Below, piece after piece: positions 1 to 64,000 of a stretch of 64,000 nt of DNA. The notes below the pieces were generated by a model. The model searched no databases. It had not been told where the DNA came from and worked only from the letters and a program-made list of their open reading frames with translations. The stretch's first letter is position 1. Every line of letters starts with the position of its first letter. The stretch is from Eubacteriaceae bacterium (GTDB lineage Bacteria > Bacillota > Clostridia > Eubacteriales > Anaerofustaceae), in contig WRIY01000003.1 of NCBI GenBank assembly GCA_009782515.1, positions 1 through 64,000 of the forward strand, written 5' to 3'. Both the position numbers and the translations under genes were made by a program.

Positions 1-1678
1 CAAGCCTATCTAAGTCCACAGTTGCATAGTTGCGCGACCCAAGAAGCTTCTGTAACAAAAGCATAATCTGGCTTTTGCCAGTGTTGCCTTCTCCATAAAG
101 CAAAAGCCATTTCTTCATTCTATACCCATGTATGTTGGAGAGAGCTACGCCCATGTATTGGAGCAGAAACTTCATAGTTTCTTTGTCACCACCAGTGAGC
201 CGGTGCAGAAATGACATGAACACTGGCGCTCTTTCCAATGCTTCGCCTTTATTTGCATCTTGGCGATACTCGCATGGGAGCTTTATCGTATAAAAACAGC
301 CTTGCTGCGGAATGCTATCCTGGAATGACATCGTCTCAAGGTCGAGAGCGCCATTCTGAAAGATCACATAGCGCTCATTTGCATTAATTGACTCAGGCTC
401 AATGTACTCTTCTGCAAGTGGCTCTTTGTAAAGGAGCTTGTATGTAGAGCTGATGCTGCCGTTCGTTGCTTGGCTTTTGCAATATGGAGTTATCATCCTT
501 CGTATATGTGATTCCATTTCGTTGCCGATTTCGACATGCCAGACAGAGTCATTCTTATTTTTCAGGTACATAAGGCCTTTGCCTTTTTCTGTTCTCATAA
601 GAGCATATTCCACAGGTGAAAGAATCCCTTTTTCGTATATATAACTGGATAGCTCTGATGTATCTAGTTTTACTATTTCCTTGCCAAAGCGATCATAGTT
701 AACAGTAAAATATGGGGGATACTCTTTTCGATCGGCCTCCCTATCTCTATTATTGTTTTCTTTATAGACAAGGCTAGCTGCCTCTTCAACTGTGCTAACA
801 TTCCTTTTGGTATGTTTGTCATAGAAATTGCCATTGCATATTTCGATAGCCTTTTGAATCGTTTGGCTTCTATAGCCAGGCCTATCCCATTTGTCGCGGT
901 AGAGGCCTGACTGCTTAAACAGCCTTTCAATTTGAACACCCTCGCCCCCAGAGTAGAAAGCAAGGATGTTGCATAGAGCTAGGTCTGCTTCGCTTTGCGA
1001 GCTATATCCATCTATAGAGCCACTCCACAGTGAATTGAACTTTGAGCTATTCTGAGCTCTTGACGCTATTTCAATAAGCTCATTGTCAGATAATAGCTGT
1101 CTCTTTGGTTTATCCAGTGCAGTGGAGTGTTGGGGAGAATGAGCAGCATGTGCAGTCTTTGTTGATTGCGAGGGGCGAAGCATATACTTATCAAGCGTGT
1201 ACTCCATTGCTTTAATAATCATTGCTTCATCGGCTATCATAGTGTTATTATTGAGTGCATACCCAGTTAAGGTGAGATATCTGCTTGTCATGGATGGGCA
1301 ATAGATTTCAATACTGTTTTCTGGGTTTTTTATGTAATACTTTCTTGTGTCATAAGCGTATTCTGGCGGCACCTGAAAATACAGATGCACTCCAGTCTTG
1401 CTTGGCGAAAGTTCAGCATATGTAGAAAACTTATCAATGATATCAGCTGCTGCATCGCCAAGTGTTAGCTTTCCATTTTCGCTATATACAGCACAGTTAT
1501 CAATGTCAATACCGGCTATAGTGCGAAAAATGCCTAACCCAAGCCCTTCGAACTGGCCATATCTGTTCATAAGCGCCGTGAATGCATTCTCATAGCTAGC
1601 GAAAGTAGTTGGATCATTTGCTCGCGCAAGAGCATCGCTCTTAGGGTTTACCGGCGCAGTTTCGCCGACAAATATCAC
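1..1678 (-). CDS. Primase-polymerase/helicase replication protein, cut by window edge and N-terminally truncated
   Basis: This frame is open from the left edge to a stop at 1724-1726. Reading right to left, it gives an archaeo-eukaryotic-primase-type domain with a GIDID acidic motif (near 1505) and an SPSKTGVH motif (near 1390). Further on come a typical ENERYVIFQNGALDLE-like segment of phage/plasmid D5-type proteins and a Walker A motif GEGNTGKS near 70-90, so an SF3-type helicase domain begins before the edge. Such proteins prime and unwind DNA for phages, satellites and integrative elements. No ATG or ribosome-binding site precedes the conserved part; GTG at 1678 is the only plausible start and is not convincing. 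Related proteins normally have some 30 more N-terminal residues (inference from family pattern), so the gene was probably cut at about 1680. The C-terminus lies outside the window. Confidence 0.7.
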   Translation of the reverse strand, partial: MIFVGETAPVNPKSDALARANDPTTFASYENAFTALMNRYGQFEGLGLGIFRTIAGIDIDNCAVYSENGKLTLGDAAADIIDKFSTYAELSPSKTGVHLYFQVPPEYAYDTRKYYIKNPENSIEIYCPSMTSRYLTLTGYALNNNTMIADEAMIIKAMEYTLDKYMLRPSQSTKTAHAAHSPQHSTALDKPKRQLLSDNELIEIASRAQNSSKFNSLWSGSIDGYSSQSEADLALCNILAFYSGGEGVQIERLFKQSGLYRDKWDRPGYRSQTIQKAIEICNGNFYDKHTKRNVSTVEEAASLVYKENNNRDREADRKEYPPYFTVNYDRFGKEIVKLDTSELSSYIYEKGILSPVEYALMRTEKGKGLMYLKNKNDSVWHVEIGNEMESHIRRMITPYCKSQATNGSISSTYKLLYKEPLAEEYIEPESINANERYVIFQNGALDLETMSFQDSIPQQGCFYTIKLPCEYRQDANKGEALERAPVFMSFLHRLTGGDKETMKFLLQYMGVALSNIHGYRMKKWLLLYGEGNTGKSQIMLLLQKLLGSRNYATVDLDRL

Positions 1679-1817
1679 AAGCTTAGAAAAAAACGAGCAG
1701 ATGGAAGCAATATTGAAGTCAGCTTATGAATTTAACGTGATTAAGGCTGTTGAGCACTTTAAAAAAGCGTGCCTTGAAGTAAACGAGAAAATCGGCAATT
1801 ACAAAATAGATGCTTAA
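1672..1817 (+). pseudogene. Possible 3' remnant of an unidentified gene
   Basis: A forward frame ends at the TAA at 1815-1817 and gives a plausible, lysine/glutamate-rich helical C-terminus (MEAILKSAYEFNVIKAVEHF..., with ATG at 1701). It abuts, head to head, the truncated start of the reverse-strand primase gene, and its upstream continuation merely runs antisense to that gene. No ribosome-binding site precedes the ATG at 1701. The simplest reading is a gene tail left at a deletion or recombination junction near 1670-1680. I do not recognise the family, and it could also be a chance frame. Confidence 0.3.
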
Positions 1818-1872
1818 GTTTCATTTTGCTAAAAGCAGATTCGCATATGAGCTGATGAAAAATACGTTAAGA

Positions 1873-1970
1873 GTCAGATTATTGTTTTATACAGTAATTA
1901 TAGAAGTATAATAATTCTATTCAAAAGCTTAAAAAACAACCTTCTGAATAGAATTATACATAAATCTGAC
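1873..1970. repeat. Nested inverted repeats
   Basis: The inner pair is a perfect 13-bp inverted repeat, ATAATTCTATTCA at 1911-1923 and its complement at 1945-1957. After one mismatch, three more pairs extend it inwards. An outer pair, GTCAGATT at 1873-1880 and AATCTGAC at 1963-1970, brackets it asymmetrically. The structure sits between the gene remnant and the HNH gene in AT-rich DNA. It could be a bidirectional terminator, a recombinase or regulator binding site, or a remnant of element ends. The sequence does not decide between these. Confidence 0.6.
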
Positions 1971-2040
1971 GTTATGACATGTTATCGTCCATTCTTATAT
2001 TTTGTTTATACTGCGTATAATTGTGAAAGGTGAATGTGAA

Positions 2041-2859
2041 ATGGGTGTTAAAAAAGCGGTAGAAATAGCTGTTGCAGCAAAATCTGGCAATAAATGTGCT
2101 TATCCTGGGTGTAATGATATTATATTCAACGAAAAGAATATAAGAGTTGGAACATTATGTCACATAGAGGCTCAGTCACCAGCAGGTCCTAGATATAATC
2201 CGGACCTAACTAATGAAGAGATGCACGGATATGATAATTTAGTTTTTTTATGCCGAAAACACCATACAGAAAGCGATTATGATTTAGAGAATTACTCTGT
2301 CGAGAGACTAAAGACTTGGAAACGAGAACATGAAGCCAACTTTCAATATGATCCATATGTAATCGATGGAACCCATGTGTATAAAACTGATTATGATTTC
2401 TTTGCTTATACTGAAGATATTTCAAACAATATACATAGATGTGAAATTCCAGAAGAACACAAGCTTGATATTAATTTAGAGATGTCCTTTACTGATCTGA
2501 TGGAGAATATTAATGATAATTTTATACTAATGCATAGTATTTTCGATCAATTACAAAAAGATGCGGAAGATTTAAACAATACTACTGTTAATTTGCTGAA
2601 AGAGTTGGGTATAAATACTGAAAAGTGGGATAAATTGCCATATTATAATAATCCTCTTAAGTTGTGGAATTGGAGTTATTTGAACTTAGGTTTGCCTAAT
2701 ATAGCCCATAGAATACAGCTTGCTATACAAGCTGCTCAAATCCAATACTTAAGGGAGTTCGTAAAGACCAACCCAACAAATCATGAAATGCAAGATAAAT
2801 ATTTAGATATAATGGAAAATTTTCGTAATTTGGCTGCAAGTCCACATTATTCTGATTAA
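2041..2859 (+). CDS. HNH endonuclease-domain protein (272 aa), mobile-element cargo
   Basis: The N-terminal 80 residues form a zinc-stabilised HNH nuclease fold: CAYPGC (Cys19/Cys24), the HIEA segment with His41, an Asn in GYDNLVFLC, and CRKHH (Cys71, His74, His75). The remaining 190 residues contain probable helices and no domain I recognise. The ATG at 2041 is preferred because AAAGGTG lies just upstream; an in-frame start at 2002 lacks such a site. Codon use is strikingly AT-rich compared with genes right of 3398, which fits foreign origin. The gene is the last one before the putative attR, a usual place for defence or addiction cargo. HNH proteins of this sort act as restriction or abortive-infection nucleases, but no partner gene is present here, so that role is inference. 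Confidence 0.75.
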   Translation: MGVKKAVEIAVAAKSGNKCAYPGCNDIIFNEKNIRVGTLCHIEAQSPAGPRYNPDLTNEEMHGYDNLVFLCRKHHTESDYDLENYSVERLKTWKREHEANFQYDPYVIDGTHVYKTDYDFFAYTEDISNNIHRCEIPEEHKLDINLEMSFTDLMENINDNFILMHSIFDQLQKDAEDLNNTTVNLLKELGINTEKWDKLPYYNNPLKLWNWSYLNLGLPNIAHRIQLAIQAAQIQYLREFVKTNPTNHEMQDKYLDIMENFRNLAASPHYSD

Positions 2860-2895
2860 AAATATGCAAATGCATTCAAGAGATTGTTGAAATGA

Positions 2896-3106
2896 CCGCA
2901 ATTTGACCGCAACTAGCAGCGTCTGGTAATGCATCCTATAGTCATTTGGACGGGAAAATGCTTTAATAATGTCACTTTTTATATTAGAATAGTGTTAATT
3001 CTAATGTTTATTCATTGGTATTTATATTCGAGTCCTCTTATCCGCACCATTTTTTTTTGCCTTATATGCTGATTTACTAAATAATAATCCGCAATTTGAC
3101 CGCAAC
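2896..3106. repeat. 18-bp direct repeat flanking the putative attR
   Basis: CCGCAATTTGACCGCAAC occurs at 2896-2913 and again at 3089-3106, one copy on each side of the tRNA-end sequence. Each copy itself contains a tandem CCGCAA motif separated by a TTTGA spacer. Direct repeats around attachment cores are often integrase arm-binding sites. A copy on the chromosomal side of the core suggests that more than one element has integrated here. Confidence 0.65.
3027..3049 (+). other. tRNA 3'-end copy, candidate attR of the integrated element
   Basis: TTCGAGTCCTCTTATCCGCA plus CCA has the form of a T-loop (TTCGAGT), the 3' half of a T-stem (CCTCT), the 3' acceptor strand (TATCCGC), a discriminator A and an encoded CCA, followed by a T-run. 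The sequence upstream cannot form the 5' half of the T-stem or any other tRNA part, so this is only the last 23 bases. That is the classic product of integrase-mediated insertion into a tRNA gene. From its orientation, the element lies to the left and the intact tRNA (acceptor 5' strand near GCGGATA) should lie beyond base 1. Confidence 0.75.
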
Positions 3107-3397
3107 CAGTTACTCTTATTAACAATGGATGCAATAAGCTCTGCAGCAATACCCCTACAGCCTGCATTTTTCGGAGGATTCTCAGATTTTTCCGCTTCGG
3201 TATCATTGTAATCAAGTCTGCAAGCCAGTTTTCAATAAGGAAACGCCAAGCTTCAAAGTGTTCACGGCAAGCAGGGCATAGCGCGTTTAATATGCTCATG
3301 ATTTTCGGCATACTGCTCGCAAAATTGCTCACACTTCGGATTTTTTTATTGAACCAACAAGTATATAATACTATTAAAGCAACGAGGAGGATAAATA

Positions 3398-4414
3398 TTG
3401 ATCACACCAAAAGAAAATTACATGATGATGGTTAACGGCGAAATCCCAGAGTACGTGCCTTCTGGCAATTACCAGGATCGCGTTCAAACTGCGGTTGTCG
3501 GGATGCAAGCTATGTTTGGCGGGCCAGGGCCTGGCGGCGGGCCGCCACGTGATGAGTGGGTTGACAACTGGGGCGTGCCTCATGTTGCGGTCAAGGAAGC
3601 GGGCAATGCAGGCATCCCTAAACCAGGCGCTTTCATACTCGAGGACATCACAAAGTGGGACAAGGTCGTCAAGGCCCCTGAAGTTCCTGACTTTGACTGG
3701 GAAGCAAACGCGAAAACGGAGTTGGAAAACATCGATCGCAAAGAGTCATTGGTCTCCAGCTTCCTTGCCTACATGCCATTCCAGCGGCTAGTGGCTTTTA
3801 TGGGATTTACCGAAGGCCTATGCGCTCTCTCTGAGGAACCGGAGTCCGTCAAAGAGATGCTCAACTATATTGCGGACTACTATGTTCCATTTGTCGAAAA
3901 ATTAGCACAGCATTACAAACCAGACGTCATGACAATCTTTGACGATACAGCTTCCAAGTATGCGCCTTTCTTCTCTGTTCAAATGTATCGTGATATCTTT
4001 AAGCCTATATATGAGCGGCTTGCCAAACCAATTACTGATATCGGTGGATTCATTGACTTCCACAACTGTGGAAGGTGCGAGGATTTTGTCGGCGACATGA
4101 TCGATTTCGGCTCAAAGACCTGGAATCCTGCCCAAGTTGATAACGATCTGCTGGCGATCAAAGAGAAATACAAAGGCCAAATCGCTGTTTGCGGCGGCTG
4201 GGAGTTTGTGCCGAACCCTGATGAGCCGGTCAGCGAAGAAGAGATCCGCCAATCCGTGCGCGATTCTATTGATAAATACGCGCCAGGCGGCGGCTACGCG
4301 TTTGGCGGAGGCGTTCTGGGCACCGCAGACGATGCCGAGCTAACGAGGCAGATCAATGGATGGGTTGCTGACGAGGCATTTAATTACGGCAGCAGCTTCT
4401 ACAAAACGCACTAG
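3398..4414 (+). CDS. Uroporphyrinogen decarboxylase-family methyltransferase (MtaA/CmuA-like)
   Basis: This 338-residue protein has the TIM-barrel UROD-family pattern as found in corrinoid-dependent methyltransferases, not in the haem enzyme. Features include the DDTASKYAPFF segment, the zinc-binding-type DFHNCGRCE motif (His and Cys ligands) and a late GGWEF loop. Translation starts at TTG 3398, placed 7 nt after GAGGAGG; no ATG fits. Family members move methyl groups between a corrinoid protein and a thiol such as coenzyme M or homocysteine. No corrinoid protein or partner methyltransferase is adjacent, so the substrate is unknown. A paralogue with the same motifs is encoded at 39270-40343. 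The protein is presumably cytoplasmic and the gene appears monocistronic. Confidence 0.85.
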   Translation: MITPKENYMMMVNGEIPEYVPSGNYQDRVQTAVVGMQAMFGGPGPGGGPPRDEWVDNWGVPHVAVKEAGNAGIPKPGAFILEDITKWDKVVKAPEVPDFDWEANAKTELENIDRKESLVSSFLAYMPFQRLVAFMGFTEGLCALSEEPESVKEMLNYIADYYVPFVEKLAQHYKPDVMTIFDDTASKYAPFFSVQMYRDIFKPIYERLAKPITDIGGFIDFHNCGRCEDFVGDMIDFGSKTWNPAQVDNDLLAIKEKYKGQIAVCGGWEFVPNPDEPVSEEEIRQSVRDSIDKYAPGGGYAFGGGVLGTADDAELTRQINGWVADEAFNYGSSFYKTH

Positions 4415-4448
4415 CGCTTATTTCCCTTGCTTAAGCGCTAAAACATAG

Positions 4449-4552
4449 GGGAGCCGCTGCATAGACGGCTCCCAAAAAAACCAAAGCGCATAACAAATAA
4501 GAAATTATTTGTTGATATTTGCTAACCGCGCATACAGGCGCGGTTAGCAAAT
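4449..4552. terminator. Two hairpins between convergent genes
   Basis: Hairpin one has the perfect 8-bp stem GGGAGCCG (4449-4456)/CGGCTCCC (4466-4473). Hairpin two has a 15-bp perfect stem (4517-4531/4538-4552) with the loop ATACAG. They lie between the rightward UROD-family gene and the leftward YoaK gene and probably end both transcripts, although neither carries a long T-tract. Confidence 0.65.
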
Positions 4553-4593
4553 TTACGGCTCAAATATGTTGCTTTCATTAATCGTTCGCTACA

Positions 4594-5400
4594 CTATTCC
4601 TCAGCATAGGCTGTTTCTTTCTTGGGATAAAAAAAGTAAGGAACTATGCATGACACAAAGAGCCCTGATAATCTGATTACATTGCTTGAGACCACATCAG
4701 TGCGGTATTCGCTGAAGCCAAGCGACTGGCGAAATTTCCGTTTGCTATGATCGCCCAGGCCAATGATAAAGCCCCGGCCAGCCAATCCCAGCTTAAAATC
4801 CATCTGAGCAAGCTTTGTATATACGAACGCGCCAAAAGCATAGAGAAAAACGCAAACAAAATAAGTCCAAAAGGCAGCAGCTTCTTTTTTGTTTTTCTTC
4901 AAAAATGCGCCTGCGAAATGCAACCCCAAAAAGCGCACATTTCCTGTAGCCATAGCATTGTTGATCTCCAGGTGGTGCAGTTGCCGAAAATATCCAAGGG
5001 CAATGCCGCTCACAAAGCCTAAAACGATGAATGATATGTATGATGGAACAACATACTGCATCAGTAAAGGGTAAATAACAACAGGAACGGCAAACATCGA
5101 CCAGTTAAAAAAGAATTGCCTAGCCATATTCTTTTGCAGGCTTTGCGTGTGCGCAGCAAAAACAGCTCCAGCAATAAAACCAATAAACAATGAAAAATTA
5201 TCAAAAAATAAGCCCCAATAGCCTGAAGCGGCATTTATGCCTAGCCATATAACATTGCCTGATTGCGCAGTTATCATTGTGCCCAGATCGTGCGTATTTA
5301 ACGCGAATGCGTTTAAATAGCCCAATATAAAAATCGATGCAGAAGTCACGAATGAAGCATTAAATGGAGCCTTGCCAATTTCCTTCTCTTCTGTATTCAT
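4594..5400 (-). CDS. YoaK/DUF1275 family membrane protein
   Basis: This is a 268-residue integral membrane protein with about six hydrophobic segments. The N-terminal segment GYLNAFALNTHDLGTMITAQSGN matches the DUF1275 (YoaK) pattern, in which a short motif ending in TGN or SGN follows the first helix. A central LHHLEINNAMATGNVRF repeats a related TGN motif, so the protein shows internal two-fold similarity. The biochemical function of the family is unknown, though transport is often assumed. The gene is transcribed leftward with carbonic anhydrase 100 bp upstream on the same strand, so co-transcription is possible. Confidence 0.8.
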   Translation of the reverse strand: MNTEEKEIGKAPFNASFVTSASIFILGYLNAFALNTHDLGTMITAQSGNVIWLGINAASGYWGLFFDNFSLFIGFIAGAVFAAHTQSLQKNMARQFFFNWSMFAVPVVIYPLLMQYVVPSYISFIVLGFVSGIALGYFRQLHHLEINNAMATGNVRFLGLHFAGAFLKKNKKEAAAFWTYFVCVFLYAFGAFVYTKLAQMDFKLGLAGRGFIIGLGDHSKRKFRQSLGFSEYRTDVVSSNVIRLSGLFVSCIVPYFFYPKKETAYAEE

Positions 5401-5499
5401 ATATTCACCTTTTATGTTATTTTTAGCCCATTAAGCTGGCCATGAAAATGGAACTGCCAATTTATAAGCAGTTCCATAAGTAAGGCAAACGTCCAGGGC

Positions 5500-6075
5500 C
5501 TAAAGCCATGCAACCTTTCCGTCGTGTATGTCAAAGCGCGCCCCAACGACCAGCGCGTTATGCTTTTTAACAAATTCGTTGTTTTTGATCTTATCGACCA
5601 TGGCGCTTACGTTTGCATCAATGCAAACGCCAACATCGCCATTGCTTATTTCGACTGATGGCTTGATGTGATCGATGATTTGCTGAATGTTTTGCGGCAA
5701 TGGCTCGCCTTCACAAGCTGCCTTGACAGCTCCGCAAGCGCTATGGCCAACTACGGCAACAAGCCTGGCGCCAAGCACTTCAACAGCATACTCCATACTG
5801 CCAAGAGTTGTAGCGTCTACAATATTGCCGGCGTTGCGAATTACAAAAATGCTTCCCATATCTACATCAAAGTAGATTTCAGGAACGACTCTCGAATCAG
5901 AGCAAGTGACAACAACAGCAAATGGCGTTTGGCCTTTTGCGTGAATGCCCCTGGTTTCCCCGGACGCGCTCCTGTTTATGAGGTTGCCGCTCAAATGGCG
6001 CTCATTGCCTTCTTTTAGCATTTGAAGGGCTAAAGCGGCATCTTGTATTGATTCGCCAGGCTGGTGTGTTTTCAT
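5500..6075 (-). CDS. Beta-class carbonic anhydrase
   Basis: The protein interconverts CO2 and bicarbonate in the cytoplasm. It is 191 residues, normal for short bacterial beta-enzymes. All active-site elements are visible: CSDSR with zinc ligand Cys58 and the Asp60/Arg62 dyad, then GHSACGAV with zinc ligands His111 and Cys114. RNAGN at 80-84 is also typical. An anaerobe using carboxylating enzymes would need it to supply bicarbonate, but no particular partner is encoded beside it. Confidence 0.93.
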   Translation of the reverse strand: MKTHQPGESIQDAALALQMLKEGNERHLSGNLINRSASGETRGIHAKGQTPFAVVVTCSDSRVVPEIYFDVDMGSIFVIRNAGNIVDATTLGSMEYAVEVLGARLVAVVGHSACGAVKAACEGEPLPQNIQQIIDHIKPSVEISNGDVGVCIDANVSAMVDKIKNNEFVKKHNALVVGARFDIHDGKVAWL

Positions 6076-6583
6076 AATACCCCCTTTGCCTAAGTTTCTG
6101 ATTAGGCTTCTTTATTTTTATTGTTTTCTATATATAAGCAGATTGCTGCTGCTTAGCAGTTTTTGCTCTGCTTGCCATTGTGAGCTGGATTCTTGTATAA
6201 TGCAGCCGTAAAGGCAGCAGATGATAAAGCGCGGCTGCGAGGCCAATATATCTAAAAGCGGTTTAGCACATAAATGCTTTGCCCAAAACAAAAGAGAAGC
6301 ACAATGAACACGCCAAAAATCTGCCCATTGCTGCTTTCCCTTAAATAATTAGCACTAAATTGGTGCAACAGCCTGACATGCAATAACGAGCAGATCACAG
6401 CATTAAGCGAGTGGCCAGCATTGCATAGCCAGCTTTTGCTGCATGCATTTTTATTGCATATCGCTGTTAAATGCAAAATGCATTGCTCTAATCCGCTGCA
6501 AACATGCATTAGAAGCTGTGATGCTTATGTAAGCGTTTGAACATGCATACTGCTGCGAAATATTGCATATAGCTATTTCCCTG
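6076..6583. other. 508-bp intergenic region without a convincing gene
   Basis: The region lies between leftward carbonic anhydrase and leftward ferritin, so it holds the 3' end of the ferritin transcript and the promoter of carbonic anhydrase. From about 6430 to 6570 the pentamer TGCAT and its complement recur many times, giving several small palindromes (for example GCATGCAT). Reverse frames of 62-85 codons exist here but have no ribosome-binding site and poor composition. Confidence 0.4.
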
Positions 6584-7099
6584 CTATGCTTTTGCCGGGA
6601 AAGGGTTGACAAATACCCTTGTTGACAGTTCAGCATCAAGATTCATAAGCAAGCCATTATTGCCGCTGATCAGCTTAAGCTTGTTAAGTATTTCAGTTGC
6701 ATTTGACTCTTCTTCCACTTGCTCATTAACATACCACATCATAAATTGGTAGCAGGCGTGGTCTGACTCTTGCATTGCTAGCGTAGCAATATTGTTAATG
6801 CTCGCTGTTACCTTTTGCTCATGTTCAAGCACCATCTCAAAAATCCTGCCTGCATCTGAAAACACAGCAGGAGGGGTAATGATATCATTAAAATCAGGTG
6901 CGGCGCCACGCTCCAGGATGTACTCAAATATGTGCGTCCCGTGCGCCATTTCTTCCTGAGCCTGAACAAACAGCCAGTTAGCCACTCCTTTCAAACCCAT
7001 AGCATCTGCTGCAGAAGACATGGCTAGATACAAGTATGCTGAATAGTATTCTGCGTTAAACTGATTGCTAAGCGCTTTGGCCAAGTTGCCACTCAACAT
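6584..7099 (-). CDS. ftnA: Ferritin, non-haem iron storage protein
   Basis: This 171-residue four-helix bundle is of the bacterial FtnA type. Ferroxidase-centre residues match the E. coli protein by position: Glu17 (NAEYYSAYLY), Glu50 and His53 (QEEMAHGTH), with further Glu residues in the third and fourth helices (EHEQKVT, NEQVEEES). Twenty-four subunits oxidise Fe(II) and store it as a mineral core in the cytoplasm, protecting against peroxide and oxygen. The start at 7099 follows GAGGAGC. No Fur box was firmly recognised upstream. Confidence 0.92.
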   Translation of the reverse strand: MLSGNLAKALSNQFNAEYYSAYLYLAMSSAADAMGLKGVANWLFVQAQEEMAHGTHIFEYILERGAAPDFNDIITPPAVFSDAGRIFEMVLEHEQKVTASINNIATLAMQESDHACYQFMMWYVNEQVEEESNATEILNKLKLISGNNGLLMNLDAELSTRVFVNPFPAKA

Positions 7100-7475
7100 T
7101 TATAGCTCCTCCTCGTAAGGTATTTTTATAGCAAAAACCAATTCATTATGCTCAGCATCGATTGTCAACAAGCAATCATACAGGAAAGCTTCTACTTTTT
7201 TTGCATGGTTTCGCTGCACTTATAATACATCATATACTTACTGAAAACTATATCTAATTAGCATTATTTCCAATATAGCCATATGCCTGGCATGCATACA
7301 TTTTAATTCATTATTCGGATTTGCCGATTGCATAACAGTAGGCATGGCCAGTAAAAGCAGTTGCTGCAGCATAGCAAATATCAAGCTGTTAGATGCCTGG
7401 CTGAAATACAAATACTAAATACTATTTAACATTTTGAAGCGAAATGGTAATATTAATGCAAAAAGAGGTAAGCTT
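7100..7475. other. Divergent promoter region, ferritin / dienelactone hydrolase
   Basis: This 376-bp AT-rich region separates two divergent genes and must contain both promoters. I see no gene, no repeat and no clear regulator site. Several TATAAT-like hexamers occur, but none pairs convincingly with a -35 element. Confidence 0.4.
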
Positions 7476-8240
7476 ATGTGGAATGATCTTGATACTGGCG
7501 CATACGAAGGCATGATTGCTGAAACCGTGTCGATAAAAGGATATGGGGGCGATGATGTCCTTGCATATTTTTCGCGCCCTATAGGCGAAGGCCCATACCC
7601 TGCTGTGGTGTTAATACCCCACATGCCAGGCTGGGATGAAATGTACAGAGAGATGGCAAGGCGATTTACCCAGCATGGATATATCGCAATATGCCCGGAT
7701 ATCTATTCAAGGATAGGCACTGGCAACCCTGCTGAAATAGCCCGCAAAGCAATGGAGTCAGGCGGAGTGGCTGACGACAGCGTTATGGGCGACACAGAAG
7801 GGGCCTTAAATGCAGTTCGATCCCTTCCATATGGCAATGGCAAGGTTGGAGTCATAGGCACATGCTCAGGCGGGCGCCATGCATTTATGGCTGCATGCCG
7901 AATTGATGGCTTCAGCGCAGCAGTGGACTGCTGGGGTGGCCGAATAATTGTAGCCCAGGCAGACTTGACTCCAAATGCCCCTGTTTCAGCTATAGATTAT
8001 GCTCCAAGCCTTTCATGCCCGCTGCTGGGCATATTTGGCGATGAGGATATGAACCCGACGCCAGATATTGTCAACCAATTCGAAGAAGCGCTAAAAGGGC
8101 TCGAAAAAGACTATGAATTCCACCGCTATCCCGGCGCAGGCCATGGCTTCTGGTACTACAATGCTGAAATGTACAGGCCAACAGCGGCAATGGATGCGTG
8201 GGAGAAAGTTTTCGCATTTTTCGAAAACAATTTGAAGTAG
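7476..8240 (+). CDS. Dienelactone hydrolase family protein
   Basis: This 254-residue alpha/beta hydrolase has the cysteine-nucleophile pattern of dienelactone hydrolases: the nucleophile elbow GTCSGG, an acid in FGDEDMNP and His in GAGHGF. It should hydrolyse an ester or lactone in the cytoplasm; the substrate is not predictable. ATG 7476 is chosen because AGAGG lies 7 nt upstream, whereas the earlier in-frame codon at 7434 has no such site. Only 13 nt separate it from the radical SAM gene downstream, so the two are very likely one operon. Confidence 0.85.
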   Translation: MWNDLDTGAYEGMIAETVSIKGYGGDDVLAYFSRPIGEGPYPAVVLIPHMPGWDEMYREMARRFTQHGYIAICPDIYSRIGTGNPAEIARKAMESGGVADDSVMGDTEGALNAVRSLPYGNGKVGVIGTCSGGRHAFMAACRIDGFSAAVDCWGGRIIVAQADLTPNAPVSAIDYAPSLSCPLLGIFGDEDMNPTPDIVNQFEEALKGLEKDYEFHRYPGAGHGFWYYNAEMYRPTAAMDAWEKVFAFFENNLK

Positions 8241-8253
8241 CGCAAGAGGGCAT

Positions 8254-9426
8254 ATGTCACCACAAGAGAGCGCCCCTTTCGTTGTAATGGCAAAGCCAAT
8301 GGGGCCAGTGTGCAACATGAGGTGCAAGTATTGCTATTACCTGGAAACAGAGGGGCTATACAGCAAAGGGCATGCTTATAGAATGCCAGACAGCTTGCTT
8401 GAACGCTATATTCAAAGCTATATAGCTTCAAGCCCCGGCCCTATTGTAATTTTCATATGGCATGGAGGCGAGCCAACCCTTGCCGGTATAGAGTTTTATA
8501 AGCGGGCAGTTGAGCTGCAAAAGAAATATCTGCCTGAAGGCTGGCAATGCTGGAATAACCTTCAAACGAACGGCCTTGCAATTGACGAAGCGTGGTGCGA
8601 ATTTTTAGCTGAAAACCGCTTTGATGTTGGCGTAAGCATTGACGGCTCAAAATGGCTCCATGACCTGTACAGACTGGACCCAAATGGAAATGGGACACAT
8701 AAAAGGGTTCTGAACGCTATTAAGCTGCTTAAAAAATACAATATATTGCCTGACCTTTTGTGCACTGTCACTTCTGATACTGCCAAAAAGCCGCTGGCTG
8801 CCTACCAAGCCTTAAAAAGCTTGAAAACAGGTTGGATCCAATTTATACCTATCGTCAGGCATGTAGACGGAGCTATGACAGAGGATTCAGTCACCGGCAA
8901 GGAATATGGCGAATTTTTGTGCACAGTGTTTAACGAATGGGCTTGCCATGACATAGGGCAGCTTGAAGTGCAAATCTTTGCCGAGCTGTCAAGGATATTG
9001 CAAGGCTATCCCGCAAGCGTGTGCCAGCTTTCTGAAGAATGCGGCAGAGTGCTGGTGCTTGAGCATGACGGGCAAGTATATGCGTGCGATCATTTTGTAA
9101 AGGCTGAATACTCGCGAGGGGATATTTTCGAGAGAAGCTTTTCTGAGATCGTTGGCAGCGAAGAGCAAACTGCCTTCGGCAGGGCAAAGAAGGAAATATC
9201 GCAAAGGTGCAGCGAATGCAGATGGCTTCATGTATGCCATGGAGGCTGCCCGAAAGATAAATACGAAATGGATGGCGGCCAGAGCCATTACTGGCTATGC
9301 GACGGGATAACATCCTTTTTAGACTATGCCGCTGACAAGCTGAAGAGAATTGCCTTAAACAGGCTGATGGGCAAAGATCCGTACCTGATAATGAGGGACA
9401 TGAAAGCCGATATAAAGGGAACATAG
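8254..9426 (+). CDS. Anaerobic sulfatase-maturating-type radical SAM/SPASM enzyme
   Basis: The protein is 390 residues with the radical SAM cluster motif at Cys20, Cys24 and Cys27 (CNMRCKYC) followed by YYL. The HGGEP motif comes next, then GQVYACDHF, which corresponds to the catalytic-Asp region of anSME. SPASM-domain cysteines follow, including CSECRWLHVCHGGCP. anSMEs convert an active-site Cys or Ser of a sulfatase to formylglycine, using S-adenosylmethionine and auxiliary Fe-S clusters, without oxygen. No sulfatase gene is present in the window. The gene follows the dienelactone hydrolase by 13 nt, so its target could be elsewhere or different from a sulfatase. Confidence 0.85.
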   Translation: MSPQESAPFVVMAKPMGPVCNMRCKYCYYLETEGLYSKGHAYRMPDSLLERYIQSYIASSPGPIVIFIWHGGEPTLAGIEFYKRAVELQKKYLPEGWQCWNNLQTNGLAIDEAWCEFLAENRFDVGVSIDGSKWLHDLYRLDPNGNGTHKRVLNAIKLLKKYNILPDLLCTVTSDTAKKPLAAYQALKSLKTGWIQFIPIVRHVDGAMTEDSVTGKEYGEFLCTVFNEWACHDIGQLEVQIFAELSRILQGYPASVCQLSEECGRVLVLEHDGQVYACDHFVKAEYSRGDIFERSFSEIVGSEEQTAFGRAKKEISQRCSECRWLHVCHGGCPKDKYEMDGGQSHYWLCDGITSFLDYAADKLKRIALNRLMGKDPYLIMRDMKADIKGT

Positions 9427-9430
9427 AAAA

Positions 9431-9458
9431 AGGCACCCTAATTGGATGCCTTTTTTTT
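9431..9458. terminator. Intrinsic terminator after the radical SAM gene
   Basis: AGGCACCC (9431-9438) pairs with GGATGCCT (9444-9451) with one internal mismatch, and eight Ts follow at 9451-9458. A-residues before the stem let it also serve the convergent M42 peptidase gene. Confidence 0.85.
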
Positions 9459-9459
9459 G

Positions 9460-10521
9460 CTACATTGGAGTAAGATCCGTACTCTCGTTTAAATCAAGCA
9501 CAAACTGTGCCAGTATCTTTACTGCATTTTCCAGGTCTTCAAGCTTTATCGTCTCAACCGGGCTGTGCATATACCTTAGCGGGATCGATATAAGGCCTGC
9601 AGCTTTGCCGCCTCTGGCTATCTGAAACGCATTTGCGTCAGTTCCCGTGGCGCCGGGAGCCGCTTCTATCTGGTATGGCGCTCCGGCTTTTTCGGCAGCA
9701 GCAACCATTCGGCTGAAAACTTCAGGGTTTATATTTGCGCCTCTGCAAATGAGGGGCCCTTTACCGCATATGGCGGTTCCATACCTCTTTGCGTCCATGT
9801 CGGGATAGTCTGAAGCATGGCTGACTTCAGCTGATATGCCGATGTCAGGGTGCTGGCTGTAAGCGATCGTGGCGCCTCCGCGAAGCCCAATCTCTTCCTG
9901 GACTGTAGCAACAGCTATCAGATCAACATTCGCCCCACCTGCCTTCTTGACCTCTTCAAGTGTTCTTACAGCAATATAAACGCCAAGTTTGTCGTCAAAT
10001 GCTCTGCTCACTGCGAAGCCATCGCCAAACTCTTCCAGCTCAGAGTCGAAAGTAATGGGATCGCCTATTGCAATCAGCTCTTTTGCTTTCTCGCCGCCAA
10101 AGCCGGTGTCTATGCAAAGCTTGTCAATTGTCGGGACCTTTGGGTCTTCGCCTCTGGTTAAGTGTGGAGGCATTTTGCCGATTATCCCTGTTACAGGCCC
10201 GCTCTTTGTTATAATTTTCACTCGGCTTCCGGGCAGTATGCTTGCATCTATGCCCCCGATAGCAGAGAAGCTTACAAAGCCTTCATCAGAAATATAGTGC
10301 ACTTGCATTCCTATTTCATCCATGTGGCCTGCTATTAGAACTGAAGGCCCTTTTGATTTGCCCTTTAGAATCCCATAAACATTGCCGACAACATCAGTAG
10401 AAACGCTGTCTGCTGATGTACTAAGCCGCTCGCGCACGATTCGGGCAGCAGGCTGCTCATAGCCTGATGGTGACGGCGCTTTAATGAGGCTTTTTAAAAA
10501 ATCAAGGTCTAATTGTTCCAT
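9460..10521 (-). CDS. M42 family metallo-aminopeptidase
   Basis: This 353-residue cytoplasmic peptidase is related to glutamyl aminopeptidase PepA and the tetrahedral TET peptidases, which trim peptides delivered by importers or the proteasome-like proteases. Metal-binding and catalytic elements are visible: AGHMDEIG, the SRAFDDKLG bridging Asp, the QEEIGLRGG acid pair, an EVSHASDYPD segment and RYMHSP near the C-terminus. It stands alone, divergent from the peptide importer operon that begins at 10746. That is functionally fitting, because imported peptides need hydrolysis. Confidence 0.9.
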   Translation of the reverse strand: MEQLDLDFLKSLIKAPSPSGYEQPAARIVRERLSTSADSVSTDVVGNVYGILKGKSKGPSVLIAGHMDEIGMQVHYISDEGFVSFSAIGGIDASILPGSRVKIITKSGPVTGIIGKMPPHLTRGEDPKVPTIDKLCIDTGFGGEKAKELIAIGDPITFDSELEEFGDGFAVSRAFDDKLGVYIAVRTLEEVKKAGGANVDLIAVATVQEEIGLRGGATIAYSQHPDIGISAEVSHASDYPDMDAKRYGTAICGKGPLICRGANINPEVFSRMVAAAEKAGAPYQIEAAPGATGTDANAFQIARGGKAAGLISIPLRYMHSPVETIKLEDLENAVKILAQFVLDLNESTDLTPM

Positions 10522-10646
10522 TTTTCACCTGTTAATAGCTCAGTTTTCTTTATTATAGCTTTTTCATATATATAATTACAAACCAAAATACAGCTTGAAT
10601 GCGCAGCATTCTAAAAGCAGCTGCAGCTTCGCCGGCCAAATTGCAT

Positions 10647-10675
10647 TTGCATAAAAGATTGGAATAAAGTAAAAT
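10647..10675 (+). promoter_or_regulatory. Sigma-A-type promoter of the peptide importer operon
   Basis: TTGCAT (10647-10652), a 17-nt spacer and TAAAAT (10670-10675) lie about 70 nt before the start of the binding-protein gene. The AT-rich leader fits a vegetative promoter. Confidence 0.55.
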
Positions 10676-10745
10676 TTGTATATCGTTAGTATAAAAAACA
10701 AATGGCATTTCTAATGAACCAACACAAAGAGGGAGTAGTGTTTAT

Positions 10746-12365
10746 ATGAAAAAAATGAAGTTTGCATGCCTATTTGCAGCGCTGATGCTTATGTGTGCAT
10801 CTGTTCTCGCGTCGTGCACAGGGGGAGGCCCAGGCAACACCGCCTCTGCAGACAATATACTTAAAATGCCCTTTTCTGAAGACCCTGACACTCTTGATCC
10901 GCAGAAAACAACGGAATACTATATGGTTCCGCTGAATATTTTCGATCGGCTTGTTGAGGCGGAAACTGTAGCCGGCAAGCCGGAGATTGTATTGGGGCTT
11001 GCTGAAAGCTATGAAGTCTCAGAAGACGGCCTTGTTTATACATTTAAGCTAAGGGACGGGGTAAAGTTTCACAACGGCGAAACCTTGACATCCGATGATG
11101 TTGTATACACGGTCAACAGGATGATGAGGCCCGAAAATGAAACTCTCAATACTGATTTCTTTGACATGGTGAAGGGGGCGCTTGCTGTATATGAAGGCGA
11201 AGCCGATGAGGTAGAAGGCGTAATAGCCCTGGACAGCCTGACAGTTCAGTTCACTCTCGAGTACCCTTTCGGCGCCTTTTTGGCTAACCTGGCTACACCT
11301 GCGGGCTCGATTTTTAACAGAAAGCAGTGCGAAGCCGCAGGCAATGACTTTGGCATCGAGCCAAGCCAAACTGTTGGCACGGGCCCTTTTCAAGTAACTG
11401 ATTGGCAGCTAAACAATAAGCTGTCCCTCACTGCATTCAAAGACTACTGGCGTGGCGCTGCCTCAATTGATGGAGTCGAGTTTATAGTCCTTCCGGATCA
11501 TGAGACACAGCGCATGTCCTTTGAGAATGGCGAGCTTGACGTTTTTGACGCCTTTTACGCCCCCTCTCAGTTGCCATATTTTCTTGAAAGCAGCAAATGG
11601 AAAGGCAATATAGTCTCAGGGCTTGAAGCCGGATTGTACTTTTATCTGTTCAATGTAGAAGCTGAGCCCTACAACATCCCTGGCGTAAGGGAAGCGATTG
11701 CATATGCAATCGACAGGCAGCTTATACTTGACACTCTGTTTAACGGAGAGGGCAAGGTCGTTGACTGCATTGTTGTCGAAGGCGTTCTCGGCCACAACCC
11801 CGGCTTCCCGAAAATGGAATATAATCCCCAAAAGGCTAAAGAGCTCTTGGCCGAAGCCGGATTCCCTGACGGGCTTGCCTGCGAAATAATAATCACCAAT
11901 GATGCCAGCAGCTCAGAGCGGGATATGAATGTAGCGATTCAAGGCATGCTAAAAGAGGTAGGCATAGATCTTAGCATTAGGGCGGTTGACATGGCAACTT
12001 ACTATGATATGCGCGAAAAAGGCCAAACCCCGCTAGAGAGGATGGCTTGGTGGGTTGACTATAACGATCCGGACAATTTCCTGTATACATTCTTTTCGGA
12101 GAAAAAGTCAGCACATTATTCTGTCAACTACTTTGATCCTGAAGTGATCTCCCTTCTGGAAGCTGCCCGAAGGGAAGTCGATAATGATGCGCGCCTTAAG
12201 ATGTATCAAGACGCTGAGGAAATCATCGTGGCAAGAGATCACGTTGCGATCCCGATGTTTCAAGTTACCCATACCTTTGTGCTTTCAGACAGGGTAAAAA
12301 ACTTCAAAGTCTCATGGAATGGCTGGTCCGACATGCCGCTTTATGAAATCAGCATACAAAATTAA
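10746..12365 (+). CDS. Peptide ABC transporter, substrate-binding lipoprotein
   Basis: This 539-residue family 5 extracellular solute-binding protein captures oligopeptides, dipeptides or similar ligands outside the membrane and hands them to the permease. A lipoprotein signal is clear: basic start, hydrophobic core and lipobox LASC with Cys24 as the lipidated residue. Next comes the family pattern DPDTLDPQKTTEYY and later YNPQKAKELLAEAGF. GAGGGAG precedes the ATG. It is first in a five-gene operon with two permeases and two ATPases. A stem-loop directly after it probably raises its yield over the membrane parts. Confidence 0.92.
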   Translation: MKKMKFACLFAALMLMCASVLASCTGGGPGNTASADNILKMPFSEDPDTLDPQKTTEYYMVPLNIFDRLVEAETVAGKPEIVLGLAESYEVSEDGLVYTFKLRDGVKFHNGETLTSDDVVYTVNRMMRPENETLNTDFFDMVKGALAVYEGEADEVEGVIALDSLTVQFTLEYPFGAFLANLATPAGSIFNRKQCEAAGNDFGIEPSQTVGTGPFQVTDWQLNNKLSLTAFKDYWRGAASIDGVEFIVLPDHETQRMSFENGELDVFDAFYAPSQLPYFLESSKWKGNIVSGLEAGLYFYLFNVEAEPYNIPGVREAIAYAIDRQLILDTLFNGEGKVVDCIVVEGVLGHNPGFPKMEYNPQKAKELLAEAGFPDGLACEIIITNDASSSERDMNVAIQGMLKEVGIDLSIRAVDMATYYDMREKGQTPLERMAWWVDYNDPDNFLYTFFSEKKSAHYSVNYFDPEVISLLEAARREVDNDARLKMYQDAEEIIVARDHVAIPMFQVTHTFVLSDRVKNFKVSWNGWSDMPLYEISIQN

Positions 12366-12371
12366 TGATAA

Positions 12372-12407
12372 TGCCTGCTTTCAGCCAAGAGCTGCAGAAA
12401 GCAGGCA
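12372..12407 (+). terminator. Intercistronic stem-loop after the binding-protein gene
   Basis: The stem is 11 bp and perfect (12372-12382 with 12397-12407, core GCCTGCTTTC) with a 14-nt loop. No T-run follows. Such structures after binding-protein genes usually stabilise the upstream mRNA or cause partial termination, so that binding protein exceeds permease. This is inference from family practice. Confidence 0.75.
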
Positions 12408-12419
12408 ATTGGGCAAAAA

Positions 12420-13340
12420 ATGCTAAAATATATCGTTAGTAGAATTCTTGTTATGGTGCCAATACTGCTTGGCATAGTGCTTGCCATTTTCTTTCTGCTA
12501 AACGTGCTTCCGGGCGATCCTGTATCCCTAATGATGAAGGACAAGATTAAGCCGGATGTAATCGACAACCTCAGGGAGCGAATGCGGCTTAACGACCCCT
12601 GGTATGTGCGCTTTGCTGTTTATGTGGCAAATGCGCTTAAAGGGGATTTGGGGTATTCGTACCGCTACCACAGGGAAGTCAAGGACCTTATTATGGGGGC
12701 TTTCCCCAATACAGTTAAGCTCGCCTTTGCAGCTTTGGCCATTTCCTGGGGCATTGGCATTCCAACGGGCATCATCGCAGCAGTAAGAAAAGGCAAGCTC
12801 TCCGATTCTGTGCTTATGACTTTTTCCCTTGCAGGGGTATCTATGCCGATTTTTTGGATTGGCCTATTAATGCAGTACATTTTCGCCTATAAGCTTGGAG
12901 CTCTGCCTACATCAGGCTTTAGCACGCTAAAGCACTTAATTTTGCCTGCATTTGTGCTTGGGTGGTCATCATCAGGGGGCATAGCGCGAATGGTGCGCGC
13001 CAACATGCTTGAGGTTATGAAGCATGATTACATAAGAACCGCCCGAAGCAAAGGCCTGGGCGAAACACGCGTAGTGTTTGGCCACGCTTTGCGAAATTCA
13101 ATGCTTCCCGTTGTCACTATGATGGCATCCCAGGTTTCATGGCTTCTCTCGGGTGCTGTTGTTACCGAAAGCATCTTTGCAATACCAGGCCTTGGAAGAA
13201 TTTCAGTTGACGCAATTACAAACAGGGATATGCCGTTGCTGCAAGGCACCGTCATTTTTACAACAGTGCTGATTATGCTCAGCAACCTTATAGCAGACAT
13301 AGCATACGGCTTCCTGGACCCGAGGATCAGATACCAATAA
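12420..13340 (+). CDS. Peptide ABC transporter permease, DppB/OppB type
   Basis: This 306-residue inner-membrane permease has about six transmembrane helices. It shows the DppB N-terminus (LKYIVSRILVMVPILLGI), the GDLGYSY segment, an EAA cytoplasmic loop (EVMKHDYIRTARSKGL) for contacting the ATPases, and the usual ending FLDPRIRY. It pairs with the next gene to form the channel. The ATG lies in an A-rich run without a strong ribosome-binding site, which would suit lower expression than the preceding lipoprotein. Confidence 0.92.
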   Translation: MLKYIVSRILVMVPILLGIVLAIFFLLNVLPGDPVSLMMKDKIKPDVIDNLRERMRLNDPWYVRFAVYVANALKGDLGYSYRYHREVKDLIMGAFPNTVKLAFAALAISWGIGIPTGIIAAVRKGKLSDSVLMTFSLAGVSMPIFWIGLLMQYIFAYKLGALPTSGFSTLKHLILPAFVLGWSSSGGIARMVRANMLEVMKHDYIRTARSKGLGETRVVFGHALRNSMLPVVTMMASQVSWLLSGAVVTESIFAIPGLGRISVDAITNRDMPLLQGTVIFTTVLIMLSNLIADIAYGFLDPRIRYQ

Positions 13341-13361
13341 CCAGGCAGAAAGGAGATGGAA

Positions 13362-14231
13362 ATGCAAAACCAAGAAGAGGCGCTACATGCCGATACTGCT
13401 TTATTGCGAATTGCTGCAATGCTTAGAACAGATAAAAAGGCGGCCTTTGGCGCTGTAGTGATTGCTATTTTTATATTAGTGGCTTTGCTTGCAAATGCTG
13501 TTTCTCCATATGATCCGTATAAGATCGATTTAGCCAACCGCCTGGGCCCAATGAGCGCAAAGCATCTTGCAGGCACTGACTCTTTTGGCAGAGACGTGCT
13601 CTCAAGGATATTCTATGGAGCCAGGATCTCGCTGGTTATCGGGCTTTTGCCAAGCATTATAGCGATACTAATCGGCACTGCGCTTGGCCTTGTTTCAGGG
13701 TATTACGGAGGTTTTATTGATTTCATAATAATGCGCCTTGCAGACATTGTGCTTGCGTTTCCTTCTCTGCTGCTGGCTCTTGTCATCATGTATTCCTTGG
13801 GGGTAAGCCTGCTTAACCTTTTTATTGCCCTCGCAGTTATCAATTGGGGTGTTACAGCGAGAACAGTGAGAGCCCAAACGCTGTCCCTCAGAGAGAAAGA
13901 ATTTGTCGAAGCGGCAAGGGCATGCGGCGTAAGCGATTTGGCAATAATGTTTCGGCATATTCTGCCTAATTGCATACCAACTCTGCTGGTTATTCTTACG
14001 CTTGACATACCGGAGGCCATCCTCTCAGAAGCCACGCTGTCCTTTCTCGGCGTTGGGGCAGAGCCTCCAACAGCAAGCTGGGGGCTTATGGTTTCTGAAA
14101 ACAAGCAATTTTTGTTTTCTCAGCCATGGGTCGCTATAGCCCCGGGAATAGCAGTGCTTTTGCTGGTAATATCGTTTAACTTTTTGGGTGACGGCCTTCG
14201 TGATGCACTGGACCCGTTTATGAGCGAGTGA
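13362..14231 (+). CDS. Peptide ABC transporter permease, DppC/OppC type
   Basis: This is the second channel subunit, about 289 residues. It has an N-terminal hydrophobic helix, the LAGTDSFGRDVLSRIFYGARISL pattern split over residues 60-85, an EAA loop (REKEFVEAARACGVSD) and the ending LGDGLRDALDP. ATG 13362 is preferred over the in-frame ATG six bases earlier because AGGAG ends at 13355 and gives a 6-nt spacing. It is 21 nt downstream of the DppB-like gene. Confidence 0.92.
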   Translation: MQNQEEALHADTALLRIAAMLRTDKKAAFGAVVIAIFILVALLANAVSPYDPYKIDLANRLGPMSAKHLAGTDSFGRDVLSRIFYGARISLVIGLLPSIIAILIGTALGLVSGYYGGFIDFIIMRLADIVLAFPSLLLALVIMYSLGVSLLNLFIALAVINWGVTARTVRAQTLSLREKEFVEAARACGVSDLAIMFRHILPNCIPTLLVILTLDIPEAILSEATLSFLGVGAEPPTASWGLMVSENKQFLFSQPWVAIAPGIAVLLLVISFNFLGDGLRDALDPFMSE

Positions 14232-14243
14232 GGATGATGCGCA

Positions 14244-15221
14244 ATGCAAAGCGTACTTGAGATAAAAGGGCTGACAACGCACATAAAGACCAAAGCTGGA
14301 ACGATCGTGCCTGTGAACGGCGTAAGCCTTTCAGTTTTAAAAGGCGAAATAGTAGGCATAGTTGGCGAATCCGGCTGCGGCAAGAGCATGATGGCTATGT
14401 CAGTGCTGCAGCTGCTGCCGGCAGCGGGCAAGATAGTTGATGGCCAGGCGCTTTTTGAAGGCGCCGACTTGCTGGGCATGAATAAGCGCCAGATGAGATC
14501 GATCAGAGGCGATAAGATCTCTATGGTTTTTCAGGAGCCGATGAGCTCTCTTAACCCAACGATGAAAGTAGGAAAACAGGTTAGCGAATCTTTGATCCTG
14601 CATACTAAAGCAAGCAGGGCTGAGGCAAAAGAGCGCACTGTGCAGATATTTCAGGAGGTTGGCATTCCTGATGCACAAAGGCGGTACAACTCTTATCCGC
14701 ACCAGCTTTCCGGCGGGCTGCGCCAGAGGGTAATGATAGGCTTGGCGCTTGCGCTTAAGCCTGCCCTTATGATTGCCGACGAGCCTACGACTGCACTTGA
14801 TGTAACAATCGAAGCACAGATACTAAAGCTTATGAAAGGCATGCAAGCGGCCAGCAATACATCAATAATCTTAATAACCCATAATCTCGGCATAATAGCA
14901 GAGCTGTGCTCCTATGTATATGTAATGTATGCAGGCCAAATCATGGAGCAAGCTCCTGTATTTGAACTGTTTGCTGAGCCAAAACACCCGTACACACAAG
15001 GCCTTTTAAAATCACTGCCAATGCTGGGCGAGCACAGGGAAAAGCTTCATGCAATACCAGGCTCTGTTCCCAATCTGGCCAGCCTGCCGCCCGGCTGCAG
15101 CTTCTGCCCAAGATGCGATATAGCAACAAGCGCTTGCTATACTTTGAAGCCTGGCTTGGAAAAAATCTCAGAGGCCAGAAAAGCCAGATGCCTGCTGTAC
15201 TCGAAAGGCGTTGCGCTATGA
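14244..15221 (+). CDS. Peptide ABC transporter ATPase, DppD/OppD type
   Basis: This 325-residue cytoplasmic ATPase has Walker A GESGCGKS, a Q-loop FQEPMSSLNP, signature LSGGLRQR, Walker B LMIADEPTTALD and switch histidine in ITHNLG. The C-terminal oligopeptide-transporter extension contains cysteines in GCSFCPRCDIATSAC, which in relatives bind an Fe-S cluster. Its stop codon overlaps the start of the next ATPase gene, so the two are translationally coupled. Confidence 0.93.
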   Translation: MQSVLEIKGLTTHIKTKAGTIVPVNGVSLSVLKGEIVGIVGESGCGKSMMAMSVLQLLPAAGKIVDGQALFEGADLLGMNKRQMRSIRGDKISMVFQEPMSSLNPTMKVGKQVSESLILHTKASRAEAKERTVQIFQEVGIPDAQRRYNSYPHQLSGGLRQRVMIGLALALKPALMIADEPTTALDVTIEAQILKLMKGMQAASNTSIILITHNLGIIAELCSYVYVMYAGQIMEQAPVFELFAEPKHPYTQGLLKSLPMLGEHREKLHAIPGSVPNLASLPPGCSFCPRCDIATSACYTLKPGLEKISEARKARCLLYSKGVAL

Positions 15222-16195
15222 GCAATTTGGCGTTTGTAAAAGCGGACAGCCTTGTAAAGGAGTTCTCGATTAAGCCTGAAGGCATCAGCTTTATGCGCGC
15301 GGCCAGCGTGCAGGCTGTAAGCGGCGTTTCATTTGAAATCAATCGAGGCGAAACGTTCGCTCTGGTAGGGGAGTCCGGATGCGGCAAATCTACTATTGGG
15401 CGGCTGTCTATCGGCCTGCTAAAGCCAACTTCAGGAAGCGTATATATCGATGGCATTGAGCTAGGCAGCCTGTCTGGCAGCGATATGAAAAGAATGCGCA
15501 GCAAGATGCAGATAATATTTCAAGACCCATACAGCTCGCTAAATCCCAGAATGAGGGCCCTTGAGATAGTTGCAGAGCCGCTGCTCGCCCATAAGGTTTA
15601 CAGCAGCAGGGCCCAGGCGATGCAAGAGTCTATGCATCTGCTCGAAATGTGCGGCATCAGCTCCAGCCTTGCATCGCGCTATGCCCACCAGTTCTCAGGA
15701 GGGCAGAGGCAGCGCATAGGCATTGCCAGAGCCCTGGCCTTAAGGCCGCAGTATATTGTTTGCGATGAGCCTGTATCAGCGCTGGATGTTTCAATTCAAT
15801 CGCAAATAATCAACCTTTTAGTTGAGCTTCAGGAAATGCTGCAGCTCTCCTACATGTTCATATCCCATGATTTGTCTGTTGTGCGCTATATTTCAGACAG
15901 AGTCTGTGTAATGTTTTTAGGCAAAGTTTGCGAGATCGGAAATACAAATGAAATCTTTGGTTCGCCCAGGCATCCGTATACGAAGCTACTGCTTGAAGCC
16001 GTGCCTAAAGCTGATCCAACACAGCGCAAAGACAAGGATGTGCTGCTCGGCGATATGCCCAGCCCGATAAACCCTCCAAGCGGCTGCCGTTTTCATACCA
16101 GGTGCCCGTATAAAAAGGGCATTTGCTCAGAGCTTGAGCCAGCCCTTGAGATAAAAGGCGACCGCAGCGTTGCCTGCCATTTCCCTTTTAGCTGA
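15218..16195 (+). CDS. Peptide ABC transporter ATPase, DppF/OppF type
   Basis: This is the second ATPase subunit, 325 residues. It has Walker A GESGCGKS, Q-loop FQDPYSSLNP, signature FSGGQRQR, Walker B IVCDEPVSALD and switch FISHDLS. The C-terminal extension has GCRFHTRCPYKKGIC. ATG 15218 overlaps the preceding stop in an ATGA arrangement. An open frame continues upstream to 15113, but that part is antisense-like read-through of the DppD gene and lacks a start site. It is the last gene of the importer operon. Confidence 0.92.
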   Translation: MSNLAFVKADSLVKEFSIKPEGISFMRAASVQAVSGVSFEINRGETFALVGESGCGKSTIGRLSIGLLKPTSGSVYIDGIELGSLSGSDMKRMRSKMQIIFQDPYSSLNPRMRALEIVAEPLLAHKVYSSRAQAMQESMHLLEMCGISSSLASRYAHQFSGGQRQRIGIARALALRPQYIVCDEPVSALDVSIQSQIINLLVELQEMLQLSYMFISHDLSVVRYISDRVCVMFLGKVCEIGNTNEIFGSPRHPYTKLLLEAVPKADPTQRKDKDVLLGDMPSPINPPSGCRFHTRCPYKKGICSELEPALEIKGDRSVACHFPFS

Positions 16196-16907
16196 ATTGC
16201 GCCTTGCTTGCCAATTTAATACAGATCGGAGGACATATATAGATAAATATCAGATAACGACAGCTTATGCTAGAATATTTTTGCGCAATATGTACATTAA
16301 TACTATATTCATGCAAAAGAGAAAAATTTGTGCAGCAAGGCCAATAGTTGCCTTGAATGCATGTATAATATAGATAGATAGCTGTTGCATATAGCATAGC
16401 GTTGCACTAAGGCGCTTAAGCAACTGCCTGCTATCAAGGGCAGCAATTGCTGCAGCTGCGGCCTAAAGGCTGTCTTAGCTTGGCTGAGGAGCAGCGAAAA
16501 AAATAAGGAAACCGCGTACCTCTGTTTGCATAGCCAGACGAATTGGCGCGTATATCTGATGAAAAAAGCTTTAATTGCACATACCACAACCAATGCAAAT
16601 GGCACAGTAGGCAAAACCTCTTTATACAAACAGAACTGCACTGTCAACAGAGCTGCTGGTAAATTAAAATATCGGCTAAAGCCGATAAAACGCTAAATAG
16701 CTTTCACTATAAGCCCGCTATATAGGGCACAGTGAAAGCTGATTGTTTTTTAGGATATACTTATGCACTAGGAAATTTGGGCTTCATTATTAAAATATGG
16801 CAGCTTTATTATGAGACTGGCATCGAATAATATACTATCAATATGGCAATCAATGATTATAGCGCCTAAATTATAGGCTGGCATCAGATAGCTAGGAAAG
16901 GTGCATA
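16196..16907. other. 712-bp gap with distal terminator; no convincing gene
   Basis: No reading frame here has a ribosome-binding site. The region contains many short GC-rich palindromic patches between 16420 and 16500, the small palindrome TCGGCTAAAGCCGA near 16673-16686, and a strong terminator at 16699-16752. A terminator about 500 bp beyond the last operon gene leaves room for a small RNA or long 3' UTR. The last part must hold the hflX promoter. Confidence 0.4.
16699..16752 (+). terminator. Composite intrinsic terminator
   Basis: AGCTTTCACT (16699-16708) pairs perfectly with AGTGAAAGCT (16731-16740), with an inner GCCC/GGGC helix (16713-16716/16725-16728) and a T-rich tail from 16742. 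It probably ends the transcript from the peptide importer operon or from an unannotated RNA in the gap. Confidence 0.75.
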
Positions 16908-18185
16908 ATGGAAAACAATACGCAAATGGAAAACAGCCAAGAGCCGCAAAGAGCTGTACTCTTTTCGATAACAGACGATGAGGCTGGCAGATCGCTGGAG
17001 GAGCTTAAGCTGCTTTGCGAAGCAGCGGGCATTGAGGCTGTAGCTGTGATGACGCAAAAGCGCAGCTCTGTCGTAGCAGCCACTTACTTTGGCAAAGGCA
17101 AAGTTGAGGAATTAGGCGATTTGATTCATGGAATGGAAGCCGATGTCGCTGTATGCGACGATGAGCTTTCGGGAACGCAGCTAAGAAACCTTGAAGACAG
17201 GCTTGATTCCAAAGTTATTGACAGAACAATGCTTATACTTGATATTTTCGCCAGCAGGGCAATATCAAAAGAGGGCAAACTGCAGGTTGAGCTGGCCCAA
17301 CTGACTTATAGAATGCCCAGGCTATCAGGTTTTGGCAAGTCGCTGTCCAGGCTTGGCGGCGGGATTGGGACACGGGGCCCGGGCGAGAAGAAGCTTGAGT
17401 CAGACCGGCGGCATATACGCCGCAGAATAATCGACATAAAGCAAGCGCTTAAAGAAGCAGATGAAAACAGGCAGGTGCAGTCTTCCCAAAGGAGCAAAAG
17501 CGAGCTGCCAAAAGTTGCGCTTGTAGGCTACACAAATGCAGGGAAATCCGCAATGGCCAATCAGATAATGCGCATTTCTGATAGCGCTGGAATGCCGGTT
17601 ATTGAGGAAAATAAGCTTTTTGCAACACTGGATGCCTATAGCAGGAGAATCGACTTGGGCGATGGGAAGGTTTTTTTGCTCGTAGATACCGTTGGATTTG
17701 TTAGCAAGCTGCCGCATGCGCTAATAAACGCATTTCGGGCAACGCTGGATGAAGCAAAAAATGCCGACCTGCTTATCCACGTAATCGACGCATCTTTTGA
17801 AGGCTACAGATTCCAGATAGAAACGGTAGAAAAAACTCTGGAGGAGATTGGAGCATCAGCAAACGAAAGAATTGATGTTTATAACAAGATTGACATTGCA
17901 GGCAGGCCTGAATCCTGGCCTGCATCAGAGGCTCTGGCTGTATCGGCCCTTACAGGCGAAAATATCGGCCTTTTGCTTGATGAAGTATCAAGGCGGATAT
18001 TTGCCGGGGAAATAGAGGCTCGGGTGCTAATCCCATACAGCAGGGGCGATATTGTCTCCAAGCTAAACGAGGAAACAGCTGTTATAAACCAGGAATACCT
18101 CCCGGAAGGCACTCTTATAACAACAAAGATTAAGATTGCTGATTTTAATAAGTATAGGGAATACTTGCACGATAGCATTGGCTAG
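16908..18185 (+). CDS. hflX: GTPase HflX
   Basis: HflX binds the 50S subunit and splits or rescues stalled ribosomes under stress. The 425-residue protein has the HflX N-terminal domain with TYFGKGKVEEL and the linker GTRGPGEKKLE. The G domain then shows G1 GYTNAGKS, G3 DTVGF and G4 NKID, with the C-terminal segment following. ATG 16908 follows AAAGGTG. It precedes the first murE paralogue by 69 nt on the same strand, so read-through is likely, though the two are functionally unrelated. Confidence 0.93.
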   Translation: MENNTQMENSQEPQRAVLFSITDDEAGRSLEELKLLCEAAGIEAVAVMTQKRSSVVAATYFGKGKVEELGDLIHGMEADVAVCDDELSGTQLRNLEDRLDSKVIDRTMLILDIFASRAISKEGKLQVELAQLTYRMPRLSGFGKSLSRLGGGIGTRGPGEKKLESDRRHIRRRIIDIKQALKEADENRQVQSSQRSKSELPKVALVGYTNAGKSAMANQIMRISDSAGMPVIEENKLFATLDAYSRRIDLGDGKVFLLVDTVGFVSKLPHALINAFRATLDEAKNADLLIHVIDASFEGYRFQIETVEKTLEEIGASANERIDVYNKIDIAGRPESWPASEALAVSALTGENIGLLLDEVSRRIFAGEIEARVLIPYSRGDIVSKLNEETAVINQEYLPEGTLITTKIKIADFNKYREYLHDSIG

Positions 18186-18254
18186 CTTGTAAACAAGGCC
18201 AATACTTGGCAAATGGCAAGCACACGAAGAAACATTGACTACGGAGTATTATGA

Positions 18255-19775
18255 ATGGAAAACAAAGCGCCTGAAAAGACGGCACTGATTGATACTAAAA
18301 CGCTTTTGGCAAAACTTGATGAAAACGGATTATTATTAAGCGCTCCCCTTTGCGACCAAGACTTCGGCTATATCTCATTCAACTCAAATGACATTAGAGA
18401 TAACACTCTATTTATATGCAAAGGAAGGCACTTTAGGCAAGAGTACCTGCAGCAGGCTTTGGCCAACGGGGCAACCTGCTATGTCAGCGAGGAAAGCATA
18501 TCGGATGCTGCTCCGGGATTCATAGTCAGCGATGTGCGCAAGGCTACTGCAGTGATAGCAAAAGCAGCATATGGAACTGGCATAAGCGGCCTTAACCTTA
18601 TCGCAGTGACAGGCTCCAAGGGAAAGACGACTACAACGCGCCTGATATTTGAAGCTCTAAGCCGCTCCAGCCTTGGCAAAGCTGCCTGCACTTCATCAGT
18701 AGGGTATTATGATGGCCGCTCAGAAGGCGCCCACCCAAACCACAACACCACAATGGAGTCCCTTGACACTCTCAAGGTAATACGAAATGCCATAGACAAT
18801 GGCGTTAAGCACATGGTTGTTGAAGCCTCAAGCCAAGCAGCCAAAGATGCCAGGCTGCATGGCATTGATTTTGCCTATGGGATCTTTACAAATATCGACA
18901 GCGATCACATATCGCCGTTTGAGCATGCTGACTTTGAGGAATACCTGAGCGCAAAAATACAGCTCATGCAGCAATGCGGCAGTGTTATTGCATTCAAGGA
19001 TCTGCTGGATGCCTACCCTGTTATCGCTATGGAGCTGAAAGGAAAAAATATCTATACATTCGGCCTGGAAATGCCATGCGATTTTTATGTCGACAGCCTT
19101 GAGCAAACTGACTGCGGATATCGCTTCAGCTTATGGGACAATACCAAAGACAGGCCGGTAAGGCATACTTACAGCTTCTCAATATTTGGGGAGTACAACG
19201 TCAAGAACGCAGCAGCAGCAGCAGCTTTGTGCCTGCTTTTAGGCGTAAGCGACGAAGCCATCAACGATGGCTTTCAAAATACTCAAGTGGAAGGCAGAAG
19301 CGAAATTGTTGAAGGCTACAAATGCCCGATTATCATAGACTATGCCCATAACAGGCTAAGCGCTTCTGAGCTTTTCAAAGCAGTCACAAAAGCTTTTCCG
19401 GAAAGAACTGTAAAAACAGTTTTTGGCTGCCCTGGCAACAAGGGCATTAACAGGCGAAAAGAGCTCACAGAAGTGGTTGCGCAATATTCAATTCACTGCT
19501 ACATAACAAATGAGGATCCGGCAGACGAAGAATTTGCTGATATTGCCAGCCAAATGGTGCGCCACATACCCGAGGGTGTTGGCTACAGCCTTATTGAGGA
19601 TAGGGAAGAAGCTATAATTGCTGCGCTTGAAAGCGCTGAGCCTAGCGATATTATCGCAATTATAGGCAAAGGCGATGAAAAGACTATCACATACAAAGGG
19701 GTATCCAGCCCATACAAAGGCGACATGCAGTCTGTGCTTGACTATATTGGCAGGTATGCAAAAGTAGCAAAATAA
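18255..19775 (+). CDS. murE: MurE-type UDP-MurNAc-tripeptide synthetase, copy 1
   Basis: This Mur ligase (506 aa) adds the third residue to UDP-MurNAc-L-Ala-D-Glu in the cytoplasm. Domains appear in order: an N-terminal UDP-binding region with NTLFICKGRHF, ATP loop GSKGKTTTT, HPNHNTTMES, EASSQAAKD with TNIDSDHISP, the AKIQL lysine expected to be carbamylated, GEYNVKNAAAA, then the C-terminal domain with DYAHN. The amino-acid selectivity motif reads NEDPADEEF. DAP-adding enzymes have DNPR, whereas lysine-adding enzymes of cocci have Ala or Asn after the Pro, so L-Lys (or L-Orn) is predicted. A closely similar copy follows at 20331. Confidence 0.88.
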   Translation: MENKAPEKTALIDTKTLLAKLDENGLLLSAPLCDQDFGYISFNSNDIRDNTLFICKGRHFRQEYLQQALANGATCYVSEESISDAAPGFIVSDVRKATAVIAKAAYGTGISGLNLIAVTGSKGKTTTTRLIFEALSRSSLGKAACTSSVGYYDGRSEGAHPNHNTTMESLDTLKVIRNAIDNGVKHMVVEASSQAAKDARLHGIDFAYGIFTNIDSDHISPFEHADFEEYLSAKIQLMQQCGSVIAFKDLLDAYPVIAMELKGKNIYTFGLEMPCDFYVDSLEQTDCGYRFSLWDNTKDRPVRHTYSFSIFGEYNVKNAAAAAALCLLLGVSDEAINDGFQNTQVEGRSEIVEGYKCPIIIDYAHNRLSASELFKAVTKAFPERTVKTVFGCPGNKGINRRKELTEVVAQYSIHCYITNEDPADEEFADIASQMVRHIPEGVGYSLIEDREEAIIAALESAEPSDIIAIIGKGDEKTITYKGVSSPYKGDMQSVLDYIGRYAKVAK

Positions 19776-19864
19776 ATTATTCGAAATTATAAAATGTGCC
19801 GCGTTCCTTTCGCGCCTTAATGCAAAGGTTAGCGGTGTGGGCCGGCATTTCTTACAATCATTAG

Positions 19865-19909
19865 GCGCACTTGCCAGCCTTGAAAAAGCTTGCAAAAGTG
19901 CGCTTTTTA
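19865..19909 (+). terminator. Intrinsic terminator after murE copy 1
   Basis: GCGCACTT (19865-19872) pairs with AAGTGCGC (19896-19903) and is followed by five Ts. It lies 90 nt beyond the stop codon. Confidence 0.8.
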
Positions 19910-20330
19910 GATTCCAGGCGGTGCGGGCGCCAATAAGCGCCCGGCATAACATTTTTTCGTGCTGCTCTTCCAGAAAGCAATATGCCAACTTTTTTCATTT
20001 GGAACATTTTAGCATTAGACAAGGCCGAAATGGGGTAAATTGCTCTCAGTGCAGTTGAAATGGCTGTATTAACATTAATTTCATATTAGCAAACCCGTAA
20101 ATATAAATATTATATAGCTAATAAAATTATTTTTTAAACAGAAGATATATACATGAAATAATCATAGCAAATTGCCTATAATTGCTGTGGAAATTCTTGT
20201 GTAAGCTGTACAATATATAAGGTATATAAATATCTGCCTAAAAAGAACCAAAGCAGATTATTATAAAAGCCAAAAAAAGCTATAGATGCTCTAATGTATT
20301 CTTAATGGCATAAATGTTTGGAGAATTTTA
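19910..20330. other. Second terminator and murE copy 2 promoter region
   Basis: A second hairpin, CGGGCGC (19924-19930)/GCGCCCG (19937-19943), with a T-run at 19952-19957, follows the first terminator after only 15 nt. The remainder to 20330 is very AT-rich and gene-free, as expected of a separate promoter region for the second murE. No -35/-10 pair stands out. Confidence 0.6.
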
Positions 20331-21842
20331 ATGGAAAACAAGGCGCCTATAACAGCACTTATTGATGCAAAAACGATTTCGGACAAGCTTAGCGAAAACG
20401 GCTTATTGGTAAGCGCGCCTGCATATGATCAGAGCTTCAGCTATATTTCGTACAACTCAAATGATGTAAAAGAAAACACTTTGTTTATATGCAAAGGCAG
20501 GCATTTTAAGCATGAGTACTTAGAGCAGGCACTGGCAAACGGAGCAACATGCTTTGTAAGCGAGCAGGCCTTTTCCGGCGGCGCAAGCGCTTTTATTGTT
20601 AACGATGTGCGCAAGGCCGCTGCTGTTATCGCAAAAGCGGCATACGGCGCAGGCATGGGCGATCTTTGCCTGATTGCTGTAACAGGCTCAAAAGGAAAGA
20701 CGACAACAACGCGGCTTCTGTTTGAAGCGCTAAACCAGGCAAGGCCCGGAAAGGCCGCGTGCACTTCATCAGTAGGCTATAACGATGGCATCGCAGAGGG
20801 CGCTCACCCCAACCACAACACAACGATGGAATCTGTTGACACCCTTAAAATTATAAGCCGCGCAATAGATAATGGCGTGGAGAGCATTGTTATTGAGGCG
20901 TCCAGCCAAGCCGCAAAAGACGACAGGCTGTACGGCTTAGAGTTCAGCTATGGAATTTTTACAAATATAGACAGTGATCATATTTCGCCATTTGAGCATG
21001 CAAACTTTGGCGAGTACCTTGATGCAAAGATTCAGCTTATGCAGCAATGCGACAGCGTGATAGCGTATAAGGATCTGCTGGATCGCTATCCGAAGGTAGC
21101 CAATGATCTTGCAAGCAAAAAATTATACACATTCGGGCTTGAAATGCCCTGCGATTTTTATATAGACAGCCTTGAGCAAGCCGGAAGCATTTACAGCTTT
21201 GGTATGTGGGACAATACAAAAGAAGCCCCTGAAAGGCATGTATACAGCTTCTCGATTTTTGGCGAGTATAATGTGAAAAATGCAGCTGCAGCAGCGTCAT
21301 TATGCCTGATTTTAGGCTTAAGCGATGAAGACATTAATAAAGGCTTTCTAAGAACGCAAGTTGAAGGCCGCAGCGAAATTGTCAGCGGCTTTAGATGCCC
21401 GGTTATCATTGACTACGCGCACAACAGGCTAAGCGCATCGGAGTTCTTTAGCGCAGTTGAAAAAGCCTATCCCGGCAAAAACATAAAAACAGTATATGGA
21501 TGCCCCGGAAACAAGGGAGTTAACAGGCGAAAAGAGCTCACTGAAGTAGTTGCCAGGTACTCAAGCTACTGCTATATCACAAACGAAGATCCGGCTGATG
21601 AAGAATTCATTGATATAGCGCAGCAGATGATCATCCATATTCCATCAGATGTTGGCTACAGCCTGATAGAGGATAGGGAAGAGGCAATATCTGCAGCTCT
21701 GGATGAAGCAAACCCCGGCGATATTATAGCTATCATTGGCAAAGGGGACGAGAAGTCCATCACCTACAAAGGGGTTGCCTATCCGTATAAAGGCGACATA
21801 CAGTGTGTGCTTGACTATATTGGCAGCTACTCAAAAAGCTAG
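20331..21842 (+). CDS. MurE-type UDP-MurNAc-tripeptide synthetase, copy 2
   Basis: This 503-residue paralogue of the preceding murE is alignable without large gaps over its whole length. It keeps every catalytic element: GSKGKTTTT, NTTMES, EASSQAAKDD, TNIDSDHISP, AKIQL, GEYNVKNAAAA and DYAHN. The same selectivity motif NEDPADEEF is retained. The start ATG is preceded by TTGGAGAA. Two terminators separate it from copy 1, so it is independently expressed. Both copies are intact, so either dosage, different regulation (for example growth versus sporulation), or slightly different amino-acid use could explain retention. Confidence 0.85.
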   Translation: MENKAPITALIDAKTISDKLSENGLLVSAPAYDQSFSYISYNSNDVKENTLFICKGRHFKHEYLEQALANGATCFVSEQAFSGGASAFIVNDVRKAAAVIAKAAYGAGMGDLCLIAVTGSKGKTTTTRLLFEALNQARPGKAACTSSVGYNDGIAEGAHPNHNTTMESVDTLKIISRAIDNGVESIVIEASSQAAKDDRLYGLEFSYGIFTNIDSDHISPFEHANFGEYLDAKIQLMQQCDSVIAYKDLLDRYPKVANDLASKKLYTFGLEMPCDFYIDSLEQAGSIYSFGMWDNTKEAPERHVYSFSIFGEYNVKNAAAAASLCLILGLSDEDINKGFLRTQVEGRSEIVSGFRCPVIIDYAHNRLSASEFFSAVEKAYPGKNIKTVYGCPGNKGVNRRKELTEVVARYSSYCYITNEDPADEEFIDIAQQMIIHIPSDVGYSLIEDREEAISAALDEANPGDIIAIIGKGDEKSITYKGVAYPYKGDIQCVLDYIGSYSKS

Positions 21843-21879
21843 CAGCGCCAAATAGAGAGCCCGGGAAATAAGGCGGCGC

Positions 21880-22395
21880 TTAAGCGTTGCCTCTTGTTTT
21901 ATTGTAGCCCTTCACATATGAATTGTATTTGGCAATATTATAGCGCTCAAGCTCATTCAGGCTTTTATAGCCGCTTCCCTCAAGCGAAATGAGCTTAATA
22001 ACAAAACGGTGCCTCTTTTTGAAATCATCATATATCTCTTTATTGCCATTTCCAGAAAAATGGCTGCTAACCCTGTCTAGAATTTTGACGCCCTGGCCCA
22101 CATACCCCATTCTTCTTGTTTTGTTTTTTATAATGTATACGCCAGGGAAGTTATAGGCAGCCTTAAACTTCCTTGACGCTTTCGCATCAAGAAACTTCTT
22201 TGCAGAAACCCGCCACGGGTTGGGAAAAAGCTTGTGCAGCTTTTTCCACGCAACAGCATACAGCCATGCTTCATGCATGTTCAGAATCGCTGTTGCGATT
22301 AATATAACTGCAAGCGGCAAAAAAACCGGCCTGAACAGTCTATAGAACGGCTCAAAAAAACTGTACAATATGCTAGAGTGATTATTGGTATCCAT
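21880..22395 (-). CDS. Membrane-anchored GIY-YIG nuclease-domain protein
   Basis: This 171-residue protein has a hydrophobic membrane segment at about residues 23-42 (FLPLAVILIATAIL). The C-terminal part has the GIY-YIG pattern: GVYIIKN, GYVGQG, Arg in KILDRVSSHF, Glu in NELERYNIAKYNSY and Asn in GYNKTRGN, which supply the catalytic residues of the family. ATG 22395 is used because GCAAGG precedes it; an in-frame TTG five codons earlier is weaker. Small GIY-YIG proteins are usually soluble homing or repair nucleases, so membrane anchoring is unusual. It is convergent with murE copy 2 and divergent from an esterase gene. Confidence 0.72.
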   Translation of the reverse strand: MDTNNHSSILYSFFEPFYRLFRPVFLPLAVILIATAILNMHEAWLYAVAWKKLHKLFPNPWRVSAKKFLDAKASRKFKAAYNFPGVYIIKNKTRRMGYVGQGVKILDRVSSHFSGNGNKEIYDDFKKRHRFVIKLISLEGSGYKSLNELERYNIAKYNSYVKGYNKTRGNA

Positions 22396-22479
22396 GTTAT
22401 GCCTTGCCAAATGATAGCATTATATTCGACATATTCCAATAGGCAGCGACATGCTTAGCAATAAATGATTGGAGAAGCC

Positions 22480-23151
22480 ATGCCATTTGTAAAATCTTTC
22501 GGCGACACGATTTACTATAAAATTACCGGATGGGGAAAGCCGCTCGTGCTGCTGCATGGCAACGGAGGAGATCATACAAAATTCGATGCGCTAATAAGCC
22601 GGCTTTCAATTCACTGGGAATGCTATGCCTTTGACAGCCCTGCGCATGGCTTAAGCAGTGAGCCGGAGGCGCTGCACTATGATTCAATGATGGAGTCGAT
22701 AGCCGAAGCGCTTAGAATTGCCGGTCTTGAGAAGCCGGCAGTGCTTGGCTTTAGCGACGGAGCAATAATAGGGTTGATGATGGCAATAAAATACCCGCAG
22801 CTTGTATCAGCGCTTATCGCTGCCGGCGCAAACACCATACCGGACGGGGTAAGCCCCAGGTTCAGAAGAATGGCCAAAAGGGATTACAATAGGGCGCCTG
22901 AGAGCAAGTTGGCGCTGCTGCTAAACGAGCCGCACATACCGCTCAGCAGCCTTGCTGAAATCAAAGCGCCTACATTGCTGTTAACCGGCTCAAGGGATAT
23001 TATCCCTTTAGCCCACACTAAAGCCATAGCCAGGCATATCCAGGGCAGCAAGATGGCTGTTTTGAATGGCGAAAGCCACAGCTCCTATATCCATAACGGA
23101 AGGGCCCTGCACTATATTGTGCCTTTTCTTGAAAGCCTGAGCTATATTTGA
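22480..23151 (+). CDS. Alpha/beta hydrolase
   Basis: The 223-residue protein has the alpha/beta hydrolase pattern: oxyanion-loop HGNGG, nucleophile elbow GFSDG with Ser, acid in TGSRDIIP and His in GESHSSY. It is a cytoplasmic esterase-like enzyme with unknown substrate; short chain length suggests a minimal cap. GGAGAAG overlaps the region before ATG 22480. An in-frame ATG at 22465 has no ribosome-binding site. It stands alone, convergent with coaC. Confidence 0.8.
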   Translation: MPFVKSFGDTIYYKITGWGKPLVLLHGNGGDHTKFDALISRLSIHWECYAFDSPAHGLSSEPEALHYDSMMESIAEALRIAGLEKPAVLGFSDGAIIGLMMAIKYPQLVSALIAAGANTIPDGVSPRFRRMAKRDYNRAPESKLALLLNEPHIPLSSLAEIKAPTLLLTGSRDIIPLAHTKAIARHIQGSKMAVLNGESHSSYIHNGRALHYIVPFLESLSYI

Positions 23152-23182
23152 TGCAAAAGCAGCAAGCAGTGCAATGAGGCGC

Positions 23183-23737
23183 TTACTCTTTTCTGCTCAA
23201 GCCTAATATGCTGCCTACTATTTCAACTATTTTTGAAGCGGATTCGAGTGCGCCTACGCCAACGTCATCACATGCAAGCCTTCCCTCTTTTGGCCCAATA
23301 AACGTATAGCCATGCGCTTTAAGCCTTTCGATATTTTCCTGCACTATTGAATTAAGGTACATGTTGGTATTCATAGCAGGCGCGATATACTTTGGCGTAT
23401 CTTTTGGTATAGCCATTACCACTGTTGAGAGCATGTCGTCGGCAATGCCGTTGGCGAGCTTTCCAATGATATTTGCAGTCGCCGGGGCAATAAGGCATAA
23501 GTCGCAAGCTTGCGCCAGCGATATATGGCGCACATCCGGATAAAAGCTCTCATCAAACATATCAACATAAACTTTGCGCTTTGTCAGGGTCTGTATAGAA
23601 AGCGGCGTAACAAGCTGCAGCGCATGCTTTGAAATAATCGTATCTACCTCAGCATCCATGCCTGTCAGCCAGTTGGCAATGTCTATAGCCTTGTATGCAG
23701 AAATGCTGCTTGTGACGCCCAATAAAATTCTTGGCAT
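23183..23737 (-). CDS. coaC: Phosphopantothenoylcysteine decarboxylase CoaC
   Basis: This flavoprotein (184 aa) decarboxylates 4'-phosphopantothenoylcysteine to phosphopantetheine in coenzyme A synthesis. Visible motifs are GVTSSISAYK (FMN binding), His in RHISLA, PAMNTNMY and the LACDDVGVG flap with the catalytic Cys. It is a separate gene, overlapping coaB by one base (TAATG), not the usual fused Dfp. The split organisation resembles that of streptococci and enterococci. Confidence 0.9.
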   Translation of the reverse strand: MPRILLGVTSSISAYKAIDIANWLTGMDAEVDTIISKHALQLVTPLSIQTLTKRKVYVDMFDESFYPDVRHISLAQACDLCLIAPATANIIGKLANGIADDMLSTVVMAIPKDTPKYIAPAMNTNMYLNSIVQENIERLKAHGYTFIGPKEGRLACDDVGVGALESASKIVEIVGSILGLSRKE

Positions 23738-24507
23738 TATTCTCTCTCCTTTGCTTTGTTTACAACACTTTGCGCTATTGCCCGGGCAATAGCCTCCCGG
23801 CCCTCAAGCCTTTCCCAATTGCCGTCTGAGGACATGAGATAGCCGGCATGGTTTTGGTAAGTTACTTCGGCTTTATCGTTCGCAAATACAAAATCAGCGC
23901 TGTTGTTGTCCATAAGCGTTTTTGCTGCGCTTTGAAGCGCTGCCGGCTCAACGCTGTCCAGCAGCTTGAAGCCAACAAGAACCAACTCCGGTGCCAGCTC
24001 CCTGATTCTTGTGATCACTTTTGGCGTTTGTGACAGGCTGAGTATCAGCGTCTCTTCAGATGAGGAGATCTTTGTGCCTTGGTATATTTCGGGTGTTGTA
24101 TACAATGCCTGCCTTAATGCGGCTTTCGCCTCTTCCAAATTAACCGGCTCTGCATTTGTTAATTGCAGGTATGACTGTGCAGCGCAATCAAGGTTTGTCA
24201 CAGCAGAAACTTTATAGTCGCTTACTGCCATGCTCAAAATGGCAGCGCTAATACCGCCTTGCATAAGAAGTTTTTCTATCTCGCTTTGGTAGCTGTCTAC
24301 GTCAGTGATCCTAATCTCGCTTATTCGGCTTGATTCGGGAGGCGAAACTGACAGTTTCCCGCAAATATAGTAGATTGTTTCTATTTCATCATACTTAAGC
24401 AGCGCATCTGCAATGCTTACGCCTATCCTTCCGGTTGAGCTGTTTGTTATTGCCCGCACCTCGTCAATGTTTTCGTAGGTGCCTCCTGATGTTAATATAA
24501 CTTTCAC
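23737..24507 (-). CDS. coaB: Phosphopantothenate-cysteine ligase CoaB
   Basis: This ligase (256 aa) joins 4'-phosphopantothenate to cysteine in coenzyme A synthesis. It has the CoaB signature TSGGTYENIDEVRAITN, STGRIG, MAVSDY and the KISSSEETLILSLSQTPKVI substrate-lid segment. It is the first gene of a two-gene operon with coaC, translationally coupled through a TAATG overlap. GGAGGCAG lies before its ATG. Confidence 0.9.
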   Translation of the reverse strand: MKVILTSGGTYENIDEVRAITNSSTGRIGVSIADALLKYDEIETIYYICGKLSVSPPESSRISEIRITDVDSYQSEIEKLLMQGGISAAILSMAVSDYKVSAVTNLDCAAQSYLQLTNAEPVNLEEAKAALRQALYTTPEIYQGTKISSSEETLILSLSQTPKVITRIRELAPELVLVGFKLLDSVEPAALQSAAKTLMDNNSADFVFANDKAEVTYQNHAGYLMSSDGNWERLEGREAIARAIAQSVVNKAKERE

Positions 24508-24694
24508 AACTGCCTCCTTTTAATTATTCTGTAAGGCTTATTTAAGTATACCATTTATGGTTGATTGGGGAAGCAACCAAAAATAAACAGCAAACTGTTC
24601 CCTTGATTTTTTTTGCTGTCTAAATTGCAATGCTGAAAGAATAAATATATTCTATATGTACATATAAAAGCTGCAAAGGGGCAGACAGGAATTA

Positions 24695-25678
24695 ATGGGT
24701 ATAAAAATGTCAATGATCCACCCTGATCTAAGGGTGGCTGCGCAGGCAATTAAAATAATGCTGCCGAAATATACAAAAGAAAGCCTTAAATCGCCAGCCC
24801 CAATATCCTCAAGGCTTCTTGGGAAGGCAAGCAGCAAGCTTAGCTATGAACAGGTATATATAAAGCGAAAAGACGGAACAAGCCTCAGGCTTTGCGTATA
24901 TGGCCCGCGCAAAGCAAGCCGGGGCGTGCCGGGGCTGCTATGGCTGCATGGCGGAGGCTATGCCCTTGGCGTTCCGGAGCAAGACGAGCCATTTATCAGG
25001 AAATTCATCGAGGCAAGCAAATGCATTGCCGTTGCGCCTGATTATACCCTTTCAGGCACAAAGCCATTCCCGGCTGCATTTGACGATGGCTATGAAGCGC
25101 TGCTGTGGCTGTCAAGGAACGGAGAAAAATATGGCATGAATTCCGAGCAGATTTTCGTTGGCGGCGACAGCGCCGGCGGAGGGCTTGCTGCAGCGATATG
25201 CCTTTGCGCGCGTGACAGGGGTGAGGTCAGCGTGGCATTTCAAATGCCTTTATACCCGATGCTTGATGATCGGCCAACAGCCTCAAACACTGGCAATGAA
25301 GCGCCTGTATGGGACTCAGATGCCAATAGCCTGGCCTGGCAGCAATACCTGGCCGAAGCTTACGAAACAGGCAATGTATCTGCATACGCTGCTCCAGCCA
25401 GAGCGCACAGCTATGAAAACCTTCCCCCTGCTGCAACCTTTGTTGGAAGCCTTGATCCATTTCACGATGAAACCATAGCTTACGTTGAGAATCTGCGCGC
25501 AAACGGAATCGAGGTTCGATTTAAGGTGTTTGAAGGCTGCTTTCACGCTTTTGACATCTTTGGAAAGTTTACAAAAGTAGGCAAAGAGGCTAACGCTTTT
25601 ATAATGGATGCATTTAATTATGCGGTTAGCAACTATTTCGCAAAGCAGCCTGGCGCTGCATCAAATAAGCTTGAGTAA
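24695..25678 (+). CDS. HSL-family alpha/beta hydrolase (carboxylesterase/lipase-like)
   Basis: The 327-residue protein belongs to the hormone-sensitive-lipase family: oxyanion motif HGGGYALG, nucleophile elbow GGDSAGG, acid in VGSLDPFHDE and catalytic His in CFHAFD. Acyl esters are the likely substrates. AGGAATTA precedes ATG 24695. A signal peptide is not evident. It is 11 nt upstream of the M20D amidohydrolase, so the two form an operon, perhaps for deacylating or hydrolysing an N-acyl/O-acyl compound (inference). Confidence 0.85.
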   Translation: MGIKMSMIHPDLRVAAQAIKIMLPKYTKESLKSPAPISSRLLGKASSKLSYEQVYIKRKDGTSLRLCVYGPRKASRGVPGLLWLHGGGYALGVPEQDEPFIRKFIEASKCIAVAPDYTLSGTKPFPAAFDDGYEALLWLSRNGEKYGMNSEQIFVGGDSAGGGLAAAICLCARDRGEVSVAFQMPLYPMLDDRPTASNTGNEAPVWDSDANSLAWQQYLAEAYETGNVSAYAAPARAHSYENLPPAATFVGSLDPFHDETIAYVENLRANGIEVRFKVFEGCFHAFDIFGKFTKVGKEANAFIMDAFNYAVSNYFAKQPGAASNKLE

Positions 25679-25689
25679 AAGGTGGTATT

Positions 25690-26811
25690 ATGCTTTCAGA
25701 AAAATATGCAACAGAGGCCATAGAGCTAAGAGAAGCTCTGCATGCCATGCCTGAACCGGCTCTGCACGAGTTTAAGACACAGGCATTTGTTATGGGCTAC
25801 CTGAAAAGCTTAGGGCTTGACCCACAAGAGTCAGCGGGCACAGGGGCCGTTTGCTATATAGATTTGGCCAAAGCCAGCACGGCAGCTATTAGGGCTGATA
25901 TGGATGCGCTTCCGCTGAATGAGGAGACGGGGCTGGCTTTCGCCTCACAGCACGCAGGATATGCGCATGCATGCGGCCATGACGCTCATATGGCCATGTC
26001 GCTTGCTTATGCAAAAGCAGTAGTTGAGGGCGCTGTATCGCCGGCGCATAATATTCTATTAATGTTTCAGCCGGCTGAAGAAGGCCCTGGCGGCGCTCAG
26101 AGAATGATAAGTGAGGGCATTTTGGAGAAATACGCGGTTGGCCGAGCCTACGGCATTCATCTCCACCCGTCATTTCAGATGGGCGGGTTTTACAGCAAGG
26201 CCGGAGCGTTTTTTGCTGACAGCGTCGAGCTATACTTTAGCGTTGAGGGCAAAGCTGCCCATGGAGCCCAGCCTGAGAATGGCAAGGATGCGCTGCTTGC
26301 AGTGTCGCATTTGGCAATAGCGCTCTCGAGCCTGACAAGCAAGGCGCTCTCGCCGCTTGACAATGGCGTTCTAATGCTTGGGAGGATGGGGGCAGGCGAG
26401 CGGCTTAACATAACAGCAGGAACAGCTTTTCTGGAAGGCTCCTTGCGGACATTTTCTGAAGAATCAAAAAAGGCTGTTATTGGCAGAATATATGAAATTT
26501 GCGATGGAATCGGGCTGGCATTTGGAGTGAAATGCTCTTTTAGCCCTGTGTATTTCTATCCGTGCCTGATTAACGATGCCGAGATTTTCAGGCAAGGGCA
26601 AATTGCTGCAGGCATACAGGAAGCGCCTGTGCAAATGCTGGCAGAAGACTTTGCATACTTTGCGCAAAAAGTGCCAAGCCTTTACGTGCTGCTTGGCATA
26701 AATGACGGATCTGAAAGCCATAGCCACGCCTTGCATTCCCCGAAGTTTGACTTTGACCAAAGTGTGCTTGTGAGAGGCGTTGAGCTGTATGATAAGCTGC
26801 TCGCAGAGTAA
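25690..26811 (+). CDS. M20D family amidohydrolase (N-acyl-amino acid/hippurate hydrolase type)
   Basis: This 373-residue zinc or manganese hydrolase is of the IAA-amino acid/hippurate hydrolase group. Metal-site motifs are ACGHDAHM, FQPAEEGPGG, the GIHLHP segment and LHSPKFDF near the end; the dimerisation domain with AAHGAQPE lies between. It should release an amino acid from an N-acylated form in the cytoplasm. AAGGTGG precedes the ATG and it is coupled to the upstream esterase gene. Confidence 0.88.
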   Translation: MLSEKYATEAIELREALHAMPEPALHEFKTQAFVMGYLKSLGLDPQESAGTGAVCYIDLAKASTAAIRADMDALPLNEETGLAFASQHAGYAHACGHDAHMAMSLAYAKAVVEGAVSPAHNILLMFQPAEEGPGGAQRMISEGILEKYAVGRAYGIHLHPSFQMGGFYSKAGAFFADSVELYFSVEGKAAHGAQPENGKDALLAVSHLAIALSSLTSKALSPLDNGVLMLGRMGAGERLNITAGTAFLEGSLRTFSEESKKAVIGRIYEICDGIGLAFGVKCSFSPVYFYPCLINDAEIFRQGQIAAGIQEAPVQMLAEDFAYFAQKVPSLYVLLGINDGSESHSHALHSPKFDFDQSVLVRGVELYDKLLAE

Positions 26812-26840
26812 AACAGCAAAGCAGCCTGTTTGCCAGCGCG

Positions 26841-27317
26841 TTAACGGGATGTGCTGCTTGCTATAGCTGCATCAACATAGATAAAGTGCTTAACGCCTCC
26901 ATCATCGGTGTTGGCGAGCAAATGCATGGTGCCTGCAGGCTTGTCTACTGAAAAATCATACCGCTCTACAGTGCCGTCTTGCATTGTGAGCACTATCTTT
27001 CCGTCATCTGCGTTAGTGTTGCTGACTTGAAAAGTGGTTGTTGATGCATCTGTTTCAGCAGGCGATATAACTTCGCCATCATCATTGACGGTTTCTTCCT
27101 TGGTTACTATTTGCTCGATAATAGTGCCTTTGCCGTCTTTGCTAAATGCAATGCGCGTTTTGTTATACGATACAGGCCTTGCGTTGACATACACGCTGTC
27201 CAGCTCCCAAGAGCCAACAAGGGCGGAATACGCTTTTTCATGGGCTGTGAATGCCTGGCAGCCCGCAAGCAAAAGCGCGATTATTCCAATAGCAAGCCCG
27301 ATAGATCTCTTATTCAT
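26841..27317 (-). CDS. Small lipoprotein, lipocalin-like
   Basis: This 158-residue protein has a lipoprotein signal and lipobox LLAGC with Cys20. The mature part begins with VGSWELDSVYVN and continues in alternating beta-strand-like segments (SKDGKGTII, TTTFQVSN, KIVLTMQDGTVERYDF), reminiscent of bacterial lipocalin-like domains. The function is unknown; it is probably anchored outside the cytoplasmic membrane. It is last in the leftward yhaO-yhaN-mnmA unit, 33 nt after mnmA. Confidence 0.7.
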   Translation of the reverse strand: MNKRSIGLAIGIIALLLAGCQAFTAHEKAYSALVGSWELDSVYVNARPVSYNKTRIAFSKDGKGTIIEQIVTKEETVNDDGEVISPAETDASTTTFQVSNTNADDGKIVLTMQDGTVERYDFSVDKPAGTMHLLANTDDGGVKHFIYVDAAIASSTSR

Positions 27318-27350
27318 ATTATCCGCCTTTCCATACTTCAGAAATAACTT

Positions 27351-28427
27351 TTAGTTTTGTGCAAGCTCAATCGACTTTCCAATTATAGCACCGCCCAAGC
27401 ATGTTTCATTCATGTAAAAAGCTCCCACCTGGCCGGGCGCAACCCCCGCTTGCGGAGCGTCAAAGGCAACGGACACATGATTTGGCTGTATGCGAACGCT
27501 CGCAGGGGTTTCAGCCTGCATATAGCGGTGCTTTACAGTGCATCTTACGATTTGGGGGCGCATGGGGTTGACAAAATGAACCTCGCCTGAAGTAAAGCCG
27601 GAGCTAAACAGCCTCGGGTTTGCCTCGCCTTCAGCTGCGAAGAGAACATTGCTCTCCAGCTCCTTTGATACAACATACCAGCGCTCGCCTCCGCCTCTGT
27701 TGCCAATGCCAAGGCCCTTGCGCTGGCCGATAGTGTAGTACATCAGCCCATTGTGCTCGCCTATCTTTTCTCCGGAGTCAGCATCTATGATATCGCCCTT
27801 TTGGGCAGGCAGGTACCTTGACAAAAATTCGCGAAAATTCCTTTCGCCGATAAAGCATATCCCGGTAGAATCCTTCTTGCCGGCTACACTAAGCCCAAGC
27901 TTGCCAGCAATTTGCCTCACTTCGCTCTTTTGCATTTCGCCTAGAGGAAAGATTGCTTTGGCAAGCTGCTTCTCAGACAAAAAGCTTAAGAAATAGCTTT
28001 GGTCTTTGCGCTCGTCAACTCCCTTTAGCAGGCTGTGGCGCTCTCCGTCAAAGGCGATCCTGGCGTAATGGCCTGTAGCTATTTTCTCAGCGCCCAGGCA
28101 TGAGTGCGCATAATCCCAAAAAGCTGCAAACTTTATTTCTTTGTTGCACAATACATCAGGATTGGGAGTTCTGCCCATCTTGTATTCATACAGGAAATTT
28201 TCGAAAACACGATCCCAGTATTCTTTTTCGAAGCCGACTGAATAAAATGGTATGCCCAGCTTTAGGCATACCGATCTTGCGTCAATATAGTCTTGCTCAG
28301 CCGGGCAGCCGGGCTCGTCCCAGTTTTTCATAAATACTGCCGTAACGCTATGGCCGGCTTCTTTTAGCAAATGCGCGGCAACGGCTGAGTCTACGCCGCC
28401 GGACACTCCAACTGTTATTTGTGCCAT
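27351..28427 (-). CDS. mnmA: tRNA-specific 2-thiouridylase MnmA
   Basis: MnmA thiolates uridine 34 of tRNAs for Lys, Glu and Gln, using ATP and relayed sulfur. The 358-residue protein shows the PP-loop SGGVDSAVA, the first catalytic Cys in NPDVLCN, the second in STGICFIGERNF, and a C-terminal beta-barrel with YYTIGQRKGLGIG. It begins one base after the yhaN stop codon, so it is translated from the same message. Confidence 0.95.
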   Translation of the reverse strand: MAQITVGVSGGVDSAVAAHLLKEAGHSVTAVFMKNWDEPGCPAEQDYIDARSVCLKLGIPFYSVGFEKEYWDRVFENFLYEYKMGRTPNPDVLCNKEIKFAAFWDYAHSCLGAEKIATGHYARIAFDGERHSLLKGVDERKDQSYFLSFLSEKQLAKAIFPLGEMQKSEVRQIAGKLGLSVAGKKDSTGICFIGERNFREFLSRYLPAQKGDIIDADSGEKIGEHNGLMYYTIGQRKGLGIGNRGGGERWYVVSKELESNVLFAAEGEANPRLFSSGFTSGEVHFVNPMRPQIVRCTVKHRYMQAETPASVRIQPNHVSVAFDAPQAGVAPGQVGAFYMNETCLGGAIIGKSIELAQN

Positions 28428-28428
28428 G

Positions 28429-30918
28429 CTAATTTATGCTAATCAAATTGCTTTCTGCCTGCCTGCGCGGCTGCGCTGTTTTCGACAGGTTTACAAAGTT
28501 GTAGTAATAGTTCTTTTCGTCAAGCGCAAGCTTTTCCGCTTTGCGGCATGTAAAGATGATGATCTGGCGGTCTTTTGACTTTTCATACAGGAGGTTGAGA
28601 ATATTTGACAGCCTCTGATCGTCGTATTGCAGCATGCAGTCATCAAGGAATACAGGGATCGTCTTATCCTTGATTATTAAATCCATTATTGCAAAACGCA
28701 CACAGAAGTACAGCTGGTCAATTGTTCCGCCTGAGAGCGAGGAAATATCGATAAGCTGGCCAAGCTCCTGATCTTCAACTTTTATCTGCATGTTGTCATT
28801 GACCTGGACGCGGGTATACTTTCCTTTAGTTATCTCAGAAATCATATTTGATACATACTCATTGAACGCGTCAGCGAATGTATGCTGTATGTCTTTGCTG
28901 AGAAGCTCAATCTTTTCGATTGCGAGAGTATAGCTCTTTAAGTCTGCTTCGAATTCCCCAATCCTGCTCTTTGTTTTTACGATTTCTTCGACTATTTCGT
29001 TTAGCTGCCGCACAGAGCTTTCAGTCTGGGCGATGTTGGCGCGCAGCGCAGCTATCTCGCCGCTTATTCTGAGGATCTCGTCTGAGTTTTGCTCAAGGGC
29101 AATATCAAGCGATACAGCCTCTGATGAGCTTGGCTCGATTCCATATTCAAGCGCCTTTGCTGCTTCCTGCTGCAGGGCTTTCACAGGCATTCCGGCGAGC
29201 AGGTTTTCCATATTCTTTAAGTTGGACTCAAGCCTTGCTTTGGCTACTGCCTTTTCTTTTATGGACATGACAGCGTATTTAAAGCTTTCTATGCTTGGGG
29301 CCCCTGCATGGCTGACTATCTGCGAAATTCGCGCTGTCAGTTCGTCAATTTCCTCAGTTACTGAAATAATGCGCTCATTTATGTCATTTAGCGAGCCCAT
29401 GCTTACTGAGATCTGTGTTTCCATCTCAGTAATGCGGCTGTTGATGTCTTGGGAGCCGGTTAAGTAGTCTACAAGCTCCTTCACGCTCTTGGTGCCGTAC
29501 TTGCTTCTTATCTGCTCAATGTCCAGCTCGCACATGAGAAGCATATTCATAGTCCTGCTCATCACGGTGTCATATTTCTCAAACTCGTCTTCGATTTTAT
29601 TTCGGCGCCTGTTTGAGACAGCCCACATCCCGAGCAGGGATATTCCTGCTATTGCGCTTATTATGCCGGCATATAGCAGATAAGTGTGCTCAAGCGGGAA
29701 AAACAGTATTATTGCAAACACAGCGATTATGCTGGCGATTGTTCCGCTGAAGCTAAACAGCTTTTGCTGCTTTCTTATCTTTTCATACCGGGATTCTATT
29801 GTTGTGTCTTCGTTGGCATTCTTTTCGGCTGTAAGGGCTTCGATCTTTCTTAGCGAATTGTCAAGAATTGCCTTGTCTTCGAGCATGCCGTCAATGGATG
29901 AATTTGTAACCGAAGCATTCGCCTGCTCAAGCTGCGTCTCGTAAACGCTGACTGCGCGCTCGATCTCTGTTCTTTGGCTAAGAAGCTCGCTGTGCTGCTT
30001 TGTGGCTATTTCCAGCTGTATGTTTGCTTTGTCAAACTCGTTTGCGGCTTCTTCGCTTATTTCTGCGTGTGAATTAATTGCTTCATCAAGCCCTTCATTT
30101 TCTGACTGAAGAGCCATATACTTTTCATGCCGCGAGAGCATCTGCGAGAGGCGCAGCTTTTCTTTCAGCTCGCTGGCTTCGCCTTTTTGCTGTTGAGAGG
30201 ACCTCAGCTCATTTTCAAGCCTGCTTATTTCTATGTAGCGCTGTTTGTTTTCTTCATGCGCTTCCTCAGCGGCAACCCGCTCTTCCTCAAGTTCTGAAAG
30301 CCTTAGGGCATCTTTGCCAAGCACTGTTTTCGGGGAGGAGTGGGAACCGATTATTGCAATTTTGCTTTGCAGCTGCTCAATTGCCGCTTTAAGCGAAACG
30401 CCTGATGAATGGGTGCCGCTCGTGTCTGCAAACAGATCGCTTATTTCCTTAACCAGCCCCTTGTCTGTAATATTGGATAGCTGGCCAATCGAAACGGTGT
30501 TTTTAAACAGCACATTGTTTATTGGTATGTGCTTATTTGCTTTTGGCATTTTGTAGGAGAAGTCGAAATCGAGCATGTCGCTCAGGTCAGCTCCACTGAC
30601 ATCGTCATACAGCTTGATGCTCTCATTGTTTTTGGAGAAGCTTCTCTCAAGGCGGTAGCGCCTGTTATTCTTCTCATAGACAATGACGCCTTTGTAGTCC
30701 TGACCATTCCATGGCGTAAATTTCGCATAGTCGAGAGTGTAAAGCTTGTTTTTTGAGTACGGTTTGAAAAATCCGAAAAACATGCCCTCAATAAACTTAT
30801 GCATAGTCGTCTTTCCAGATTCGTTTCCGCCATATATCAAGTTGAGCCCTGGCTTGAGAGACACCTTCTTATTAATAAACTTGCCAAAAGCTATGAGGTA
30901 AAGCTCATTAATTATCAT
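28429..30918 (-). CDS. yhaN: YhaN-like Rad50/SbcC-type ATPase with central membrane hairpin
   Basis: This 829-residue protein has an ABC-type ATPase head split over both ends: Walker A GGNESGKTT (30-38) at the N-terminus, and signature LSGGTIDQLYF plus Walker B VFLDDCMLQYDD at the C-terminus. Long coiled-coil arms run between about residues 205 and 385 and again after 445. In the exact middle, residues about 388-408 and 421-444 are two hydrophobic segments separated by a short PLEHTY turn, with a positively charged NRRRN after the second. Rad50 and SbcC have a CxxC zinc hook there; no CxxC exists here. The protein probably dimerises at the membrane and works with the YhaO-like partner encoded just upstream (4-nt overlap) in DNA end or chromosome handling. 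Confidence 0.85.
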   Translation of the reverse strand: MIINELYLIAFGKFINKKVSLKPGLNLIYGGNESGKTTMHKFIEGMFFGFFKPYSKNKLYTLDYAKFTPWNGQDYKGVIVYEKNNRRYRLERSFSKNNESIKLYDDVSGADLSDMLDFDFSYKMPKANKHIPINNVLFKNTVSIGQLSNITDKGLVKEISDLFADTSGTHSSGVSLKAAIEQLQSKIAIIGSHSSPKTVLGKDALRLSELEEERVAAEEAHEENKQRYIEISRLENELRSSQQQKGEASELKEKLRLSQMLSRHEKYMALQSENEGLDEAINSHAEISEEAANEFDKANIQLEIATKQHSELLSQRTEIERAVSVYETQLEQANASVTNSSIDGMLEDKAILDNSLRKIEALTAEKNANEDTTIESRYEKIRKQQKLFSFSGTIASIIAVFAIILFFPLEHTYLLYAGIISAIAGISLLGMWAVSNRRRNKIEDEFEKYDTVMSRTMNMLLMCELDIEQIRSKYGTKSVKELVDYLTGSQDINSRITEMETQISVSMGSLNDINERIISVTEEIDELTARISQIVSHAGAPSIESFKYAVMSIKEKAVAKARLESNLKNMENLLAGMPVKALQQEAAKALEYGIEPSSSEAVSLDIALEQNSDEILRISGEIAALRANIAQTESSVRQLNEIVEEIVKTKSRIGEFEADLKSYTLAIEKIELLSKDIQHTFADAFNEYVSNMISEITKGKYTRVQVNDNMQIKVEDQELGQLIDISSLSGGTIDQLYFCVRFAIMDLIIKDKTIPVFLDDCMLQYDDQRLSNILNLLYEKSKDRQIIIFTCRKAEKLALDEKNYYYNFVNLSKTAQPRRQAESNLISIN

Positions 30919-32006
30919 ACGTTTTCCTTTAAGCTTCCTTCTTGCCTGTAAAGCAGCGCTTCAAGGCCGGATAAAAGCGCCTTGTACGCGATAGGGTCTT
31001 TTGTGGCATCCTGGGTCAAAGAGTATATAAATTTGCCAATTATATTGTCTTTGTTGTCCTGATAAATCTTTTTTATATCGTAATCAGGAACAGTTCGGTC
31101 GTAATAGTCAACACTGTAAAAATCATCCATGAAATCATCCATTATCTCAGTGATATCAATTAAAGGATGCTTTATTCCGGTAAATACAAGCCTGTAAACA
31201 TGCTTTGGCATGCCGTCTCCGCAGGCTTGTCTCACTTGGGACTTAATTAGCTCTTCGTTCATGTCCGAGGTTATCTTTAGCTGAAGCGTTGCAAATTCTC
31301 GCCTGTTAGAGACCATAAATGACAGTGAAAGCTTCTTTTCCTCGAAAACGCCAGTAACATACCCATGCCGGCCTTCTTCGCCAAAGTTCAGCGGCTCTGG
31401 GCTCCCTGAATAAAAAATGTTGTTCTTCACTTGCGTAGCTTTATGGACATGCCCGAGAGCGGCATAGTCAAAGCCTATCGACGCAAGCATTTCCTCACTG
31501 ATCGGCAGATAGTCTGAACTGTTTGTAAGATCGCAGTGAAGGCACAAGAGATTAATTCTATCTTTATCAAGCGGCCTAAATGAAAACGGCAGTTCAGCAT
31601 AACGGTTTTTTTCCCATCCAAACCCATGTACCGAAGTGTTGAGCTCAGGTATGTACACTTCCTCATATTGCCTAAAGATATGCGTATTCTGCGGTAGTTG
31701 CACTATATTGTAGTATGATTCCCCGATTAGGGAGTCTGCATCGCCTGGTGCGATAAAAACTCGAGTGCTTGGAATAGAGGATAAGGCATCAATTATGCGC
31801 TTAATGTCAGACACACGGGCATATGCCGCTTCAAAAATATCTCCAGGCAAAAGGAGAATGTCAGCATTTTCCTTCTCACAGGTGCTTATAATATTGTGAA
31901 ATGTATCCCATAACTGTTCGCGATGGGCGTTGGCAATTTCAGATTTTAGCGCTGTGGTTATGAAACCTGAACACAGATGGAAGTCGGCTGCATGTATGAA
32001 TTTCAA
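30915..32006 (-). CDS. yhaO: YhaO/SbcD-type metallophosphoesterase with degenerate GNHD motif
   Basis: This 363-residue Mre11/SbcD-like protein partners the YhaN-like ATPase. Present motifs are ADFH (Asp8, His10), PGDIF (Asp56), LHCD (His157) and GHVH (His185-188 region). The motif that should read GNHD reads GDAD (88-91): the metal-bridging Asn is Asp and the catalytic proton-donor His is Ala. Nuclease chemistry may therefore be lost or changed. TTG 32006 is taken as start because AAGGGGTGAT lies 6 nt upstream; an in-frame TTG at 32027 lacks one. Its stop overlaps the yhaN start. Confidence 0.85.
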   Translation of the reverse strand: MKFIHAADFHLCSGFITTALKSEIANAHREQLWDTFHNIISTCEKENADILLLPGDIFEAAYARVSDIKRIIDALSSIPSTRVFIAPGDADSLIGESYYNIVQLPQNTHIFRQYEEVYIPELNTSVHGFGWEKNRYAELPFSFRPLDKDRINLLCLHCDLTNSSDYLPISEEMLASIGFDYAALGHVHKATQVKNNIFYSGSPEPLNFGEEGRHGYVTGVFEEKKLSLSFMVSNRREFATLQLKITSDMNEELIKSQVRQACGDGMPKHVYRLVFTGIKHPLIDITEIMDDFMDDFYSVDYYDRTVPDYDIKKIYQDNKDNIIGKFIYSLTQDATKDPIAYKALLSGLEALLYRQEGSLKENV

Positions 32007-32090
32007 AGCATCACCCCTTCTTTTCAAGCGTTAGAATATTGTATAATATTATAGCGCACTTACGGCGTCTTTTAAAGCATTGAGGCCAAA

Positions 32091-32771
32091 ATGAGCAAAG
32101 ATACTATATTGATAGTAGATGACGACACTAAAATACAAAGAATACTAAACCTTCAGCTTACCCATAACGGCTATGAAACGCGCCTTGCCCAAACAGGAAC
32201 CCAGGCGCTTGAGCTTTTCGAGGCAGACAGCTCAATAGGCCTTGTGTTGCTGGATATAATGCTGCCTGAGATCGATGGCATAAGCCTGTGCCATAAATTT
32301 AAAAAGATTAATTCGGAAACAAAGATTCTTATTGTCTCAGCAAAAGACAAGTCAAAGGATGTCATTGAGGGCCTGGACTCCGGAGCTGATGACTATATAA
32401 AAAAACCGTTTGTTTTTGATGAGCTTCTTGCAAGAATCAGGGCGAACCTCAGAAAACCGGCAAACAGCGCCAGCGTGCCGGTGCTTTCATATAAAGACCT
32501 GGAAATAGATGTCAACTCCTTTTCTGTAAAGCGGGGCTCTGATTCAATTGAGCTTTCCCGCACGGAATTTGACCTTTTGCATTATCTCGTGCTTAACAAC
32601 AACCTTGTGCAAAGCAGGGAGCAAATTCTAGACAGGGTTTGGGGATATGCCTATTACGGCAGCAATAATATAGTTGATGTATATATAAAGTACCTTCGCG
32701 ACAAGGTCGACAGGAATTACAGCGACAAGCTTATTCAAACAGTAAGGGGAAGAGGCTATGTCGTCCGCTAA
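32091..32771 (+). CDS. OmpR-family response regulator
   Basis: The 226-residue protein has a receiver domain with the acidic pocket DDD (10-12), phospho-acceptor Asp55 in LLDIMLPE and the conserved Lys in KKPF. The C-terminal winged helix ends in VRGRGYVVR, the OmpR/PhoB DNA-binding wing. It overlaps the sensor kinase gene by 14 nt, so both are translated from one message. A TATAAT at 32042-32047 is a possible -10. The targets are unknown; no adjacent transporter or cell-wall gene indicates the stimulus. Confidence 0.92.
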   Translation: MSKDTILIVDDDTKIQRILNLQLTHNGYETRLAQTGTQALELFEADSSIGLVLLDIMLPEIDGISLCHKFKKINSETKILIVSAKDKSKDVIEGLDSGADDYIKKPFVFDELLARIRANLRKPANSASVPVLSYKDLEIDVNSFSVKRGSDSIELSRTEFDLLHYLVLNNNLVQSREQILDRVWGYAYYGSNNIVDVYIKYLRDKVDRNYSDKLIQTVRGRGYVVR

Positions 32772-34224
32772 AAAAAACCGCGCGCCAATTGCGGCATTTC
32801 ACCCTGAAAAACTGTACAGGCGCATAAATATATCTTTTAGCGTAATGGCAGTGTCAGTAGTGGCTGTAGGCCTGCTGCTGACACTGCTTGCTTGTATCGT
32901 TTGGTTTACTGCATACAACCGCAGCCGGTTTGTTTCGTTTAGCCAAACAGCTTCTGAAATGGCTTTTAGCGCCCTGGCGCGCCAATCAGAGGAGAACGGC
33001 CCTGCGCTGTCGCTGCAGGCAGCATTTACGCCGCAATTCAATGCTTACCTCAACGAAAACCGAAGCATCAGCGTGTACCTGCAATACGGCCCTGCCTACA
33101 AGACAAACAATGATGATTTTTTGCGCATAATTTCAGACTTCAGATCCCATAGCCAGGATCTGTCCCAGAAGGCTATGCCAACGAGGTTTTCATACAAGCG
33201 CGAAACCCACTACTACCTTTCGTTTTCAAAATATATTAATGGCTACATAGCCATTGCATCCTTTGTTGTCAGCATACAGTTTAACTACTTATACGCAGCG
33301 ATTGTCGCAACAACCATCGGCATCTGCCTCATGTGCGTTATGGGGTTCGTGTTCGGGCTGGGCAGCCTTGTTGCAAGGCGGGCGCTTTCGCCTCTTGCAA
33401 GCATTGCAGCATCCGTGCGAAATGTTACAGAGATGAACATGCTTATGCCGTTTGCGCTTGATGAGAGCTCAAGCAGCGAGGTGGATATGCTTTTAATTGA
33501 GCTCAACCACATGCTTATCAGGCTTGAAAGCGCATTCGAAGAGCAAAAGCGGTTTGTTTCCGATGTTTCCCATGAGCTGCGCATACCGCTCACTATCATT
33601 CAGGGATATATAGACATCCTGACGAGCTGGGGCTTAGATGACAAAAAGCTTGCCAGAGAGTCTCTGTCATCTATCAATGATGAGATACTCAACATGAGGA
33701 TGCTTGTGGACAAGCTTCTTTTCCTGCAGAATCTTGGCAGCGGAAATATCGAGCTGAACATGAATGAAATTTCTCTTGCCCCATTTGTCAAAAAAATAGC
33801 CAGCGAAGCCGAAATGCTCGGCTCCGGCCATAAATTCGTCCAGCAAGGCAGAGGCAGGGATATTGCCATATATGCAGACAGGGTTTTGCTGGAGCAGTCT
33901 ATGCGCGCTGCTATTGACAATGCTGTCAAATATTCAAATCCCGAGAGCCGCATAACCATCGGCTATGAGCTGGAGCGGGGCAAAGCCGCCCTCTTCGTTC
34001 GCGACACAGGCGCCGGCATCCCGAAAGAGCACCTTGGCAAGGTCAAAGAGCGCTTTTACAGAGTAGATCGCGCCAGATCAAAAACTACAGGCGGCAGCGG
34101 CCTTGGCCTTTCAATAATAGACGCTTCAATCAAAGCGATGGGCGGGGAATTTGCCATCGATTCCGTCGAGGGCAAAGGCACCAGCGCCAAATTCATCTTT
34201 GCTGTATATAAGCAAAAGCAGTAA
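32758..34224 (+). CDS. Sensor histidine kinase
   Basis: This 488-residue membrane kinase has transmembrane segments at about 28-52 and 176-203, flanking an extracellular sensor of some 120 residues, then a HAMP linker. The dimerisation/phospho-acceptor H-box is FVSDVSHELRIPLTI (His272). ATP-binding N, G1 and G2 boxes follow (AIDNAVKYSN, DTGAGIP, GGSGLGLSI). It should phosphorylate the response regulator encoded upstream. The sensor domain has no recognised fold or ligand motif. Confidence 0.92.
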   Translation: MSSAKKNRAPIAAFHPEKLYRRINISFSVMAVSVVAVGLLLTLLACIVWFTAYNRSRFVSFSQTASEMAFSALARQSEENGPALSLQAAFTPQFNAYLNENRSISVYLQYGPAYKTNNDDFLRIISDFRSHSQDLSQKAMPTRFSYKRETHYYLSFSKYINGYIAIASFVVSIQFNYLYAAIVATTIGICLMCVMGFVFGLGSLVARRALSPLASIAASVRNVTEMNMLMPFALDESSSSEVDMLLIELNHMLIRLESAFEEQKRFVSDVSHELRIPLTIIQGYIDILTSWGLDDKKLARESLSSINDEILNMRMLVDKLLFLQNLGSGNIELNMNEISLAPFVKKIASEAEMLGSGHKFVQQGRGRDIAIYADRVLLEQSMRAAIDNAVKYSNPESRITIGYELERGKAALFVRDTGAGIPKEHLGKVKERFYRVDRARSKTTGGSGLGLSIIDASIKAMGGEFAIDSVEGKGTSAKFIFAVYKQKQ

Positions 34225-34233
34225 ACAAAAAGC

Positions 34234-34269
34234 TTGCCTTTCTGAAAATAGAATGTATAATTATGCATA
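34234..34269 (+). promoter_or_regulatory. argC promoter overlapped by an ARG-box-like palindrome
   Basis: TTGCCT (34234-34239), 16 nt and TATAAT (34256-34261) form a promoter. The -10 lies inside AATGTATAATTATGCATA (34252-34269), which matches the ArgR operator form TGAATwwwwATTCA with two changes. Repression of argCJBD by an ArgR/AhrC regulator with arginine is therefore likely, by analogy. Confidence 0.55.
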
Positions 34270-34312
34270 AGCACGCATAATATTTCATAACGCGGGCTAC
34301 GAGAGGCAATAA

Positions 34313-35269
34313 ATGGATACTAAAAACAGGATCTTTATTGATGGCAGCCAAGGAACAACAGGGCTGCGCATTCATGAAAGGCTGGCCGATTTTGATGGCA
34401 TTGAGCTATTAGGCTTGTCCGAGGAGGAAAGAAAAGATCCAATTGCACGAAAAAAAATGCTCAACAGCGCAGATATTGCATTTTTATGCTTGCCTGACGA
34501 TGCTGCAATTGAATCGGTAAGCCTCGTTGAAAACCCGAACACAAGAATCATTGACACTTCAACTGCGCACAGAGTGTCTGAAGAATTCGCATACGGTTTT
34601 CCGGAGCTTTCACAAATGCATAAAAACTCAATACGCGACGCGAAAAACACTGCCGTTCCCGGCTGCCATGCAACAGGGTTTCTTGCTCTTGTTTACCCTC
34701 TTATTGAAGCAGGCTTTCTTGGCAGCAGCGCAAAACTCACATGCTTTTCGCTCACCGGCTACTCCGGCGGCGGCAAAGCGATGATAGCAGAGTATGAAGA
34801 TGAAGGCAGAAGCATTGAATATTCATCTCCAAGGCTGTACGCTTTGGCCCAAAAGCACAAACACCTTAATGAAATGCAAAACATTGCAGGGCTCGAATAT
34901 GCGCCGGTGTTTAACCCGATCGTTTGCGATTTCTATAGCGGAATGGAAGTAGTCGTCCCTATTTTTTCCCAAAGCCTGCAAAAGAAAGCGCATCCAAGGG
35001 ATCTGCATAGCGCATACGCAGAAAAATACTCAGCCAGCGATTTCTTTGAAGTGATTGAGTTTGGCGCTGAAGATGCCTACATGAGCTCAAATGCCCTTAG
35101 CGGCACAGACGGAATACAGATAGCTGTAACCGGAAACGATGAAGCAATCAACCTGATTGCCCGTTTTGACAATCTGGGCAAAGGCGCAAGCGGGGCAGCT
35201 ATCCAGTGCATGAATATAATGCTCGGCTTAGATGAAAAGAGGGGGCTAAAACTGCAATGGCCAAAATAA
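34313..35269 (+). CDS. argC: N-acetyl-gamma-glutamyl-phosphate reductase, type 2
   Basis: ArgC reduces N-acetylglutamyl phosphate to the semialdehyde with NADPH, the third step to arginine/ornithine. At 318 residues it is of the shorter type-2 class, with the NADP loop DGSQGTTG and catalytic Cys in VPGCHATG. GAGAGG lies before the ATG. It is first in an argCJBD operon and overlaps argJ by 13 nt. Confidence 0.92.
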   Translation: MDTKNRIFIDGSQGTTGLRIHERLADFDGIELLGLSEEERKDPIARKKMLNSADIAFLCLPDDAAIESVSLVENPNTRIIDTSTAHRVSEEFAYGFPELSQMHKNSIRDAKNTAVPGCHATGFLALVYPLIEAGFLGSSAKLTCFSLTGYSGGGKAMIAEYEDEGRSIEYSSPRLYALAQKHKHLNEMQNIAGLEYAPVFNPIVCDFYSGMEVVVPIFSQSLQKKAHPRDLHSAYAEKYSASDFFEVIEFGAEDAYMSSNALSGTDGIQIAVTGNDEAINLIARFDNLGKGASGAAIQCMNIMLGLDEKRGLKLQWPK

Positions 35270-36471
35270 AGGAAGTAAGCGGAAGCATATGCGCGCCGGC
35301 AGGCTTTAAGGCAGCTGGCATGCATTGCGGCATAAAAAAAGAGAAAAAAGACCTGGCGCTTATTGTAAGCGAGGCGCCGGCATCAGCAGCTGCTGTATAT
35401 ACGACGAACGTCGTTAAGGCAGCGCCGATAACAGTGACTATGGAGCATTTGGCAGACGGCAAGGCAAGAGGCATAATCGCTAACTCCGGCAACGCCAACG
35501 CCTGCGTTGTCGGCGGGCAGGAGGCTGCGGAGAAAATGTGCGAGCTTGCTGCAGCACAGCTTGGCCTTTTGGCAGAAGACTTTGCCGTAGCCTCAACAGG
35601 GGTTATCGGCCAGTCGCTTGATATCGGGCCGATAGCCTCATCAATAGGCGAGCTGGCAGGCATGCTTTCGCATTCAGCGCAAAGCGCTGCCGAAGCAATA
35701 ATGACAACCGACACCTTTGACAAGCAAGCCGCATGCGAGATAGAAATAGGCGCAAAAACGGTGAGGATCGGCGGAATAGCAAAAGGTTCGGGCATGATCC
35801 ACCCAAACATGGCGACGATGCTGGCTTTTATTACTACTGACGCGAATATAGGCCCTGAGCTTCTTAGCGAAATTTTGTCGCAAGACGCGCAGGACAGCTT
35901 CAATATGCTAAGCGTAGACGGTGACACTTCAACAAATGATATGTGCGCTGTGCTGGCAAACGGCATGGCAGGCAACGATCCGATACAAAAGGGCAGCGCT
36001 GAGGAAGAAGCCTTCAGGCAAGGCCTGGGCTTTGTGACAAAGAAGCTGGCGCGCTTAATCGCTGAGGATGGCGAAGGCGCAACAAAGCTGCTGACTGTGA
36101 AAGTCACAGGGGCTGAGAGCAAAGAGCAGGCGAGGGCAATTGCCAAGTCTATAGTCTCCTCCAGCCTGGTTAAAACAGCGATGTTTGGCAACGACGCCAA
36201 CTGGGGCAGAATCCTTTGCGCAGCAGGCTATGCCGGAGTCAGCTTCCCTGTAGATCGCACAAAGATCTCAATATCCTCAGAGCATGGCAGCGTTGTAGTG
36301 GCCCAAAATGGCATGCAGGTCCTATTTGATGAAGCCGAAGCGCTCAAAGCGCTGCAGGCAAAGGAAGTAATAGTTGATTTCTCCCTTGGATCAGGGCAGG
36401 AGTCAGCAGAAGCCTGGGGATGCGATCTTAGCTATGACTATGTCAAGATAAACGGATCGTATAGGACTTAA
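35257..36471 (+). CDS. argJ: Glutamate N-acetyltransferase / amino-acid acetyltransferase ArgJ
   Basis: ArgJ transfers acetyl from N-acetylornithine to glutamate (and in bifunctional forms from acetyl-CoA), recycling the acetyl group. The 404-residue precursor cleaves itself before the nucleophilic Thr in HPNMATML, giving alpha and beta chains. An oxyanion-type STGVIGQ and GNDANWGRI are also visible. Its start lies inside the end of argC, so the two are translationally coupled; argB follows after 4 nt. Confidence 0.95.
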   Translation: MAKIKEVSGSICAPAGFKAAGMHCGIKKEKKDLALIVSEAPASAAAVYTTNVVKAAPITVTMEHLADGKARGIIANSGNANACVVGGQEAAEKMCELAAAQLGLLAEDFAVASTGVIGQSLDIGPIASSIGELAGMLSHSAQSAAEAIMTTDTFDKQAACEIEIGAKTVRIGGIAKGSGMIHPNMATMLAFITTDANIGPELLSEILSQDAQDSFNMLSVDGDTSTNDMCAVLANGMAGNDPIQKGSAEEEAFRQGLGFVTKKLARLIAEDGEGATKLLTVKVTGAESKEQARAIAKSIVSSSLVKTAMFGNDANWGRILCAAGYAGVSFPVDRTKISISSEHGSVVVAQNGMQVLFDEAEALKALQAKEVIVDFSLGSGQESAEAWGCDLSYDYVKINGSYRT

Positions 36472-36475
36472 ACCA

Positions 36476-37330
36476 ATGGATGTATCAACAAAAAACAGAA
36501 GCGAAATATTAATACAGGCTCTGCCTTATATACAAAAGTACTACAACAAGATTGTTGTAGTTAAGTTTGGAGGCAATGCCATGAGCGGGGTAGAGCAAAA
36601 AAAGAAGGTTATGAGCGATCTTGTGCTCCTCTCGCTTGTTGGCCTAAAGGTCGTTTTGGTTCACGGCGGAGGCCCTGAAATAACCGAAATGCTAACAAGG
36701 CTTGGCAAGGCCTCGGAGTTTGTGGACGGCCTAAGGGTTACCGATGAAGAAAGCGCCCAGGTTGCGCTTATGGTGCTTGCAGGCAGGGTTAACAAGGAGC
36801 TTGTCGGCCTTATAGGAAATATCGGCGGCAAAGCTGTTGGCCTTAGCGGCATCGACGGGGCAATGATAGCCTCATCCATGCTTGACCCGAAGCTTGGCTA
36901 TGTGGGCTCAATTGACAGCGTAAACCCCCAGCTTATCCATGATCTGCTGGATGCAGGCTACATGCCGGTCATATCCTCAATCGGCTATGACAGCGAAGGC
37001 AACACATACAACATTAATGCTGACACTGCTGCCGCCGAGATCGCTGCAGCGCTCAGCGCTGAAAGCCTGATTTTAATGACTGACACACCCGGCATATTAA
37101 TGGACAAAGATGATCCCTCAAGCCTTATCCGTGAAATTACCAGAAGCGGCGCTCTGGGCTTAATAGAAAGCGGAATAGTAGACGGAGGCATGATACCAAA
37201 GGCGAAATGCTGCATAAACGCTGTGGAAAAGGGCGTAGAGCGGGTTTTCATAATTGACGGCAGGGTTGATCATGCAATACTAATCGAGCTTCTGACGGAT
37301 GAAGGCATCGGCACGATGTTTATGAAATGA
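36476..37330 (+). CDS. argB: Acetylglutamate kinase
   Basis: ArgB phosphorylates N-acetylglutamate in the second step of the acetylated arginine pathway. The 284-residue protein shows VVKFGGNAM, VHGGGPEI, the NINADTAAAEIA substrate segment and GGMIPK. An N-terminal extension (residues 1-20, SEILIQALPYIQKYY) is of the type present in arginine-inhibitable hexameric enzymes, so feedback inhibition by arginine is plausible. Confidence 0.95.
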   Translation: MDVSTKNRSEILIQALPYIQKYYNKIVVVKFGGNAMSGVEQKKKVMSDLVLLSLVGLKVVLVHGGGPEITEMLTRLGKASEFVDGLRVTDEESAQVALMVLAGRVNKELVGLIGNIGGKAVGLSGIDGAMIASSMLDPKLGYVGSIDSVNPQLIHDLLDAGYMPVISSIGYDSEGNTYNINADTAAAEIAAALSAESLILMTDTPGILMDKDDPSSLIREITRSGALGLIESGIVDGGMIPKAKCCINAVEKGVERVFIIDGRVDHAILIELLTDEGIGTMFMK

Positions 37331-37337
37331 GAAAGAA

Positions 37338-38507
37338 ATGGAATTAAAAGAAAAATCAAACACATATATAGCCAATACATATGCCCGCAATGATCTGGCA
37401 ATAACCAGCGGCAAAGGCAGCATAGCCATCGATGAGGGCGGCAAAGAGTATATTGATATGGGAAGCGCCATATCGGTAAATATTTTCGGGTATTCTGACA
37501 ATTTGCTTGCAGATGCTGTTTACAAGCAGATGAATACTCTAAGCAATGCTTCAAACCTGTTTTATACACAGCCTCAGGCAGAGCTTGCCCAGTGGCTTTG
37601 CGAAAGCTCAGGAATGAAAAAAGCTTTCTTTTCAAACTCAGGCGCAGAAGCGAATGAGTGCGCGATAAAAGCTGCAAGAAAGCATTCTTACGATCGTTTT
37701 GGCAGCCAAAGCGATCGCAATGTAATTGTCAGCCTAAACAATTCGTTTCATGGCAGAACAATAGCCACTCTTGCTGCAACAGGCCAGCCATCGCTAAGGG
37801 AGGGGTTTGGGCCATTCCCTGAAGGGTTTGTTTATATAGACCCGAATGCGACTGACGAGATGCTAAACGCGCTTGACAGCGACAAAGTCTGTGCTGTTAT
37901 GATTGAGCTTGTTCAGGGCGAAAGCGGCGTGATCCCCCTGGAGCAGGAATTTGTGGCTAAAACAGCAGCCAAGGCCAAAGAGCGCGGGATCCTGCTTATC
38001 GTCGATGAGGTGCAAAGCGGAATGGGCCGCACCGGCACTCTCTTTGCTTTTGAGCAGTACAGCATTCAGCCGGATCTTGTTACGCTGGCAAAGGCTTTGG
38101 GCGGAGGTTTGCCCATAGGCGCAACGCTGTTTTCGGATGAGGTTAAAGACGCGCTTGCCCCAGGCACCCACGGCTCAACTTTTGGCGGAAATGCTATATG
38201 CTGCGCAGCTGCTTTAAGCGTTGTAAGCAGGATTGACAAAAGCCTGCTTGATGAAGTCAGGGAGAAGGGCGCGATTATCAAAAGCGAGCTTAGCGGCATT
38301 GACGGCGTTGAGGAAGTCACAGGCCTCGGCATGTTCATTGGCGTCAAGATTAAAAAGCCAGTGGCTGAAGTAATAAAGGCGCTTATTGGCAAAGGAGTCC
38401 TGGCGCTTGCTGCACATGAAAAGCTCAGGCTGCTTCCCCCTTTAAATATATCAAAAGAGACATTGAATAAAGCGCTCGGCATTATAAAGGAAACGCTTGC
38501 CGAATAG
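37338..38507 (+). CDS. argD: Acetylornithine aminotransferase
   Basis: This PLP-dependent class III aminotransferase (389 aa) makes N-acetylornithine from the semialdehyde and glutamate. Motifs are NSGAEANECAIKAAR, VQGESGVIP, VDEVQSGMGRTG and the PLP lysine in TLAKALGGGLPIGA. It is the last gene of argCJBD, and a strong terminator follows directly. argF, argG and argH are not in the window. Confidence 0.95.
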   Translation: MELKEKSNTYIANTYARNDLAITSGKGSIAIDEGGKEYIDMGSAISVNIFGYSDNLLADAVYKQMNTLSNASNLFYTQPQAELAQWLCESSGMKKAFFSNSGAEANECAIKAARKHSYDRFGSQSDRNVIVSLNNSFHGRTIATLAATGQPSLREGFGPFPEGFVYIDPNATDEMLNALDSDKVCAVMIELVQGESGVIPLEQEFVAKTAAKAKERGILLIVDEVQSGMGRTGTLFAFEQYSIQPDLVTLAKALGGGLPIGATLFSDEVKDALAPGTHGSTFGGNAICCAAALSVVSRIDKSLLDEVREKGAIIKSELSGIDGVEEVTGLGMFIGVKIKKPVAEVIKALIGKGVLALAAHEKLRLLPPLNISKETLNKALGIIKETLAE

Positions 38508-38520
38508 CGTTATTAAGCCA

Positions 38521-38558
38521 AAAAGCAAAAGCTGGCCAAACAGCTTTTGCTTTTTTTT
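38521..38558. terminator. Bidirectional intrinsic terminator after argD
   Basis: The perfect 14-bp stem AAAAGCAAAAGCTG (38521-38534)/CAGCTTTTGCTTTT (38541-38554) is followed by more Ts on the plus strand, and the A-rich left side gives Ts on the minus strand. It serves argD and the convergent zinc-ribbon gene. Confidence 0.92.
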
Positions 38559-38583
38559 ATAAGATTTTTTACAGGCTGCAAGC

Positions 38584-39051
38584 CTACCAATCCTTCTTTC
38601 TGCCAAAAAACGGGTTGCCTGACGGATTTCCGCTTACAGCTCTGGCAATGCCAACAGCATACATTATAGCAAAGAAGATATAGGCTATCCCTCCAACTGC
38701 AGCAAATACTGCCACAGCCCTTGATCTGCTAAACACGCATACAAGAATGCCGCATACATAAAAGGCGGTATACCCAAGCAGCGCCAAAAGAATCGACATA
38801 GACTGGTAGGCATGAAAGCGCACATAGCTTGACTCCTTGTTATATAAGCCAAATAGGAACACAGGGCCAATATAAGCCAGAGCAGCAGCGAACCTATTGT
38901 TTTCAATGTCGCTTTCGCTAAAATCGCCAAATGCCCGGCCGTAGTCTTCATACATTTCTTCCTGAATAGAATGTTCTATCTTTTCTCCGCAAAATGGGCA
39001 ATAAGGAGAGCCTTTGTCCAGTTTTTTTCCGCAATGTTTGCAATAAAGCAT
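38584..39051 (-). CDS. Zinc-ribbon membrane protein
   Basis: This 155-residue protein has an N-terminal zinc ribbon (CKHCGKKL...CPFCGEKI), an acidic linker and about three transmembrane helices resembling DUF4870-type proteins (the first spans FAAALAYIGPVFLF; VRFHAYQSM precedes the next). ATG 39051 follows AAAGGGG; an in-frame ATG 13 codons earlier lacks a site. The function is unknown. Confidence 0.7.
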   Translation of the reverse strand: MLYCKHCGKKLDKGSPYCPFCGEKIEHSIQEEMYEDYGRAFGDFSESDIENNRFAAALAYIGPVFLFGLYNKESSYVRFHAYQSMSILLALLGYTAFYVCGILVCVFSRSRAVAVFAAVGGIAYIFFAIMYAVGIARAVSGNPSGNPFFGRKKDW

Positions 39052-39182
39052 GATTAAGCCCCTTTCCATCGCATATGGCATAACAGCCATATTTCACTAT
39101 GCTTATTATACTCCCCAAGTATCAATAACAGCACCATTTGCATACAGATTTGCGCTAGGTAACCTTATTTTGCCTAAGGGGC

Positions 39183-39229
39183 AAAAAATAAAACAAAGCA
39201 GGCGCGAGCCGGGCCAAACTTCCGCCTGC
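39183..39229 (-). terminator. Intrinsic terminator of the UROD-family gene
   Basis: On the minus strand, GCAGGCG and CGCCTGC (plus-strand 39223-39229 and 39198-39204) pair, and a T-rich tail follows (plus-strand A-run 39183-39197). It lies 40 nt after the stop of the gene at 39270. Confidence 0.8.
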
Positions 39230-39269
39230 CTTGAAATATGCTGCTATATGGCTTTTCTAAGAAAGCATT

Positions 39270-40343
39270 TTAGCTATAAACGCGGTTTTCCGGCTTGTCA
39301 TAGAATGTAGAGCCATACTCATAAAGCTCATCAGCAATCCAGCCGTTTATTTTTTGCATTTCAGGCGATGGGGCAACTCCCATAGCGCACGAATTCGGAT
39401 TGGAAATTCCGCCAAAGAATATGTAGCCGCCGCCTTTTCCAAGCTTGTTGATATGATCGCGGACTGCCTGGCGCACTTCCTCTTCAGAAGACTCTATTGA
39501 AAGGTGAGGGGCATACCATCCGCCGGATATGGTAATCCTGTTGCCGTATGTGCTTTTCAGGAACTCGAAATCATTCTCCGGCTGGGCAGGGTTCCAGTAG
39601 CGCACGCCAAAGTCCAGCATGTCGCCGATAAACACATCGCACTTGCCACAGTTATGAAAATCAATAAAGGCTCCGGTGTCTGTTGCAGGCTTTGTGATTC
39701 TTGTGTATATTGGCTTGAAGATTTTGCGGTACATATCCACAGAAAAGAAAGGCGCATACCGTGCAGCAGAGTCATCAGCGATAGCCATGACATCAGGCCT
39801 GTAATACTTTACTATATTCTCTAAAATCGGCACATACCAGTCAGTCATGAAGTTGAGCAGCTCAATGACTTCCTCTGGCTCCTCATACATATAGATCAAA
39901 GCGTCATTAAAGCCTGTCAATGCGACGAGCTGCTCAAACGGCTGCATGCCAATAGAGCAGGACAGCGCGACTTCATCGCGGTTGATGCCTTCAAGCTCTG
40001 TTTTCGACATGCTTTCCCAGTCCAGATTAGGCATGTCTGGCTTCTTTATGACTTCGCGCCACTTTGTTATATCCTTAAGCACAGGGTTTGCAACATCCGG
40101 AATTCCGGCAAAGCCTGTATCTTCCGGGCCTACAATATAGGTTGCCCCCCAGAAATCCTTCCAGGCCTCTCTTGGCTGCATCCATCTCGGCTTTAAGTCG
40201 CTCTGGCCAACCCACATCGTCAATGGGCCGGCCATTGCTGTTGATGGGCCATGGTCCTTATATGGCATAAAGCCGGGTATCCACTCAGGGATCTCGCCTC
40301 TGCCAAGCCTCAAATAATTCTCTTTAGCAGTTATTTTAGCCAT
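39270..40343 (-). CDS. Uroporphyrinogen decarboxylase-family methyltransferase, second copy
   Basis: The 357-residue paralogue of the protein at 3398 shares YAPFFSVDMYRKIFKP, DFHNCGKCDVFIGDML and the NPAQPEND segment. The His/Cys pair of HNCG is the expected zinc-thiolate site of MtaA/CmuA-type methyltransferases. ATG 40343 is chosen; GGAGG lies 11 nt upstream and an in-frame GTG four codons earlier overlaps it. No corrinoid protein or activator is adjacent. The family assignment is firm but the substrate is unknown. Confidence 0.83.
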   Translation of the reverse strand: MAKITAKENYLRLGRGEIPEWIPGFMPYKDHGPSTAMAGPLTMWVGQSDLKPRWMQPREAWKDFWGATYIVGPEDTGFAGIPDVANPVLKDITKWREVIKKPDMPNLDWESMSKTELEGINRDEVALSCSIGMQPFEQLVALTGFNDALIYMYEEPEEVIELLNFMTDWYVPILENIVKYYRPDVMAIADDSAARYAPFFSVDMYRKIFKPIYTRITKPATDTGAFIDFHNCGKCDVFIGDMLDFGVRYWNPAQPENDFEFLKSTYGNRITISGGWYAPHLSIESSEEEVRQAVRDHINKLGKGGGYIFFGGISNPNSCAMGVAPSPEMQKINGWIADELYEYGSTFYDKPENRVYS

Positions 40344-40730
40344 TCCCGCTAACACCTCCGTTTAATCTGCATTAATCTTAACTTATCCATGCAGCACAAT
40401 CAACAAAAATGGAAACGGGCAATGTTTGTTATAAAGGCGCATTCATTTACAGCATCCAAAAAAGCTCGCTGTATAAGCGCCGGCCAGCCCGCAATGCAAT
40501 CAAACTCAGGCGCCAGGCAGCTAAAGGCAATCAGGCGCTTTTGCTATTCGCCTTAGTTGCGAAATGTGCCAAATTCCGTGGCTTTGTGGCTGTACAATAA
40601 GGCGAAAGCATAAATAATATTATAGTTGCGCATTATAGTTTACATCTCTGCATAAAAGTGGTTAAATGAGAATAAGATTAACAGATATTTATCAACAATT
40701 AATAAAAGTTATGCAAAGGATTTCATTCAC
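40344..40730. other. Divergent promoter region with no convincing gene
   Basis: This 387-bp region separates the leftward UROD-family gene from the rightward secreted protein gene. A forward frame of 63 codons at 40409 lacks a ribosome-binding site. The right half is AT-rich and carries the promoter of the gene at 40731. One DnaA-box-like nonamer occurs at 40689. Confidence 0.4.
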
Positions 40731-41693
40731 ATGAAAAGCGCGCGCAAATGCATCTGCTGGCTCACAGTGCTGGCAATGCTGGCAATAAACATATTGAATG
40801 TATCGGCTTCTGAAAGCGATACACTGGCTATTGTGCCTGCCGGGTGGTTCCTCAGCACAGGCAGCAGCTACAGCCTTCAAGCCCAAATAAGAACGCCTGA
40901 CGGCAGCATTGAGACTGTAGTTGAAGGCGTAGAGTGGGCTGTTTTGGGGCAGAGCTCCGCTTTAACAGTTTTTGATGCAGGCAGCCTCATAATAGCAGAA
41001 GACGAAACAGCGCCTTTTATTGATGTTATAGCCTATATGCCCGACTGGGGCGATGAGGGCCTTGAAGCAGAAGCTGCACGCTTTTATATAACAGAGAATA
41101 TGGCGCCCCTGGAAGGCGAACTGATACAAGATGCGCCTTTGCTTACGGTTGCCAGCGTAAGCTCTTCATCATTTATGCTAAAGATTCCCCCTGTAGCCGG
41201 AGCAGAAAGCTATGACATATATGTATGCATCGCCGGCAGCAATGAATATAAGCTCCTGGCAAACATGAAGCACCCGGAGGTTTATAGAAAAGTAAGCGGC
41301 TTTGAATGCGGCGTTAAGTATTATTTCAAATGCGTCCCCATTGCTTATGCAAATTCTGAAAAAGTTACCGGCCCGCCTTCTAAAATCGTTCAGATAAAAG
41401 CAAGGCCGCTTGAGCCTAGGCTGATAAAGGCTTCGAGCACTGCTTTGGGAGGAATAAAGGTATCATGGGAGCCGGTGGATGATAGTGATGGCTATGCCAT
41501 ATACAGAAGAAATACCAAAACCGGGGAAAGCAAGCTGCTTGCAACTGTTGAATCGAAGAGCGCAAAAAGCTTCACTGACAACACTGTTGCATCAAAGACA
41601 GCCTATATTTATACCGTGAAATCGTTTAAGAAAACTGCTGATTCCAGAGTTCTCTCAGTTAGCTCAGAGGCTGTAGAGGCTGTTTCAAGATAG
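40731..41693 (+). CDS. Secreted protein with fibronectin type III-like domains
   Basis: This 320-residue protein has a signal peptide (basic MKSARKCICW, hydrophobic core, likely cleavage after VSA near residue 26). Two beta-sandwich repeats follow the N-terminal 120 residues, each with an FN3 pattern: AGAESYDIYVCIAGSNEYKL...VKYYFKCVPIAY and DDSDGYAIYRRNTKTGES...TAYIYTVKSF. No anchor motif or catalytic residue is visible. It probably binds cell-wall or carbohydrate ligands outside the cell. A GAATGC/GCATTC hairpin lies just after the stop. Confidence 0.75.
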   Translation: MKSARKCICWLTVLAMLAINILNVSASESDTLAIVPAGWFLSTGSSYSLQAQIRTPDGSIETVVEGVEWAVLGQSSALTVFDAGSLIIAEDETAPFIDVIAYMPDWGDEGLEAEAARFYITENMAPLEGELIQDAPLLTVASVSSSSFMLKIPPVAGAESYDIYVCIAGSNEYKLLANMKHPEVYRKVSGFECGVKYYFKCVPIAYANSEKVTGPPSKIVQIKARPLEPRLIKASSTALGGIKVSWEPVDDSDGYAIYRRNTKTGESKLLATVESKSAKSFTDNTVASKTAYIYTVKSFKKTADSRVLSVSSEAVEAVSR

Positions 41694-41753
41694 AATGCTG
41701 CCAGCTGTGGCTGCATTCAAAAAAAGACTATTACATTTTATTTTGCCATAACG

Positions 41754-41782
41754 AAAAAAAGCGGGGCAGCTTTCACTGCTCC
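41754..41782 (-). terminator. Intrinsic terminator of groES-groEL
   Basis: On the minus strand, GGAGCAG and CTGCCCC pair around a 6-nt loop (plus-strand 41763-41782), followed by a T-run corresponding to the A-run near 41754-41760. It ends the groES-groEL transcript. Confidence 0.75.
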
Positions 41783-41819
41783 ACTTTTAATAATCAGGCT
41801 GAAAAAACCTAAATTCTTA

Positions 41820-43457
<1,638 letters not shown>

Positions 43458-43470
43458 TCATGCCTGTGGC

Positions 43471-43755
43471 TTATTCTAAAATTGCTAAAATGTCATCTTG
43501 CTTGACAATCAGGTATTCTTCTGAGCCTATCTTTATTTCAGTTCCAGAGTACTTGCTGTATATTACGCTATCGCCAACTTTCACGTCCATTTCGATTCTC
43601 TTTCCGTCTTCAACAGCTCCAGGTCCAACTGCAACCACTATTGCTTCCAGCGGTTTTTCCTGTTCAGTCTCCGGCATATACAGCCCGCTTTCAGTCTGCA
43701 TCTCGGCTTCTTTTTGCCTGAGCACAACTCTGTCGCCAAGTGGCTTTAAATTCAT
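43471..43755 (-). CDS. groS: Co-chaperonin GroES
   Basis: This 94-residue heptameric lid of the chaperonin has the LKPLGDRVVLRQ start, a mobile loop (EAEMQTESGLYMPE) and the ending VKQDDILAILE. AAGGAGGAC precedes its ATG. It is first in the groES-groEL operon. Confidence 0.97.
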   Translation of the reverse strand: MNLKPLGDRVVLRQKEAEMQTESGLYMPETEQEKPLEAIVVAVGPGAVEDGKRIEMDVKVGDSVIYSKYSGTEIKIGSEEYLIVKQDDILAILE

Positions 43756-43786
43756 ATGTCCTCCTTATTGCCTATTGCACGTTTTA

Positions 43787-43813
43787 CTAGCACTCATCCA
43801 AATCGAGTGCTAA
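43787..43813. promoter_or_regulatory. CIRCE operator (HrcA binding site)
   Basis: On the plus strand TAGCACTC, nine bases, then GAGTGCTAA; only the outermost base departs from the TTAGCACTC-N9-GAGTGCTAA consensus. It lies between the promoter and groES, so HrcA represses the operon until heat shock. Confidence 0.95.
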
Positions 43814-43817
43814 AGGC

Positions 43818-43845
43818 ATTTTACCATAATAACCTTTTTTGTCAA
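43818..43845 (-). promoter_or_regulatory. Sigma-A promoter of groES-groEL
   Basis: On the minus strand TTGACA (43845-43840), a 16-nt spacer and TAAAAT (43823-43818) lie immediately upstream of CIRCE. Confidence 0.85.
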
Positions 43846-44138
43846 TCTCAAATGACAAATTTTTTTTTCCGGCAAGGCCGGCTTATTTAATGCCTATAAC
43901 GAAAGTATTGACAAAAATTCCTCTGCCTAACAGGCTGAAATCGCAATTTTAAATGAAAATGCCGCACTGTTGCTGCATTGGCAAGCTATTATGCCGCCCC
44001 AAATAAAAAAATAGCATGGCGGCTATGCGCGAGCGCAGCAGCAAGCATTTAAGCACTTATATTTTCATGAATATTGTATGTAGCCTAAAACAATGCTGCC
44101 CAGTTATGCTATAGTTTTAATCGAAAGGTTAGGGTTCA
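43846..44138. other. Divergent region between groES and hslV
   Basis: The region holds a CCGGC/GCCGG hairpin near 43870-43884 next to an A/T run, otherwise AT-rich sequence with the hslV promoter. TATAGT at about 44110 is a possible -10. No gene is seen. Confidence 0.4.
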
Positions 44139-44687
44139 ATGATAAAAGCAACTACTATCCTGGCTGTTAAGGCAAAAGGGGAAATAGCCATTGGCGGAGA
44201 CGGCCAGGTCACGCTTAACGAATCAACTGTTATGAAGCATACAGCGCAAAAGGTGCGCTATTTATACAACAACAAAGTCGCTGTAGGCTTTGCAGGAAGC
44301 GTTGCAGACTCTTTTACGCTCTCAGAGCGCTTCGAAGCCAAGTTGGAGCAATATAGCGGAAGTCTGCAGCGCTCAGCGATCGAGCTCGCAAAAGACTGGA
44401 GATCTGACACCGTGCTGCGAAAGCTTGATGCGCTTTTGCTGGCATGCGATTCTGAGAGCATCTTAATTATCTCCGGAAGCGGGGAAGTAATAGAGCCGGA
44501 TGATGGCGTTGCCTCAATAGGCTCAGGAAGCATGTATGCCATGGCTGCAGCCAGGGCCCTTGTGCGCCATACTGTAATGCCGGCATCGGATGTAGTGCGG
44601 GAGGCTATGGGCATCGCAGCAGAGATATGCGTATTTACGAACAATAACTTAAAAATAATCACAATGCCGAATGAGGCTAAGGCATAG
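44139..44687 (+). CDS. hslV: ATP-dependent protease peptidase subunit HslV (ClpQ)
   Basis: This 182-residue proteasome-like peptidase forms a dodecamer capped by HslU. The N-terminal TTIL at residues 5-8 supplies the catalytic threonine once the first four residues are removed. GGDGQVTL and GFAGSVADSFTL are typical. It is 13 nt upstream of hslU in one operon. Confidence 0.93.
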   Translation: MIKATTILAVKAKGEIAIGGDGQVTLNESTVMKHTAQKVRYLYNNKVAVGFAGSVADSFTLSERFEAKLEQYSGSLQRSAIELAKDWRSDTVLRKLDALLLACDSESILIISGSGEVIEPDDGVASIGSGSMYAMAAARALVRHTVMPASDVVREAMGIAAEICVFTNNNLKIITMPNEAKA

Positions 44688-44700
44688 GGGAGAGGCAGCA

Positions 44701-46092
44701 ATGTTAGAGCTAACTCCGTCAACCATTGTAGCGGAGCTTGACAAGTATATAATTGGCCAGCAAGAGGCAAAGAAAAGCGTAGCTGTGGCGCTGCGCAACC
44801 GCTATCGGAGAAAACTGCTTTCTGATGAAATGAAAGCAGAGGTAACGCCAAAAAATATTATATTGGTAGGGCCTACTGGCGTTGGGAAAACGGAAATTGC
44901 CAGGAGGCTGGCCAAACTTGTGGATGCCCCGTTTATTAAGGTTGAGGTAACAAAATTTACTGAAGTAGGCTATGTTGGCAAGGATGTTGAGTCGATGGTG
45001 CGCGATTTGGTAAACACCTCAATCAGGCTGGTAAAAGAGCGCGAAACGGAAAGGCTCGCCCCACAGATAAGCGCGCTGGTAGAAGAAAAGCTTCTGGATA
45101 TTATAGCGCCGATGCCTAAAGAGCCGAGTGCATATGATATTTATTTCAGAGGGAGCCAGGCGCAAAGCAAGCCAACTGCAGCTGAATCCGGCAATGCCGA
45201 TCTGCAAAGAAGGCGCGAGCAGCTTAAAACCGATCTGGCCCAGGGAAGGCTTGAAGATTTTATAGTGGAGCTTACTGTAGAGGAGCAGCCATCGCTTAGC
45301 CTTGGCTCTATGCTGGAAGGCGGCGGCGATGAGATTAACATGAACGTTTCCAGCATGCTCGGCAGCCTGTTTCCAAAGCAAAAGAAAAAGAGGAAAATGC
45401 CAGTTTCGCAGGCGCGAGCTTTTCTGACAAACGATGAAAGCCAAAAGCTTCTTGATCTGGACGCTATAACTGAAGAAGGCTTAAGGGCAGCTGAAGAGGA
45501 AGGCATTATATTTTTAGACGAGATAGACAAGATTGTATCAGCCGGCAAAGCAAGCAGCGGGCCTGACGTATCCAGAGAAGGGGTGCAGCGCGATATTTTG
45601 CCGATAGTCGAAGGCTGCACTGTAAACACTAAGTACGGGCAAGTGAAGACAGACTATATGCTCTTTATAGGCGCAGGCGCATTTCACTCAACGAAGCCTT
45701 CTGATCTTATACCGGAGCTGCAAGGGCGCTTTCCAATCCGTGTGAAGCTTGACAGCCTTACACAGGATGATTTCAAAAAAATCCTGACCCAGCCCCAAAA
45801 TGCTATAATAAAGCAATATACGCAGCTTTTGGCAACTGAAGGCATTGAGCTGTCAATTGACAGCGGCGCTATAGATCAGATTGCCAAAATTGCTTTTATC
45901 GAGAATGAAACTAGTGAAAACATTGGGGCAAGAAGGCTGTTTTCAGTTATGGAAAAGCTGCTGGAGGAGATCTCGTTTATAGCGCCGGAATATGAAGAAA
46001 GCGAGTTCTGTGTAACGAAAGAGTATGTGGAAAGCGTGTTTAAGAGCGAAAAGGAAGGCATAATCAGAGACACAGCAAAATATATTATATGA
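44701..46092 (+). CDS. hslU: HslVU ATPase/unfoldase HslU (ClpY)
   Basis: This AAA+ unfoldase (463 aa) feeds substrates to HslV. It shows the start LTPSTIVAELDKYIIGQ, Walker A GPTGVGKTE, a gating loop (TEVGYVGKDVES), a variable I-domain in the middle and Walker B IIFLDEIDKI. Sensor 2 lies near IGARRLFSVMEKLLE. ATG 44701 follows GGGGAGAGG; the frame extends 10 codons upstream into hslV without a site. Confidence 0.95.
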   Translation: MLELTPSTIVAELDKYIIGQQEAKKSVAVALRNRYRRKLLSDEMKAEVTPKNIILVGPTGVGKTEIARRLAKLVDAPFIKVEVTKFTEVGYVGKDVESMVRDLVNTSIRLVKERETERLAPQISALVEEKLLDIIAPMPKEPSAYDIYFRGSQAQSKPTAAESGNADLQRRREQLKTDLAQGRLEDFIVELTVEEQPSLSLGSMLEGGGDEINMNVSSMLGSLFPKQKKKRKMPVSQARAFLTNDESQKLLDLDAITEEGLRAAEEEGIIFLDEIDKIVSAGKASSGPDVSREGVQRDILPIVEGCTVNTKYGQVKTDYMLFIGAGAFHSTKPSDLIPELQGRFPIRVKLDSLTQDDFKKILTQPQNAIIKQYTQLLATEGIELSIDSGAIDQIAKIAFIENETSENIGARRLFSVMEKLLEEISFIAPEYEESEFCVTKEYVESVFKSEKEGIIRDTAKYII

Positions 46093-46150
46093 TTGCAAGC
46101 AGCCAAAACCTGTGATAAAATAATTTTTTGAGCGCTGAAAATAAAAAACA

Positions 46151-46210
46151 CGCATTTTCAAGCCGGACTGGTGGGGTTATGCCCTTTACCCGGCAAAAGC
46201 GAAAAATGCG
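46151..46210 (+). ncRNA. Structured rpsB leader
   Basis: CGCATTTTC (46151-46159) pairs with GAAAAATGCG (46201-46210, one bulged A). An inner GCCGG (46162-46166)/CCGGC (46190-46194) helix encloses GGTGGGG and GCCCTTTACC, which can pair further. The stem ends 24 nt before the rpsB start and 10 nt before its GGAGG. Ribosomal protein S2 operons are commonly autoregulated through such leaders, so this may be the S2 binding site. Confidence 0.55.
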
Positions 46211-46233
46211 GAGGAAAAACCAGGAGGAAACAA

Positions 46234-47034
46234 ATGAGCTATATCTCAATGAAATCCCTGCTTGAGGCAGGAGTCCAATTTGGGCACCAGACACGGCGCT
46301 GGAACCCGAAGATGAAAAAGTATATCTATACAGAGCGCAACGGCATCTACATTATCGATCTGCAAAAGACAGTCGGAAAGGTAGATGAGGCGTGCGACTT
46401 TATTCGCACTGTCGCCGAGGAAAAGAAGGGCATACTTTTTGTAGGCACAAAGAAACAGGCCCAGGAAGCTATTGAGAACGAAGCTAAAAGAGCAAATGTG
46501 CATTATGTCACACAAAGATGGCTCGGCGGTACGCTCACAAACTTCAAGACGATTTCCCTAAGGATCGACAGGCTCCACAGGCTGTATGAAATGGAGTCAG
46601 ACGGCACTTTTGATGTATTGCCCAAAAAGGAAGTCCTTTCGCTCAAAGCTGAAAGAGACAAGCTGGAAAAGTTTCTTGGCGGAATTAAGGAAATGAAGGA
46701 GCTTCCGGGAGCGATATTCGTAATAGATCCAAAAAAAGAGAGAATCGCTGTGCTTGAAGCGAGAAAGCTAGGGATACCAATAATTGCGGTTGTAGACACA
46801 AACTGCGATCCGGATGACGTAGACTATGTAATTCCGGGCAATGACGATGCTATAAGGGCAGTAGCCCTTCTAACAAATACAATTGCAAATGCAATAATCG
46901 AAGGCAAGCAAGGCGAGTCGTTCTTTGATGAAAGCAGCGAAGAGGGCGAGGATGCCGAGCCGGAGGCTGAAGGCGAAACGGAGCTTGACAGCGGCGATTT
47001 TGCTGAAGATGAATTTGCTATTGATGCAAACTAA
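46234..47034 (+). CDS. rpsB: 30S ribosomal protein S2
   Basis: This 266-residue S2 has the canonical start [37 protein letters not shown] and the [20 protein letters not shown] segment. The C-terminus carries a 35-residue acidic tail ([15 protein letters not shown]...) beyond the E. coli-like core. ATG 46234 follows CAGGAGGAAACAA; an upstream in-frame extension lies within the leader stem. First of rpsB-tsf-pyrH-frr. Confidence 0.97.
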
Positions 47035-47052
47035 AAGGCAGGGGATTTTTAT

Positions 47053-47706
47053 ATGACAACAGCCGAACAGATCAGAGAGTTACGCGAAAAAACTGGCGCA
47101 GGCATGATGGACTGCAAAAGGGCACTAACAGAATCAGATGGAGACATGGACAAAGCCATAAAGTGGCTGCGCGAAAAAGGCCTTGCTTCAGCAGGCAAGA
47201 AATCATCAAGGATTACTGCTGAAGGCACAGTGGGCTCCTATATTCATATGAACGGCAAAATCGGAGTTTTGGTTGAAGTAAACTGCGAAACTGACTTTGT
47301 CGCCAGAACCGACAACTTTACTGCATTTGTGAAAAACATCGCAATGCAGATAGCTGCAGCCAACCCTTCATATGTTTCCAGGGAGCAAGTGCCTGAAACT
47401 GTGCTCGAAAATGAAAAAGAGGTATTTATCGCCCAAGCAATAAACGAAGGGAAATCGCAGGATATTGCTGAGAAGATGGTTGCCGGCAGAATTGAGAAAT
47501 TTTATAAGGAAAACTGCTTGCTTGAACAGGAATATGTAAAAAACACAAGCCAAACAGTTGGCGATCTGCTTAAGGAAACCGTATCGGTTATTGGCGAAAA
47601 TATCATAATACGCCGCTTTGCGCGCTACCAAATGGGAGAAGGGCTAGACAAGAGAAGCGAAAACTTCGCAGAGGAGATTGCAAAGCAAATATCAAAAGTC
47701 CAATAA
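47053..47706 (+). CDS. tsf: Translation elongation factor Ts
   Basis: EF-Ts recycles EF-Tu by GDP/GTP exchange. The 217-residue protein is the short form, lacking much of the dimerisation subdomain found in the ~290-residue E. coli and Bacillus proteins. It has [38 protein letters not shown] and an ending that resumes the core pattern. It lies 18 nt after rpsB. Confidence 0.95.
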
Positions 47707-47742
47707 AGCGCTCATAGCGCTTTTTATATAGGCAGGAGGCAT

Positions 47743-48453
47743 ATGAAAGCAGTTTACAAAAGAGTGTTAATAAAGCTTTCTGGCGAAGCGCTTGCCAGCG
47801 GCAAGGGCTTCGGGCTGCACCAAGAGACTGTTGATGAGGTTAGCAGGCAAATCTGCATGGTCGCCTCAGACGGGGTAGAAACAGCAATTGTAGTTGGCGG
47901 AGGCAATATCTGGAGAGGCCGAAGCGGCGAGGGCATGGACCGGGTGACAGCTGACTATATGGGCATGCTCGCAACAACGATAAATGCCCTTGCGCTGCAA
48001 GACTCTATTGAGAGGCAAGGACATGAAGTCAGGGTGCAGTCTGCAATAGCAATGCAGGAAATATGCGAGCCTTATATCCGCAGGAGAGCAGTAAGGCATC
48101 TTGAAAAGGGAAGAGTCGTTGTATTTGCAGCTGGCATCGGAAGCCCATATTTTTCCACAGATACTGCTGCAGCCTTAAGGGCTATTGAAATTGAGGCAGA
48201 GATTATTCTCTCAGCCAAAAACGTTGACGGGGTCTACTCAGACGATCCGAACCTTAACCCAAACGCGATAAAATATGACACCCTCAGCTATGAGGAAGTT
48301 ATAAAGGGATCATTAAGGGCAATAGACGCTACAGCTGCCACGCTATGCAGAGACAATAATCTTCCGCTGCTGGTTTTTTCGCTGGCTAAGCCATCAAACA
48401 TATTCGATGCTGTCTGCGGAATAAATGTTGGCACATACATTAGCAATAGCTAA
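47743..48453 (+). CDS. pyrH: Uridylate kinase
   Basis: PyrH phosphorylates UMP to UDP. This 236-residue hexameric amino-acid-kinase-fold enzyme has [29 protein letters not shown], the [15 protein letters not shown] segment and the ADLR-equivalent region TAAALRAIE with [14 protein letters not shown] precedes the ATG. A hairpin terminator follows, so frr may have partly separate expression. Confidence 0.96.
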
Positions 48454-48477
48454 GCCAAAATCGTCTAAAGCCTGTGT

Positions 48478-48500
48478 GCTAACGCGGTTAGCTTATTTTT
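48478..48500 (+). terminator. Intrinsic terminator after pyrH
   Basis: GCTAAC (48478-48483) and GTTAGC (48487-48492) form a short stem with a GCG loop followed by TTATTTTT. It probably attenuates read-through into frr. Confidence 0.65.
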
Positions 48501-48561
48501 GCCATGTGTGTTATGCTATTTACCACGAGGAGGGCGCGCAACTGTTTGCGCATTTGGATAT

Positions 48562-49119
48562 ATGATTAAAGAAACTACAGACAAAGCTGAGCAGAAGATG
48601 CAAAAGACATATGAAGCTTTGCAATACGATTTGTCCACGCTAAAGGCAGGCAGGGCAAACCCGAAGATGCTTGACAAGATATACGTGGACTACTACGGCA
48701 ACAGCACGCAGCTTAGCCAGATAGCGTCCATAACAGCCCCTGAGCCGAGAATACTGCTCGTTGCCCCATGGGACGCAACCCAGCTTGTTGCTGTTGAAAA
48801 AGCAATTCTGGCATCGGATCTCGGCCTTAACCCCGCCAATGATGGCAAGCAGCTGAGAATTCAAATACCCCAGCTTACAGAGGAGCGGCGCAAGGAGCTT
48901 GTAAAGCTCATTCAAAAGATTGGCGAAGACGCCAAGGTTGCAATGAGAAATATAAGAAGAAGCGCTATTGATGAGCTAAAGAAGTCAGAAAAGTCTAAGG
49001 AAATAACTGAAGACGAGCAAAAATCAGGTGAAAAGGACGTGCAAAAAACACTTGATGACTTTATCAAGCAGATCGACGATCTTATTAAGGACAAGGAAAA
49101 AGAAGTCACTACTGTATAA
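48562..49119 (+). CDS. frr: Ribosome recycling factor
   Basis: RRF dissociates post-termination ribosomes with EF-G. The 185-residue protein has the triple-helix pattern: KAEQKMQKTYEALQYDLSTLKAGRANP, VDYYGNSTQLSQIASI and a long C-terminal helix rich in Lys/Glu ending IDDLIKDKEKEV. The ATG at 48562 matches the family start; a 21-codon upstream extension is not homologous to RRF. A 12-bp hairpin follows at 49158-49184. Confidence 0.96.
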   Translation: MIKETTDKAEQKMQKTYEALQYDLSTLKAGRANPKMLDKIYVDYYGNSTQLSQIASITAPEPRILLVAPWDATQLVAVEKAILASDLGLNPANDGKQLRIQIPQLTEERRKELVKLIQKIGEDAKVAMRNIRRSAIDELKKSEKSKEITEDEQKSGEKDVQKTLDDFIKQIDDLIKDKEKEVTTV

Positions 49120-49157
49120 AATAGGCAGCACTTTGCCCCATTGCCATGCCATCCATA

Positions 49158-49184
49158 AAAGCTTCCCGCTTTGCGGGGAGCTTT
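49158..49184 (+). terminator. Hairpin after frr
   Basis: A 12-bp stem (49158-49169/49173-49184) with a 3-nt loop and one G-U pair lies 40 nt after frr. The following T-tract is weak, so termination may be partial. Confidence 0.5.
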
Positions 49185-49221
49185 AAAGCAATATGTGGCA
49201 AACAGCCGGAAAACAAGCAGC

Positions 49222-50859
49222 ATGCAATTTACAATAACTGATATCACATGGGAAAGGCTGTACCTGTCTTTTTCAATAAAAGCAATTTTTTTTGAAGGCA
49301 TAGAGTTTGCATTGTTCGAAATAGAGCACAAGTCTGGCGAAATAATCTATCTAAAGCGCATAAGTGTTCCTATAAACGCTGAATACAGCAATGGGCATTA
49401 CCATATGCGCTTGAATCTGGCAATTGCAGGAGACGAAAAAAGAAGCTTTCTGGAAAACGGGCATTACTGCCTTAGGGCAAATGAAAGCGGGCAATGGGCT
49501 GAATGCATAGCCGGCAGCAGTGTTATTGCTTCTCTTGCAGATCTTTGCCGAATCTTTAGCTATGCGAAAGGCCAAGCCTATACTTTTAGCTTCGCGCTGG
49601 CCGGAGAAGGCATGCAGCTTGTAATGCATTCAGCCTTCATGTCAGAAAACAGCAAATGGAGGAAGCGCCACAGGCCAAAAGCCAAAAGCGCCTTTGCCCT
49701 TGCGCGCAACTTCGCAGCTGACGGGGCAAAGCTTTTCTTTAACATATATTACAAAATTCTGCATTTCTTCGCCAGGGGCAGCAAAAACGCCCTTCTTATG
49801 AGCGAGCGCCACAACTCTCTCACAGGCAACCTAAAAGCAATCGACGATAAAATTAGGGAAGTTGGAATCAGCAATTCCTATCGCATATCATATTCGCTGC
49901 GCGAAGCAGGCGAGCTTGACCGCAGCGTGCTGTTTCGCATAAAACAGGCAGCGCTGCTTGCTAAGCAGCAAGTTATCTTTGTAGACGATGTGTGCCCGAC
50001 ATTTACATGGCTAAAGCTTGCTCAGGATGTGTGCCTTGTACAGGTCTGGCATTCCGGAGGGGGCTTTAAAGCGGTAGGCTATGCCCGCTTTGGCAAAAGC
50101 GGCTCCCCGCACCCTGCTTTATGCTTTCATAGGCACTACACGTATGCCCTTTGCGGCTCTGAGGCCCTTGTTGATGTATTCCAGGAAATGTTTGGCATAA
50201 ACAGGGAAGCACTGCTTCCATTTGGCATACCAAGAATCGACGGCCTTTTTAGCGAGGGCAGGCAGGATGAGGCTATTGATCGCATTTACAAAGCATATCC
50301 GCAAGCAAGGGGAAAGAAAGCCTATTTATACTGCCCAACCTTTAGAGGGCAAGGCCAGCTAAGCGCTTACTTTGATTTTTCAGTGCTGGATCTAAACAGG
50401 CTATACAGCTATCTTGAAAGCTCAGACAGCATCTTCATGGTTAGGATGCACCCTTTTGTCAAAGACCGCCTGCCAGAGCCGGATGCCTACAAAGGCCGTA
50501 TATTTGATGTGTCAGGCTATCCGGACATAAACGATCTGTTCCATGCAAGCGATGTGCTTATAACTGATTACTCTTCAGCTTACTATGAGTTTGCCCTCCT
50601 GCGAAAGCCCATGCTTTTTTATTGCTTTGATCAGGTTGTTTATGAACAAACCAGAGGTTTTTACCAATCAGTTGAGCAAAGCGCGCCTGGCAAGGTTGTT
50701 GAAAGCTTTGACGGGCTGCTTGCTGCAATGCAAAGCAATGATTACGAAAACTTTAAAATTGATGGCTTCATACAGCGTAATATGGGTTATTATGAAGGGA
50801 ATGCAGCGTTTATGCTTCTTGAGCATATTTTTGGGCAGAATATTGCCAAAGGCAGATAG
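49222..50859 (+). CDS. CDP-glycerol glycerophosphotransferase family protein (TagB/TagF-like)
   Basis: The 545-residue protein belongs to the teichoic-acid glycerophosphotransferase family, which adds glycerol- or ribitol-phosphate from CDP-activated donors to a lipid-linked acceptor at the inner membrane face. After an N-terminal beta-rich domain (TITDITWERLYLSFSI) and a basic linker (residues about 150-175), the catalytic region shows VQVWHSGGGFKAVG, YALCGSEALVDVF, YCPTFRG, MVRMHPFVK and DINDLFHASDVLITDYSSAYYE. The start is uncertain: ATG 49222 fits family N-termini but has no strong ribosome-binding site; the frame extends to 49171. It occupies the place where uppS/cdsA often follow frr. 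Confidence 0.82.
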   Translation: MQFTITDITWERLYLSFSIKAIFFEGIEFALFEIEHKSGEIIYLKRISVPINAEYSNGHYHMRLNLAIAGDEKRSFLENGHYCLRANESGQWAECIAGSSVIASLADLCRIFSYAKGQAYTFSFALAGEGMQLVMHSAFMSENSKWRKRHRPKAKSAFALARNFAADGAKLFFNIYYKILHFFARGSKNALLMSERHNSLTGNLKAIDDKIREVGISNSYRISYSLREAGELDRSVLFRIKQAALLAKQQVIFVDDVCPTFTWLKLAQDVCLVQVWHSGGGFKAVGYARFGKSGSPHPALCFHRHYTYALCGSEALVDVFQEMFGINREALLPFGIPRIDGLFSEGRQDEAIDRIYKAYPQARGKKAYLYCPTFRGQGQLSAYFDFSVLDLNRLYSYLESSDSIFMVRMHPFVKDRLPEPDAYKGRIFDVSGYPDINDLFHASDVLITDYSSAYYEFALLRKPMLFYCFDQVVYEQTRGFYQSVEQSAPGKVVESFDGLLAAMQSNDYENFKIDGFIQRNMGYYEGNAAFMLLEHIFGQNIAKGR

Positions 50860-50871
50860 TGGAGGCGAGAT

Positions 50872-51765
50872 ATGATAATAAGCAATTTGAGCAAGATACT
50901 AAAGAAAAAGCAGATCACTTATGAACAGCTCTTTAATGATGTTGAAATAAGCCTGCTTACCCTAATCGACGTGTACTGTGGCAGCTTGCCGCGAGACGCG
51001 GAGGACTGGGACTTTGAATGGGATGAATTAGAAGAGCTTGAAGAGTATTTAGGGACTTCGCATGACAAGCTATTCGAAGACATGCCTGTGGATCCTTACG
51101 TTACAAGGCTGGAGTTCTCTCACAGTTTTACAGAGTTTTTTGCATTTGTGAGAATTGCTCAGGATGAAGGCAGCGTATTTGGCGTTAAAATGTATGGCGA
51201 TATAGACTATAAGCCTTATGGATATGAATACAGCGATTTGCCTACCAGTGTTGTTGTTGATATAAACATGGATGATGATGAGACTAATTCAGAGCTCCTC
51301 TACGAAGTTCTCAGAGGCTTAAAGCCAGTGCAAAAAAGGTGTTTTGTTGACGAAATACAATTTACAATCACCGATCACGTTGCAGAATTCGATGCAGTAA
51401 ATATGGTAAATATCGAATTCAAGTGGAAAGGCGAAATAGGCAAGCTGCTTAAGAATTTTTCCAAGCCATCCAAAGCAGACATTGAGTTTTTTGAGTTTGT
51501 TGCAACTAAAGCCGATAGCTTAGGCGATGATGAAACTGATTTTTCGCAATACCCAATCCACTCAAGAAATGAATTGGCACTTAGCTTGCGCGATTATGAT
51601 GAAGGCGACGATGGCGATGAGGATGATGATGATGTCGTTTATGATGATGGCGATTTTGGGTTGGCCATGTTTGGCAATATCTTCGAATCATTTCTGGAGT
51701 CATTGCTTGAGGGCGGCATCGATTTCGATGATGATGGCGAGCCCGATGGCGATGAGTGCGACTAA
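50872..51765 (+). CDS. Acidic protein of unknown function
   Basis: This 297-residue protein has no domain I recognise. Residues 1-45 (SKILKKKQITYEQLFNDVEISL...) could form a small helix-turn-helix-like bundle. Acidic clusters recur (EDWDFEWDELEELEEYLG at about 44-61, NMDDDE), and the last 60 residues are an extreme Asp/Glu tail (EGDDGDEDDDDVVYDDGD, then FDDDGEPDGDE). GTGGAGGCGAG lies before its ATG, 12 nt after the glycerophosphotransferase gene, so they share a message. Its stop interleaves with that of the convergent sigK gene (4-nt overlap). Metal binding, nucleic-acid mimicry or protein sequestration are possible but unproven. Confidence 0.75.
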   Translation: MIISNLSKILKKKQITYEQLFNDVEISLLTLIDVYCGSLPRDAEDWDFEWDELEELEEYLGTSHDKLFEDMPVDPYVTRLEFSHSFTEFFAFVRIAQDEGSVFGVKMYGDIDYKPYGYEYSDLPTSVVVDINMDDDETNSELLYEVLRGLKPVQKRCFVDEIQFTITDHVAEFDAVNMVNIEFKWKGEIGKLLKNFSKPSKADIEFFEFVATKADSLGDDETDFSQYPIHSRNELALSLRDYDEGDDGDEDDDDVVYDDGDFGLAMFGNIFESFLESLLEGGIDFDDDGEPDGDECD

Positions 51766-52463
51766 ACGAGTTTTTGGAATTCCTTCGCAAGTTTTTCAAT
51801 AGCGTTTTTTTCAATGCGGGAAACATATGAACGAGATATGTTAAGCATCGTAGCTATTTGAATTTGCGTATAGCGATCATGGCCATCAAGGCCGTAGCGC
51901 ATTTTAAGTATCATTCGCTCTCTCGGGGTGAGCGTGCTTAAGATAAGTCGGTTAAGCTTGATGGTCTCCAGGCTGAGATTGACGATTTCGCTTATATCGC
52001 CTTCTTCAGATTGAACGACATCAAGCAAAGATATGTTGTTGCCTTCTTCATCTGATCCAATGACATCCTCAAGAAATACATTTGATGAAAGCTTGTTTTC
52101 GTTTCTGATTGCCATAAGGATCTCATTGTCAATGCATTTGGCAACATAGCTAGCAAACTTGCTCCCTTTCTCAAGATCGAAAGTGTTTATGCCCTTTATC
52201 AGCCCGATCGTGCCAATAGACAGCAAATCCTCCTGCGATATTGGGCATGTAGAGTACTTTTTGGTTATGTGGGCTACTAGCCTTAAATTATGGTATATCA
52301 GCTTTTGCCTTGCCTCTTCATCTTTATCGCGCTTAATGCGTATTAGGCAGTCAGTTTCATCTTCCTTTGAGAGCTTTTCAAGAAATACGTTTAGCGGGGC
52401 AAAGTATCCCAGAAAGAACATGATTTCCTGGTGCACTTTGAGTATCTGCATAAAAGTAAACAT
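51762..52463 (-). CDS. sigK: RNA polymerase sporulation sigma factor, SigK-type
   Basis: The 233-residue sigma-70-family factor matches the mother-cell late sigma factor. The N-terminal MFFLGYFAPLNVFLEKLS resembles the membrane-tethering pro-sequence of pro-sigma-K. Region 2 follows (LIYHNLRLVAHITKKY, DLLSIGTIGLIKGINTFD, FASYVAKCIDNEILM), and region 4 (LTPRERMILKMRYGLDG, YTQIQIATMLNISRSYVSRIEKNA). It directs spore-coat and maturation genes after activation. The gene is intact, not split by a skin-type element. ATG 52463 follows GGAAGGAG by 9 nt, and that site lies inside a hairpin. SigE-like or other sporulation factors remain possible, but the pro-sequence favours SigK. Confidence 0.85.
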   Translation of the reverse strand: MFTFMQILKVHQEIMFFLGYFAPLNVFLEKLSKEDETDCLIRIKRDKDEEARQKLIYHNLRLVAHITKKYSTCPISQEDLLSIGTIGLIKGINTFDLEKGSKFASYVAKCIDNEILMAIRNENKLSSNVFLEDVIGSDEEGNNISLLDVVQSEEGDISEIVNLSLETIKLNRLILSTLTPRERMILKMRYGLDGHDRYTQIQIATMLNISRSYVSRIEKNAIEKLAKEFQKLV

Positions 52464-52471
52464 AAAAAACA

Positions 52472-52510
52472 GCTCCTTCCTGTGCTATCAATATATGCAC
52501 GGAATGGAGC
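52472..52510 (-). promoter_or_regulatory. Hairpin burying the sigK ribosome-binding site
   Basis: In the sigK mRNA, GCTCCATTCCGTGC (52510-52497) can pair with GCACAGGAAGGAGC (52485-52472): helices of 5, 4 and 4 bp with one bulged A on each side and an 11-nt AU-rich loop. The 3' arm contains the Shine-Dalgarno GGAAGGAG and is followed by TGTTTTTT and then the ATG, so the element also looks like an intrinsic terminator. It may keep sigK silent until sporulation. Confidence 0.65.
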
Positions 52511-52547
52511 CTTATTGCTAGTACACCACGATATAAATATTGTGGTT

Positions 52548-53231
52548 TCAGTCAAAATACTCTAGGACAAATTCATATCTGCTCAGCTCTTTTTTTAATT
52601 CCTGGGCATTCGGCAGATAAGATTCTACCATCTCCCAAAAAAGCTTCGAGTGGTTTTTATGTATCGTGTGGCAAAGCTCATGGATAATGATGTAGTCAAT
52701 CAAATGCTCAGGGCACATTATCAGCATCCAGGTTAGGTTTATCGAATCATCTGATGAGCATGAGCCCCATCTTCGCTTTGCCGATGTAACCTTCAGCTTT
52801 TTGTATTTTAAGCCAGTTTCCAAGCTTATCTTCTCGAGCCGGTTTGCAAGGTGCAATTTAGCTTCCTGCTTGAGCAACTGTTTGAGCTCATCAAGCTGCG
52901 GGTTTGCCGTTGGCAAATATATATTTCCTGATTGTATTCTTGCAATTCCGCTGCAGGGGGTTATTATTTTATGCTCACGCCCTAGAAAGCATACGCTTTC
53001 GCCATTTTTTGCCTCTAGCTTCACGAAGCGCTCGCTTTTTTCCCGCTGCTCCTCAATCTTCCTGTTTATCCACTCAGAATTCTTAGTCGCTAAGTCGTCT
53101 ATTTTTGATCTCGTTGTCCCTGAGGGTGCACGTATTATTACTTCGCCACTGCGCATAACGCTGATACTCAGTGTTTTTCTGCTGGAATATACGATGCTTG
53201 TAATTGGACCTGTGCTGGCAGCACTTTGCAT
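52548..53231 (-). CDS. YgjP-like (DUF45) metallopeptidase-domain protein
   Basis: The 227-residue protein has the YgjP/DUF45 pattern: RRWGSCSSDDSINLTWMLIM, zinc motif HELCHTIHKNHSKLFW (HExxH plus a downstream His) and an N-terminal beta-rich part with KTLSISV. The family resembles SprT/WLM zinc peptidases and is often close to restriction or repair genes, but its substrate is unknown. ATG 53231 follows GGAGGG closely; the alternative ATG at 53243 lacks a site. Confidence 0.83.
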   Translation of the reverse strand: MQSAASTGPITSIVYSSRKTLSISVMRSGEVIIRAPSGTTRSKIDDLATKNSEWINRKIEEQREKSERFVKLEAKNGESVCFLGREHKIITPCSGIARIQSGNIYLPTANPQLDELKQLLKQEAKLHLANRLEKISLETGLKYKKLKVTSAKRRWGSCSSDDSINLTWMLIMCPEHLIDYIIIHELCHTIHKNHSKLFWEMVESYLPNAQELKKELSRYEFVLEYFD

Positions 53232-53504
53232 AAGCCCTCCCATAGCGCTTCGGAAAGTGCAGCATAAGGCCCAAAAGCTGGTTTTATATGTAAAGCGCTT
53301 TGCTGGATCCTTGAACTTGCCTTCCGGTAAACAAAGGTATTATACTACCAATCGAGTAAGCCACAAAGAAAATGAAGCGCATTAAAACTAGCAGTTTAAG
53401 CTAACTTAGGGATAAACAGATTACTGAATTGATCTTTGGGCATACTTCCAAAAGCACTTCTTTTCATGCGTTTTTTGGCGTGTTTTTTATGCGCTGGCAG
53501 CTGC

Positions 53505-54404
53505 CTATATCGCTGCAAAAGCTTTGCCATGCTCTGGGGGCGCAGTAACCTTATGCGCATTTATATACACAAACCCAATCATATCAGCCCCGACATGCGC
53601 GCCAATAATAGGGCCCAGCAGATCAATGTCAATGCTGGAAAATTGATCTAAATCCAGCAGATCCAACACATCATGCAATCCCTCTTCGAAATCAGAATGC
53701 ACGCAATAAAGCGTTTGGCCTGGCTCAGTGCAGTTTTCAGTTATAATGTCAGCAACTCTCGCCCTTGCGCGCTTTGTCCCTCTGGCTTTTTCTATTACTG
53801 CCAGGGATCCTTGGGGCATAATGGCAAGCAGAGGCTTAATGTTCAGGGTGCTGGCTACAGAATATGCCGTTTTGCTCAAGCGGCCGCTTCTATACAGATT
53901 TCCAAGATCGCTTACTGAGAACAAAGCGTCTGAATGGGCTGTCTGGTAGCAAAGAAATTGGGCAATGTCTTCAAAGCTTGATCCATTTTCGACCATTTCA
54001 TATGCTTCGAGCACTGGCCCGCCTATGCCTTTTGAAGCTGACAGGGTGTCTATTACGGCGATCTTTATATCAGGGAATTCCTCTTTCATATCATCTTTGG
54101 CCCTTCTTGCTGCTTCTATAGCATTTGTGAGGCCTGATGACAATGTCGTGCATACTATGTCCCGGCCCATTCGGGCATATTTTATAAAAGCTTCTTTATA
54201 CTGAAGATAAGTTACTTGAGAGGTATGATATACTGTTCCGCTGCGCATAGAAGCATACATGCTTAATAAGTCGATCTCTTCAAAATTATATTCATTGCCT
54301 TTATTGTCAATTAGTGGCTGGCCAAGAACGCAAATATCTTTTCCGTTCAGGTTGCGTTCTGATAAATCCGATCCTATGTCAGTGATTAGCTGTACTTTGC
54401 TCAT
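53505..54404 (-). CDS. DegV family fatty-acid-binding protein
   Basis: The 299-residue protein has the DegV fold: ITDIGSDL at the start, TSQVTYLQY, the TTLSSGLTNAIEAA ligand segment, VIDTLSASKGIG, LYRSGRLSK and a C-terminal LGPIIGAHVGADMIG. Such proteins (FakB type) hold a fatty acid for phosphorylation by FakA. FakA is not encoded nearby. GAAGG precedes the ATG. Transcribed leftward, alone. Confidence 0.88.
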   Translation of the reverse strand: MSKVQLITDIGSDLSERNLNGKDICVLGQPLIDNKGNEYNFEEIDLLSMYASMRSGTVYHTSQVTYLQYKEAFIKYARMGRDIVCTTLSSGLTNAIEAARRAKDDMKEEFPDIKIAVIDTLSASKGIGGPVLEAYEMVENGSSFEDIAQFLCYQTAHSDALFSVSDLGNLYRSGRLSKTAYSVASTLNIKPLLAIMPQGSLAVIEKARGTKRARARVADIITENCTEPGQTLYCVHSDFEEGLHDVLDLLDLDQFSSIDIDLLGPIIGAHVGADMIGFVYINAHKVTAPPEHGKAFAAI

Positions 54405-54583
54405 CGCTTGATACCTTCATTTTTTTATATAACTTATGATATACAATTACTCTTAGAGTTCCATTAGAGTTTTCAGCGTTGGCAAAGCTTGTTGCGATAT
54501 AAAAAGCGATAGCGCATGCAATTATAATTTTTATTGCTTTTGCGTTCCTTTTTGCAGTAATTCAAAAAATAGCCAAATAAAAA

Positions 54584-54608
54584 AGCGCCTCCGCGAATTC
54601 GGAGGCGC
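54584..54608 (-). terminator. Intrinsic terminator of rpmE
   Basis: The perfect 9-bp stem GCGCCTCCG/CGGAGGCGC (54585-54593/54600-54608) has a T-run on the minus strand just after it, 15 nt beyond the rpmE stop. Confidence 0.9.
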
Positions 54609-54622
54609 AAGCGCAAACTGCG

Positions 54623-54826
54623 CTATTGTGCTTTGTCATAGCGTTTCTTAAATCTGCCAACTCGCCCGCCAGTGTCAACAAGCTTTTGCTTTCCGGTATA
54701 GAATGGATGGCATTGGCTGCAGACATCCACTCTTATCGCGTCTCTTGTTGAGCCAGTTTCGAATGAATTGCCACAAGCGCATGTGACTTTGCATTTTGTA
54801 TAATTCGGATGGATATCCGCCTTCAT
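54623..54826 (-). CDS. rpmE: 50S ribosomal protein L31, zinc-binding form
   Basis: This 67-residue L31 carries the C+ zinc site: Cys16 (VTCACG) and the CSQCH pair. It starts [20 protein letters not shown] and has a [10 protein letters not shown] end. GAGGTGAG precedes the ATG. It lies 55 nt after rho on the same strand, the usual Gram-positive rho-rpmE order. Confidence 0.95.
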
Positions 54827-54880
54827 GTTAACTCACCTCATAAAATTATAAAGTAACTTATATATTATCAACTCTCAGCG

Positions 54881-56461
54881 CTAATTTGTCAAGTAATTCT
54901 TTAGGCAGTATTCGATGAAAGCCTTATTGCTGGGCGTTCTTCTCATTTGCTGGATTATGCTGTCAATAAAGGTATTTGGCCCTGCAGCAGCAAAAGCTTT
55001 TCTCAGGCCATACTGTGCCGCAATAACGGCTTCTGTCAAGAGCAAATCTTCTCTTCTTGTTCCAGATTTGGGTATATTTACAGCAGGGTAAATGCGGCTT
55101 TCTGCAATGCTTCTTTCCAGGTGGCACTCCATATTGCCGGTTCCCTTGAATTCCTCAAATATCATATCATCCATGCGGCTGCCTGTTTCAACAAGCGCTG
55201 TTGCAATGATCGTGAGGGATCCGCCATTTTCAATATTTCTGGCTGCGCCAAAAAACTTCTTTGGAAAATACAGGCTTTCAGGGTCAAGGCCTCCGGAAAG
55301 GGTTCTGCCCGAAGGCGGGACAACCAGGTTGCTTGCGCGCGCCAGGCGGGTAATAGAGTCGACTAGCACTACAACATCTGATCCGGACTCAACGAGCCTT
55401 TTGCCTCTTTCAAGCACCATCTCAGCTGCTTTTATATGGTTGTATGGCTTTTGGTCAAAGGTTGAATAAATGACGTCGCAGTCAATCGATCGCTGCATGT
55501 CTGTAACTTCCTCAGGCCGCTCCCCGATAAGCAAAATGATGAGCTTTACATCAGGGTGGTTTTGCCTTACTGCGGCGCCTATTTGTTTTAGCAGTATAGT
55601 TTTGCCTGCTTTTGGCGATGAGACGATCATGCCCCTCTGGCCCTTGCCGATTGGAGCGAAAATATCCAGGATGCGCGTGGACAGTACGTCCGGGGATGTC
55701 TCAAGGCGAAGCCTCTCGTCCGGGAAAACTGCAACCAGCTTTTCGAAGTCTTGCCTGTTTACATTTACTTCAGGCATTTTGCCATTGATCTTCTCAACAT
55801 ACAAAAGGGCGTCATAGCGCTCATTTTCGCCTGAAATCCTAATTCTGCCTTGGACAAGATCGCCTGTAGCAAGTTTGTACTTTCTTATCTGGGAAGGGGA
55901 GACATAGATGTCGCTTTCTCCGGCCATATAGTTATTGGTCCTTAAAAAGCCGAACCCGTCAGGGTTTGTTTCCAGCACGCCTGAGTGCGACTGCGCATAT
56001 ACAGACATGTCTTTTGCAACATCCAGCGACATTATCTGCTTTTCTTCATTTAAAATTGATTCTGTTGTCTTTCCGTTTACTTCTTCGATGAACAGCATAG
56101 CATAGAATTTTTCGCCTTCTTTCGGCTCCCTGACTTTGCCGCTTATTTCATCGCCGCTCATTAGGCGAAATTTCTGCACTTGAGAGGCTGAGACATATAC
56201 ATATTCATCGGGAGAAGACATATCCGGTGTTTTTAAGAAGCCAAAGCCTTCCGGCAGCACTTGCACAACGCCTCTCATTTCAGTGCTTCCGCTGATAGAA
56301 TCTTTCAATTTTGAATATTTTTTGTCATTTGTTGCTAATGTATCGTTTATTAATGCTATTAGATCTTGCTTAGTGATTCTGCCAGTTTTCTCAATTCCTA
56401 AGCTTTTTGCTTCTGCTTTTAGTTCAGAAAAGGTCATATTGACCAGATTGTCGGTGCTCAT
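54881..56461 (-). CDS. rho: Transcription terminator Rho with duplicated RNA-binding domain
   Basis: Rho is a hexameric RNA helicase that ends transcription. At 526 residues it is about 100 longer than typical Rho. After the SAP-like N-terminus (7-43) there are two cold-shock-type RNA-binding domains: domain 1 at about 63-128 (LPEGFGFLKTPD, EYVYVSASQ, REPKEGEKF) and domain 2 at about 161-227 (NPDGFGFLRTNN, DIYVSPSQIRKYKLATGD, GENERYDALL). Each ends with a similar VNGKTTE/INGKMPE stretch. The motor is complete: SPKAGKT (282-288), ERPEEVTDM, VDSITRLARA, and the SGTRREDLL region. GGAGG precedes the ATG. Confidence 0.94.
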   Translation of the reverse strand: MSTDNLVNMTFSELKAEAKSLGIEKTGRITKQDLIALINDTLATNDKKYSKLKDSISGSTEMRGVVQVLPEGFGFLKTPDMSSPDEYVYVSASQVQKFRLMSGDEISGKVREPKEGEKFYAMLFIEEVNGKTTESILNEEKQIMSLDVAKDMSVYAQSHSGVLETNPDGFGFLRTNNYMAGESDIYVSPSQIRKYKLATGDLVQGRIRISGENERYDALLYVEKINGKMPEVNVNRQDFEKLVAVFPDERLRLETSPDVLSTRILDIFAPIGKGQRGMIVSSPKAGKTILLKQIGAAVRQNHPDVKLIILLIGERPEEVTDMQRSIDCDVIYSTFDQKPYNHIKAAEMVLERGKRLVESGSDVVVLVDSITRLARASNLVVPPSGRTLSGGLDPESLYFPKKFFGAARNIENGGSLTIIATALVETGSRMDDMIFEEFKGTGNMECHLERSIAESRIYPAVNIPKSGTRREDLLLTEAVIAAQYGLRKAFAAAGPNTFIDSIIQQMRRTPSNKAFIEYCLKNYLTN

Positions 56462-56671
56462 TAATCCTCCGATGCTGAGATATGTTTTTTACAAGCCTTC
56501 AGGCTTAATTTAATTGTGCCATGCAGGCGTGGCATTTGGCACAGCAGTTTCATTTTAGTGTATGCAACAGATTCGAGATTGCTTAAGCAACTGCCTTGTG
56601 CATAAAATGCGCAAATGTGCAGCATGCAGCTAAATGCCGTTTAGCGCAAAATTGGCAGCATCCAAGCCTGT

Positions 56672-56827
56672 TTATTGCCGGTTGATCAAAGCATCTATGT
56701 CATGTTCATGGTTTTTATTCACAATGCCTTTGCTGTATGATAAGTTTATATATTTCCTGCTATTGTGCTTGTGCTTTGATATCGAAAGGGGCACGAATCT
56801 GTAGGGCTGGTTGCGATAGGATTTCAT
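56672..56827 (-). CDS. Candidate small basic protein (51 aa)
   Basis: The frame from ATG 56827 to TAA 56672 encodes a 51-residue, strongly basic, polar peptide beginning MKSYRNQPYRFVPLSISKHK and ending HDIDALINRQ. Its composition is protein-like (few Cys, no long hydrophobic runs). No ribosome-binding site precedes it and no family is recognised, so it may be a remnant or a chance frame. Confidence 0.3.
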   Translation of the reverse strand: MKSYRNQPYRFVPLSISKHKHNSRKYINLSYSKGIVNKNHEHDIDALINRQ

Positions 56828-56933
56828 GTTTCGCTATTTATTGGCAGAGCTATGTTGCTGCATAAAGCTTGAGTGTTATGCGGAAATCATAATATAATAG
56901 TAAAATCTGGTTAGTAACGTTATTATCCATATA

Positions 56934-57041
56934 ATGGAATTTTCAGCTAAACGAGATATAAAAGTCTATACGAATCCAAAGCTGCGTTATTGTTCAGTAA
57001 AAGGCTATATGAAGCGCTTATCGCTTTATATTAACAAATAG
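56934..57041 (+). CDS. Candidate micro-ORF upstream of sua5 (35 aa)
   Basis: ATG 56934 to TAG 57041 encodes MEFSAKRDIKVYTNPKLRYC... with a basic, tyrosine-rich composition. No Shine-Dalgarno precedes it. It could be a leader peptide for sua5 or chance. Confidence 0.2.
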   Translation: MEFSAKRDIKVYTNPKLRYCSVKGYMKRLSLYINK

Positions 57042-57149
57042 GCATTTGTATGTAAATACTCAAATGAAGAAAATGCGCATGATTGGCATAGCGCGAGCGG
57101 GGCGTGCCAAGCGATACAGGCAAAACGCTGTAGCGCATTGGAGGTTGCA

Positions 57150-58178
57150 TTGGCTAAAGCTAAGATATTCACTCTTAAAACACAAGACGAAACAAGCGTT
57201 GCCATTGCCGCTGCTGCTGAAATAATAAGGAGCGCTGGCATAGTCGCTTTCCCTACCGAAACAGTTTATGGGCTGGGTGCTGATGCATGCTCAAGCGAAG
57301 CGTGCGAAAAAATATTCGCTGCAAAGGGAAGGCCCTCAGACAACCCCTTAATAGTGCATCTAGCTTTTAGGGAACAGCTTAGCTGCTACAGTGAAAACAT
57401 ACCAAGCAAAGCATTGGAGCTTGCACGCGTATTTATGCCCGGGCCGCTAACGCTGGTGCTTAAGTCAAACGGCAAAATATCTGATCTGGCAACAGCAGGC
57501 CTTGCTACGGTTGCTTTAAGGGTCCCGTCAAATGAAATAGCCCATAAGCTGCTTGAGGCATCAAACCGCCCGATAGCTGCGCCAAGCGCCAATATATCCG
57601 GCAAGCCATCGCCGACAAAGGAAAGCCATGTAATCGATGATATGGCAGACAGGGCAGATGCCATACTGCTTGGGGGCGACTGCGAAGTAGGAATTGAGTC
57701 AACAGTCCTGGACTGCACAACAGAGCCGTTTACGATCTTAAGGCCGGGAATCATCAGCCTTGAGCAGATAAATGAGGTGGCAGAGGCGACTCTGTCAAGC
57801 GCGCTTGAAGGCGCGCCCAGATCGCCCGGCATGAAGTATGCCCATTATAAGCCTGATGCTTTTGTTATTGCAGTTGATATGGGCTTTGGCCGGGCAAAGA
57901 GCTTCTTTGAAGACATCTCAAAATCAGAGCCTGATGCTGCGCTTGCTGTTTACGATGGGGTTTTGCCGCCCGGGGATGCGAATGCATTTTCGCTAGGCAG
58001 CTACAGCGACAGCGCAGGGGCGGCAAAAGCGCTTTACAGCATTTTTCGCGAGTGTGACAAGCTAGGCTATAATAAAATATATGTTATGTGCCCTCCGCCT
58101 GAAGGGATTGGAAACGCTGTGCGCAACCGGTTGATAAAGGCGTCTGGAGAGCTTATAGCGGATGATGGTGGCAGCTGA
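57150..58178 (+). CDS. sua5: Threonylcarbamoyl-AMP synthase Sua5
   Basis: Sua5 makes threonylcarbamoyl-adenylate for the t6A37 modification of ANN-decoding tRNAs. The protein (342 aa) has the YrdC fold with FPTETVYGLGADA, KGRPSDNPLIVHL, MPGPLTLVL and APSANISGKPSPT. The SPGMKYAHYKP linker and a C-terminal Sua5 domain follow. The start is TTG 57150, placed after GGAGGTTGCA; the in-frame TTG at 57138 overlaps the site. It begins the sua5-ywlE-rpiB-upp run. Confidence 0.94.
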   Translation: MAKAKIFTLKTQDETSVAIAAAAEIIRSAGIVAFPTETVYGLGADACSSEACEKIFAAKGRPSDNPLIVHLAFREQLSCYSENIPSKALELARVFMPGPLTLVLKSNGKISDLATAGLATVALRVPSNEIAHKLLEASNRPIAAPSANISGKPSPTKESHVIDDMADRADAILLGGDCEVGIESTVLDCTTEPFTILRPGIISLEQINEVAEATLSSALEGAPRSPGMKYAHYKPDAFVIAVDMGFGRAKSFFEDISKSEPDAALAVYDGVLPPGDANAFSLGSYSDSAGAAKALYSIFRECDKLGYNKIYVMCPPPEGIGNAVRNRLIKASGELIADDGGS

Positions 58179-58654
58179 TGCAAAAAATCCTCTTTGTTTG
58201 CGCTGGCAATACATGCCGAAGCCCGATGGCTGAAGCGATATTTAACCGGTATGCGCATATGGAAGGCATTAGCCAGCATTATCACGCATCTTCGGCAGGG
58301 CTGTTCGCTTATGAAGGCCAAAAAGCCTCTGTTGAAGCGATTCGCGCTTTGCAGCGGCATGGCATGGATCTGCCTGGCCATGAATCCAAGAATATTTCTG
58401 CATATAATCTTGATGAATTCGACTTAATTATTGCAATGACGGAACAGATATTATCTGATATAATGTTGGAGAATCCAACCCAAGCTGACAAATTACGCAC
58501 TCTATGCCAGTGGGGCTTCGATGACGATAGCCTTTCTCTAGACATAAGTGACCCTTTCGGAGGCTCTGAGAGCGAATATGAAAGAGTTTTCGAGGATCTT
58601 GACTACTTTCTTGGGTCTGCTGTCGCTAGGCTAAAACGAGAGGTCGAGTATTGA
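58178..58654 (+). CDS. ywlE: Low-molecular-weight phosphatase, probably protein-arginine phosphatase (YwlE-like)
   Basis: The 158-residue enzyme has the LMW-PTP loop FVCAGNTCRSPMAEA (nucleophile Cys8, Arg14) and general-acid DPFGG near 126. The loop residue before the second Cys is Thr12; in B. subtilis YwlE a Thr here selects phosphoarginine, while tyrosine phosphatases have Ile. It should thus reverse McsB-type arginine phosphorylation, although mcsB is not in the window. Its ATG overlaps the sua5 stop by one base. Confidence 0.88.
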   Translation: MQKILFVCAGNTCRSPMAEAIFNRYAHMEGISQHYHASSAGLFAYEGQKASVEAIRALQRHGMDLPGHESKNISAYNLDEFDLIIAMTEQILSDIMLENPTQADKLRTLCQWGFDDDSLSLDISDPFGGSESEYERVFEDLDYFLGSAVARLKREVEY

Positions 58655-59109
58655 AACTAATTATAGGAAGCGATCATGGCGGCTTTGCACTCAAAGAGTC
58701 TTTGCTTGCGCACTTTCTTGAGCAAGGCTGCGATATCGCAAACATGGGCTGTTTTAGCGAGGAGAGCGTTGACTACCCTCTGTATGCGTTCAAAGTGGCA
58801 CAAGCAGTGGCAGCAGGCGAAAAAGACTTTGGCATCTTAGTATGCACAACAGGCATAGGAATGTCTATTGCTGCAAACAAGGTTAAAGGGGCCAGGGCTG
58901 CATTGTGCTCAAATGAGCTTGCAGCACGCCTGTCAAGAAACCACAATAACGCAAACATCCTGGTTTTAGGCGCACGGTTTGTTGATTCTGCAAACGCAAA
59001 AAGGATAGCAGGAATTTTCCTGGAAAGCAGCTTTGACGGTGGCCGCCATGACAGAAGGGTAGGCATGATCGATAATTACCAAACATTTTTCGATACGGAG
59101 GGGCAATAA
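58651..59109 (+). CDS. rpiB: Ribose-5-phosphate isomerase B
   Basis: RpiB interconverts ribose 5-phosphate and ribulose 5-phosphate. The 152-residue protein has GSDHGGFALKE, the catalytic-Cys segment VCTTGIGMSIAANK and RNHNNANILVLGARF. It starts with TTG at 58651 in a TTGA overlap with ywlE, with GAGAGG upstream. It is 3 nt before the upp start. Confidence 0.94.
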   Translation: MKLIIGSDHGGFALKESLLAHFLEQGCDIANMGCFSEESVDYPLYAFKVAQAVAAGEKDFGILVCTTGIGMSIAANKVKGARAALCSNELAARLSRNHNNANILVLGARFVDSANAKRIAGIFLESSFDGGRHDRRVGMIDNYQTFFDTEGQ

Positions 59110-59112
59110 TTT

Positions 59113-59736
59113 ATGCTGATGCTGTTTGACCATCCTCTTATTCAGCACAAACTTGGGGTACTAAGGGATGAGGGTACAAGCCACAAGCTCTTTAGAGAGC
59201 TTGTTTGCGAAATATCTACCCTTATGGGGTATGAAGCAACCCGAGACATGGAGCTAGTTGACATTCAGATTAAAACGCCAATGGAAGAGGCAAGCGCAAA
59301 AAAGCTTGCTGACAGCGATGCCGTATTAGTTCCAATTTTGAGGGCCGGGCTTGGAATGGTGGATGGCTTGCTTAGCATTCTGCCAAATGCACGAGTAGGC
59401 CATATTGGCCTATACCGCGACCACGCAACTTGTGAGCCGATTGCCTATTACTGCAATATACCTGACAACATTGCAGATGCAGCATGTTTCGTGCTTGATC
59501 CAATGCTTGCAACCGGTGGGTCGGCAATAGCTGCTATTGAGCAGCTGAAAAGCCGAGGCGCTAAAAAGATTAAGTATTTGTGCTTAATTGCAGCGCCTGA
59601 AGGAATTAGGGCGCTTTCAAGCGCGCATGGGGATGTCTATATTTATGCTGCGGCTGTTGACCGCTGCCTCAACGAGTCTGGGTATATATTGCCCGGTCTT
59701 GGGGATGCCGGAGACAGGCTGTTTGCAACAATATAG
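59113..59736 (+). CDS. upp: Uracil phosphoribosyltransferase
   Basis: Upp salvages uracil with PRPP to UMP. The 207-residue protein starts near [19 protein letters not shown]. It has [12 protein letters not shown], the PRPP-binding loop [12 protein letters not shown] and the uracil-contact end [14 protein letters not shown]. The canonical Gram-positive position is after rpiB. GGAGGGG lies upstream. Confidence 0.96.
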
Positions 59737-59757
59737 CACAAAGGGGAAAGGAGCAGC

Positions 59758-59799
59758 ATGCTGAGGTGAACTCAGATGATAGCATACGAAGATGAATAG
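59758..59799 (+). other. Two micro-ORFs leading into the dCMP deaminase gene
   Basis: AAAGGAG is followed by ATG-CTG-AGG-TGA (59758-59769). GAGGTGA then precedes ATG 59776, whose seven-codon frame (MIAYEDE) ends with TAG 59797-59799, overlapping the deaminase ATG at 59792. The strongest ribosome-binding sites thus serve micro-ORFs, suggesting translational coupling of the deaminase. Confidence 0.45.
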
Positions 59800-60238
59800 G
59801 CCTTCATGGGACGAGTATTTTGTAGCTTTGCTGGATGTAGTAAAAACGCGCTCAACTTGCTTGAGGCGCCAAGTAGCTGCAGTGATTGTAAAAGACAAGC
59901 AGATTATCTCAACCGGGTATAATGGCGCGCCAAAAGGCGTTGAGCATTGTGAGCAAGTTGGCTGTTTGAGGGAGAAGCTTAATATTGCTTCAGGAGAGAG
60001 GCACGAGCTTTGCAGAGGCATACACGCTGAACAAAATGCCATTGTTCAGGCTGCTTTGCATGGTGCATCGCTTGAAGGCGCAGAGATATACATAACCCAC
60101 TCTCCGTGCATACTGTGCAGCAAAATGCTTATTAATGCTGGCATAAAAAAAATAACTTTTGCTGGCGAATACCCTGATTCTTTGGCATTAGAGCTGCTAA
60201 AAGAAGCTGGTGTTGAAACAGTAAAGCACTCAAAATGA
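59792..60238 (+). CDS. dCMP deaminase (ComEB-type)
   Basis: The 148-residue zinc enzyme deaminates dCMP to dUMP for thymidylate synthesis. Zinc-site motifs are [12 protein letters not shown] (His and proton-shuttle Glu) and SPCILCSKM (two Cys). It starts [10 protein letters not shown], as relatives do, and a C-rich insert EHCEQVGCL is typical. It has no strong own ribosome-binding site and overlaps a micro-ORF. It follows upp in a pyrimidine-salvage run. Confidence 0.92.
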
Positions 60239-60285
60239 GAGCTTGAGAAATTTTGGCACATTTTCAATGCTGTCCGCAAAAGAGA

Positions 60286-60600
60286 ATGAACAAACAACGT
60301 CTAGGGGCAATTTTTACAGTTTTGGCACAGAACGAATGGATTACTGCGCCGCAACTTGCAAAAATGATGCGAGTGACCACCAGAACCATATGGCGAGATA
60401 TTGATGTGCTCAACAAGGCAGGAGTGCCGATTGTTACTCACAGAGGAGTTGGAGGAGGCATATCATTGCCGCCTGATTTTAAGAATATAGCAGCGCTGGC
60501 CGGCTATGAGGCATTCATCGAGAGTATGCTTAACGATCTGGCCAATAGCGAAAACGTAGTTGATGACGAAATTGCAAGCTTTGAAGGGGCATCAGGCTGA
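60286..60600 (+). CDS. Small HTH_11 (DeoR/YafY-type) DNA-binding protein without effector domain
   Basis: The 104-residue protein contains one winged helix of HTH_11 type (RLGAIFTVLAQNEWITAPQLAKMM, TTRTIWRDIDVLNKAGVPI, GVGGGISLP). The WYL or sugar-phosphate sensing domain of full-length relatives is missing. The last 35 residues are acidic. It is either a naturally short regulator or the remaining N-terminus of a longer gene. A terminator follows at once, so the present stop is the transcript end. Confidence 0.7.
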   Translation: MNKQRLGAIFTVLAQNEWITAPQLAKMMRVTTRTIWRDIDVLNKAGVPIVTHRGVGGGISLPPDFKNIAALAGYEAFIESMLNDLANSENVVDDEIASFEGASG

Positions 60601-60615
60601 ATCATTGCTTGATTG

Positions 60616-60640
60616 GCGCAGTGCATGCTGCGCTTTTTTA
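60616..60640 (+). terminator. Intrinsic terminator after the HTH gene
   Basis: GCGCAG (60616-60621) pairs with CTGCGC (60628-60633) around TGCATG, followed by six Ts. Confidence 0.85.
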
Positions 60641-60903
60641 TTTTATGCCCTTGGCTTTAGCCTGACAAGAGAGCAGGCCTGCCCCACACAGCGCGTAAAG
60701 GCTCATCTGGCAAAACGGCCTTATAAGCCGCTCTCCCCAAAAGCTCCTGTGTGGCGTGCGGGACGGGATTGCAAAATTGGCCATATATGCGCTTCTTCCA
60801 AATTGTTTGCAAATACACCTTGAGGCAGGCTATTTTTCATGGTAGAATACTTGCTAAACGCTTGGCTGCTTTTTACGCACATAAAGCGCCGTAGGAGGGG
60901 CAA
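60641..60903. other. metA upstream region with an inverted repeat
   Basis: CCACACAG (60684-60691) and CTGTGTGG (60747-60754) are inverted repeats 55 nt apart, enclosing smaller possible helices (AAGGC/GCCTT). No SAM riboswitch or T-box consensus is visible. The metA promoter lies downstream of this structure. Confidence 0.4.
60820..60848 (+). promoter_or_regulatory. metA promoter
   Basis: TTGAGG (60820-60825), a 17-nt spacer and TAGAAT (60843-60848) lie about 55 nt before the metA start, which has an AGGAGGGG ribosome-binding site. Confidence 0.6.
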
Positions 60904-61812
60904 ATGCCAGTAAATATACCAGACAACCTGCCTGCTGCAGTAACTCTTGCCAATGAGAATATATTTGTAATGACTCGCCAACGAGCGGAAACGCAGGATA
61001 TTAGGCCGCTTAGGATAGCAATACTAAACCTTATGCCTACCAAAATCCAGACAGAAACCCAGCTTTTGAGGCTTATCGGCAATTCAGCGCTTCAAGTTGA
61101 TATAACTCTGATGCATATGGGTTCGCATGTTTCAAAAAATACTGCTGAAACGCATCTGGAAGAGTTTTATACCGCATTCCAAGATACAAAGAAGAAAAAA
61201 TTCGATGGAATGATAATAACGGGGGCGCCAGTTGAGCAAATGCCTTATGAGGAAGTCGACTATTGGGAAGAGCTCTCAGAGGTAATGGATATTGTGAGGG
61301 AAAATGTCACTTCAACAATGTTTATTTGCTGGGGTGCCCAAGCAGCTTTGTACCATTACTATGGTGTCGGCAAAAAGCCGCTTAGCGAAAAATGTTTCGG
61401 GGTATTCAGCCATAAAGTCAATGACAGCAAGAGCAAGCTGATGAGAGGGTTTGATGATGTGTTTTATGCTCCCCATTCAAGGCATACAACAATTGACAGA
61501 AGCGATATTGCCAAATTCGGCCTTTTGTCAATATTAGCTGAAAGCGATGAGTCCGGTGTGTATATCATTGAGGAAAAAGGCGGCAAGGCTGTCTTTGTGA
61601 TGGGGCATTCAGAATATGATGGCGAAACATTAAAAAACGAGTATGAAAGAGATTTGGCTAAAGGCCTGCCAATCAAAATGCCGAGCAATTATTTCATTAA
61701 TGACGATCCTTCACAAGGCATTGCAGTGCGCTGGCGCGCGCATTCCAACCTTTTATTCACAAATTGGCTAAATTATTATGTTTATCAAGAAACTCCCTAT
61801 GTATGGGAGTAA
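60904..61812 (+). CDS. metA: Homoserine O-acetyltransferase (MetA family)
   Basis: MetA activates homoserine for methionine synthesis. The 302-residue protein has nucleophile Cys142 (FICWGAQ), [20 protein letters not shown] with catalytic His/Glu, and NYFINDDP. Residue 111, which in family work decides between acetyl-CoA (Glu) and succinyl-CoA (Gly), is Glu (TGAPVE), so acetyl transfer is predicted. AGGAGGGG precedes the ATG. Monocistronic with promoter and terminator. Confidence 0.93.
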
Positions 61813-61832
61813 ATATTCAAACCATTAATTGT

Positions 61833-61864
61833 CTGTATAGCGCAATGCTATGCAGGCTTTTTTG
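61833..61864 (+). terminator. Intrinsic terminator after metA
   Basis: CTGTATAGC (61833-61841) pairs with GCTATGCAG (61847-61855) through one non-Watson-Crick pair, with a T-run at 61858-61864. Confidence 0.82.
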
Positions 61865-61918
61865 CATTTGCGCCGGATAGCCTTTGGCTTATATACACCG
61901 CATATTTATAGCATTTAA

Positions 61919-62542
61919 TTATGGCGTTTGCTGCATATTGCCATAAATTATGAGGTGCAGCCCATCGACAAAGATATCATCGCTTGTGCTTTCTGAATCC
62001 TGAGCCCTAAAAAGGCTTGCAATATCATCGCTAAGCTTAGCGCTTTCGGATCCCGCTCCGTGTTTGTCGGCTTGCTCCTCAATAACATATCCAAATGTAT
62101 AATAAATAACAGTGCGCACAATGCATTGCGCCATGCTTGTTTCAACGTGTGCGCTATATAAAGAAACGAGCGAATACTGCATAAGCCTGGCTAAAGTAAT
62201 AGCAGGGTAAAGATGCGCACCCGCAACTACCCGCCCTCCATCCGGATAGGCCAGCATTGCTTTGCGCAGAAGCAAAATATGCTTGATCAGCCAGTCTTGC
62301 CATGGCTGCCTTGCTTCTCTGGGCTCAAAATCCCCCATGCCTTTGCGCAGAATAAATTCAGCCATATAATCTACAAGCACGGCTTTATTCTTAAAATGCC
62401 AGTAAATCGCCGGATTTTTAACATTTAGCTTTGATGCTATATTGCGCATTGATAAAGCGTCGTAACCGTTTTCGGACAAGAGTTCCAGTGCAGTTTCAAT
62501 TATTTCCTGTTGTTTCCCGCTTAGTTCCAAATCATATTGCAT
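61919..62542 (-). CDS. TetR family transcriptional regulator
   Basis: The 207-residue repressor has the TetR DNA-binding helix-turn-helix (ELLSENGYDALSMRNIASKLNVKNPAIYWHFKNKAVLVDYM) at residues about 18-60, followed by an all-helical ligand domain resembling TetR class C-termini (VVAGAHLYP). ATG 62542 is used, with AAAGG upstream. It is divergent from an amidohydrolase gene. The two TTAGCA(G/C)TGCTAA palindromes in between are its likely operators, one over its own -35 and one just after the amidohydrolase promoter. Confidence 0.88.
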   Translation of the reverse strand: MQYDLELSGKQQEIIETALELLSENGYDALSMRNIASKLNVKNPAIYWHFKNKAVLVDYMAEFILRKGMGDFEPREARQPWQDWLIKHILLLRKAMLAYPDGGRVVAGAHLYPAITLARLMQYSLVSLYSAHVETSMAQCIVRTVIYYTFGYVIEEQADKHGAGSESAKLSDDIASLFRAQDSESTSDDIFVDGLHLIIYGNMQQTP

Positions 62543-62563
62543 ATATTTTTTGCCTTTTGCTTC

Positions 62564-62593
62564 ATTATAGCATGAACTCTTTAGCAGTGCTAA
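62564..62593 (-). promoter_or_regulatory. tetR promoter overlapped by operator 1
   Basis: On the minus strand TTAGCA (62593-62588), an 18-nt spacer and TATAAT (62569-62564) form the promoter. The 13-bp palindrome TTAGCAGTGCTAA (62581-62593) covers its -35, which would give autorepression. Confidence 0.6.
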
Positions 62594-62611
62594 ATAATTT
62601 TGAAATAACCC

Positions 62612-62641
62612 TTGACACACTCTCCTCAGCAATGGTAAAGT
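62612..62641 (+). promoter_or_regulatory. Promoter of the amidohydrolase gene
   Basis: TTGACA (62612-62617), an 18-nt spacer and TAAAGT (62636-62641). It lies between the two operators; the message would have a leader of roughly 180 nt. Confidence 0.55.
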
Positions 62642-62652
62642 AAAAGTGCAAT

Positions 62653-62665
62653 TTAGCACTGCTAA
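62653..62665. promoter_or_regulatory. Operator 2 for the TetR-type regulator
   Basis: TTAGCACTGCTAA differs from operator 1 only at the central base. It begins 12 nt after the -10 of the amidohydrolase promoter, so binding would block initiation. Confidence 0.65.
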
Positions 62666-62832
62666 GGAAAGATGCGAAAAAGACAAGGCATATTGTTCCA
62701 GGTTATCGATTCATAAAGCGCGCACGAGCAATGCTTGCCACAGCAAAACGCTTTATGGCAAAAAGGCGCAATGCGCCTCTGAAAGCATAAATGCGCATCG
62801 AAAGCGATAGCTAAATCCAGTGGAGGTGAATA

Positions 62833-64000
62833 ATGATCGCCAATTCAAATGAGCAAATGAGCGCAATAGTCAACGCGCGTATTTTCGATGGCGTAAATAT
62901 TATCAGCGGCAGCAATCGCGCTGTGCTGATTAAAGGCAGATACATAGAGGCTGTAACTGATAAACTGCCTGAAAAAACACGCATTATTGACGCAAAGGGG
63001 GCTACGCTGATTCCAGGCCTAATTGATTCCCACGTGCACACTGATATTGGCGGCTTATGCGATGCTTTAAAATTCGGGGTAACGACTGAGCTTGAGATGA
63101 TGGGGCGCTGGACAAAAAAACAACGCGAACAAATAGCTGGCCGAGATGATATTGCTGATTTGCGCTCTCCCGGAATGGGCGCAACGCCAAAAGGGGGGCA
63201 CCCAACTGAATATGCATCTCAAAGCTTGCTGAACCGCTTGTTTGTCCGCTACCTATTCCCGTTCGTGCAAACACCCCGACAAGCGGTTAAATTCGTAAAC
63301 AAACAGATTTCCAGTGGAGCTGACTATATAAAAATATTCATCGAAGACGGAAGCTGCATTGGCTACCCTGGGCTTGCGGAATTAGATGATGCGACGATAA
63401 GAGCAGCAATAGACGAAGCGCACAGGCACAATAAGCTCACAATCGCGCATGTAACAACGGCTGATGCAACACACAGGGCTATCAGCGCCGGAATTGATGG
63501 GCTTGGCCATCTTTTTTTCGACTGCAATTCGAATCCAGCGCTTATTGAGCGAATTGCAAAGTCCGGTGTGTTTGTCATACCTACCACCGTAACTCTTTCG
63601 AGCGCGTTCGGCAACACTGCTGCAGATTTGGCTGCTGACAGCCGTGTATCTTCAAAGCTGAGCAAGGAATGGCTTAGCTCCCTCTCCCGCAGCATGAATG
63701 TCTACCCGAAGGGAAAACTCGAAAACGCCTTCGCAGCTATAAAAGCTCTCCACAGCTGTGGCGTAGACATCCTGGCTGGCTCTGATGTGTCGGAGCCAAC
63801 ACCGGAGCTGGGCGGCCTGGCACATGGCGCGAGCCTTCACCATGAATTGCAGTTACTGGCCGCAGCTGGCCTTAAGCCCATTGAGGCTTTGCGATGCGCT
63901 GCTTTCACGCCTGCGAAAAGGTTTGCTCTAAGCGATCGCGGAAGCATATCTGCCGGCAAATTGGCTGACCTTGTATTAATAGAAGGAAATCCAATGGACT
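62833..64000 (+). CDS. Amidohydrolase (imidazolonepropionase-like), cut by window edge
   Basis: The visible 389 residues show a metal-dependent amidohydrolase. The N-terminal strand domain (AIVNARIFDGVNIISGSNRAV, split) comes first, then the metal motif DSHVHTD, a YIKIFIEDGS strand with the usual Lys, AHVTTADATHRAISAGIDGLGHL with His ligands, and AGSDVSEP with the catalytic Asp. It ends in a typical GKLADLVLIEGNPM segment, so only a few residues lie beyond base 64000. GGAGGTGA precedes ATG 62833. Substrates are cyclic amides or peptides in relatives; the specific one is unknown. Expression is probably controlled by the divergent TetR-type repressor. Confidence 0.85.
   Translation, partial: MIANSNEQMSAIVNARIFDGVNIISGSNRAVLIKGRYIEAVTDKLPEKTRIIDAKGATLIPGLIDSHVHTDIGGLCDALKFGVTTELEMMGRWTKKQREQIAGRDDIADLRSPGMGATPKGGHPTEYASQSLLNRLFVRYLFPFVQTPRQAVKFVNKQISSGADYIKIFIEDGSCIGYPGLAELDDATIRAAIDEAHRHNKLTIAHVTTADATHRAISAGIDGLGHLFFDCNSNPALIERIAKSGVFVIPTTVTLSSAFGNTAADLAADSRVSSKLSKEWLSSLSRSMNVYPKGKLENAFAAIKALHSCGVDILAGSDVSEPTPELGGLAHGASLHHELQLLAAAGLKPIEALRCAAFTPAKRFALSDRGSISAGKLADLVLIEGNPMD

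Follow-up and report, generated by a model that had tools for sequence, protein, structure and literature searches.

A Firmicutes SbcE/SbcF pair with a predicted membrane hairpin at the zinc-hook position and an altered nuclease motif III

Introduction

Mre11-Rad50 complexes are normally viewed as soluble assemblies held together by a zinc hook. The locus studied here, located in a window of 64,000 nucleotides (the whole stretch analysed) from an Eubacteriaceae bacterium, encodes a Rad50-like ATPase with two hydrophobic helices at the hook position, and a sequence-only reading had proposed that this hairpin tethers the ATPase to the membrane. This raises the question of what kind of complex the ATPase belongs to, whether the hairpin is a membrane anchor, and whether such a complex would bind or cut DNA.

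Domain organization and family of the ATPase

The ATPase gene (P0001, positions 28429-30918, minus strand) is an open reading frame of 829 aa with an ATG start. Its product is a Rad50/SMC-type split ATPase in which Walker A, the ABC signature and Walker B are all present. Walker A is GGNESGKT (aa 30-37; 30808-30831, minus strand), whose residues G30, N32, E33, G35 and K36 are invariant in the A2 alignment, as is S729 of the signature LSGG (aa 728-731; 28726-28737, minus strand). Walker B is VFLDD (aa 756-760; 28639-28653, minus strand), with DD where DE is usual. Glu is the usual catalytic base of Walker B in Rad50/SMC proteins; among the 62 SbcE proteins of the A2 alignment, 48 have Asp and 14 have Glu as the second acidic residue. 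Pfam matches are SMC_N and AAA_27, Pyrococcus Rad50 provides the best PDB sequence matches, and the top fold match is a Chaetomium Mre11-Rad50-Nbs1 entry (E = 1.8e-18). Given that Walker A is N-terminal while LSGG and VFLDD are C-terminal, the motifs, Pfam and fold matches bear out the earlier description of a Rad50/SbcC-type ATPase with its halves at both ends and coiled coils between. The absence of CxxC claimed in that description also holds: the protein has four cysteines (463, 739, 761 and 791), no CxxC zinc hook occurs anywhere in the 829 aa, and a hook elsewhere in the apex is thereby ruled out. The AlphaFold model, obtained with 62 sequences, has a mean pLDDT of 85 and a pTM of 0.50, the latter leaving the overall arm geometry unsure.

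Given the homology to Listeria YhaN and YhaO, the gene order in Enterococcus and the common central hairpin, sequence comparison identifies the ATPase and the product of the gene directly upstream (P0002) as the Firmicutes SbcE (YhaN)/SbcF (YhaO) pair, which is an already described family and not a new kind. BLASTP yielded E = 2e-20 against Listeria YhaN, over the head and head-proximal regions alone, the rest of the arms being too diverged to align, and E = 1e-21 between P0002 and Listeria YhaO. When hhalign was applied to the ATPase and Bacilli YhaN, represented by the Listeria and Enterococcus proteins standing in for that of Bacillus subtilis, a probability of 99.9 was obtained over 280 C-terminal columns. 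The gene order in Enterococcus faecalis is exonuclease, AAA ATPase, HD-domain protein, peptidylprolyl isomerase, YtxH and HIT, which is the order known for the Bacillus yha region (yhaO-yhaN-yhaM-prsA). SbcE was reportedly named in Bacillus subtilis by Krishnamurthy et al. in 2010, the abstract of which is said to describe a unique central transmembrane domain.

The likeness to SbcE (YhaN) of B. subtilis and other Firmicutes, checked on Listeria and Enterococcus, extends to Rad50-like heads, a coiled coil, a central transmembrane hairpin, the lack of CxxC, and a gene directly after an SbcD-like yhaO. However, the ATPase is shorter (829 aa versus 903-907 aa in Enterococcus and Listeria) and, unlike Bacilli yhaN, its gene adjoins mnmA instead of yhaM or prsA. 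In Bacillus, yhaO and yhaN are listed under the LexA/SOS regulon and are raised after peroxide (PMC3896406). Interaction partners of SbcE are SsbA (PMC7031210) and the pair formed by SpoIIE and the membrane kinase YabT (PMC4205851), and SbcEF has been described as poorly characterised (PMC6452273).

The partner gene and its altered motif III

The gene upstream (P0002, positions 30915-32006, minus strand) encodes an SbcF/YhaO-type (SbcD/Mre11-like) metallophosphoesterase of 363 aa, as assigned from its sequence and Mre11 fold. It overlaps the ATPase gene in the tetranucleotide ATGA, and its TTG start is preceded by AAGGGGTGAT. The sequence-only reading of the ATPase did not mention this partner. 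In every one of the 72 named loci whose upstream DNA is long enough, the ATPase gene directly follows an SbcD-like gene; a script counted 71 of these pairings, and the remaining one (L125) was missed solely because its open frame extends upstream.

Motif III of Mre11-type nucleases is GNH(D/E), which holds the catalytic Asn-His. This motif is absent from P0002: aa 88-91 (31734-31745, minus strand) are GDAD, with Asn replaced by Asp and His by Ala, where Listeria YhaO has GNHD. The other metal ligands (D8, H10, D56, H157, H186 and H188) are kept, motifs I, II, IV and V are present, and structure comparison yields the Mre11 fold, so that P0002 shares with SbcF (YhaO) both this fold and every metal-binding Asp/His. 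A homolog 65% identical to P0002 (L070) has GNHD intact. Given that several (at least three) base changes separate the codons GAT GCA from AAC CAT in the nearest relative, a sequencing error is unlikely; GDAD is known from one draft genome of the genus.

The motif III His is absent in six of 74 SbcF proteins, encoded in the window and at loci L097, L132, L136, L123 and L131, the variants being GDAD, GNRD, GNSD, GSND, GNQD and GDSD; at times the Asn is gone too, and the ATPase and hairpin are kept in these cases. On the SbcF tree, four changes are needed to account for the loss of His, at least three of them on well-supported branches. Judged from this count and tree, loss of motif III is rare and arose at least three times independently.

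The second-best structural match of P0002 is Pyrococcus furiosus Mre11 H85S (3dsd), which is mutated at the motif III His and is reported to lack nuclease activity. Any nuclease activity of P0002 is probably weak or absent. As regards the loss of cutting alone, P0002 could instead still be active and use metal in another way, with Asp binding it where Asn normally does and another group serving for His. The remaining ligands are all kept, so the site does not look generally decayed, yet the His is the very residue mutated in the reportedly inactive P. furiosus protein, and we regard an active P0002 as possible but doubtful.

The central hydrophobic hairpin

The predicted transmembrane hairpin of the ATPase comprises aa 387-435 (29614-29760, minus strand), at the position of the Rad50/SbcC hook, with helices at about 387-409 and 412-435; limits of 388-444 had been claimed, which is right to a few residues. 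The first hydropathy peak (aa 387-405) has a Kyte-Doolittle mean of 2.35 and an octanol-scale value of -9.4 (best window -10.2), and the second (aa 414-432) has values of 1.87 and -7.1. Between them lies FFPLEHTY, the flanks are KIRKQQK and NRRRNK, and the turn has no Lys or Arg. AlphaFold models continuous helices at 372-409 and 412-474, joined by a two-residue turn, with block pLDDT values of 90-94 over the hairpin. When the composition of the ATPase was preserved and its residues shuffled, 166 of 5000 shuffles reached 2.35 and 981 of 5000 had two windows above 1.6, although this single-protein test is weak because the composition already includes the hydrophobic helices.

The stronger test comes from the family. 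The hydropathy maximum falls inside the central 16% of the protein in 62 of 62 aligned members. Two peaks are seen in 58 proteins, in which the hairpin is centred at 0.505 +/- 0.011 of the protein length; with that cut-off, a further six members have a single strong peak, likewise in the centre. In those 58 proteins, the density of Lys and Arg per residue is 0.036 in the loop versus 0.263 in the flanks, in accordance with the positive-inside rule. This charge pattern predicts that both arms are cytoplasmic and the turn alone is outside. The hairpin of the sequence-only reading, placed exactly at the midpoint and made of two hydrophobic helices with a short turn and a basic flank, is thus confirmed by hydropathy, by the AlphaFold model and across the family.

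A separate, ordinary SbcCD is encoded on another contig of the same genome, its SbcC having a CPVC hook and its SbcD having GNHD. This SbcC was used as a control, and its hydropathy peak is at 0.99 of the portion read (692 aa). SbcCD, the bacterial Mre11-Rad50, resembles the pair in nuclease-ATPase gene order, head and coiled-coil plan, and fold; however, SbcC carries a CxxC hook and lacks the hydrophobic hairpin, whereas the ATPase studied here has the reverse. One homolog (L087) has a lone central CxxC inside its second hydrophobic stretch, which is not common to the others. The same gene arrangement without a central hydrophobic hairpin is observed at L162 (G343), with an ATPase of 810 aa, and at L151. 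The latter encodes a proteobacterial Sphingomonas "YhaN family protein", which is likewise a Rad50-like ATPase following a DNA repair exonuclease gene but has 1154 aa and no transmembrane segment.

Rad50, SMC and SbcC proteins dimerise at this position, and the small residues of helix 2 (A417, G418, S421, A422, A424, G425 and G430) suit helix packing, so the hairpin might be a soluble, greasy dimerisation apex that packs on a second molecule. We consider this improbable. The two stretches, 19-23 residues long, average 2.35 and 1.87 on the Kyte-Doolittle scale and contain no charge; these are membrane features, as is the seven-fold drop in Lys and Arg density from flanks to loop among the 58 homologs. 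Helix packing inside the membrane would, moreover, reconcile both readings. A membrane location is what is predicted for the ATPase. Every computation run supports the view that a membrane hairpin has taken the place of the hook, but not as a peculiarity of this protein: in the comparison with Firmicutes YhaN that the sequence-only reading had proposed, the Listeria and Enterococcus proteins carry the same central hairpin (at about 431-470), which is normal SbcE/YhaN anatomy in Firmicutes.

Gene surroundings and distribution

The mnmA gene (27351-28427, minus strand) starts one base past the sbcE stop codon. Because of this spacing, a transcript shared by mnmA, which acts in tRNA thiolation, and the repair pair is possible, and P0002, the ATPase gene and mnmA may be co-transcribed. 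Elsewhere in the window, a 176-aa open reading frame with a TTG start (21880-22410, minus strand) encodes a GIY-YIG nuclease domain after an apparent N-terminal membrane helix, FLPLAVILIATAILNM.

The closest named genome is that of Eubacteriaceae MAG Nt197P3bin28, and relatives include Anaerofustis, Pseudoramibacter, Eubacterium and Acetobacterium. The pair was found in 58 of 61 genomes of the family and order. A mobile origin was rejected, since plasmid and phage matches are weak, distant or like chromosomal carry-over and nearly every genome of the family and order has the gene.

It is very improbable that the two genes form a Lamassu-like defence against phages or plasmids: LmuB is likewise a Rad50-like ATPase, appears among the fold matches and has PADLOC models that the ATPase matches with E = 6e-14, but LmuB is a Rad50 relative and the similarity is just at the Rad50 level, the PADLOC match of P0002 is marginal, no LmuA or LmuC effector adjoins the ATPase gene, which has a membrane hairpin, an Mre11-like partner and mnmA as neighbour instead, and the pair is distributed, beside mnmA, as a core gene would be. 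A defence system was therefore rejected.

Proposed mechanism and significance

With a high degree of confidence, we propose that the two proteins form a membrane-anchored, Mre11-Rad50-like SbcE/SbcF complex that has probably lost cutting. Computation established the order of the domains, the hairpin, the pairing of the genes, their relatedness to the yhaN operon of Bacilli, the presence of a separate SbcCD and the change in motif III; from these we infer the topology, membrane location, DNA role and loss of cutting. With ATP, the SbcE heads at both chain ends would dimerise and close on DNA, and they would also hold the SbcF phosphoesterase. From the heads, a coiled coil with about 190 residues in each arm would run to the hairpin; its length, estimated from 193 helical residues per arm in the AlphaFold model minus the membrane part, would be up to roughly 25 nm. 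The two-helix hairpin would cross the cytoplasmic membrane with its short turn outside, anchoring the complex where Rad50/SbcC has the zinc hook, and the hairpins perhaps dimerise within the membrane, possibly pairing via the small residues of helix 2.

Anchored in this way, SbcEF would work near the membrane and capture DNA ends, breaks, stalled forks or incoming single strands there; the cell's ordinary, soluble SbcCD would act on the nucleoid. Given that little or no nuclease activity is probably left in P0002, ATP-dependent binding and tethering would be kept more than cutting. A further suggestion, offered tentatively and as less than probable, is that SbcEF serves chiefly as a DNA clamp, driven by ATP and tethered to the membrane, and not as a nuclease, the catalytic motif being lost several times independently while ATPase and hairpin are kept; this genome would then hold a natural separation-of-function form.

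The hairpin is a known family trait, and the mildly interesting addition is the loss of the partner's nuclease motif. For the family, a large and vertically kept Firmicutes branch is predicted to have a membrane anchor in place of the hook, and its members without the catalytic Asn-His would allow one to ask directly whether selection acts on membrane tethering or on cutting.
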